Origin: an uncultured Robiginitomaculum sp.
GTDB lineage: Bacteria > Pseudomonadota > Alphaproteobacteria > Caulobacterales > Maricaulaceae
NCBI GenBank assembly: GCA_938001945.1
Contig: CALLBH010000148.1
Location: 1-39,653, forward strand
Length of the DNA: 39,653 nucleotides
Direction: 5' to 3'
The position numbers were made by a program, and so were the translations under genes. Under the pieces are notes generated by a model. The model made no database searches, had not been told where the DNA came from, and was given only the letters and a program-made list of their open reading frames with translations. Shown here one piece after another: positions 1 through 39,653 of the stretch (positions are counted from its first letter, which is position 1; each line of letters starts with the position of its first letter).

Positions 1-393
1 AAGGCCGGCAAAGCCAATTAAGAACGCGGCGTAAAATGGCGCGCGCTTTTTGGGTTCAATTTCGGCGTCCGTGCTGCGCAGTGCATAGAGTGTGCAAATC
101 ACGGCAATCGCGCTGATCAAAAGCGCGACAGGCGCGTTCAATCCATCAATGCGGTACTCAATCCCAAAGGGCGGATCCCATCCGCCAAGTGCGTAGCTAA
201 TCACCTGTTCGCCGCGTGTTTGCAGCACTAGGTCAAACGCCAGCGCGCTACAAATAAGCGTCGTGATAAAGGCCAGCAGCCACGCAATTTTATCTTTGGG
301 CATCACGGCGCAAATCGCGCCAACAATGAGCGGCAAAACGACGATCAAAACCGGGGCTTCGACCGATAGCCACCCTGTTAGAAATCCGCTCAT
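1..393 (-). CDS. mrpD: Na+/H+ antiporter subunit D (MrpD/MnhD, NuoN/ND5-like), N-terminal part, truncated by window edge
   Basis: Reverse-strand translation begins MSGFLTGWLSVEAPVLIVVLPLIVGAICAVMPKDKIAWLLA...; ATGA overlap with the upstream MrpC ORF; operon context. Confidence 0.85.
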   Translation of the reverse strand, partial: MSGFLTGWLSVEAPVLIVVLPLIVGAICAVMPKDKIAWLLAFITTLICSALAFDLVLQTRGEQVISYALGGWDPPFGIEYRIDGLNAPVALLISAIAVICTLYALRSTDAEIEPKKRAPFYAAFLIGFAGL

Positions 394-848
394 GAGTTAT
401 CCCCTGATGCGGCTTCGTCGACGCCATCAACATTAAATGCGTAATTAATTCGATCGATTTCTTCTTCTTCGATTGTGCCATAAACTTCGCGAATACGCAC
501 GACGAGCGCGAGCCCTACGGCGAGCGTCGCAACGCCGACCACAATCGCAGTCAGGATTAAGACATGCGGCAGCGGATTAGAGTAGAGCACTTCGGCGGCC
601 TTACCTGCGGCTTCGCCGTAACCGCCATGGCCATCACCGTGTGAGTCATATGATTTTTCAATAATGGGAGGCGTACCGCCCGAGACCTTGCCCATAGTTA
701 TATAGAGCAAAAACACAGAGGTCTGGAACACGGACAAGCCGACAAGTTTTTTAATCAGGTTATCTGCAGCGAACACCACATAGAGCCCTGTCATCATCAA
801 AAAGATGACAACGATATAATTAAAGTGGGAGAGAAATTCAGACAACAT
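390..848 (-). CDS. mrpC: Na+/H+ antiporter subunit C (MrpC/MnhC, NuoK-like)
   Basis: 152 aa, NuoK-like TM pattern, NPLPHVLILTAIVVGVATLAVGLALVVRI motif; between MrpB and MrpD. Confidence 0.9.
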   Translation of the reverse strand: MLSEFLSHFNYIVVIFLMMTGLYVVFAADNLIKKLVGLSVFQTSVFLLYITMGKVSGGTPPIIEKSYDSHGDGHGGYGEAAGKAAEVLYSNPLPHVLILTAIVVGVATLAVGLALVVRIREVYGTIEEEEIDRINYAFNVDGVDEAASGDNS

Positions 849-1297
849 TAAAAGTCCTGCTCCTCATCCATGATCTCAGGTTGGCGAGAGCCAAAGGCGT
901 AGAAAATCGCAACCATCACCGTCGCAACAGTGAGTAGCACGCCAATTTCAACAAGAATAATACCAATATGCTGGCCCATAGCGTGGTCAATATCGGGATG
1001 AATTGGATCAAAATCGAGAAAACTTGCGCCCAGTAGCCACGTAAACACGCCCGTACCGACATAGAATAAAACGCCCAGCGTCATACCAATACGAATCCAG
1101 CTTGGCGGCACAGCTTCTTTGCAGGCTTTCAGCCCAAAGAGCAGCGCATAAAGAATGATAGCTGCGGCAACAATCACGCCGGCTTGGAAGCCGCCGCCCG
1201 GGCCAAAGTCACCATGAAAATGAACATAGAGGCCGAAAATAACGATAAGCGGGATCAGGAACTTTCCGACCACGCGCAGGATCATATGGGAATTCAT
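848..1297 (-). CDS. mrpB: Na+/H+ antiporter subunit B (MrpB/MnhB)
   Basis: 149 aa with MnhB motif HGDFGPGGGFQAGVIVAAAIILYALLFG. Confidence 0.9.
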   Translation of the reverse strand: MNSHMILRVVGKFLIPLIVIFGLYVHFHGDFGPGGGFQAGVIVAAAIILYALLFGLKACKEAVPPSWIRIGMTLGVLFYVGTGVFTWLLGASFLDFDPIHPDIDHAMGQHIGIILVEIGVLLTVATVMVAIFYAFGSRQPEIMDEEQDF

Positions 1298-2103
1298 TAT
1301 TGCCTCCCTTTTGACTTGCCATGCGGAATTTTCTTCTTCGCCGCTGTCTTGGACGTCGTCGCTTTAGGTTTGTTTTTAGAGCCTTTTGGTCGCCCTCGCC
1401 GCTTGGGCGGCTCGGCATCGGCTTTCACTTCATCGGGCGTGATTTTAGGCGCATCTCCCGGTGATTTCAGAACCTCGGCCACGGGGGCGTAATCGGTAGA
1501 TATATCCTGGCCATTGACCTGAGCTTTCCACCGTCCTGCATTGCCGTTCAGCCCAAGCAAGAGAAGGACGCCAAGACCCGCCATAAAGACCACGACGGTT
1601 TCGCCCATCGTATCGTAGCTTCGATAGCTGGCGAGAACGGCGGTCACGACATTAGGAATTTTAATTTCTTCTGGCGTCGTCTCCATATATTGCATGCCGA
1701 CACCTGTATTTACGGGACTATCTTTGTCTCCATAATCCGGCATGTCCGGCACGGCATAGAGCAGAGCGGCGCCGGCGAGGATAACAATCAAAAGCGGCCC
1801 AACCGACTTACGCATCGTAATCTGGCTTGTATTTCGATCCGTCAGCAGCATCGCGCCGAGCATCAACACAGTCGAAATTCCCGCGCCAACCGCAGCCTCT
1901 GTAAAAGCCACATCAACCGCGTCAAGCGAGACAAACCATGTCGCGCAAAGCAGGCTGTAAACGCCTTGAAGCATCACCACAGCAAAGAGCGAGCGCATAC
2001 GAACAATCGCAATACCGACCACTGCGAGCATCGCCATTAGGCCTATATCAAGGATCAATGTCGCGCTGGGATGGACGCCGATTTCAGCTGCTGCAAGGAT
2101 CAT
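1297..2103 (-). CDS. DUF4040/MbhD-type antiporter subunit (equivalent of MrpA C-terminal part) with basic AT-hook-like C-terminal tail
   Basis: 268 aa; membrane segments like MbhD/MbhE (AVVMLQGVYSLLCATWFVSLDAVDVAFTEAAVGAGISTVLMLGAMLL); tail PPKRRGRPKGSKNKPKATTSKTAAKKK. Confidence 0.85.
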   Translation of the reverse strand: MILAAAEIGVHPSATLILDIGLMAMLAVVGIAIVRMRSLFAVVMLQGVYSLLCATWFVSLDAVDVAFTEAAVGAGISTVLMLGAMLLTDRNTSQITMRKSVGPLLIVILAGAALLYAVPDMPDYGDKDSPVNTGVGMQYMETTPEEIKIPNVVTAVLASYRSYDTMGETVVVFMAGLGVLLLLGLNGNAGRWKAQVNGQDISTDYAPVAEVLKSPGDAPKITPDEVKADAEPPKRRGRPKGSKNKPKATTSKTAAKKKIPHGKSKGRQ

Positions 2104-2513
2104 GAGCCATCTCCCTTGCCAATATCGTCAAGGTCAGGCGCTTGGTAAGGCCCTAATTTCGGCTTTAGCCCTGATAAATGCGCGGCATGCGCAATGGCAT
2201 GTGTCGCTGTTGGAGACGTGATAAACAAAAAGAACGCGATCAACAGAAGTTTCAAACTGGTTTGCGTAAAACCAGACTGAATAATAAGGCCAAGCAGAAT
2301 AAATTCCGCGCCCATTGTATCCGTCATGCCCGCGGCGTGAATGCGCGTGTAGAAATCCGGCATACGCAAAATGCCAATCGCGCCCGCAATCACGAAAAAC
2401 GCGCCCGTCAAAATCAACCCGCCTGAGAGTAAAGCCTGCGCCCATTCGAATATTTCTGTCCAAGGCAAAGGCGCGGCAGCGTGGGAGGCAGCGTCATGTT
2501 TAGCTTCAGCCAT
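2100..2513 (-). CDS. mrpG: Na+/H+ antiporter subunit G (MrpG/MnhG)
   Basis: ORF to 2558; likely start at internal Met (MAEAKHDAASH...). MnhG pattern GAIGILRMPDFYTRIHAAGMTDTMGAEFILLGLIIQSG. Confidence 0.85.
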   Translation of the reverse strand: MAEAKHDAASHAAAPLPWTEIFEWAQALLSGGLILTGAFFVIAGAIGILRMPDFYTRIHAAGMTDTMGAEFILLGLIIQSGFTQTSLKLLLIAFFLFITSPTATHAIAHAAHLSGLKPKLGPYQAPDLDDIGKGDGS

Positions 2514-2841
2514 TGCGCCCTCCCTTACGTGTCGTTTTACGCTCCGGACGCTTGGCAAGCGGAACGTCTAGAGCGCGGTAACGGAAGAATTTCAATATGG
2601 CGACCGTCGCGATAAAATTCATCAAGGCATAGAGTATCGCAATATCAACGCCATCGGGACGCCCGATAATCAAGCTGAACAGGCACAAAAACAAAACCGC
2701 TTTGGTGCCAAAGCTGTTCACAGCCAGAGCGCGGTCATAAAATGTTGGCCCGATAATGGCGCGGCCAAGCAGCAGTGCCATGCCGACAAGCATGCCAATC
2801 GCGCCAATCACGCAGATATAAACCATCACGACGCTAGCCAT
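2506..2841 (-). CDS. mrpF: Na+/H+ antiporter subunit F (MrpF/MnhF)
   Basis: 111 aa; GRAIIGPTFYDRALAVNSFGTKAVLFLCLFSLIIGRPDGVDIAILYALMNFIATVAILKFFR. Confidence 0.88.
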   Translation of the reverse strand: MASVVMVYICVIGAIGMLVGMALLLGRAIIGPTFYDRALAVNSFGTKAVLFLCLFSLIIGRPDGVDIAILYALMNFIATVAILKFFRYRALDVPLAKRPERKTTRKGGRNG

Positions 2842-3343
2842 TTGTTTTAGGCTCGCTTATGTCGATGGCCTCACCCACAGCCCAGCCGCTGCGCTCGCCC
2901 ATTTCGGTAAAATCATCCGGATTAGCCATTTCAGCCAAAAGCGCGTGAACTAAAACACCATCTTCTTCCATATCAACGGACACGGTTCCCGGCGTAAGCG
3001 TGATGGAATTGGCAAACATTGTCTTGCCGATATCTGTGTCTTGATGCGTCGGGACTTTGATCATGCTGGGCGAGATTTTTAGCTCCGGCGACAACACGGC
3101 CTTAGCGACAGCAACATTGGCTTTGACGACTTCGTTAAAAAGCCAGACGAAATATGAGAGCGTTTTCGGAATATAGACATAAGGCACGGTTTCCTTGTCT
3201 AATATTTTCATCCGCGCAGATAAGCCGAGCGTGAACAGCACGGACATAACCCCGAAAAACAGGATCAGCGGTTTGTGAAAATAGCCCGATAAGGTCAGCC
3301 AATAAGCTGCAAGGGTTACACCGAGAATAAGCGCGTATTTCAT
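2834..3343 (-). CDS. mrpE: Na+/H+ antiporter subunit E (MrpE/MnhE)
   Basis: 169 aa; MnhE features (ANSITLTPGTVSVDMEEDGVLVHAL). Confidence 0.9.
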   Translation of the reverse strand: MKYALILGVTLAAYWLTLSGYFHKPLILFFGVMSVLFTLGLSARMKILDKETVPYVYIPKTLSYFVWLFNEVVKANVAVAKAVLSPELKISPSMIKVPTHQDTDIGKTMFANSITLTPGTVSVDMEEDGVLVHALLAEMANPDDFTEMGERSGWAVGEAIDISEPKTNG

Positions 3344-3473
3344 GGGCGCACATCTCTCCTCTTGGCCGTGCGAATTTAAAAGCCGTGATAGACTCTCAAG
3401 CGCGCCGCGCCAACCCTAAAGGCACAGAAAACATGGCAATAAATGTGGGGATAACCGCCTCGCAGCGCGAAGC

Positions 3474-4784
3474 TTATTTGCGTTTACGATGCCCAAAGAC
3501 GAGCGCCGCCGTAACGGCTGCCGCGCCATATTCGCTCTCGGCTGGAATAACGCCGCGCTTAATATGCTGCAGCACATCGGCATTTAGCGAACTGGTGAGT
3601 GACCAGTTCCAATAGCGCAATACGGTTTGAGCTTTGTCGGTTGAAATCGCGTCATATGTCGCCGTGATTTTCAGCAGCTCTGCGCTTGGCTCTTCTTCGG
3701 TGCCGGCATCGCGGCGAAGCGCAATCCAAAGCGTTCTTAACACATCCCGCTTCAATCCGGGTGCCTTACAAAGGATCGCAAGCGCTTCTCCGGTTTTATC
3801 GGCCATTATCTGCGCGCCTGTAGCAGGCTTGATACCTGACATATAAGAAATCTCTTCGGCCAGTTCGCGCGTCATGCCTGTTGTTGCGGCTGTTTCAATG
3901 GCCTGCTCTAGCGACTCATAATGACTGCGCGAAATTGCGGCGCGGTTACGTTGCCGGCGCTCGATAAATTGAAGCGCTTTACGCACAGCTGCATCGTTCC
4001 AGCCTTCGGCGGCGGCCAATGGGAAAAGGTCAAAGCAGCTCTCTTGCAAAACATTTCGCGTCACAGCAAAGCGGTGCAAAATGGTTTTACGCGCGGCGCT
4101 ATCCGCCCACCAAAACATTGTTAGCCCATGAGAGGGCCGCGTTTCGTCGCGTTTCACCAAAAGATTGACGTAATCCGGCGAACTACGCGACACAGTCATG
4201 ATACGCTGAATTGTTTTTTCGCTAAAATTCGCGCCCTTATTCTTTAAGAGCGTATTGACGACCTCTTCTTCAAGAAACTCCGCCAGAACATCGACTACGG
4301 CATCCGTAAGGTTACGGCGAAGCGCCATGACCTTGCGGTGCTCTGTGCGTACATTGCGCGCAATATGAATAAGGTCGCTATCCGTTAGGCTTTTGCTTTT
4401 TTCCAAGACATGACGGGCAACCTGAAACTCATCTTTGGCTAAAATGAGTAAAATTGTTCGCGGCGCTTCATTGAGCATCGTCAGGCGTTTAGCCACAGAC
4501 TCCCGAATATCGACATCAGCATCACGTAATAGTTCGACCAAGACATCCCCCGCCATATGGCGTTCTTGGGGCGTTAACTGACTTGCCGGAATACAGATCA
4601 CATCAGCCAGTCGCTTCACCAGGGCTTTGCGTACATTTGACGTCTGCTCGCCCTTGGCCAGATCCGTAAGCTGCAATTCGTCTGCAGTCTGTAGCGGCGG
4701 CGCAGGCATGGGCGCGGGTCCAGGCGCGGATATTGGCGCGGTTTGCTGCGGTGCAGGATGAGGCTGTGACATATTATGGCTCAT
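3474..4784 (-). CDS. DUF2336 domain-containing protein
   Basis: 436 aa; HEAT-like DUF2336 pattern (LVELLRDADVDIRESVAKRL...LAKDEFQVARHVLEKSKSLTDSDLIHIARN). Confidence 0.8.
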   Translation of the reverse strand: MSHNMSQPHPAPQQTAPISAPGPAPMPAPPLQTADELQLTDLAKGEQTSNVRKALVKRLADVICIPASQLTPQERHMAGDVLVELLRDADVDIRESVAKRLTMLNEAPRTILLILAKDEFQVARHVLEKSKSLTDSDLIHIARNVRTEHRKVMALRRNLTDAVVDVLAEFLEEEVVNTLLKNKGANFSEKTIQRIMTVSRSSPDYVNLLVKRDETRPSHGLTMFWWADSAARKTILHRFAVTRNVLQESCFDLFPLAAAEGWNDAAVRKALQFIERRQRNRAAISRSHYESLEQAIETAATTGMTRELAEEISYMSGIKPATGAQIMADKTGEALAILCKAPGLKRDVLRTLWIALRRDAGTEEEPSAELLKITATYDAISTDKAQTVLRYWNWSLTSSLNADVLQHIKRGVIPAESEYGAAAVTAALVFGHRKRK

Positions 4785-4799
4785 TAGTTTGGTTAATAC

Positions 4800-4817
4800 T
4801 TAGCGCCTAGGCGTTAA
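4800..4817. promoter_or_regulatory. Near-perfect 18-bp palindrome TTAGCGCCTAGGCGTTAA between divergent DUF2336 gene and oligopeptidase B
   Basis: Read directly; core CGCCTAGGCG is a perfect palindrome, one mismatched pair in the extended arms. Confidence 0.4.
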
Positions 4818-4884
4818 CTAATAGTGACCATCAATTGATGAATTAGGGGTTTCGCCCGCGCGGCATTCATCCCATATAGCCGCT

Positions 4885-6996
4885 ATGAAAAAAGCCCCCA
4901 CCCCCACATTCGACCTCAACGCCGCAGCGCCCATTGCGCAAAAACGGCCTAAATCTATTTCGCTGCATGGTATTGATCGCCAAGATGATTATGCGTGGCT
5001 GCGCGCTGATAATTGGCAAGATGTTATGGCCGATAGCTCTGCCCTGCCCGAGGATATTCGCGCGCATTTAGAGGCTGAAAACGCCTATATGGACGCCGTA
5101 ACCGCGCCCCTCAGCACTTTAAAATCAGAGATATTTGAGGAAATGAAAGGGCGCATCAAAGATGATGATAGCAGCGTCCCCAGCCCGCATGGTGAGTGGC
5201 TCTACGGCGCGCGTTTTCGTCCCGGCGATCAATATGGCTTATATTTCCGTCGCCCCAAATCTGCACCAACTGACGAAAGTAACGAAACCATATTGCTGGA
5301 CGCCGACGCATTATCCCGCGATAGCGCCTATTTCGATCTGGGCGATATTAACCACAGCCCAAACCATCAGTGGCTGGCTTATACCGTCGATAAGACAGGC
5401 TCCGAAGACTATTCTGTTTATCTACGCAAAATTGACGGAGGCGAGGCCAAGCCGCTGGGCATTTCAAAGTCCACGGGGACATTGGTCTGGGCCGAAGATA
5501 ATGCCACGATCTATTGGGTCGAGCGCGATGATAATCACCGCCCCTGCAAGGTCTATCGCCGCAACGTTCACTCAGATGACGCAGCCCATCTTGTTTATGA
5601 AGAAACAGACCCCGGATTATTTGTCGGCATTGGCAAAAGCGATGCGCGCCAATTTATCGAAATCAGCGCCCATGATCACACAAGCGGCGAGACGCGATTA
5701 ATCGACGCCCGTGATAATACGGCATCACCGCGCCTCATTGAGCCGCGCAGTACAGGCCATGAATATAGCGTCCATGACCATCCGACCGGATTATACATTT
5801 TAACCAATACGGATAACGCAACAGATTTCAAAATCATGCGCGCCCCACTGGATAATTCAGACCGCGCGCAGTGGCAGGACTTTGTTCCTCACAAACCCGG
5901 AACGCTAATTTTGGGGCTTGAAATATTCTCAAACTACATGGTCCGACTGGAACGTGAGGACGCCCTGCCCCGTATCGTCATTCATCACTTAAACAGCGCA
6001 GAGGAACATATCATCGCCTTTGAAGATGCTGCATATTCTTTAGGGCTAATGGGCGGGTATGAATTTGATACCGATTGGCTGCGCTTTAGTTATAGCTCCC
6101 CTGTGCAGCCGGGACAAATCATCGATTACAATATGAGCACGCGCGAGCGTATTGTGCGCAAAGTCACCGAAGTCCCATCAGGTCATACGCCATCAGATTA
6201 CGCATGTGAGCGCATTGAAGTTCAGGCCCGCGACGGCGAGGCTGTGCCGGTCACATTGCTCTACCGCGCAGGACAAAAATTGGACGGAAGCGCGCCCTGC
6301 CTTCTTTATGGCTATGGCTCCTATGGCATCACCATCCCGGCTAGTTTTCGCACATCCATTCTGTCATTGGTGGATCGCGGATTTGTCTACGCCATCGCCC
6401 ATATTCGCGGCGGCAAAGCCAAAGGTTATGATTGGTATCTCAAGGGGAAGCTGGATACCAAACAGGCGACATTTGATGACTTCGTCGATTGCGGCCGCGC
6501 CCTCGCCGCGCGGGGCTATACATCTGAAGGTAAGATCGTGGCCCATGGCGGATCAGCGGGCGGCTTGCTTGTCGGCGCGGCGCTTAACCAAGCCCCGGAG
6601 CTGTTCGGGGGCGTGATTGGCGCAGTCCCATTTGTAGATGTCCTGACCACAATGAGCGACGCATCATTGCCGCTCACGCCGCCGGAGTGGCCCGAATGGG
6701 GAAATCCAATCACAGACGCGAAAGCCTATGCCCGCATTGCCGCCTATTCGCCCTATGACAATGTCGTCGACGCGGAATATCCGGCTGTCTTAATCACGGG
6801 CGGATTGTCCGACCCGCGCGTGACCTATTGGGAACCTGCCAAATGGGCAGCAAAGCTTCGTGAGCACCAAAAAGCCAACGCCCCGATCACGCTAAAAATC
6901 AATATGGATGCAGGCCATCAAGGCGAAAGCGGACGCTATACCCGTCTCAAGGAAACCGCGCTTGAATATGCGTTCGCGATTACGGCTGTGCGCTGA
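4885..6996 (+). CDS. ptrB: Oligopeptidase B (S9A prolyl oligopeptidase family)
   Basis: 703 aa; catalytic GGSAGGLLVGAALNQAPELFGGVIGAVPFVDVLTTM and C-terminal DAGHQGESGRY. Confidence 0.92.
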   Translation: MKKAPTPTFDLNAAAPIAQKRPKSISLHGIDRQDDYAWLRADNWQDVMADSSALPEDIRAHLEAENAYMDAVTAPLSTLKSEIFEEMKGRIKDDDSSVPSPHGEWLYGARFRPGDQYGLYFRRPKSAPTDESNETILLDADALSRDSAYFDLGDINHSPNHQWLAYTVDKTGSEDYSVYLRKIDGGEAKPLGISKSTGTLVWAEDNATIYWVERDDNHRPCKVYRRNVHSDDAAHLVYEETDPGLFVGIGKSDARQFIEISAHDHTSGETRLIDARDNTASPRLIEPRSTGHEYSVHDHPTGLYILTNTDNATDFKIMRAPLDNSDRAQWQDFVPHKPGTLILGLEIFSNYMVRLEREDALPRIVIHHLNSAEEHIIAFEDAAYSLGLMGGYEFDTDWLRFSYSSPVQPGQIIDYNMSTRERIVRKVTEVPSGHTPSDYACERIEVQARDGEAVPVTLLYRAGQKLDGSAPCLLYGYGSYGITIPASFRTSILSLVDRGFVYAIAHIRGGKAKGYDWYLKGKLDTKQATFDDFVDCGRALAARGYTSEGKIVAHGGSAGGLLVGAALNQAPELFGGVIGAVPFVDVLTTMSDASLPLTPPEWPEWGNPITDAKAYARIAAYSPYDNVVDAEYPAVLITGGLSDPRVTYWEPAKWAAKLREHQKANAPITLKINMDAGHQGESGRYTRLKETALEYAFAITAVR

Positions 6997-6997
6997 T

Positions 6998-7459
6998 TTA
7001 TTTGTGCCGCGCAGGCGGCGCCGTCATCGTCAAAACATAATCGCGTCTCCATAGGACGCGCGCGCGATCTTCTTTGGACAATCCGTCTGTATCTAACGCA
7101 GATTCATAAGACGCCGCGCTGTGCGTGTACCTAGCCAAGAGTGTGTAAGTCTGCGCGAGCTTTACCTGCAATCGCGCCCGCTCGTAATCATTGAGCAGCT
7201 GACTTTCTAGCGCATTTTCATATTGCCGTGCCGCGCGGCGATAGTTTTTATTTTCAAAAGCTATTTCGCCTGCCCTAACAAACTCCAGCACGCTAACTTG
7301 CTGAGCGCGTAAATTTAGCTCGAGTTGATTTCTAGGCTTTGAGATTGAAGTTATTTGCGCACTCGCACAGCTCGCAAATATCGCGCTGCCCGATAAAGCT
7401 GGCAGCGCGATAAGACAGAAAACCCGCATCGAGAATGAAGTGATGTATTTCATCTTCAT
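6998..7459 (-). CDS. Small secreted TPR-like protein translationally coupled to TonB-b
   Basis: 153 aa, signal peptide, TPR-like segment AFENKNYRRAARQYENALES...; ATGA overlap with preceding TonB ORF. Confidence 0.7.
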   Translation of the reverse strand: MKMKYITSFSMRVFCLIALPALSGSAIFASCASAQITSISKPRNQLELNLRAQQVSVLEFVRAGEIAFENKNYRRAARQYENALESQLLNDYERARLQVKLAQTYTLLARYTHSAASYESALDTDGLSKEDRARVLWRRDYVLTMTAPPARHK

Positions 7460-8079
7460 TCCGGAATAATGTTTCCATTTTCATCGGCCAAATTAAACGT
7501 CACGCGCGTTTCAATAGAGCGGCTTGATTGGGCCTGACCACCTTGAATCGCTGGTCGATATTTCCATCCAGATACCGCTTTTAGCGTTGGCCGTGAAAAC
7601 ATAGACTGACTGCAATGAGGCGTCGTAATATTATACGGGATGCCTTCTGCATTAATATCAAACCGAACAATGCAATGCCCGCTACGCTCTGCACGCGTCG
7701 GCATTACGGGGGCAAGACGAAGAATCGCCTTCTCTTCGCTATCAACATTGATCGCGACCTCCGTTTTCATATCGATGATCTCGAAATCAAAATCCGGAAT
7801 AGCGCCCTCAATTGTCGCGATCGGTGTAGAAGGCAAAATACGAGCCTGCGTATCAATCTCCGGCGGAGCGGGTGGCGTCTCAATCGATTTGAGCTCATCA
7901 GGCCGCATATTTTTTCGGGTGACCGTAATATCGATTACTTGCGGATTGATTTCATATTTTAACGCCTCAGACTTCACTTGCGGTGACCACTCGCTTCGAA
8001 TGAGCACCGTCATCAAGCCAAATAAACCCGCAGTCGCAATGGCCGCAAAGGGCAGTACAATAACATAACGCTTAGACAT
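7456..8079 (-). CDS. Energy transducer TonB, second copy (TonB-b)
   Basis: 207 aa; N-terminal TM, short Pro-rich part, TonB C-terminal domain (RSGHCIVRFDINAEGIPYNI...LKAVSGWKYRPA); clear paralogue of 11408..12037; SD GAGGAGG. Confidence 0.88.
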   Translation of the reverse strand: MSKRYVIVLPFAAIATAGLFGLMTVLIRSEWSPQVKSEALKYEINPQVIDITVTRKNMRPDELKSIETPPAPPEIDTQARILPSTPIATIEGAIPDFDFEIIDMKTEVAINVDSEEKAILRLAPVMPTRAERSGHCIVRFDINAEGIPYNITTPHCSQSMFSRPTLKAVSGWKYRPAIQGGQAQSSRSIETRVTFNLADENGNIIPE

Positions 8080-8098
8080 AATTCCTCCTCTAGATTAT

Positions 8099-8115
8099 AT
8101 GTTATTATATAACAT
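8099..8115 (-). promoter_or_regulatory. Candidate Zur box upstream of TonB-b (ATGTTATTATATAACAT)
   Basis: Perfect 8-bp-arm palindrome TATGTTAT-TAT-ATAACATA (8098..8116); one mismatch to the gammaproteobacterial Zur core ATGTTATANTATAACAT as I recall it; contains TATAAT on the minus strand; 19 nt before the ATG. Confidence 0.6.
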
Positions 8116-8198
8116 AACTAATAACAAAAGGCTAGAAAATTCTGACTCCTAATTTTCAAATCAACTTTTCAGAGTTTTCAAGCCCAGCAATCCGGCGT

Positions 8199-9710
8199 CT
8201 ATTCAGCCTTGAGGCCTTTATATTTTTCATCAAACTTAGCGATGTAGGCGCGGCATTTTTCATCCACATTTTGCAATTCGCCCCCGGTAATAATCTTGGC
8301 CCGATAAGATGCATTAATTTGCTTGAAGCACTCTTCCACCACGACCTTAGTGAGAAATTTGCATCGATCAGTTTCGGCGCGTTCTTCCGCCTGAATGAAG
8401 GCTTGCCATTTTACAGCAAACTTCCCGTCAGCCGTATCCTGCGGGACATTTCCAAAAGCGGCGTAAGCCCTGCCCCGCAAATGTTGACGCGCAGAGTTTG
8501 CCTTTTTCTGATCAGACCAATCACATTGAACACGCTCTTCTTGCTGACTCGACTCGTAAAGACATGTTGCAATTAAAGACCACGCTTTTGCGCGATTATA
8601 CCCCAGGTCAATCGCCTTTCGGAAGGCTGCCTCGGACTTACCGCATTGGCCATCATGATATAATGCTTCGCCAAGTTGAGCGTAAACCTTCGGCCCTGCG
8701 CCTAATCGCGCCGCATTCTCCAAAACCGGAATGGCCTTTTTATAATCACGGGCTTGGCGGTGCAGGTCTGACAACATCACCAAGCGATCTGACGTGCGCG
8801 GAACATGGCCCGCATTCATTTCACGCTCCAGAATTTTAGCGGCCTGAAACGGCATCTCATAGAATGAATAATACTGAACGATCTTCATAACATCATCTTC
8901 AGTATCCAGCATCCCGCCAATATACATCAATTTCGTGACTTCAAACGCATCGCGCTCTCGGCCTAAATTTGCGCCTAATGCAGCCCAGTTCTCCCACAGT
9001 GTTTTATCCTCAGGATACATATCGACCATCTGGACAATGATCGCCTCTTGTTTGTCTACCATTTTTAAATTGCTGTAGATAAAATATAAGAGATCAAAAT
9101 GCTTGCGCTGTTTCGGATTAGCTTCATTTAGCCAGCGCTCCGCCCAGGGGAGTGCGCGTTCATAGTCCTGCGCTTGAATCCATCCCGAAATAATCAACTC
9201 AATCCGCTCGGTCGTTATGGCATGACCCTGAGTCATGTAGGCTTCAAGAATTGTGGCCCCTTGCTCATATTTCCCCTCAACAATCAAAAGCTGACCTATA
9301 TTCAACCGTAGCGTCGACGCCTCCTCAGGCGTTAAACCTCCGGACTCGATCGCCTTCTCAAAATCTGTAATTGCGCGAGCATTTCTGCCTTGCTCATAAG
9401 CAATAGATCCGCGCATTTGATAGATTATTGACACCTCATAAGGCGTAAGATCAGTAAGTTTTAACGCACCGTCGAGCTTTTCTAGAGCCGCATCATAGTG
9501 TTTGCCCCTCATAAGCTCCTGAGCCTCGGCGACCAAAGCTCCAGACGCCGCCGAAATTTGCCGCATTTGCTTTGAACTATCCGCGACTATAGGTGAAGGA
9601 TCAGCCGGAGCGCCCTGCCCATATGCCTGTAAGGATAATCCACTCGCACACGCCCCGAAGACCCCTATCGACGTTATAACTCTCAGTAAGCTTTCACTAT
9701 TTAACTTCAT
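8199..9710 (-). CDS. TPR-repeat periplasmic protein of TonB system, second copy (TPR-b)
   Basis: ORF to 9761, likely start at MKLNSESLLR (9710) with SD GGGAGG; signal peptide; TPRs; paralogue of 9841..11373. Confidence 0.85.
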   Translation of the reverse strand: MKLNSESLLRVITSIGVFGACASGLSLQAYGQGAPADPSPIVADSSKQMRQISAASGALVAEAQELMRGKHYDAALEKLDGALKLTDLTPYEVSIIYQMRGSIAYEQGRNARAITDFEKAIESGGLTPEEASTLRLNIGQLLIVEGKYEQGATILEAYMTQGHAITTERIELIISGWIQAQDYERALPWAERWLNEANPKQRKHFDLLYFIYSNLKMVDKQEAIIVQMVDMYPEDKTLWENWAALGANLGRERDAFEVTKLMYIGGMLDTEDDVMKIVQYYSFYEMPFQAAKILEREMNAGHVPRTSDRLVMLSDLHRQARDYKKAIPVLENAARLGAGPKVYAQLGEALYHDGQCGKSEAAFRKAIDLGYNRAKAWSLIATCLYESSQQEERVQCDWSDQKKANSARQHLRGRAYAAFGNVPQDTADGKFAVKWQAFIQAEERAETDRCKFLTKVVVEECFKQINASYRAKIITGGELQNVDEKCRAYIAKFDEKYKGLKAE

Positions 9711-9730
9711 AACATACCTCCCTTTATAGT

Positions 9731-9747
9731 ATGTTATATTATCACAT
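9731..9747 (-). promoter_or_regulatory. Candidate Zur box upstream of TPR-b (ATGTTATATTATCACAT)
   Basis: Imperfect 21-bp palindrome GTATGTTATATTATCACATAC (9729..9749, one mismatched pair); one mismatch to ATGTTATANTATAACAT; overlaps the predicted -10 and lies 20 nt before the ATG. Confidence 0.6.
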
Positions 9748-9761
9748 ACAATAAAAATCAA
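9733..9761 (-). promoter_or_regulatory. Predicted promoter for TPR-b: -35 TTGATT, 17-bp spacer, -10 TATAAC (minus strand)
   Basis: Read on minus strand: TTGATT tttattgtatgtgataa TATAAC. Confidence 0.5.
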
Positions 9762-9775
9762 TATATTTAATCGCC

Positions 9776-9807
9776 CAACAAAAAAGCCCGCTCAAAGAGC
9801 GGGCTTT
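9776..9807 (-). terminator. Rho-independent terminator between TPR-a and TPR-b
   Basis: Perfect 11-bp stem AAAGCCCGCTC-AAA-GAGCGGGCTTT (9783..9807) followed by a T-run on the minus strand. Confidence 0.88.
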
Positions 9808-9840
9808 CGAAATCTATTGGAGCGCTAGAGCTCTAAGTGA

Positions 9841-11373
9841 CTAGCCGTCCTTCTTTTTCGTAGAGCGGAATTTCTTGTCGAATTCAGCTTTGAAAGGCAG
9901 GCAATTCTGATCAATATCTGGCTCACCACCGGTTAGGAATGTCGCCTTGTAAGCATTATCAATATTGTTAAAGCAGCGTTCTTTCTCAACATTGACTTCG
10001 AAAATGCATCGATCCGTCACAGCCTTCTCTTCGGCCTTGATGAATTGGCGCCATTTCGCAGCATCACGGCCTGAATTCGTACCACTTGGAACATTTCCAA
10101 AAGCTGCATAAGCCTTGTCACGCAGAAGTTTGCGCGGCGCGGAAGCCTTCTTCTCGTCGTCCCAATCACAATCAATACGCTCTTCTTGCTGGCTAGATTC
10201 ATAAATACATGTCGCAATCAAAGACCAGGCTTTGCCGCGGTTATAGCCCTTATCGATGGCCTGACGGAACGCTGTTTCGGCTTTGCCGCATTGCGCATCA
10301 TTATATAGCGCCTCACCCAGTTGAGCGTAGACATCTTTCGTTCCCGCGCTTTGCGCAGCTTGCTCAAGAATAGGGATAGCCCGTTTATAATCGCGCGCTT
10401 GGCGCAGCAAATCAGATAGCTGGATCATGCGATCAGGAGTCCGAGACACTGTCCCGGAATTCATTTCACGCTCAAGAATTTTGGCCGCTTGGAACGGCAT
10501 TTCGTAGAAGGAGTAATATTGGACGATCTTCATAACGTCCTGCTCGCTATTCATGGCGCCGCCAAGATAGAGCATTTTATTCACTTCAAAAGCATCTTGC
10601 TCGCGCCCGCCATTGGACAACATAGATGCCCACGTATCCCACAAGGTGCGATCTTCAGGGTAACGGTTGATCATTTGCAGAACGATGTCGGCCTGCTTTC
10701 CGCTCATACCTAAATTATTGTATAGGAAGTTCAAAAGATCGAAATGCTTGCGCTCTTTCGGCGAAGCTTCATTGAACCAGCGCTCAGCCCATGGAAGCGC
10801 GCGCTGATAATTCTCAGCCTGAACCCAAGCCCCAACAAGCATATCAACATAGGCGGGTTTGACCTGATTGCCTTGGTTGATATAATTTTCGAGCATTGTC
10901 GCGCCTTCGGTATGGCGACCGTTCGCAATCAAGAGCTGTGAAATATTCAGGCGCAGCGCCGTTGACTCATTAGGTAACAACCCGCCTGAGCTAATTGCGC
11001 TTTCAAATGACGTAATCGCCTGACTATATTGGTTCTGCTCATAATAGGCAGATCCCATCATTTGATAAATCGTGCTGCGCTCATAAGGATTAAGATCACC
11101 AATGGCGAGCGCCTCATTTAATTTTGAGACAGCAGGTCCATATTGGTTGCTGTTCATAAATTGAAGCGCTTCATTTACGATAGTACCCGCTGCGGAACCG
11201 AATTGACGTCCTTCGGCAGGAGCCGGTTGAGCGTCATTTGAGCGTCGCGCGCGCTGCGCGTCTGCGCTGGGCGCAAGCATCATGACTAGCGATCCACCTA
11301 GAACGGCGGTCAATGAGAGTGTCAAAATACGATGTTTCATAACGAACTTACCTTTAAACATGGTGGCCCGCAA
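9841..11373 (-). CDS. TPR-repeat periplasmic protein of TonB system, first copy (TPR-a)
   Basis: 510 aa (likely start MKHRILTLSL at about 11340); signal peptide, TPRs; paralogue of TPR-b throughout. Confidence 0.85.
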   Translation of the reverse strand: MRATMFKGKFVMKHRILTLSLTAVLGGSLVMMLAPSADAQRARRSNDAQPAPAEGRQFGSAAGTIVNEALQFMNSNQYGPAVSKLNEALAIGDLNPYERSTIYQMMGSAYYEQNQYSQAITSFESAISSGGLLPNESTALRLNISQLLIANGRHTEGATMLENYINQGNQVKPAYVDMLVGAWVQAENYQRALPWAERWFNEASPKERKHFDLLNFLYNNLGMSGKQADIVLQMINRYPEDRTLWDTWASMLSNGGREQDAFEVNKMLYLGGAMNSEQDVMKIVQYYSFYEMPFQAAKILEREMNSGTVSRTPDRMIQLSDLLRQARDYKRAIPILEQAAQSAGTKDVYAQLGEALYNDAQCGKAETAFRQAIDKGYNRGKAWSLIATCIYESSQQEERIDCDWDDEKKASAPRKLLRDKAYAAFGNVPSGTNSGRDAAKWRQFIKAEEKAVTDRCIFEVNVEKERCFNNIDNAYKATFLTGGEPDIDQNCLPFKAEFDKKFRSTKKKDG

Positions 11374-11407
11374 TGCGTGCCAAATATACGCGTGAGAGGA
11401 ATATAAA

Positions 11408-12037
11408 TTATTCCGGAATTATCTTCCCGCGCTCATCCGTCAGACGGAATGTAATTTTTGATTCAACACCGCGGCGAGCCACAGGGCGACCATCATCCAT
11501 CTTAGGATTATACTTCCATTTCTCGACAGACTTAATCGTTGCACGTTCGAACAAGCTTTGCGTGCAATATGTCGTTACAACATTGAACGGCGCGCCCTCA
11601 GGGCTCACATCGAACCTTACGCGGCAATGGCCAGATTTTTCAGCACGCTGCGGCATAACCGGTGGAATGCGAACGAGTGGCTGAGCATCACGGTCAGAAA
11701 CTGCAATTTTAAAACTTTGACGGTCAATTTTTGGCGCTTCAAACTCAGGAATTGCGCCTTCAAGTGTTGCAATAGGCTCGCTCGGTTGAGCGGCTTGCTG
11801 ACGTTCAATTTGCGGCGGCGGCGGCGGAGTCACAACACGGCTAATGTTGCGATCCAAACGCGTTTCGCGCTGAACAACCTTAAGATCTTCGACTTGAGGG
11901 TTAATTTCAAATTTCTGAGCTTCACTTTTGTCAGCAGGCTCCCAATCACCTGCAATCAGGACCATCATAAGAACAAATAAAAGGAATGTCAGGACAGCCG
12001 CAATGGGAATTCCAATAAGCCAGCGTACAATATTCAT
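11408..12037 (-). CDS. Energy transducer TonB, first copy (TonB-a)
   Basis: 209 aa; TM, Pro-rich TPPPPPQIERQ, TonB C-terminal domain with SGHCRVRFDV...YCTQSLFERATIKSVEKWKYNP. Confidence 0.9.
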   Translation of the reverse strand: MNIVRWLIGIPIAAVLTFLLFVLMMVLIAGDWEPADKSEAQKFEINPQVEDLKVVQRETRLDRNISRVVTPPPPPQIERQQAAQPSEPIATLEGAIPEFEAPKIDRQSFKIAVSDRDAQPLVRIPPVMPQRAEKSGHCRVRFDVSPEGAPFNVVTTYCTQSLFERATIKSVEKWKYNPKMDDGRPVARRGVESKITFRLTDERGKIIPE

Positions 12038-12052
12038 AATCTTCTCCTAAGC

Positions 12053-12448
12053 CTATTCTTCTGTCTTCACACGAACATTGATGCCGAGATCGACCATAAT
12101 GTCCTGTAATTGCATGACTGTTCCAACGCTCGCATCACCATCCCCTTGGATAATGCCATCAGCTTTGCGGTTTTCATCACGCAGGCTGATTAAAATCGGA
12201 CGAACTTCTTCGATTGTATATGGGGTCTTGTCGATCCAGATCTCATCCTCAGCATTCACGGCAACCAAGATACCCGGTTTCCAGTCCACAGAGTCAGACG
12301 ACGTCGGAATTGAAGGGTCAATTCCCGGCGTTTTAACAAAAACAGATGTTACGATAAAAAAGATAAGCAGAATAAAGACGACGTCCAACATGGGAGTCAT
12401 ATTTAGCTCCATGCCATCATCATCATTTGAGCGTGTTCTTCTAGCCAT
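12053..12448 (-). CDS. exbD: Biopolymer transporter ExbD (copy 1)
   Basis: 131 aa; LNMTPMLDVVFILLIFFIVTSVF. Confidence 0.92.
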   Translation of the reverse strand: MARRTRSNDDDGMELNMTPMLDVVFILLIFFIVTSVFVKTPGIDPSIPTSSDSVDWKPGILVAVNAEDEIWIDKTPYTIEEVRPILISLRDENRKADGIIQGDGDASVGTVMQLQDIMVDLGINVRVKTEE

Positions 12449-12502
12449 AATGTTACCTTATCACAAAAATTGGCGAATGTAAATCAAATCCCGCAGTGCA
12501 GG

Positions 12503-12913
12503 TTAAGTCGCAGGAACGATTTCAATCTTGCTTGATGTTCCCGTTAGATCGAGATCCTGCTTGATAGCGACCATAATGCGATGTTTCGCACGCTCATCCA
12601 TACGCAAGATAACCGCAGCACCGGGCTTTTCAGCGCGAGCTGACTCGACCTGCAAAGGCACTTCGCCACATCCCGTCGAGATTCCGTCAACAGTACAGCT
12701 ATTTGAACCATTCACATAAACAACGATCGCGGGCTTAGGCTCGTTTTCAGGTTGATTTTCAGGTGGCGGAGGCGGCTGTCGGAAATCCTTACCCGTCTCG
12801 TCCAAAAATGTTGCGGTCACAATGAAGAAAATGAGCATGATAAAGACAATGTCTAGCATTGGTGTCATGTCGACTTCGGCTTCGTCGTTTCCGGATCCTC
12901 TACGGCGTCTCAT
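12503..12913 (-). CDS. exbD: Biopolymer transporter ExbD (copy 2, with proline-rich insert and Cys pair)
   Basis: 136 aa; VDMTPMLDIVFIMLIFFIVTATF followed by PPPPPENQPENEPKP. Confidence 0.9.
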   Translation of the reverse strand: MRRRRGSGNDEAEVDMTPMLDIVFIMLIFFIVTATFLDETGKDFRQPPPPPENQPENEPKPAIVVYVNGSNSCTVDGISTGCGEVPLQVESARAEKPGAAVILRMDERAKHRIMVAIKQDLDLTGTSSKIEIVPAT

Positions 12914-12943
12914 ATTCTATCCTTTTCAAAGGCGCGCAAAGCG

Positions 12944-13474
12944 CTAGCCTACTTCTAACGTATCGGCGAAAGCAGCTGTTTCGCGGCGCCCGCGGCGCTC
13001 TACGTAATTACTTAAAAACAAGCCAAACAAAGCAACAACCATACCGGCCATCGTTGGAATGGTCGCGCGGAATACACCCTCAGCCATCAAACGGGCCGAA
13101 GAACTTCCGGAAAGCGCCATCACGTCAAATACAGTAATCATACCGTATACTGTTCCCAGAAGACCCAGGAGCGGCGCGATTGCAACCAGTGTTTTGATGA
13201 TACCAACATTAGCCTCAGTCTTGGCTTTGACCTGGCTGATATATTCGTCGCGAATAGCGTGAGCTTTCCAGCTCTTATTATCTTCACGAGATGCCCAGCT
13301 ATCACGCAAACCTCTAACGACAGATTTGTGCGCCATGCTGTAATAAGCCAAACGCTCCATCACAAAAGAAAACATTGCAAAGGCCGCCAAGGCGATGGCC
13401 AACAAAACAGGACCACCCTGGGCAAGAAATGTTTGCAAGCCTTCTATGGCATTTGCGGGATTTAAATATTCCAT
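12944..13474 (-). CDS. exbB: MotA/TolQ/ExbB proton channel family protein (ExbB2-like)
   Basis: 176 aa; VAIAPLLGLLGTVYGMITVFDVMALSGSSSARLMAEGVFRATIPTMAGMVVAL. Confidence 0.9.
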   Translation of the reverse strand: MEYLNPANAIEGLQTFLAQGGPVLLAIALAAFAMFSFVMERLAYYSMAHKSVVRGLRDSWASREDNKSWKAHAIRDEYISQVKAKTEANVGIIKTLVAIAPLLGLLGTVYGMITVFDVMALSGSSSARLMAEGVFRATIPTMAGMVVALFGLFLSNYVERRGRRETAAFADTLEVG

Positions 13475-13533
13475 CTTATCCTCAAATCACATTGGGGTGT
13501 TCAAGCTGCCAAAATCAGCAGCCAACAGGACAA

Positions 13534-13557
13534 ACCGCGGCGAAACTGCGCCGCGGT
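13534..13557 (-). other. Intercistronic hairpin ACCGCGGCG-AAACTG-CGCCGCGGT between TtpC-like gene and exbB
   Basis: Perfect 9-bp stem, 6-nt loop, only a short T-run on the minus strand. Confidence 0.55.
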
Positions 13558-13568
13558 CTTAGCGCCGC

Positions 13569-14945
13569 TTATACGCGGCGGTTTTCGATCTGGCGGGCGA
13601 CGATGCCGGCAGACTGCTCTTCAAGCGTGTTCTGGACACCGCGTGAAAGCGAAGAACAGAAGCTGTGCAGGATAAGAAGCGGAATAGCAGCAATCAAACC
13701 AAGCATGGTCGTAACCAAGGCTTCGGAAATACCACCGGCCATCAATTGCGGGTCACCAACACCATAAATCATCATAGCTTGGAAGGTCTTGATCATACCT
13801 GTAACCGTACCCAATAGACCGAGCAATGGCGCGATACCGGCAGCAAGTTTCAAGATGTTCAAACCACTCTCCAGCTTCGGAGATTCCCGAAGAATTGCTT
13901 CGTCCATCTTAAGCTCGAGCGTTTCGCCGTCTGCACCTGCAGCCTCATCAGCCGCAAGCATAATACGTCCAAGCGGGTTCTTAGATGACGCTTGAGCCGT
14001 ACGGGCTTGCTTACGCACAGCGCCAGATACGCCGAGAAGCATAAGAATACGCAACAGACCAAATAACACACCAAGGACAGTTAGACCTACAATGATATAG
14101 CCGATGATGCCGCCTTGCGCGACGCGCTCTTTCCAGTTTGGAACACGCTCAAATGAACGCAGCAAGCTGCCGCGCGTTGGATCGATCGGGGCAGCAACCA
14201 TAGTTCCTGCAGCCGCGCTCGTTACAGCTTGAGCCGCCTTAGCAGGCGTACCTGTAGGCTGCTTCGGCAATGTCGTCATAAAGGCATCTTTACCGTCTTT
14301 AGGCGCAACATAGCGGATATATTGCGCGCCATTTGCAGTAAAGGCGTTAAAGGCGCCAACACGCGTAACCTCGACGTCATCACCCATATTGGCAACATTC
14401 GTCGTGAAAGTTTTAACTTCGCGCTGAGCTTCGATTTCACCGAGCATAAGCTGCCAGATTTCATTTAGCTGCTCAGAACTTGGTAGCGCTTTGGAATCAG
14501 CGATACGCGCCAAAACATTTGTACGCTCTGGATACTCAGCCGTTACAATTGAGCCGTCGAGCATAACTTTAAACTCGCCAGCTTTCGTACGGGCTAGACC
14601 AAAAACTTCACGAAACTCACCTTGAGCGTCTTGAAGCTGACCGTCCAAAGACGCGATACGGCGATCATTGGCATCAAATGTAGACTGAACCTGACGCGCT
14701 CGAGATTCGAGATCACGCAATTCACTCTTTGCTGCGTTGAGCTTAGATTGCTGCTGGGCTTTAGCAGCCTCGAATTCAGCAATACGTTGACGATTATCTT
14801 GCTCAGTTTGCTGCGCATCTTGGCGCACTTGACTTAGCAGGTCATTGATCGATGTGATCTGCGCGCTTGCAGGCGTGGACAGTAGCATCGCGCCGCCCAT
14901 TGCCAGAGCAGCAGTTTTAACAAATTTGTTCATTGATTTACTCAC
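13569..14945 (-). CDS. MotA/TolQ/ExbB family protein with N-terminal periplasmic coiled-coil extension (TtpC-like)
   Basis: 458 aa; signal peptide, coiled coil (QQSKLNAAKSELRDLESRARQVQSTFDAND), C-terminal ExbB domain (AAGIAPLLGLLGTVTGMIKTFQAMMIYGVGDPQLMAGGISEALVTTMLGL). Confidence 0.9.
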   Translation of the reverse strand: MSKSMNKFVKTAALAMGGAMLLSTPASAQITSINDLLSQVRQDAQQTEQDNRQRIAEFEAAKAQQQSKLNAAKSELRDLESRARQVQSTFDANDRRIASLDGQLQDAQGEFREVFGLARTKAGEFKVMLDGSIVTAEYPERTNVLARIADSKALPSSEQLNEIWQLMLGEIEAQREVKTFTTNVANMGDDVEVTRVGAFNAFTANGAQYIRYVAPKDGKDAFMTTLPKQPTGTPAKAAQAVTSAAAGTMVAAPIDPTRGSLLRSFERVPNWKERVAQGGIIGYIIVGLTVLGVLFGLLRILMLLGVSGAVRKQARTAQASSKNPLGRIMLAADEAAGADGETLELKMDEAILRESPKLESGLNILKLAAGIAPLLGLLGTVTGMIKTFQAMMIYGVGDPQLMAGGISEALVTTMLGLIAAIPLLILHSFCSSLSRGVQNTLEEQSAGIVARQIENRRV

Positions 14946-14966
14946 TTTCTTAAATCTTCGCTCTGA

Positions 14967-15740
14967 TTAGTTTCCGCCGATAACGACAGGAGCCGTTACC
15001 ATTTCGGGGGCAGATTCTTTGAGGGCAACACGCATCGCACGGCGAACGCCTGGCGCTTCGCTGGCGGAAATCGCTTCCCACTCGCGAGTATCCATATTGA
15101 AGCGGCCCATTTCGCTCTCATCTTTCGTGATGTAGAGGAAGGACACACGGCCATAACGGACATAATTCACGAATTGCGCCGGATCAGATGGGTGCGTGTC
15201 TTCGTAAGCGTCGAGCTGCTGGCCATATGAGACTTCGATTTTATAAGCATTCAAAATCTGGCGATATTGCTCTGCCGGCGTAACCGTTGGGTCACCCATA
15301 TAGGCTTTTAAGCGGTCAAGACGTGCGCGGCGCTCTGGCATGCGGAACGGAAGATCGCTCTCAACAGAGTCTTCGAGTGCAACGACCATGCGCAGCATCA
15401 TCGGAGTCATATTTTGCTTTGTTTGCTCAACTGTATCTAGCTGTAGACGCAATGAGCTGAGCTCACTGGATTGCGATTCCAAAAAGACGTCCTGCTGCTT
15501 TACAAAAAGCTCAACATTATCTTTTTGCTGCAATACAGCGAGATATTCGCGCTTCATTGATCCCGCAGCATCATCAGCACTATCAACCTGCCTTTGAGCC
15601 GATTGGCTTTGAGCAGTCGAGCTTTTGGCAACATCTAAGGCCCGCTCTAGCTGTGCTGAGGCCGGCGCAGCCGCTGCGAGCGTTAGCCCGAGCGTTCCGC
15701 ATGCAATCAGCAAGCTCTTGGAGTATGAAATCTTCAACAT
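14967..15740 (-). CDS. DUF3450 family protein (copy b)
   Basis: 257 aa; signal peptide plus coiled coil and DUF3450 pattern (LDRLKAYMGDPTVTPAEQYRQILNAYKIEVSYGQQLDAYE). Confidence 0.85.
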   Translation of the reverse strand: MLKISYSKSLLIACGTLGLTLAAAAPASAQLERALDVAKSSTAQSQSAQRQVDSADDAAGSMKREYLAVLQQKDNVELFVKQQDVFLESQSSELSSLRLQLDTVEQTKQNMTPMMLRMVVALEDSVESDLPFRMPERRARLDRLKAYMGDPTVTPAEQYRQILNAYKIEVSYGQQLDAYEDTHPSDPAQFVNYVRYGRVSFLYITKDESEMGRFNMDTREWEAISASEAPGVRRAMRVALKESAPEMVTAPVVIGGN

Positions 15741-15840
15741 ATCTTCCTTCCGATTTCGTTAGGGCCTGATCCGATATCATTCCCGAAATTTCCGGCGGAA
15801 ACCCGCCAATCCATTCAGACCCTGAAGGCCCAAACACTAA

Positions 15841-15857
15841 AGCCGCCCAAGGGCGGC
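15841..15857 (-). other. Intercistronic hairpin GCCGCCC-AA-GGGCGGC between the two DUF3450 genes
   Basis: GC-rich stem followed on minus strand by TTTAGTGTTT; weak terminator or attenuator. Confidence 0.4.
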
Positions 15858-15867
15858 AAATTCTAAT

Positions 15868-16668
15868 TTAACCTGGAGCCTTAACTTCAACAGCAATAAC
15901 AGCCTGAGCTGTTTCGCCGCGCGCCATGCGCACTGCGCGGCGTACATTGACGAGGTCACTCGCGGATAGCTCATCCCAAGACTTCGTATCACCGTTCCAG
16001 CGGCGCGCCGATGTGGCATCGAGATTCAGATAATCTAGCGCAAGACGGCCATAGTGAATGTAATAGCCTTGCTCAGGAATCATACGTTGCTCGCCTGTCA
16101 CAGGATCGATGACCGGCTTAACCGTTACGACACCATCGTCATCTTTGACCTCTTCGGTCTCCCCAACCATGATGGGCTGCTCATTATCATTTAGCGGGCG
16201 ATCGCCCTCATAATAATCAATGGACTGACCATATTCGAGCTCAATCTTGAGGACGCTCAATAGGCGACGATACTTATCAGCCGGAGAAAACTCAGGATTT
16301 GCAAAGTCTTCTTTCAGCTTGAACAGGCGATTGCGACGCATCTCAATAAGAAATGGCGCGTCGCTATTGATCATGCGCTCGACCTGGGTCAGAGCCTTTG
16401 GCAACATGGCTTCAATTTCAGCATTCGTCGCAGGTGCATCTGCAATCAGAGTCCGAAGCTCAGCAATTCGCTCGCCTTGCTGAGATATGAATAGCTCAGT
16501 GCGCGCAATGCGAAGCTTTGTGTTTTCGATATTCTGAAGCGTTTGTGCATATTCCGCAGTCAATGGAGAGGACTGGGCCGTCGCCGTTTGAACAGAAAGC
16601 AGGGGCGCAGCTGTGAACAGCGCGGCCGACAGAGCGCATGCGCGCAAAGCAGTAGGGTGTAACTTCAC
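15868..16668 (-). CDS. DUF3450 family protein (copy a)
   Basis: 266 aa; signal peptide; FKLKEDFANPEFSPADKYRRLLSVLKIELEYGQSIDYYEGDR. Confidence 0.85.
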   Translation of the reverse strand: MKLHPTALRACALSAALFTAAPLLSVQTATAQSSPLTAEYAQTLQNIENTKLRIARTELFISQQGERIAELRTLIADAPATNAEIEAMLPKALTQVERMINSDAPFLIEMRRNRLFKLKEDFANPEFSPADKYRRLLSVLKIELEYGQSIDYYEGDRPLNDNEQPIMVGETEEVKDDDGVVTVKPVIDPVTGEQRMIPEQGYYIHYGRLALDYLNLDATSARRWNGDTKSWDELSASDLVNVRRAVRMARGETAQAVIAVEVKAPG

Positions 16669-16767
16669 CTATAATACTCCCGTTTAGCGCCTTAGTTTTT
16701 TGTGGCGCGTTTTCGTTTTTGGCTATTGAGGATACGCTTCAACAGCAGATAAGTTGCATTTTAACTT

Positions 16768-16784
16768 TTGTTATAAAATCACAT
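16768..16784 (-). promoter_or_regulatory. Weak Zur-box-like sequence upstream of the DUF3450/ExbB/ExbD/TonB-a operon (TTGTTATAAAATCACAT)
   Basis: 13 of 16 defined positions match the recalled Zur core; shares the ATCACAT half-site with the box at 9731..9747. Confidence 0.25.
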
Positions 16785-16970
16785 AAATGTCTCTATGACA
16801 AGACAGCCAATACGATTTTATCACTTAGCCTAGACGCAAAGTCCGATGAAGCTACACCGCTAAATTCCGTTAATCAATCGTTAGGATGGAAAAAACCCGA
16901 TTAATTTTGACTATTATTTGCAGTGCAAATGTTGACTTTAAAATCAAAATTAGCTGGGGAAAACAAAAGA

Positions 16971-17044
16971 TGGCTGGGGCGGCTGGATTCGAACCAACGA
17001 TCACGGGATCAAAACCCGATGCCTTACCGCTTGGCTACGCCCCA
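16971..17044 (-). tRNA. tRNA-Gln (anticodon TTG), CCA encoded
   Basis: TGGGGCGTAGCCAAGCGGTAAGGCATCGGGTTTTGATCCCGTGATCGTTGGTTCGAATCCAGCCGCCCCAGCCA; full cloverleaf with TTTTGAT anticodon loop. Confidence 0.95.
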
Positions 17045-17250
17045 TCATGGGTCACGCCTGAATAAAGTCATCAGTTACGTGAAAGTGGGCGGTGTTTATC
17101 GCTGCCCTTTCGAAATTGCAACGCTTCAAATTGCCAAATATTATAAAAAATACAGCCGCCTGCCCTATCCCCTCAAAAGCTTTACAATTCGCGCACTTGC
17201 GCCGCGCGCAAAGGGCGCTATCTAGGGTATATATATAATGTGAGAAAATT

Positions 17251-19032
17251 ATGCGTACTTTCCTTCTAAGTTTATTCGGCTCCGTTGTTGGCCTCGTCCT
17301 TTTTACAATACTATTTTTCATTATCTTATTTGGCGCGATTGGCGCCATGGTCGCGTCAATCGGCTCCGAAGAAGTTGTTACCGTCCCGAGTGAGGCTGTT
17401 TTGGTCATCGACCTGACCAAACCCCTGCCCGACCAAACCGTTGTCACGCTCTTTGGGCCGTCGGGATCCAGTCTCGTCGATGTCGTTCGAAAACTCGACT
17501 ACGCGCAAGATGATGACCGCGTCAAAGGTCTGTTCATTCGCGCCAATCCTTACGGGATGTCGCCTGCGGTGGCCGAAGAATTGCGCCTCTCAATCAAAGA
17601 CTTCCGCGCCTCCGGTAAATACGTCACGGTCTTCGCTCAAGGTTTTGAAGGCACAACGCCCTCAAATTACATGGCCGTCTCAGCAGCAGACACAATTTAT
17701 CTTCAAGACACCGCAACATTCTCTGCCGCAGGCTATCGCGCCGAAGTGGGCTTTTACGGCGGCGTTATGGAAAAGTTCGACGCCAAAGCGGATTTCGTAC
17801 AGTTCCATGAATATAAAAGCATGGGCAATATTTACACCCAAGAGACGTTCACCGCGCCGCACCGCGAGGCGACATTGTCCTTGATCACATCATTATATGA
17901 CACCGTTGCGACCTATACCGCCGAAGACCGCGAAGCAATTGCAACACCAGCCCGCGCCAAAGAGATCTTCGAAGGCGCGCCCTATAGCGCTGAGCGAGCG
18001 CTGGAGCTCGGGCTTGTTGACGAGATGGGCCACTATGCCGGCGCGCGCGACGCCGCAAAAACCCAAGCGGGCGAGAATGGCAAATTTATCGATATCTCTG
18101 ACTATACCCTCCCCGTGAATGTCAAAGCGCCCGTTATCGCCTTGGTCGGCGGGCAAGGCGCAATCGTCACGGGCGGCGGCGGAGCCTCCAACCCGTTTAG
18201 CCCTGACACGATGATCGCCAGCGATAAAATGTCCAAAGCCATCACCGATGCCGCCGAGAATGAAAAGGTCAAAGCCATTATCATTCGCGTCGACAGCCCG
18301 GGCGGCTCTGCCATTGCTTCGGATCAGATTTGGGACGCAATCATTCGCGCCAAAGCCGAAGGCAAACCCGTCATCGTCTCCATGGGTCAATATGCAGCCT
18401 CGGGCGGATATTATATTGCTGCCCCTGCAGACAAGATCATCGCTCTGCCGACAACCATCACAGGCTCAATTGGCGTCGTTGGCGGTAAGGTTGCGCTCGA
18501 AGGTACATATGAAAAAATCGGCTATAACGTCGAAAGCCTCTCGGTTGGCGGCGATTACACCAGCGTCTATTCCAGTGACGAGCCATGGACACAGAAAACC
18601 CGCGCGTCTTATCGCGATATGATGGAAGACATCTATGTTGACTTCACGGGCCGCGTCGCCGATGGCCGCGGCATGGACATCGCAGATGTTCGCGAGGTCG
18701 CCAAAGGCCGCGTTTGGACCGGCGCGCAAGCGATTGAAAACGGCCTTGTCGATGAATTTGGCGGGTTAAAAGTTGCGATTGCCGCCGCCAAGGAAGCCGC
18801 CGAAATTGACGCTGAAACAGAAGTGCGTCTGCGCAAGTTCCCGCCCGACCCCACGCCGGGAGAAGCCTTTGCAGAACTGTTCGGCGCAACCGCCAATATG
18901 GACAAGCTAACATGGGCGGATATGGCCAGCCATATGGATACGCCAGAGGCGAAAATCTATCTGCAAATGCGCCGTGATTTACTTCAGCGCCAAGACATGA
19001 CGCTGCTCGCGCCTATCCCTGACATCAAATAA
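17251..19032 (+). CDS. sppA: Signal peptide peptidase SppA, 67K type
   Basis: 593 aa with tandem S49 domains; VDSPGGSAIASDQIWDAI and SMGQYAASGGYYIAAPADKIIALPTTITGSIGV. Confidence 0.93.
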   Translation: MRTFLLSLFGSVVGLVLFTILFFIILFGAIGAMVASIGSEEVVTVPSEAVLVIDLTKPLPDQTVVTLFGPSGSSLVDVVRKLDYAQDDDRVKGLFIRANPYGMSPAVAEELRLSIKDFRASGKYVTVFAQGFEGTTPSNYMAVSAADTIYLQDTATFSAAGYRAEVGFYGGVMEKFDAKADFVQFHEYKSMGNIYTQETFTAPHREATLSLITSLYDTVATYTAEDREAIATPARAKEIFEGAPYSAERALELGLVDEMGHYAGARDAAKTQAGENGKFIDISDYTLPVNVKAPVIALVGGQGAIVTGGGGASNPFSPDTMIASDKMSKAITDAAENEKVKAIIIRVDSPGGSAIASDQIWDAIIRAKAEGKPVIVSMGQYAASGGYYIAAPADKIIALPTTITGSIGVVGGKVALEGTYEKIGYNVESLSVGGDYTSVYSSDEPWTQKTRASYRDMMEDIYVDFTGRVADGRGMDIADVREVAKGRVWTGAQAIENGLVDEFGGLKVAIAAAKEAAEIDAETEVRLRKFPPDPTPGEAFAELFGATANMDKLTWADMASHMDTPEAKIYLQMRRDLLQRQDMTLLAPIPDIK

Positions 19033-19055
19033 TCGCTTGAAACATTTATCGAAAG

Positions 19056-19078
19056 ACCCGCCGCGTGCGGGTTTTTTA
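19056..19078 (+). terminator. Rho-independent terminator downstream of sppA
   Basis: ACCCGC-CGCGT-GCGGGT followed by TTTTT. Confidence 0.85.
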
Positions 19079-19205
19079 TTGCCTTAACCTCGCTCCTTGG
19101 GGCTTCACAATCTATGACATAGTACAATTTAGAAATCTCTGACCACGACTTAACCTCTATGTTTCGCCCAATAAGTTGCAAACACATCCATTATAGGGGC
19201 CTTAT

Positions 19206-19625
19206 ATGTCTGCCATCCTCCATCTCGCCATTCCGGGCGGCGATCTGAAAACGACCATAAAGTTCTACACAGATGTCATGGGCTGCACGCTGGGCAATAG
19301 CGAAGAAGGCAAATGGGTCGACATCAACTTTTGGGGCAATGAGCTGACCTTGCATGAGAGCACAGAACAGCTCCCCAATGTGCGCCACGACGTCGATATG
19401 GGCGCCGTCCTCGTCCCGCATTTTGGTATTCATTTAACGCAAGATGATTTCGACGCCGTCAAAGACCGTATCGCAGCAGCAGGCCTAACCTATATTGACG
19501 AACCTTATCGCCGGTTCAAAGGCGATAAATATGAACAAGAAACATTCTTCATCGCCGATCCCAACAATAATGTGCTTGAGATTAAAACGATGAAAAATCC
19601 TGAGATATTATTCGACAAAGCCTAG
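19206..19625 (+). CDS. VOC (glyoxalase/bleomycin resistance) family protein
   Basis: 139 aa; HLAIPGGDLKTTIKFYTDVMGCTLG...FFIADPNNNVLEIKTM. Confidence 0.85.
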   Translation: MSAILHLAIPGGDLKTTIKFYTDVMGCTLGNSEEGKWVDINFWGNELTLHESTEQLPNVRHDVDMGAVLVPHFGIHLTQDDFDAVKDRIAAAGLTYIDEPYRRFKGDKYEQETFFIADPNNNVLEIKTMKNPEILFDKA

Positions 19626-19703
19626 CTGCGCTCAGCTATAAATTATTCGGAGTTTCATTTTGCCCAAGTGTGAATACAAGTTCAATTTAGAGAGTATAGG
19701 CGC

Positions 19704-20162
19704 TTAAAATCGGAATGAATTGACCGTACCGTCCCAAAATACGGTTACATAAGACATGGTCGACTGATCCTGAGAGTGCATATTCTGCTTAAAGTCTAAT
19801 CTAAATACGCCTTTATCCCGATTACAGGACACATTTATTTGACCCGTAAGGATATCATGTCGAGAAATCGCTTTTGAAAGATCTTTGCTAACATCAAACG
19901 CATTATCCTCTGAAACGATTTTACCCGTGACGGATGCATCACGACCGTTCACTTCAGACTCTGTTGCAAAGGCAGATAAAATTAGGGAATATTTCCCGCA
20001 ATGATATTGCACATTAATAGTCGCGCTTTGAACAGCCTCCAGCTTTTTCAGAGCCTCGTAATGCTCAGGATTGTATTCAAGATTAGCAAATGCAACGCTT
20101 GCGCCCAGTACAGCCACAGTACAAATCGCGAATTTAGGTAAATGTTTAATCACAACCTCCAA
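19704..20162 (-). CDS. Orphan secreted protein with two cysteines (C-X57-C), unknown function
   Basis: 152 aa, signal peptide (ICTVAVLGASVAFA); no family recognised. Confidence 0.65.
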   Translation of the reverse strand: MEVVIKHLPKFAICTVAVLGASVAFANLEYNPEHYEALKKLEAVQSATINVQYHCGKYSLILSAFATESEVNGRDASVTGKIVSEDNAFDVSKDLSKAISRHDILTGQINVSCNRDKGVFRLDFKQNMHSQDQSTMSYVTVFWDGTVNSFRF

Positions 20163-20192
20163 TTGCAGCTATAGCACAGGCTAGCGCATAAA

Positions 20193-20654
20193 TCACTCAT
20201 CGATAGCTGTCTGGTCATGCCCCGAAAGATTGTATCCATTAATTACACGACCATCCTTCGTCACCATAATATACAGCGCTTCCATTTCATCTGATTGACT
20301 TGGAACATAAATTCCAATTTTTTCCTCCGATGGAAGGCATTTTAGTTGCATAGACTTAAGATCATGAGCACCATCTAAAAATTCAGATAGAGGCTCAGTA
20401 ATATTTATCAATTTTGGCCGCCCCTGGCCAAAATATGCATACTCAACAACATACCCCGTATTTGCCGATAAAGCACCGCCTAAGAGCACCTGTATCCATT
20501 GATCATCACATTTTAGCTTATTGCGGGTAAAGCTACTCTCGCTGACGACGTGCTCACCACTCGCGGCTTTTACCATCGAAGTGGACCAAGCGGGGGCAGC
20601 GCTCCCGATCAAAAAAGTAGAAATCAAGGCCCTAGAATATATTCTCTTAAGCAT
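20193..20654 (-). CDS. Orphan secreted protein with two cysteines (C-X56-C), unknown function
   Basis: ORF to 20663 via TTG; likely start MLKRIYSR at 20654; signal peptide; no family recognised. Confidence 0.65.
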   Translation of the reverse strand: MLKRIYSRALISTFLIGSAAPAWSTSMVKAASGEHVVSESSFTRNKLKCDDQWIQVLLGGALSANTGYVVEYAYFGQGRPKLINITEPLSEFLDGAHDLKSMQLKCLPSEEKIGIYVPSQSDEMEALYIMVTKDGRVINGYNLSGHDQTAIDE

Positions 20655-20656
20655 AA

Positions 20657-21445
20657 TTAGCAATCGTTACCATAAACAGCCTCCACCTCCTCTGCCACCC
20701 CTATCAAACGCCGCAAATCATCCTCCCGCGAGAGGCTATGATCGCCGCCTTTGACAAGCGTGTAGGTTATATCCTCGCCCTGAATCAGGTCAAATAATTT
20801 GCGGCTGTGCTCCGGCGGGACGGGGATGTCTTCTGCGCCTTGCAGGATGCGTACGGGGCCATGGAACGGGATGGGGGCGTCCATGATTTGGCAGGCGCGG
20901 CCGTCCACGATGAGCTCGCGGGAAATCTCATAGGGTTCGCCATAATCGCTGGGCTCAAGATAGAGTCCCTCTTCCATAATTTGCATGCGGATTTTCTCAT
21001 CAAATCTGGCCCACATCAATTTTTCGGTAAAATCAGGCGCAGGCGCAATCAAGACAAGCGCTTTAACGCGCTCCGGTCGCGCCATCGCAGTGCGCAGAGC
21101 CGTCCACGCCCCCATAGACGAGCCGATAATAACCTGCGGGCCAGTTGTATGACTGTCGATCATATGGAGCGTATCGCGCGTCCACTGGCTGATTGTGCCA
21201 TCGCGGAAGCGCCCTTCGCTCTCGCCGTGACCGAAATAATCAAAACGTAAATAAGAACTCCCGCGCGCGTCGGCCCAGTCATGCAAGGCCGTGGCTTTGC
21301 CGCCCTCCATATCGGACTTGAGCCCGCCGCACCAAATATAACCCAAAGGGCTATCGCCGACGGACTGTTTGTAAGCCAATTTATGACCCTCGGAACTTTG
21401 CGTATATTTTAAATCGGCCATTGCGCTCTCATCACTGGAAATCAA
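20657..21445 (-). CDS. Alpha/beta hydrolase
   Basis: 262 aa (likely start MADLKYTQ at about 21421); FDYFGHGESEG, nucleophile elbow GSSMGAW, GGDHSLS. Confidence 0.85.
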   Translation of the reverse strand: MISSDESAMADLKYTQSSEGHKLAYKQSVGDSPLGYIWCGGLKSDMEGGKATALHDWADARGSSYLRFDYFGHGESEGRFRDGTISQWTRDTLHMIDSHTTGPQVIIGSSMGAWTALRTAMARPERVKALVLIAPAPDFTEKLMWARFDEKIRMQIMEEGLYLEPSDYGEPYEISRELIVDGRACQIMDAPIPFHGPVRILQGAEDIPVPPEHSRKLFDLIQGEDITYTLVKGGDHSLSREDDLRRLIGVAEEVEAVYGNDC

Positions 21446-21470
21446 TCTCTGCCCGATATATGGCGTAGCT

Positions 21471-22580
21471 ATGAAAGTGCTTCAAGTTGTTCCTGAATTG
21501 TCTGCCGGCGGCGTTGAGCGCACGACGATCGAAATCGCGCAGGCCTTAACCGATGCGGGGCATGAGGCCCATGTCGCCAGCGCAGGGGGACGGCTGGAGA
21601 GCGAACTGGCGGCGGCAGGCGGTATTTTGCACCGCCTTCCCGTTGATACGAAAAACCCGTTTAAAGCCGCAAAAAACGCAAAGCGGCTCGGCAAACTGAT
21701 TGATGATCTGGGCATCGACATTGTCCATGCCCGTAGCCGCGCTCCGGCATTGTCATGCGAACGCGCCGTGAAAGGCCGCGATGTTAAATATGTCACGACC
21801 TATCACGGCATTTACAACGCCAAATCTAAACTCAAAGGCTGGTATAATGCCGGCATGACGCGCAGCGACGCGATCATTGCCAATTCAGAATTTACCCGTG
21901 ACCATATTGTCAAAACCCACGGCACGGATGCGGGGCGCATTACGGTTATTCCGCGCGGCGTGGACATGGCGCGTTTTGATCCACAGACAGTCTCTAAAGC
22001 GAGAATATCACAGCAGCGCAAAGCCTGGGACCTGCCGGGGCTTAGCCCCTGCGTGCTTCTGCCCGGGCGGCTGACAGCGTGGAAAGGGCAAGAGGTCGCG
22101 ATACGCGCCCTGCCCGGATTTAAAGACGCCGTATTAGTCTTATTGGGCGACGCTCAGGGCCGCGAAGATTATGTCAGCGGCTTATGGGACTTGGCCCGCG
22201 AGCTAGGCGTGGATAACCGCCTGCGCATTCCCGGCCACAGCTCCGATATGGCCGAGGCTTACGCCGCGTCTGATGTCGTTCTATCATGTTCCACCGACCC
22301 CGAAGCCTTTGGCCGCGTCGCGGCTGAGGCGCAGGCTATGGGGAAATGGGTCATTGCCAGCGATCATGGCGGGGCGAAAGAGACGGTGATTGACAGCGAA
22401 ACAGGAGCGCGGGTTACCCCCGGCGATGCAAATGCCCTTACAATGGCCCTACAAGCAGGACCTGGCCAAGCTTTCTCGCCCGCAAAATCACGCGCCCATA
22501 TCGCGGCGAAATTCTCTGACCGCGCGATGAAAGCCGCTGTGTTGCAGCTTTACGACACTGTTCTTAGAAAACGCCAATAA
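21471..22580 (+). CDS. Glycosyltransferase family 4/1-like
   Basis: 369 aa; VVPELSAGGVERTTIEIAQAL, LLPGRLTAWKGQEVAIRAL, PEAFGRVAAEAQAMGKWVIASDHGG. Confidence 0.9.
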   Translation: MKVLQVVPELSAGGVERTTIEIAQALTDAGHEAHVASAGGRLESELAAAGGILHRLPVDTKNPFKAAKNAKRLGKLIDDLGIDIVHARSRAPALSCERAVKGRDVKYVTTYHGIYNAKSKLKGWYNAGMTRSDAIIANSEFTRDHIVKTHGTDAGRITVIPRGVDMARFDPQTVSKARISQQRKAWDLPGLSPCVLLPGRLTAWKGQEVAIRALPGFKDAVLVLLGDAQGREDYVSGLWDLARELGVDNRLRIPGHSSDMAEAYAASDVVLSCSTDPEAFGRVAAEAQAMGKWVIASDHGGAKETVIDSETGARVTPGDANALTMALQAGPGQAFSPAKSRAHIAAKFSDRAMKAAVLQLYDTVLRKRQ

Positions 22581-22628
22581 AACGGGGTTTACCGCTTGTA
22601 ATCACGCCGATTGGCGTCATATAGCGCT

Positions 22629-22646
22629 ATGTGCTATGCAGCACAT
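22629..22646 (+). other. Hairpin in the infC leader (ATGTGCT-ATGC-AGCACAT)
   Basis: Perfect 7-bp stem, 4-nt loop, 29 nt upstream of the infC start. Confidence 0.4.
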
Positions 22647-22675
22647 TGTTATGAAGCCATTTTGGAGATTTACAT

Positions 22676-23212
22676 ATAGCTAGACGACCCCTCGCCGCCC
22701 CGCCGTCCCGTAAGGGCCCGCGGATTAATTCCGATATCGACAATCCTCGTGTCCTCCTGATTATGGAAGACGGCGAAAAGAAAGGTGAAGTCCCTATCGC
22801 AGAAGCCATGAATGCTGCACGCGCGGCCGGGCTTGATCTGGTTGAAGTCGGTCCGAACCCCAAGCTCCCTGTTGTAAAGATCCTCGATTACGGCAAAGTC
22901 CGTTTCGAAAACCAAAAGAAAAAGGCTGCCTCCAAAAAGCGCCAAAAGACCCAAGAGCTCAAAGAAATCAAAATGCGTCCGAATATCGACACGCATGATT
23001 ATCAGGTCAAAGGCCGCTCTATTCGTAAATTCCTCGAGCGCGGCGACAAAGTCAAAGTCACGATCCGCTTCCGTGGCCGCGAAATGGCCCATATGGATCG
23101 CGGCATTGATCTACTCAATCGCGTTAAAGAAGATTTCGAAGAAATCATGAAAGTCGAATTTCAGCCCAAAACTGAAGGCCGCTTGATGACCATGGTCATC
23201 GCGCCGAAGTAA
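22676..23212 (+). CDS. infC: Translation initiation factor IF-3 with ATA start codon
   Basis: In-frame extension of the 22763 ORF gives (ATA)[38 protein letters not shown]...; SD GGAG 8 nt before ATA. Confidence 0.93.
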
Positions 23213-23234
23213 GCGATTTAGGTTCAAGAATTGT

Positions 23235-23261
23235 AGCCCTCGCTTTGCGGGGGCTTTTTTA
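23235..23261 (+). terminator. Rho-independent terminator downstream of infC
   Basis: AGCCCTCGC-TTT-GCGGGGGCT followed by TTTTT. Confidence 0.88.
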
Positions 23262-23283
23262 TGTGGGAAATAAATAATAATAG

Positions 23284-23409
23284 CCTCATCCTGAGGACGG
23301 CCCTCGGGCCGTGGACTCGAAGGACGCGGTTATTATTTTACGGCTTGGTGCATGTGGCTCGTTTCCTCGCCCTTCGAGTCCCGGGCCTCCGGCCCGCCTC
23401 AGGATGAGG
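23284..23409. repeat. REP/BIME-like intergenic inverted repeat with four-way-junction potential
   Basis: Outer arms CCTCATCCTGAGG/CCTCAGGATGAGG (13 bp perfect), inner arms GGACTCGAAGG/CCTTCGAGTCC, two lateral hairpins ACGGCCC-TC-GGGCCGT and GGGCC-TCCG-GGCCC. Confidence 0.85.
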
Positions 23410-23422
23410 AAACTATTATGGC

Positions 23423-24016
23423 TTACTTACCCTCATGCCCCCAACTCGCCTCGGGCACATCCACTTCCTCGCTTAAATCAAACTCAACGCGGAACAATCG
23501 TATCTTGGGCTCAACCTTATAGGGGCGCGTCATTTCATAAGTCAGTGTATCATCGCCAAAATAGAACGCCCAGACATTCGTGGTTGAAACCTCAAGTCCT
23601 GTCTCGTTGAACATATCGATAGAAAATTGATCGACGGGAAACTCTTGGCGCGTGGCCGTGCCCGCATTATCGGTATCACCGCCATATTGCGTAACTTCAT
23701 CCTCGATACCGTCTTCGTGGCGGTGATCATGTTTCAGGCGCATGCCATCGCCCGTATCGGAAATGACCCAAGTGCGTGAACGGTTATCATCGATGTTGAA
23801 ACTGATTTTCACTCCATCATCGCTGCACTCACGCATGTGCATGACCATCGGCGAGGCCGCCATATCAGCATCAGCGGCATCAGTTGAAATCAGTTTGCCT
23901 GCATAGGCTTTGCCGCAATGCTCTTGCAGGTTATCCATAAAGGCGGCTTGCGGATCATCGGCTTGGCCACATGCCGTAACGGCCAAAACACTCAATCCCA
24001 GAACAATATTTCGCAT
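23423..24016 (-). CDS. Putative lipoprotein, conserved hypothetical
   Basis: 197 aa; lipobox LAVTACGQ; LKHDHRHEDGIEDEVTQYGG. Confidence 0.75.
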   Translation of the reverse strand: MRNIVLGLSVLAVTACGQADDPQAAFMDNLQEHCGKAYAGKLISTDAADADMAASPMVMHMRECSDDGVKISFNIDDNRSRTWVISDTGDGMRLKHDHRHEDGIEDEVTQYGGDTDNAGTATRQEFPVDQFSIDMFNETGLEVSTTNVWAFYFGDDTLTYEMTRPYKVEPKIRLFRVEFDLSEEVDVPEASWGHEGK

Positions 24017-24111
24017 AATCTCTCCACGGGGCTGTGATAATTTGGCTTGCCCACTTGGCGCGGCGCAGCTTCCCCTTTAGGACTGCGTTAACATATTCAC
24101 AAAGGTTTGCC

Positions 24112-25878
24112 ATGCTTCGCCCCTTTATTATTGCTTTTTCTCTTTGCCTCCTCAGCGCTCCGGCGATTGCCCAAGACGATGCCAGCGCTGAATTACTCGA
24201 TAGCCTCATTGCCGATATGCGCGAGGCAAGCTTAGCCAGTGACCCCATTAGCGCCGGTTTTGAGGGCGACACAGAGGCCCGCCGCCGCCTGCCGGATGTG
24301 TCCCCCGATGCAGGCCGCAAAATCTCGCAAGCCGATGCTACATTCCGTTCGCGGCTGGAGTCTATTCCAACGGTGACACTGTCTGATGATGACAAATTAA
24401 ATCATGCTTTGGTGGGCTGGACGCTTTCCCAAAAAGAGCTGATCGGGCCAATCGACAATTCCCGTATTCCGTTCACCAATGATAGCGGGTTTTACAATTC
24501 AATTTCCTACACCGTGCGCAATACGCGTTTCGATAGCGCGCAGGATTATTACGACTATATGGCGCGCCTCAAAGATATGCCGCGCTTCTTTGGGCAACAT
24601 ATGGCCAATATGCGCCGCGGTATTTCCGCCGGCTACACTGCGCCGGCGGAGATTATGCCCGGCGTCGTGACCGGCATTCGCAACATGACCGAAGTCAGCG
24701 CGCAGGAGCATCCGCTTGCCGCGCCGTTCCTGAACGTCAATGCGCGCATTGACGAGATCGAGCGTGCCAAGATCAAAGCGGAAGGCCTAGCCGTAGTTAG
24801 CAAATCAGTGCTTCCGACCTATCAAACGCTGCTGACATTCATGGAAAATGAATATGTGCCTGCGGCGCGCCCCGGCATCGGTCTGTCGACAACACCCGGC
24901 GGACGTGAAAATTATGCCCGCCTCGTCAAATATTATACGACACTAGATATTACGCCCGAAGAAGTTCACCAAATCGGCCTATCAGAGGTCGCCCGCATTC
25001 GCGGCGAGATGGACGCCATTATTGCCGATGTGGGATTTGAAGGCAGCTTTGCTGATTTCCTCAATTTCCTGCGGACAGACCCGCAATTCTACGCAAGCTC
25101 GCGTGAGGACCTCCTCAAAGAAGCCGCCTTTATCGCCAAACGCGCGGACGGTAAAATGCCGGAATTTTTCGGTACGCTCCCGCGCCTGTCATATGGCGTT
25201 ATTCCGGTCCCGCAAGAGATTGAGCAAAACTACACGACGGGCCGTTATTTTGGCGGCAACGCCAAACAAGGCAAAGCCGGTAATTATGTCGTCAATACTT
25301 ATGACTTAAAACAGCGCCCGCTTTATAACCTCCCTGCACTTACGCTGCATGAGGGCGTACCGGGTCATCATCACCAAATCTCACTGGCCGCCGAACAAGA
25401 AGACGTTCCGGAGTTTCGTCAGAATCTGTACCCGCACGCCTTTGGCGAAGGCTGGGGCCTCTACACTGAAAAGCTCGGTGTAGAGATGGGGATATACCGC
25501 ACGCCCTATGAGAACTTTGGCCGCCTGACCTATGAGATGTGGCGCGCCTGCCGGCTCGTTATGGATACGGGCATGCATTATATGGGTTGGAGCCGTGAGC
25601 AAGCCGAAGCCTGCCTCCTCGAGAACAGCGCGCTTTCAACGCATAATGTCAAAACGGAAACGGACCGCTATATTGCATGGCCCGGACAAGCGCTGGCCTA
25701 TAAAATGGGCGAGCTAAAAATCCTCGAGCTGCGCAAGCGCGCCGAAGACAGCTTGGGTGATAAATTCGACATTCGCCGTTTCCACGACGCCGTCCTCGTC
25801 GACGGAGCTGTACCGCTCGGCATCTTAGAGACGCGTATTGATGATTGGATTGCCGCTGAATTGGCAGCTGAGGACTAG
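24112..25878 (+). CDS. DUF885 family protein (M32/M3-like metallopeptidase fold)
   Basis: ORF from 24034; likely start MLRPFIIAFSL at 24112; LHEGVPGHHHQISLAAEQ and FGEGWGLYTEKLG motifs. Confidence 0.9.
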   Translation: MLRPFIIAFSLCLLSAPAIAQDDASAELLDSLIADMREASLASDPISAGFEGDTEARRRLPDVSPDAGRKISQADATFRSRLESIPTVTLSDDDKLNHALVGWTLSQKELIGPIDNSRIPFTNDSGFYNSISYTVRNTRFDSAQDYYDYMARLKDMPRFFGQHMANMRRGISAGYTAPAEIMPGVVTGIRNMTEVSAQEHPLAAPFLNVNARIDEIERAKIKAEGLAVVSKSVLPTYQTLLTFMENEYVPAARPGIGLSTTPGGRENYARLVKYYTTLDITPEEVHQIGLSEVARIRGEMDAIIADVGFEGSFADFLNFLRTDPQFYASSREDLLKEAAFIAKRADGKMPEFFGTLPRLSYGVIPVPQEIEQNYTTGRYFGGNAKQGKAGNYVVNTYDLKQRPLYNLPALTLHEGVPGHHHQISLAAEQEDVPEFRQNLYPHAFGEGWGLYTEKLGVEMGIYRTPYENFGRLTYEMWRACRLVMDTGMHYMGWSREQAEACLLENSALSTHNVKTETDRYIAWPGQALAYKMGELKILELRKRAEDSLGDKFDIRRFHDAVLVDGAVPLGILETRIDDWIAAELAAED

Positions 25879-27350
25879 GCTCGCTTCGCCGCCTGATTTT
25901 CCGGTCGCGCTTCGAGCGCTCCGGCTTCTTCGAGGGCTTTGGTCAATCTATCGCCCAAACCGAAATAGGCGGCCTTGTCATAGAATTTAGGCTTTGCAAT
26001 TCCGGTCGACGCAAAGCGGCCCGTTAAATTTCCACGTTTATCCTCGCCTGTAATTTCATGACGCAGCAAGTCTTGCGTGATGATGATATCCCCATTCATG
26101 CCGATGACTTCGGTGATATGGGTGATACGGCGTGACCCATCGCGAAGGCGAGAGGTTTGAACGATTATGTCGACGCTGCCCGCAATCATTTCGCGGACCG
26201 TCAATATCGGCAAGGCGGCCGTCCCCATCGTAATCATCGTTTCGATGCGGCTTACGGCGTCGCGCGGCGTATTCGCGTGAAGCGTACCCATAGAGCCATC
26301 GTGGCCCGTGTTCATGGCCTGCAACAGATCAAGGGCTTCGGGACCACGTACCTCGCCTACAATGATGCGCTCGGGGCGCATGCGCAGACAATTTTTCATA
26401 AGCGCCGTCATATTCACCCCGCCCTTGCCCTCAATATTGGGTGGACGCGTTTCTAGGCTTACGACATGGGGCTGTTGAAGCTGGAGTTCGGCGGCATCCT
26501 CGAGCGTAATGATACGCTCTCGCCGATCAAAGAACGCCGTCATGCAATTGAGCAAAGTCGTCTTACCCGAGCCTGTACCGCCGCTCACAATGACATTGCA
26601 CTGGCTGGCCGCGATAATGGCGAGCAGCTTTGCGCCGGCAGGACTTATGGAGCCAAAATCAACAAGGTCTCGCAGGCGCAGGCGATCTTTCTTAAATTTA
26701 CGAATGGTGAGCGTCGGCCCTTTAAGCGCCAAAGGCGGCAAAATTACATTGACCCGGCTACCATCGAGCAAGCGCGCATCACATACGGGATTAGAGCTAT
26801 CGACGTGACGTCCAACCTGCGAGACGATACGTTTACAAGTTGCGAGCAAATGCTCGTCATCGCGGAATTGCACATCCGTTTTTTCGACCACGCCTCCGAC
26901 TTCGATGAAAATATTCTTGGGGCCATTGACCATGATGTCGCCAATATCTTGGCGCGCAAGCAAAGGCTCGAGCGGGCCAAAACCAAATAATTCATCACAG
27001 ATTTCAGTCGCAATGCGGCTCTGTTCTGCAGTGGACAGACGAAGCTTTTTAAGCGTGATGATCTCGTGAATAACCTTCGCCATTTCGCGGCGCGCTTTGG
27101 TTTGATCCATGTCCGAAACGGCGGAAATATCCACGGTTTCAAACAAGGCCGCCAGCATAGATTTTTTGGCTTGGATATAAGCTTCTGTTGCGGGCGGCGC
27201 GACAGGAACTTCGCGCAGATCGCTCGCTGTTGGCGCGCGTCCTAGCTTTTCACTATGCTCAAACACATTCCGCGTCGAGGCTTTGCGCGGCAAACGCTGA
27301 ACAGCCGTTGGCGCGCCCATCCGCCTGTCATTGTCATTGCCAAATAGCAT
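25875..27350 (-). CDS. cpaF: CpaF/TadA family secretion ATPase
   Basis: 491 aa; Walker [57 protein letters not shown]. Confidence 0.93.
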
Positions 27351-27469
27351 TACCGATTACCCTATACCCCACATGCGGCACACAATGTGCCCATGCGAGA
27401 GCATATGGAGCAAACAGTGGAAAGATGGCGCTAAAGAACGCGGTAAAGAAGTGGTAAATATTTAGACAC

Positions 27470-27486
27470 TTATCGTTTATCGATAA
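27470..27486. promoter_or_regulatory. Palindromic operator-like element TTATCG-TTTAT-CGATAA
   Basis: Perfect 6-bp arms, 5-bp centre; inverted near-identical copy at 27515..27531. Confidence 0.6.
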
Positions 27487-27514
27487 TTTTTATTGACTTA
27501 TTTACGCGTCATCC

Positions 27515-27531
27515 TTATTGATAAACAATAA
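27515..27531. promoter_or_regulatory. Palindromic operator-like element TTATTG-ATAAA-CAATAA
   Basis: Perfect 6-bp arms, 5-bp centre; 15/17 match to reverse complement of 27470..27486. Confidence 0.6.
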
Positions 27532-27551
27532 TAACAATGAGAGAGACCCCC

Positions 27552-28229
27552 ATGACACGCACATCCCCCTACATCTTAAGCGCCGCAATCTTATCTGCTG
27601 CGCTCTTCGCTGCGCCGCTAGCCGCCCATGATAAATCCCATAGCGACGAACCGCAGATCACAGAAACGCACGATCTATCCGGTTTCTCGAAAATTCGAAT
27701 TGACGGTGTTTATTTGGTCAATGTCACGCAAGGAGATTCATTTTCTGTCACGACGTCAGGCGACGAGAAAGAAATGAAAAAGAGTAAAGTCGAGCTAAAC
27801 GGAGATACGCTTGTTTTAGGATCAAAAAAGAAAACATGGTCGGGCAATAAGGGCGAGCGTCACGGCATTACCACGACGATTACCCTGCCAATCCTAGAGG
27901 CGATTTCAATTAATGGCGTAAGCGAGTTTACAGGCGACAACCTTAATTTAGGGGATTTGGACCTGAACGTGAACGGCGTGGCCGACATGACCCTGTCGGG
28001 AACATGTGATGATTTAACCGCAAGCATTAACGGCGTTGGGGATATCGACCTCAAAGGCCTTGAATGCGAAACAGGCGACCTGTCGGTCAATGGCGCAGGC
28101 GAAATGAGCGCCTTTACGTCCAAATCCGTAAAAGCGCGCGTCAACGGCGTCGGGGAGATGAAAATTTACGGCGATCCCCAAGATGTCGATAAAAAGAAAA
28201 CGTGGCTCGGCAGCATTACATTGAAGTAG
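27552..28229 (+). CDS. Secreted head GIN domain (DUF2807) protein, beta-helix-like repeats
   Basis: Signal peptide; repeats ISINGVSEF / LNVNGVADM / ASINGVGDI / LSVNGAGEM / ARVNGVGEM. Confidence 0.88.
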   Translation: MTRTSPYILSAAILSAALFAAPLAAHDKSHSDEPQITETHDLSGFSKIRIDGVYLVNVTQGDSFSVTTSGDEKEMKKSKVELNGDTLVLGSKKKTWSGNKGERHGITTTITLPILEAISINGVSEFTGDNLNLGDLDLNVNGVADMTLSGTCDDLTASINGVGDIDLKGLECETGDLSVNGAGEMSAFTSKSVKARVNGVGEMKIYGDPQDVDKKKTWLGSITLK

Positions 28230-28262
28230 CCGCCATGGCTGCACGACCGACACCGTGAATTG

Positions 28263-28305
28263 ATTTACCCCGCAACATAGTGCAGTCTGCGCCTGCGGGG
28301 TAAAT
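28263..28305. repeat. Perfect 12-bp inverted repeat ATTTACCCCGCA-N19-TGCGGGGTAAAT
   Basis: Read directly; immediately before the SD of the first DUF4197 gene. Confidence 0.75.
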
Positions 28306-28319
28306 GAAGGAAAAATACG

Positions 28320-29060
28320 ATGTCAAAACTAGATCGACGCCTTATGATTGCAGGGCTTTTGAGCCTGCCCCTAAGCGCCACGACAGCCCAAGCCCAGAGC
28401 TTTGATTTAAACGATTTATTCAAAAGCAAAGCGCAAAACTTTTCACTCTCCAATACACAGGCGTCTGATGGCATTCGCGCCGCATTGGAAAAAGGCATCA
28501 CCACAGCGGTGCAAACCGTAGGCCGCGCAGGCGGTTACGCCAACGACTCTGATATCCGCATTCCACTTCCCAAAAATCTGCAATCTGTGCAGCGTTCACT
28601 GCGCATGGTCGGCATGTCCAATATGGTCGATGAACTCGAAGGCGCGCTCAATAGCGGGGCCGAGAAAGCCGCGCCGCTTGCGCTGGATATTTTCCTTGAT
28701 GTGATTATGAATATGAGCGTCACAGATGCCGTTGGCCTTGTTCAAGGCTCCGGTAATGCCGCGACAAATTATCTAAAATCGCAAGCCATGCCCAAGCTCG
28801 TCAAAGCCTTTACGCCTGTTATTAGCGGCGCGCTCTCGCAAACGGGCGCCTATGGCATGATTGATAATATTTCCGGACAGCTCTCTAGCATCCCGTTTAC
28901 GCGTGGATTGGCGGGCGATGCCAAAGAGACCCTCACGGAGCAAGGCGTCGAAGGCGGCCTGAACGGTCTGTTCCATTATGTCGGCAAACAAGAAGCCCAA
29001 ATCCGCAATAACCCTGCAGCGCGCTCTAGCGACATTCTGCGCAGCGTTTTTGGCGGTTAA
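28320..29060 (+). CDS. DUF4197 domain-containing protein (copy 1, cleaved signal peptide)
   Basis: 246 aa; ALEKGITTAVQTVGRAGGYANDSDIRIPLPKNLQSVQ and GLNGLFHYVGKQEAQIRNNPAARSSDIL. Confidence 0.9.
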   Translation: MSKLDRRLMIAGLLSLPLSATTAQAQSFDLNDLFKSKAQNFSLSNTQASDGIRAALEKGITTAVQTVGRAGGYANDSDIRIPLPKNLQSVQRSLRMVGMSNMVDELEGALNSGAEKAAPLALDIFLDVIMNMSVTDAVGLVQGSGNAATNYLKSQAMPKLVKAFTPVISGALSQTGAYGMIDNISGQLSSIPFTRGLAGDAKETLTEQGVEGGLNGLFHYVGKQEAQIRNNPAARSSDILRSVFGG

Positions 29061-29081
29061 GGTCAATTCGGAGGTAATCTT

Positions 29082-29831
29082 GTGACACATAAATTAGATA
29101 GACGCGCCATTTTGGCGGCGCTTGCTGCGCTCCCTTTGACCGCATGCGAAACCCTTGATCCTAATGTCATCGATGGCATTATTCGCGGCACAGGCGGCGG
29201 CGGATTTGGTTTGTCCCAAGCGGACGCTGCGAGCGGCATTCGCGCAGCGCTGAATAAGGGCATTACAACGGCTGTTCAAACGGTGGGCCGCGATGGTGGA
29301 TATTTTAATGACGGACAAATCCGCATTCCTCTGCCCAATACGCTTCAAGACGCGCAGCAAACTTTGCGTCAATTCGGCCTGTCAGGACTGCTTGATGAAA
29401 TCGAGGTGCAGCTTAATCGCGGGGCAGAGAAAGCCGCGCCGCTGGCTCGTGATTTATTTGTTGATGTCATTTCCGGCGTGACGATTACGGACGCGATCAA
29501 TATTGTGCGCGGCGCAGACAATGCGGCGACGCAATATTTGGCCGACAGAACCCTGCCCCGTCTGACTGATATGTTCACGCCAATCATAGACCAAGCCCTG
29601 GCGGGAACAGGCGCATATCAACTCGTAGATAATTTAACGTCTCAATTACGCCAAGTCCCCTTTGCCCCGCAGCTTGCGGCGGATGCCAAAACGGATCTCA
29701 CCCGCAAAGGCGTTGAAGGCGGTCTGGGCGGGCTCTTTCACTATATCGGAAAACAAGAAGCCGCGATCCGCGCGAACCCGGCTGAACGCACAAGCGAAAT
29801 CCTACAGCGCGTCTTTGGAGCATATGTATAA
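29082..29831 (+). CDS. DUF4197 domain-containing protein (copy 2, lipoprotein)
   Basis: 249 aa; GTG start; lipobox ALPLTACETL; paralogue of the preceding gene. Confidence 0.9.
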   Translation: MTHKLDRRAILAALAALPLTACETLDPNVIDGIIRGTGGGGFGLSQADAASGIRAALNKGITTAVQTVGRDGGYFNDGQIRIPLPNTLQDAQQTLRQFGLSGLLDEIEVQLNRGAEKAAPLARDLFVDVISGVTITDAINIVRGADNAATQYLADRTLPRLTDMFTPIIDQALAGTGAYQLVDNLTSQLRQVPFAPQLAADAKTDLTRKGVEGGLGGLFHYIGKQEAAIRANPAERTSEILQRVFGAYV

Positions 29832-31123
29832 TGAAAAAAATTCTGGCCGGCGCCGCGAGCGCAATTTTACTGACCGCCTGTAGCGCGGCTGAAAACTCGC
29901 AAGACGAGGCTATGCCAGAAAGCACATTTGATACAGCCATTATGGACGGCGTTCTGAAAAATGCCGTCGACACAGGACAAACCAAAGGCGTGTCCGCTGT
30001 GGTTTATGAAGACGGCGTAAAAGTTTACCAAGGCGCCTTCGGTTTGCGCGATGCTGAGAACAACCTACCCGTCAATGAAGACACGGTATTTCGCATTTAC
30101 TCCATGACCAAGCCGATCACATCGACGATCATCATGCAGATGGTTGAAGAAGGCAAAATCAAGCTCAGCGATCCTGCCTCAAAATACATTCCGCAAATCG
30201 GCCAAATGATGGCCTTTGAAGGCATGAGTGAAGACGGCATGCCCAAATTTGCACCCCAAGCCCGCCCGATTACGGTCGAAGATTTAATGCTCCACACATC
30301 AGGCATTGGTTACGGCATTTTTGGTGATATTACGCCGCTCGCCACGATGTATAAAAATGCAGGCCTTTTTAATCCCGACGAAACCATGGCGCAGATGATG
30401 GACAAGCTTCCTGCCCTGCCCCTGATGGCGCAGCCCGGTGAGATTTGGTATTATGGGTATAATATCGATGTGCTTGGCCGTATCGCCGAGACTGTCGACG
30501 GCAAACCACTCGGGGAGGTCATGCAAACCCGCATCTTTGACCCGCTCGGCATGACCAAGACTGGTTTTACTGTCCCAGAGGGCGAAGCGAGCAATTTTGC
30601 CAGCAATTATATGATGACGCCGGATGGATTAGTTCTCGCCGAAGCCGCGCAAGGCAGCCCGTTTCAAACGAAGAACGCCTATCAGTCCGGCGGCGGCGGT
30701 CTTGTCTCGACGCTTGGCGACTATGCCAAATATGGTCAAGCTATGGCCAATGGCGGAGAACTTGACGGCGTGCGCATCCTGAAGGCTGAAACAGTCAAAT
30801 TGATGATGACGAACCATTTGGACGATAGCGTCACATACGCTTTTCCTTGGGATCAAGGCGGCGCTATTCGTTTTGGCTATGGCGGCTCTGTCGCGGTAAA
30901 TGCGAGCGAAGCGCTGACCTGCAAAACAGGCATAGCCAATGGTCAATGGGGCTGGGGCGGCGCGGCGCGCACAGATTTCTTTATCGACCCAGATGCGGGC
31001 TCTATGGGCATCATCATGATGCAGCAATTCGAAGAGCCTGAAACACGGCTTCACGCTGACTTCCGCCGCACAGTTTGGATGCAAACCCGCAACACGAACA
31101 AAGCGTGGTGCGCCGAAGAATAG
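29831..31123 (+). CDS. Serine hydrolase, beta-lactamase class C / penicillin-binding-like lipoprotein
   Basis: 430 aa; lipobox LLTACSAA, SMTKPITSTI (SxxK), YGYNIDVLG; TAATG overlap with DUF4197 copy 2. Confidence 0.9.
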   Translation: MKKILAGAASAILLTACSAAENSQDEAMPESTFDTAIMDGVLKNAVDTGQTKGVSAVVYEDGVKVYQGAFGLRDAENNLPVNEDTVFRIYSMTKPITSTIIMQMVEEGKIKLSDPASKYIPQIGQMMAFEGMSEDGMPKFAPQARPITVEDLMLHTSGIGYGIFGDITPLATMYKNAGLFNPDETMAQMMDKLPALPLMAQPGEIWYYGYNIDVLGRIAETVDGKPLGEVMQTRIFDPLGMTKTGFTVPEGEASNFASNYMMTPDGLVLAEAAQGSPFQTKNAYQSGGGGLVSTLGDYAKYGQAMANGGELDGVRILKAETVKLMMTNHLDDSVTYAFPWDQGGAIRFGYGGSVAVNASEALTCKTGIANGQWGWGGAARTDFFIDPDAGSMGIIMMQQFEEPETRLHADFRRTVWMQTRNTNKAWCAEE

Positions 31124-31141
31124 CTTATAAATGGACGTCGC

Positions 31142-32260
31142 CTAGGCGGCGTCCGTCATTTTGCCGCCGCCGCGTTTGACGATATGCGCGCCGAACTTCT
31201 TGCGCAAAACGAGGAACGGTTTTTCGACGATATAGTAGCTAAAGGCCGCGAGCGCGAAGCTGGCGATAACAGCCACAATGCGGCTGGTCCAGTTCTCGCC
31301 ATTTATGCGGTAGGCAACATCCAGAAGCGGGACGTGCCACAAATATAGCGCGTAACTCACCATCCCAACCCACGCCAGCGGCTTCCATTCGAGTATTGGA
31401 AAGGCGAAGCGCACGGGTTTATAGAAATATAGATTCAGGAACAATGTGAACAAGGCCACGCCTTGGAGGTTGTAGCGCGTCGTGTAGCGGAACGCGTCAT
31501 CCCGAACCAGAAAGCTGACGAGTATAGCGCCCAGCGCAATTACGATAGGCACGATCCCAATCATCCATTTCAGGCGTGCTTCACTGCCAAAAATATGTAG
31601 CAATACAGATAATAAACAGCCCCACGCAATGCTGTCGAGGCGCGTATCTGTCATCATATAATTATAATCAAATTGCGCCAAATCCGTTGCGTAATAAATC
31701 GTCAAACGCCAGATTGCAGCGGCAATAATCACGGCGAAAAGTCCCCAAGCTGCGCGCTTCCACTTCCCGCCCATAAACACCATAAAGAGCGGAAACATCA
31801 GGTAAAAATGCTCTTCTACCGCTAGTGACCACAAATGCGTCCATGGCATGAACGGTAGCTCGCCCCCTACGCGCGCGCTAACTTGGTAAATATTGGTGCC
31901 ATAAAATACGGCCGCGAGGAATTCGAGTATCTTTGGCCCGCCCCAGCCAACGAGCATGTATATTGCCGTTGTCGCGAACACCATAAAGAGCAGCGCGGGG
32001 TAAAGCCGCACAAAGCGGCGGATGTAAAAATCTTTGAGCCCAATACGGCCCTTTTTCTCATGCTCAGCGATCAACAACCGCGTGATAAGAAAGCCTGAGA
32101 TGAAAAAGAAAACCGTCACGCCGAAACCGCCCGGGACGATATGCTCGAAGCCCATATGGGCGACAAGAACAATCAATACAGATATCGCCCGAAGGCCGTC
32201 CAGGCCCGGGATAAATCCATATTGGGCCGCCGCCGGCAATGGGGAATTCACCACATTCAT
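31142..32260 (-). CDS. Acyltransferase 3 family (OafA/YrhL-like)
   Basis: 372 aa; GLDGLRAISVLIVLVAHMGFEHIVPGGFGVTVFFFISGFLITRLL, WSLAVEEHFYL. Confidence 0.92.
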   Translation of the reverse strand: MNVVNSPLPAAAQYGFIPGLDGLRAISVLIVLVAHMGFEHIVPGGFGVTVFFFISGFLITRLLIAEHEKKGRIGLKDFYIRRFVRLYPALLFMVFATTAIYMLVGWGGPKILEFLAAVFYGTNIYQVSARVGGELPFMPWTHLWSLAVEEHFYLMFPLFMVFMGGKWKRAAWGLFAVIIAAAIWRLTIYYATDLAQFDYNYMMTDTRLDSIAWGCLLSVLLHIFGSEARLKWMIGIVPIVIALGAILVSFLVRDDAFRYTTRYNLQGVALFTLFLNLYFYKPVRFAFPILEWKPLAWVGMVSYALYLWHVPLLDVAYRINGENWTSRIVAVIASFALAAFSYYIVEKPFLVLRKKFGAHIVKRGGGKMTDAA

Positions 32261-32300
32261 GGCGAGACATTAGCACAAAGGTGTTAAAGCCCTCTTAGGG

Positions 32301-32861
32301 TTAAATCTTCTCGGTAATTTTGATCGCGGCCTTACAGCCCGCCGTAATCACAGCCGATAAGACCGGATATCCAATCGCCTCTTTCGCGCCCTCTTCAACG
32401 GCCAAGTCGCGGTGGGCAAGCTCGTCCTCGCGAAATTGGGCAAATGTCGCCGACAACTCAGGCTCGCTATCTTTAAGCTCTTCCACCTGATCGCCGTAAT
32501 GCTGTTCAATCACAGTTTCTACGGCTTCTGTGCAGGCATGAGCCGCTTTTTCGCCCATCAGCGCCGTGACGACACCGAGGCCGTAGCCGGCAACATTCCA
32601 AATCGGAGTCATGACCGTGGGGCGTACATCCCGCTCTACGAGAAGCGCGTCAAAAGCATCCAAATGCTTTTGCTCTTCTTCTTCCATGTGGGCGAGCTGT
32701 TTGGCGATATTACGCGTCTTAGGGCTACGAGAGAACACGGCTTGCTGACCTTTATAGATCGCGACCGCGCCATATTCGCCTGCATGATCAACACGCAAAA
32801 TTTCACCGATGCGCGCCTTAGATACGCCAGGGCGAGGAGGACGGTGTTTGGTATTGCTCAT
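32301..32861 (-). CDS. coq7: Demethoxyubiquinone hydroxylase (COQ7 family)
   Basis: Start MSNTKHRPPRPG; EILRVDHAGEYGAVAIYKGQ, HMEEEEQKHLDAFDALL, REDELAHRD diiron motifs. Confidence 0.92.
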   Translation of the reverse strand: MSNTKHRPPRPGVSKARIGEILRVDHAGEYGAVAIYKGQQAVFSRSPKTRNIAKQLAHMEEEEQKHLDAFDALLVERDVRPTVMTPIWNVAGYGLGVVTALMGEKAAHACTEAVETVIEQHYGDQVEELKDSEPELSATFAQFREDELAHRDLAVEEGAKEAIGYPVLSAVITAGCKAAIKITEKI

Positions 32862-33367
32862 AGCTGTTTTCCTTTTATCGCTACACCAAAAGAGATGAGC
32901 GCGGCGATGGCAGAAATCAAGGCGTTCCATCCCGCCATAGACAAACCAAACATCGACCAGAGCACATCAGAGCACTGCACGATTTCCATTGGCCCGCCAA
33001 GCGAGTCCATCAAGCTCTTACCCCCAAGACCTTCATCGGCGCTGACCGCGCATGCGGCAGGACCTTCCCACCATCCAAATTCAACGCCAACATGTTTGAA
33101 AGCAAAGAAAAACGAAATTACGAAAGCCAGGCCAATCAAAACATTAAGCCCGCGTAGCCATGTCCGGCCATCAACAATCAAACTGACCATCACCGTCAAA
33201 CCCGCAACGCCCAAGACGCCTTTATGCGCGTGGCGCTGCCAATAACACATGATACACGGATCCAGACCGCCAATATATTGGAAGGCATAGGCCCCCATAA
33301 GAAGCGCGCCTGAAATACACAGCGCGGCAATAGGCCAGATGCGTAATGTAAAGAGTTTTGACATCAT
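32858..33367 (-). CDS. dsbB: Disulfide bond formation protein B family
   Basis: 169 aa; GGLDPCIMCYWQRHAH quinone-reductase motif; ATGA overlap with coq7. Confidence 0.88.
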   Translation of the reverse strand: MMSKLFTLRIWPIAALCISGALLMGAYAFQYIGGLDPCIMCYWQRHAHKGVLGVAGLTVMVSLIVDGRTWLRGLNVLIGLAFVISFFFAFKHVGVEFGWWEGPAACAVSADEGLGGKSLMDSLGGPMEIVQCSDVLWSMFGLSMAGWNALISAIAALISFGVAIKGKQL

Positions 33368-33560
33368 TTGCTTCTATTACATCAAACAGCGCTGCAAAAC
33401 GTGACAAATTCATCAGAATTTGGAAAATTAACCAAAAAACGTCATTTTATTAGGCGTTTATTCAGCTGTTAACCTTTAAAACACTTATGGATTATGCCAA
33501 AAGACCTGTGGATAAATGTTATTTGTGGGCGCGCATTTATCTCAAGGGGAAGATTAAAAC

Positions 33561-34277
33561 GTGACCACACAAATCGACAGCATCGATTTTGATCGCCATA
33601 TTGGGCAAGAGCTTCGCGATGTGCGTGAGTCTTTGGGGCTGTCCCTGGCGGATGCGTCTGGCAAATTAAATATCAATAGCGACTATCTTCGCGCAATCGA
33701 AACACTCGACACTGACGCTCTGCCCAATGCGGGTTATGGCGCTGGCTTTGTGCGCAGCTACGCAAAGCTTCTGGGGTTAAATCCTAAAGACGCTGTTGCG
33801 CGCTACAAAGCAGATACGGAAACAGCGCCTGAGCCTAGCCGCTTTAGCGCTCCGCATTTTGTAGCTCGCCGTGAAATTCGCCTTCCGCGTGGCACCTTTG
33901 CTGCAGCCCTGATCGCCGTAACCTTCACCTCACTGGCTGTATGGTATGGCACATCAACAACGGCGCAATCCCCTGAGTTGATTGTGGAAACCGCAGAGAC
34001 AATCGTCAATGCGGCGCCTGTTCCAAAAATCACGCTCGATCCCGCGCTGATTACCGTTGAAGCAATTTCTACAAGCTGGATTGAAGTGCGCGGCGCGGAT
34101 AATATTGTCGTTGCAAGTAAAATCCTTGTCGCCGGGCAGAATTTTGAGCTCCCGCGCAGCGAAGGCATGATGCTTGCCGCGCGTGATGGCGGCGCCATCA
34201 AAATCCATCGCGGCGGAAACATCTCCGGCCCGCTTGGCCCCAAAGGCGTTCCCTTGGTCGCCTACCCGCTCCCTTAG
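33561..34277 (+). CDS. HTH (HTH_25) membrane protein, RodZ-like with DUF4115 domain
   Basis: IGQELRDVRESLGLSLADASGKLNINSDYLRAIETLDTDALPNAGYGAGFVRSYAKLLGL, one TM, periplasmic domain. Confidence 0.87.
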   Translation: MTTQIDSIDFDRHIGQELRDVRESLGLSLADASGKLNINSDYLRAIETLDTDALPNAGYGAGFVRSYAKLLGLNPKDAVARYKADTETAPEPSRFSAPHFVARREIRLPRGTFAAALIAVTFTSLAVWYGTSTTAQSPELIVETAETIVNAAPVPKITLDPALITVEAISTSWIEVRGADNIVVASKILVAGQNFELPRSEGMMLAARDGGAIKIHRGGNISGPLGPKGVPLVAYPLP

Positions 34278-34379
34278 ACAAACCCAACTGTACAACTCTA
34301 AGCCCTGCGCCTTTACGCCGCTTGTCTGCGCGCGGCTATGCTCCTAAGTTAGAGATACTACGAAGGGGCCTATTTGAAT

Positions 34380-35390
34380 ATGCAGTCCAAACCGACACTC
34401 GTGCACAGCGCGTCCAGTCCAATCGACAGATTATTGGCACTGGCTTCTGATGATATGAAACATGTCGACGCGATTATCGTCGAGCGCATGCAAAGCCCTG
34501 TGGGCATGATTCCCGACCTCGCCACACATTTGGTCGGTGCAGGCGGCAAACGGCTGCGTCCATTGCTCACTATCGCCAGCGCGCATCTTTGTGATTATGA
34601 GGGCGAATCCCATCACAAGCTCGCCGCGGCGGTAGAATTCATTCACAGCGCGACTTTACTACATGACGATGTCGTTGATGAGAGCGCGCTGCGCCGTGGC
34701 CGTAAAACCGCCAATCGCGTCTGGGGCAATAGCGCCACAATATTAGTTGGTGACTTTCTTTTTGCCCGCGCTTTCAACCTGATGGTTGAGACGCAAAATA
34801 TCGAAGCCCTAGGCATATTGTCTAACGCCTCTTCCGTGATTGCGGAGGGCGAAGTGCATCAACTCGCGGCTCTGCGCAATGTCGATATGACCGAGAGCGT
34901 TTACATGGACGTGATCGGCGCGAAAACAGCCGCGCTGTTTTCTGCTGCCGCTGAAGTCTCTCCTGTCATTGCAGGTTGCCCGCTGGCCTACCGTCAAGCG
35001 CTACGCAGATACGGCCAAGAGCTCGGCCTCGCCTTTCAGCTTGTCGATGACGCGCTGGATTATGGCGGTATGGAAAGCGCTTTGGGGAAATCCGTCGGGG
35101 ATGATTTCCGCGAAGGTAAAATGACCCTTCCAGTTATTCGGGCCTACGCCTCTGGCAGCGATGACGATAAGGCCTTTTGGCGACGCGTTATATCTGAGCA
35201 TGATCAAAAGGATGTCGACTTAGAAATCGCGGTATCCAAATTACGCAAAGCGGGCGCGCTAAAAAGCACGCTCGATGAAGCCCGCCGCCGCGTCGAAAAT
35301 GCGAAAAAGGCCTTGGCCATTTTCCCGGATAATGAGTGGAAAGCCGCGCTGAAAGACATTGCTGGATTTGTTGTTGCCCGCGTAAATTAG
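34380..35390 (+). CDS. ispB: Polyprenyl (octaprenyl-type) diphosphate synthase
   Basis: GGKRLRPLLTIASA, LLHDDVVDESALRRG, FQLVDDALDY; alternative TTG start at 34374. Confidence 0.9.
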   Translation: MQSKPTLVHSASSPIDRLLALASDDMKHVDAIIVERMQSPVGMIPDLATHLVGAGGKRLRPLLTIASAHLCDYEGESHHKLAAAVEFIHSATLLHDDVVDESALRRGRKTANRVWGNSATILVGDFLFARAFNLMVETQNIEALGILSNASSVIAEGEVHQLAALRNVDMTESVYMDVIGAKTAALFSAAAEVSPVIAGCPLAYRQALRRYGQELGLAFQLVDDALDYGGMESALGKSVGDDFREGKMTLPVIRAYASGSDDDKAFWRRVISEHDQKDVDLEIAVSKLRKAGALKSTLDEARRRVENAKKALAIFPDNEWKAALKDIAGFVVARVN

Positions 35391-35399
35391 CCCCGGACT

Positions 35400-36428
35400 T
35401 TAATCTCTGAGCGGCAAGCGGCGATGCACCAATAAATATATAGTCATCGACAAAACAACAAAGCCAAGGAAATAAGCCCAAGAGCTTAGCATTTCCGATA
35501 CGCCGCCAAAGACCGCGGCAAAAGCACAGACCAGCGCTAGAAATCCATATATCAGCGTGACCGTAACATGGCTTCGCCCCGCAATGATGCTACGTTGATA
35601 AAGATGCCTGCGATGCGGCGTTGTGAGTTTTTCGCCGCGCCGAAGTCGCACCGCCATCGTCAAAAGGCTATCGGCTAAAAATGGCATCAGCAGGATCGGT
35701 CCCACATAAAGCAAACGCTCACCATAGGGATGTGCGGGAAGCGACAAACACGCCACTGCAATCATATAACCAATAAAGAGTGAGCCCGTATCACCGCAAA
35801 ATATCTTGGCCTTATTGCGTAAATTATAGGGCATGAATCCAATCAGCGGGCCAACTAAAAGCAAGCCAAATATCGCCGCAGTCGTAACGCCGCCAAGCAA
35901 CCCGCAAATGACCAAAGCGATGCTGACGATAAGCGCCGTTAAGCTCATTAAGCCATTCGCGCCGTCCATGAAGTTCACCACATTAATGACGACGAATATC
36001 CACAGCGCCGCGCCAAAATGCGCTAGAGGATCCGGGAATTGAATCACAGCTTCGCCAAGCGGTAAAGCCAAGGGCAAGCCTGTAATAAGCGGCACAGCCG
36101 CGCTAATAATTCCAATGAGCAAGAATTTGACAGATGTCGGAACGCCGAAAACATCATCAATCAAGCCCAGCGCCGCCAGCAGCAAACCTAAACCGAATAA
36201 GGCTTGTATATCCGCGCCAATATTAAAGTTGGGATAGAATTTCGACAGCGCAAACATTACGGCAAATGCGCCGATTACGACCCCTAGACCGCCCGCCGTC
36301 GGGGTCACTGTGCTGTGTGAGCTACGCGCGTCCGGGTGGTCAGATATTTTTAGGGATACCGCGAACCCTGTGACAGCTAAAGCGACGAAAAATCCGATCA
36401 GCGTGATATGCGTGAACATCTCGCTCAT
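35400..36428 (-). CDS. MraY/WecA-like undecaprenyl-phosphate sugar-1-phosphate transferase
   Basis: 342 aa; VVNFMDGANGLMSL, CGDTGSLFIGYMIA, TPHRRHLYQR. Confidence 0.9.
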   Translation of the reverse strand: MSEMFTHITLIGFFVALAVTGFAVSLKISDHPDARSSHSTVTPTAGGLGVVIGAFAVMFALSKFYPNFNIGADIQALFGLGLLLAALGLIDDVFGVPTSVKFLLIGIISAAVPLITGLPLALPLGEAVIQFPDPLAHFGAALWIFVVINVVNFMDGANGLMSLTALIVSIALVICGLLGGVTTAAIFGLLLVGPLIGFMPYNLRNKAKIFCGDTGSLFIGYMIAVACLSLPAHPYGERLLYVGPILLMPFLADSLLTMAVRLRRGEKLTTPHRRHLYQRSIIAGRSHVTVTLIYGFLALVCAFAAVFGGVSEMLSSWAYFLGFVVLSMTIYLLVHRRLPLRD

Positions 36429-37270
36429 GACGGATCACCAAATCCGCCCGCCCAAATCCACCACTGTGGATATTTGGCGGCGAGTTGTTTTTTGATATTT
36501 AGCGCGCTGTGCATATCATGCGTTATGGCAAAACAGCTCGCGCCGCTACCGGACATGCGCGATAATTTCACGCCGGGCTGCACGGCAAGCTCCATCAATA
36601 TGCGCACGATCTCGGGCTGTAGATCACAGGCAATCGGCTGTAGATCATTACGCCCTTCAAGGGCCGCCTCAACTAAATCATCATGAACGGGTTGTTTCAA
36701 ATCCCCTGCAGGACCTTGGTCAAAGGCTTGAAATATTTTGCCTGTTGAGACCGGCAGTCCGGGATTAACCAGCACGCCATAATGACGCCGCTGTCCCATC
36801 ATGCGCGATACATCCTGCCCAATGCCTTGCATCATTGATGTGCGTGAATAGAGACACACTGGAATATCCGCGCCGATTTGCTCTGTATTTTTAAGATCGC
36901 TAACGGAAAGGCCTGCAAATGCCGCAACATGGCGCATCGCAGCTGCAGCGTCGGCGCTGCCCCCGCCTATCCCCGATGAAACGGGGAGGTTTTTGGTAAG
37001 ATGAAACTTAAGTTTCGGCCCGCCCAATTGGCCGCGCGCAAACCGTGCTGCGCGCAGAATGAGGTTATCTTCGTCAGCCGAGAGCCCCTTAGAGAACGGC
37101 CCGTCAATTGTAAGTGAAAAATCATCTGCGGACTGCGCGGTAACAATATCCGCAGCGTCCGCGAAAATAACGATTGAGCTTAGCGGATGATAGCCATCAC
37201 TTTGGACTTCGCCGACATGAAGCGTCAGGTTAATTTTGGCACGCGCAAGCTCTATGACAGGCTTTGACAT
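36425..37270 (-). CDS. ispE: 4-diphosphocytidyl-2-C-methyl-D-erythritol kinase
   Basis: 281 aa; ARAKINLTLHVG, LPVSSGIGGGSADAAAAM, RMSGSGASCFAI. Confidence 0.93.
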   Translation of the reverse strand: MSKPVIELARAKINLTLHVGEVQSDGYHPLSSIVIFADAADIVTAQSADDFSLTIDGPFSKGLSADEDNLILRAARFARGQLGGPKLKFHLTKNLPVSSGIGGGSADAAAAMRHVAAFAGLSVSDLKNTEQIGADIPVCLYSRTSMMQGIGQDVSRMMGQRRHYGVLVNPGLPVSTGKIFQAFDQGPAGDLKQPVHDDLVEAALEGRNDLQPIACDLQPEIVRILMELAVQPGVKLSRMSGSGASCFAITHDMHSALNIKKQLAAKYPQWWIWAGGFGDPS

Positions 37271-37288
37271 TTCACCGGACCTCTCGCG

Positions 37289-39010
37289 TTAAGGCATGCC
37301 CGCCGCAGCTTCGAGGCCGCCTTTAAGTTTGACCTCAAGACGGGCGCGCTCTTCGTCTGTCGGGTCAAGATCAAGGGCGTGACGCCATTGATAACCCGCC
37401 TCGCGCAGACGGCCGAGCTTCCAATAGACATCACCTAAATGATCTATAATCGTCGCGCTATTTGGAGCCTTCTCCGCCGCGTCTTCGAGATGAACCCGCG
37501 CTTCGCTATATTGACCCAATTTGTAATGCGCCCAGCCCAAACTATCAATAATTGCGCCGCTATCAGGCTCTAACTTGACCGCCGTGCGGATCATATCAAA
37601 AGCTTCGTCTAGATTTTCGCCGCGCTCCACCCAGCTATATCCGAGGTAATTCAAAGCATCGGCATATTCGGGCTTAAGCTCTAAAACGCGTTTGAAATCT
37701 GCCTCGGCTTCGCTCCAGCGATCCAGTTCATGCAAGCATATCGCTTTGAAATACAGCGGCTCTGGATTTGAGGTTAGCTCTTCATCGCTCATTTCCGCAA
37801 TCAATGCTTCATATTGCGGCAAAGCAGACGCATAATCTTCTTTGATCAGATAGCCTCGCCCGAGTGACTCGCGCACAAGGAAAATCGGATGATCATTAAC
37901 CAAGCCCTTTAGCAAGCTAATCGCGCGGTCATCTTCGTCATTACGAAACATCAAGTTCGTGCGCGCAAGGCGAGCCGTGACCGTATAATCTGAGCGATCA
38001 TCTACTGTTTTATAAAGCTGCTCGGCATCAGCTTGGCGATCTTCACGCTCGAGAACTGTGCCCAACCAGATTTTCGCAAAATCTTCATCCGGGTTGAGCA
38101 TCAACGCAATGCGCAGATAAAACTCGCCAAGATTATGCGCGCCGCCTTCACTGAAATAGGCTCCTGCAGGATCAATCAAAGCGCGCGCGGCATGGTCTGC
38201 GGCGCTCATTTTGCTATCCAAAGGTTGACCGGATTTTAGGCGCGTTAGTCCCGTAAATATGGGGCCGCTTTCAACCGAGCCGCGCCGCGTTGAAAAACTC
38301 TCCAGCACAGCAATCGCGCCGGGAATGTCATCGCTTTGGGATTTGTGGCGCGCTTGGGACATGATGCGCAAAATCGGACTAACACCTGTATTGGCCACAA
38401 GATCAAATGTCCGGTCAGCTTCTTCGGTATCGCCAGTCTCGCTCAGGATAATCGCCTTTTGCATGGCCGCGATCACATCGAAATATCCGCCAACCTCAAT
38501 TTCGTCAAAAATCTCTAATCCGCGCGCCTCATTGCCCGCGCCATATTGCGCCCAGCCTTCCATCATCGCAATCAACACGCCAAGCGCAGGATCATCTGGC
38601 TGCTCAGCAAGGCGTTTGGCGGCTTTGCTGTAGCGGCCTTTGCGCATGTCATAGGCAGACAGAACGATGCGCGACATAGGCTCCGTATTATCAAGCGAGC
38701 TCATTTCAATGGAGAGCGTGCGCGCAAGTGTTATGTCACCGGCCAAAACTGCAGAACGAATAGCCTCTGCGCCGAGCTCTATATTTTTCGTATCGCGGGC
38801 AAAAGCTGCGGAGAAATATTTCGATCGCGCCTGCGCGTCTTCCATTTGATCGGCATATTTACCGGACAAATAGTCTGCATATAATTTGGCCTCGGGCGGG
38901 CTATCGAACCCCCGATAGTCTTGGGGTCCGGCGGCATTGGCGCAGCCGCTCATCATTACGCCAAATGCAGCGGCGCAAATGGCGCGAAGTAAACTCTGTT
39001 TCAATGTCAT
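37289..39010 (-). CDS. TPR-repeat (lipo)protein
   Basis: 573 aa; lipobox VMMSGCANA; TPRs (PEYADALNYLGYSWVERGENLDEAFDMIRTAVKLEPDSGAIIDSLGWAHYKLGQYSEA). Confidence 0.88.
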   Translation of the reverse strand: MTLKQSLLRAICAAAFGVMMSGCANAAGPQDYRGFDSPPEAKLYADYLSGKYADQMEDAQARSKYFSAAFARDTKNIELGAEAIRSAVLAGDITLARTLSIEMSSLDNTEPMSRIVLSAYDMRKGRYSKAAKRLAEQPDDPALGVLIAMMEGWAQYGAGNEARGLEIFDEIEVGGYFDVIAAMQKAIILSETGDTEEADRTFDLVANTGVSPILRIMSQARHKSQSDDIPGAIAVLESFSTRRGSVESGPIFTGLTRLKSGQPLDSKMSAADHAARALIDPAGAYFSEGGAHNLGEFYLRIALMLNPDEDFAKIWLGTVLEREDRQADAEQLYKTVDDRSDYTVTARLARTNLMFRNDEDDRAISLLKGLVNDHPIFLVRESLGRGYLIKEDYASALPQYEALIAEMSDEELTSNPEPLYFKAICLHELDRWSEAEADFKRVLELKPEYADALNYLGYSWVERGENLDEAFDMIRTAVKLEPDSGAIIDSLGWAHYKLGQYSEARVHLEDAAEKAPNSATIIDHLGDVYWKLGRLREAGYQWRHALDLDPTDEERARLEVKLKGGLEAAAGMP

Positions 39011-39086
39011 AACCTTTATATTGGCGATTTCGGCGCCATTACCAAGCCCGTAACACAGGCCGTCTCATCACGTTATCGCGCGCTGC

Positions 39087-39653
39087 TTACATATTTGGAT
39101 AATTTGGTCCGCCGCCGCCCTCAGGAACTGTCCAGACAATATTCCGGCTGGGGTCTTTGATGTCACAGGTTTTGCAGTGAATGCAATTTTGCGCGTTGAT
39201 GTTAAAGCGCGGGTTAGACCCGTCATCATCACGCAGAACCTCATAAACGCCTGCAGGACAATAGCGCTGCGCTGGCTCGTCAAATTCAGGCAGGTTCACT
39301 GAAATCGGAATAGACGCATCAATCAGCTTCAAATGACTTGGCTGTTCTTCGCTATGGTTCGTGCTGGTGAAACTCACATTGGTCAGGCGATCAAATGAGA
39401 TCACGCCGTCCGGTTTCGGATAATCAATTTTCTTATGCTTATCCGCTGCGTCCATTGAGGCCGCATCGTCTTTTTTATGACCCAGCGTTGTCGACAACTT
39501 ACCTTTAAACAGACTGCCAATCGCGCCGATGAGATTAAATTTAAACACGGTGTTAATCCACATATCGGGACCGCCGAGCATCATGCCGCCAAGCAGCGGG
39601 CCGAAGCGCGCATTGAGCGGCGCGACATTGCGCACAGGTTTGAGGTCCTTCCC
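39087..39653 (-). CDS. Electron transfer flavoprotein-ubiquinone oxidoreductase, C-terminal part, truncated by window edge
   Basis: FNINAQNCIHCKTCDIKDPSRNIVWTVPEGGGGPNYPNM; frame open to the window end (GKDLKPVRNVAP...). Confidence 0.93.
   Translation of the reverse strand, partial: GKDLKPVRNVAPLNARFGPLLGGMMLGGPDMWINTVFKFNLIGAIGSLFKGKLSTTLGHKKDDAASMDAADKHKKIDYPKPDGVISFDRLTNVSFTSTNHSEEQPSHLKLIDASIPISVNLPEFDEPAQRYCPAGVYEVLRDDDGSNPRFNINAQNCIHCKTCDIKDPSRNIVWTVPEGGGGPNYPNM

Follow-up and report, generated by a model that had tools for sequence, protein, structure and literature searches.

Two short palindromes flank a likely promoter upstream of a putative gene for a secreted DUF2807 (head-GIN) protein in an uncultured Robiginitomaculum sp., which raises the question of which protein reads them and what else that protein controls. 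The operators O1 (TTATCGTTTATCGATAA, 27470–27486) and O2 (TTATTGATAAACAATAA, 27515–27531), both unstranded, were located to the base in the window, i.e. the whole stretch of 39,653 nucleotides that was analysed. As described in the original prediction, the 6-bp arms are perfect in both, 15/17 positions agree once one of the two is reverse-complemented, and the centres (27478 and 27523) are 45 bp apart, with the −35 hexamer TTGACT (27493–27498, plus strand) between them. A gap of 6 nt separates the end of O1 from the −35 hexamer, and one of 16 nt separates the hexamer from the start of O2. The putatively regulated gene (27552–28229, plus strand) encodes a protein of 225 aa (Pfam PF10988, E=3e-30) and probably starts at the ATG at 27552 and not at the in-frame ATG at 27537, since the former is favoured by the signal peptide MTRTSPYILSAAILSAALFAAPLAA and by an RBS-like AGAGAG. 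The divergent neighbour (25875–27350) encodes a T2SSE/CpaF-like secretion ATPase (PF00437, E=6.5e-61), and the DUF2807 gene is followed by two tandem DUF4197 genes (28320–29831; PF13852, E=1.6e-60 and 1.8e-62) and then by a gene for a beta-lactamase-fold protein (29831–31123).

The arrangement is conserved at DUF2807 orthologues. When the protein was searched against 60 relatives and the DNA upstream of the matches was read, both palindromes were found in the same place in 10 of the 12 orthologues from the same family (E below 1e-28), in some cases with one mismatch; the remaining two keep one palindrome each, O1 in L017 and O2 in L020, such that each operator is kept in 11/12. Orthologues from a different family of the order (L015, L018, L019) have no such palindromes. 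Sites and −35 geometry are kept at a protein identity of 32–58%, and an artefact of shared neighbours is ruled out, since the orthologues do not have the same genes upstream. In all 11 paired promoters, including that of the window, the −35 hexamer reads TTGAC[ATG] and lies 4–6 nt from O1, while the gap between the −35 and O2, counted on the sequences, is 16 nt in 10 promoters and 15 nt in one. This fixed distance suggests that the left arm of O2 supplies the −10 (TATTGA, 27516–27521, plus strand, with a 17-bp spacer), so that O2 and the promoter would be locked together, as one would expect for the site of a repressor. The palindromes are real and conserved, and most likely serve as binding sites of a small DNA-binding protein. 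An FNR/CRP-type site (TTGAT-N4-ATCAA) was rejected, as O2 reads TTGAT-AAAC-AATAA and O1 has no such half-site, and so was the alternative dyad TTATCGATAA (27477–27486, inside O1) as the unit, as relatives keep the 17-bp form instead.

Palindromes of the 6+5+6 form with any sequence occur 18 times in the window, so that a single one is ordinary, whereas two of them within an intergenic stretch of 201 bp arose in 0.06% of base shuffles. A search of the 2.13-Mb genome of the window found the exact pattern TTATYG-N5-CRATAA at four places, two of which are O1 and O2, compared with no occurrence of the reversed control pattern. Across 61 genomes of the order the exact pattern was found 195 times, vs 20 for the reversed control, and within the window's family 146 times vs 14. 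With a position-specific scoring matrix trained on the family sites, O1 and O2 included, the two operators rank first and second in the window with 26.9 bits each, followed by a next-best score of 7.7 bits.

The spacing of the sites is also restricted. When all distinct site pairs within 120 bp were tallied, the distances clustered at 20–22 and 42–48 bp, with 14 pairs at 44–45 bp, and these pairs come from DUF2807 promoters and from promoters of the DUF2975–HTH_26 gene pair described below alike (e.g. in Gluconobacter, Opitutaceae and a sphingomonad). A separation of about two or four DNA turns supports cooperative binding on the same face of the DNA. The original prediction had envisaged a cooperative repressor or looping site. 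Conservation in orthologues, quantised spacing and the position of O2 over the likely −10 speak for the cooperative repressor; a long-range loop is not needed, because pairs at two or four turns fit side-by-side cooperative binding.

To define the targets, the genes next to the sites were read and assigned to Pfam families. Besides DUF2807, one recurrent target in the window's family is an operon encoding an OEP/NodT lipoprotein, an HlyD-type MFP and an RND pump, with a site in the window's genome (C48:11924), in G002, G003, G004, G005, G006, G010, G023 and G031, and also in G049 from another family of the order; the efflux promoter in the window's genome keeps only the O1-type site. Further targets are an S9 prolyl oligopeptidase (G005, G006), UrcA-like small secreted proteins named by eye with no Pfam match (G023, G031), LRAT-domain proteins (G023, with similar ORFs in G031 and G049), an M16-like peptidase, also named by eye, and an ABC exporter. 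The twin-operator layout recurs before the S9 peptidase and the UrcA-like proteins with a distance of 47–48 bp (G005:C3:196956 and 197003, corresponding to L118:15457 and 15504; G023:C19:3214/3262; G031:C9:58730/58777). One further target is an operon that encodes a membrane protein of the DUF2975 family together with a small regulator of the HTH_26 family (L071, L075).

This last target offers a candidate for the binder. The regulators of the DUF2975-partnered type have a length of ~73 aa and are present in 54/61 relatives. Many family members have the site ahead of the DUF2975 gene, and in more distant paralogues (G008, G045, G049) it is located 500–600 bp upstream. The window's genome encodes such a pair on C203, with a regulator (C203:7754-8041, minus strand) that scores 81 bits against PF13443 (cutoff 22, E=7.2e-23) and an adjoining DUF2975 gene (L116:3976-4668; PF11188, E=1.4e-8). 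The regulators have the segment ANLSILKTGKA in common, part of which served as a search criterion. From a genome collection, 80 regulator loci of many phyla were gathered with peptide patterns that included the putative recognition helix, and are thus not a random sample of HTH_26 proteins; 31/80 carry the exact site within 1 kb upstream of the regulator and 52/80 a site with at most one mismatch. At the same loci, the control with the reversed pattern gave 0 exact matches and 1 with at most one mismatch, and dinucleotide shuffles gave averages of 0 and 0.8, respectively. Outside Alphaproteobacteria, the exact site is found at 21/38 loci and a site with at most one mismatch at 29/38, including loci of Bacillus, Trichococcus, Clostridium, Spirosoma, Pontibacter, Meiothermus, a planctomycete and Opitutae. 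Roughly one in three of the 80 operons, mainly from Caulobacteraceae and relatives, lacks a site within one mismatch. Twelve genomes from the locus set were scanned completely, 10 of them distant ones with an exact site by the operon; in 8/10 of these, the DUF2975–HTH_26 operon holds the only exact sites of the genome, and 11/16 exact sites in all are located at this operon. We therefore propose with good confidence that the binder of O1 and O2 is an HTH_26 (YozG-type XRE) protein partnered with DUF2975, which adds a regulator family and a multi-gene regulon to the original prediction.

The operons that lack a site leave some room for a different transcription factor, for which the DUF2975–HTH_26 operon would be one more target. 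No recognisable site precedes the operon in the window's genome and in congeners G002 and G005 (L116, L119, L097; the best PSSM score upstream in L116 is −0.9 bits vs at least 23 bits for the training sites), though other targets keep their sites and the regulator keeps the same helix. Autoregulation therefore seems to have been lost in the window's lineage; congeners G003 and G004 keep the operator at the operon. G023 has seven sites, yet no regulator of the HTH_26–DUF2975 type was detected in this genome; such a regulator is present in the sister genome G035, and the missing gene may be due to a contig gap. However, the link between site and operon spans Bacillus, Clostridium, Bacteroidetes, Meiothermus, a planctomycete, Opitutae and Alphaproteobacteria, and the site of the operon is often the sole one in its genome. 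A different reader is unlikely, since there is no reason to expect another factor to accompany the operon through so many phyla. The simplest reading is that the HTH_26 protein regulates its own operon, in which case it would also read O1 and O2.

The HTH_26 protein could bind as an activator instead of a repressor, with O1 as the activator site, as O1 borders the −35 on its upstream side and is the only site kept by L017 and by the efflux promoter of the window's genome. This is quite unlikely, given that 10/11 paired promoters have O2 on the likely −10 at a constant distance, that L020 keeps only O2, and that the autoregulatory sites elsewhere often lie 20–60 bp from the start codon. Finally, an origin of the palindromes in chance or in the structure of a promoter rich in AT, for instance a hairpin in the mRNA or a local bend, is barely credible: single palindromes of this form are indeed common, but arms, spacing and register are alike across genera, the site also occurs at unrelated promoters, and both the conservation and the reversed-pattern control in the 61 genomes already contradict it.

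Repression by the HTH_26 protein, to which we assign a probability of roughly 80%, would proceed as follows; the sites, their conservation and geometry, the genes that they precede and their association with the HTH_26 gene in the genomes are observed, and binding, repression, cooperativity and the signal are inferred. The repressor would be a small HTH_26 (YozG-like) protein of the Cro/C1 type that is encoded alongside a DUF2975 membrane protein. One dimer would occupy O1 and another O2, both on the same DNA face and separated by about four helical turns. With O2 hiding the −10 and O1 flanking the −35, RNA polymerase would be kept off the DUF2807 promoter. Repression would probably be relieved by the DUF2975 partner, which may sense the state of the membrane, in analogy, and only in analogy, to CylR1 and CylR2. 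In distant bacteria the protein would be a local autoregulator, because in most of those examined the site is found only before the gene pair itself, while in the alphaproteobacterial family of the window the regulon would have expanded to envelope genes (RND efflux, DUF2807, S9 peptidase, UrcA-like and LRAT proteins). More tentatively, with odds that we put a little short of even, DUF2975–HTH_26 could be an undescribed membrane-to-DNA switch that uses one operator code across phyla (TTATYG-N5-CRATAA, with dimers at two or four turns), by descent or transfer, and that turned from a local autoregulator into an envelope and efflux regulator in Robiginitomaculaceae-like bacteria, before its own site was lost in the window's lineage.

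The predicted structure of the HTH_26 protein (pLDDT 78) matches the folds of CylR2, VanUg, SinR and 434 Cro. Dyad operators at helical multiples that overlap the −35 and −10 and are read by Cro/C1-type HTH proteins are familiar from lambda CI/Cro; lambda has three operators ~two turns apart, whereas there are two here, ~four turns apart, and, unlike in lambda, the 73-aa HTH_26 protein has no oligomerisation domain. The gene pair is of the same kind as yozG/yoaS in B. subtilis, with a small Xre regulator and a membrane protein, YoaS, which we take to be a DUF2975 protein. A YoaS-like “membrane protein, likely permease” is counted 32 times among xre neighbours, in a section that deals with gene neighbourhood only and mentions neither an operator or regulon nor any connection with DUF2807 or efflux (Makarova et al., 2009; PMC2701414). 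CylR2 of Enterococcus faecalis is a small XRE repressor that is released by the membrane protein CylR1 (PMC5454873). The pairing of a small XRE regulator with a membrane protein is the same, and the fold match to CylR2 (2xiu) has an E-value of 4.6e-4 and TM scores of 0.77/0.85, but the identity to the HTH_26 protein is only 18–20% and the target of CylR2 is the cytolysin operon. By analogy, the DUF2975 neighbour suggests a CylR1-like release of the repressor. VanUg (3tyr), a regulator of vanG glycopeptide resistance, is the only sequence relative found in the PDB (E=0.0024) and is among the best fold matches, with 34% identity; the HTH_26 proteins far miss the NCBIfam VanU cutoff, with 23–32 bits vs 150.

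The operator is likely new: no published description of TTATYG-N5-CRATAA was found in a search that had subscription papers and regulatory databases outside its scope, six forms of the site sequence were not mentioned in the literature searched, and DUF2975 and B. subtilis yozG were scarcely mentioned there. While XRE repressors with a membrane partner are already known as a kind, the operator code across phyla would be new. A widespread and essentially unstudied pair of regulator and membrane protein thereby gains a DNA site and a list of targets, DUF2975 and DUF2807 are tied to RND efflux in these alphaproteobacteria, and the functions of DUF2975 and head-GIN proteins become testable with one reporter.

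Outside the window's family but within the order, a radA-like gene is also directly preceded by an exact site (L084, G049:C1:3016931). In three DUF2807 promoters (L007, L013 and L020), the operator is adjoined by a second palindrome that resembles CGACAATTGTCG (ACGACGTTTGTCGT, CGACACTTGTCG); it is positioned upstream of O1 in L007 and L013 and may be the site of another regulator.
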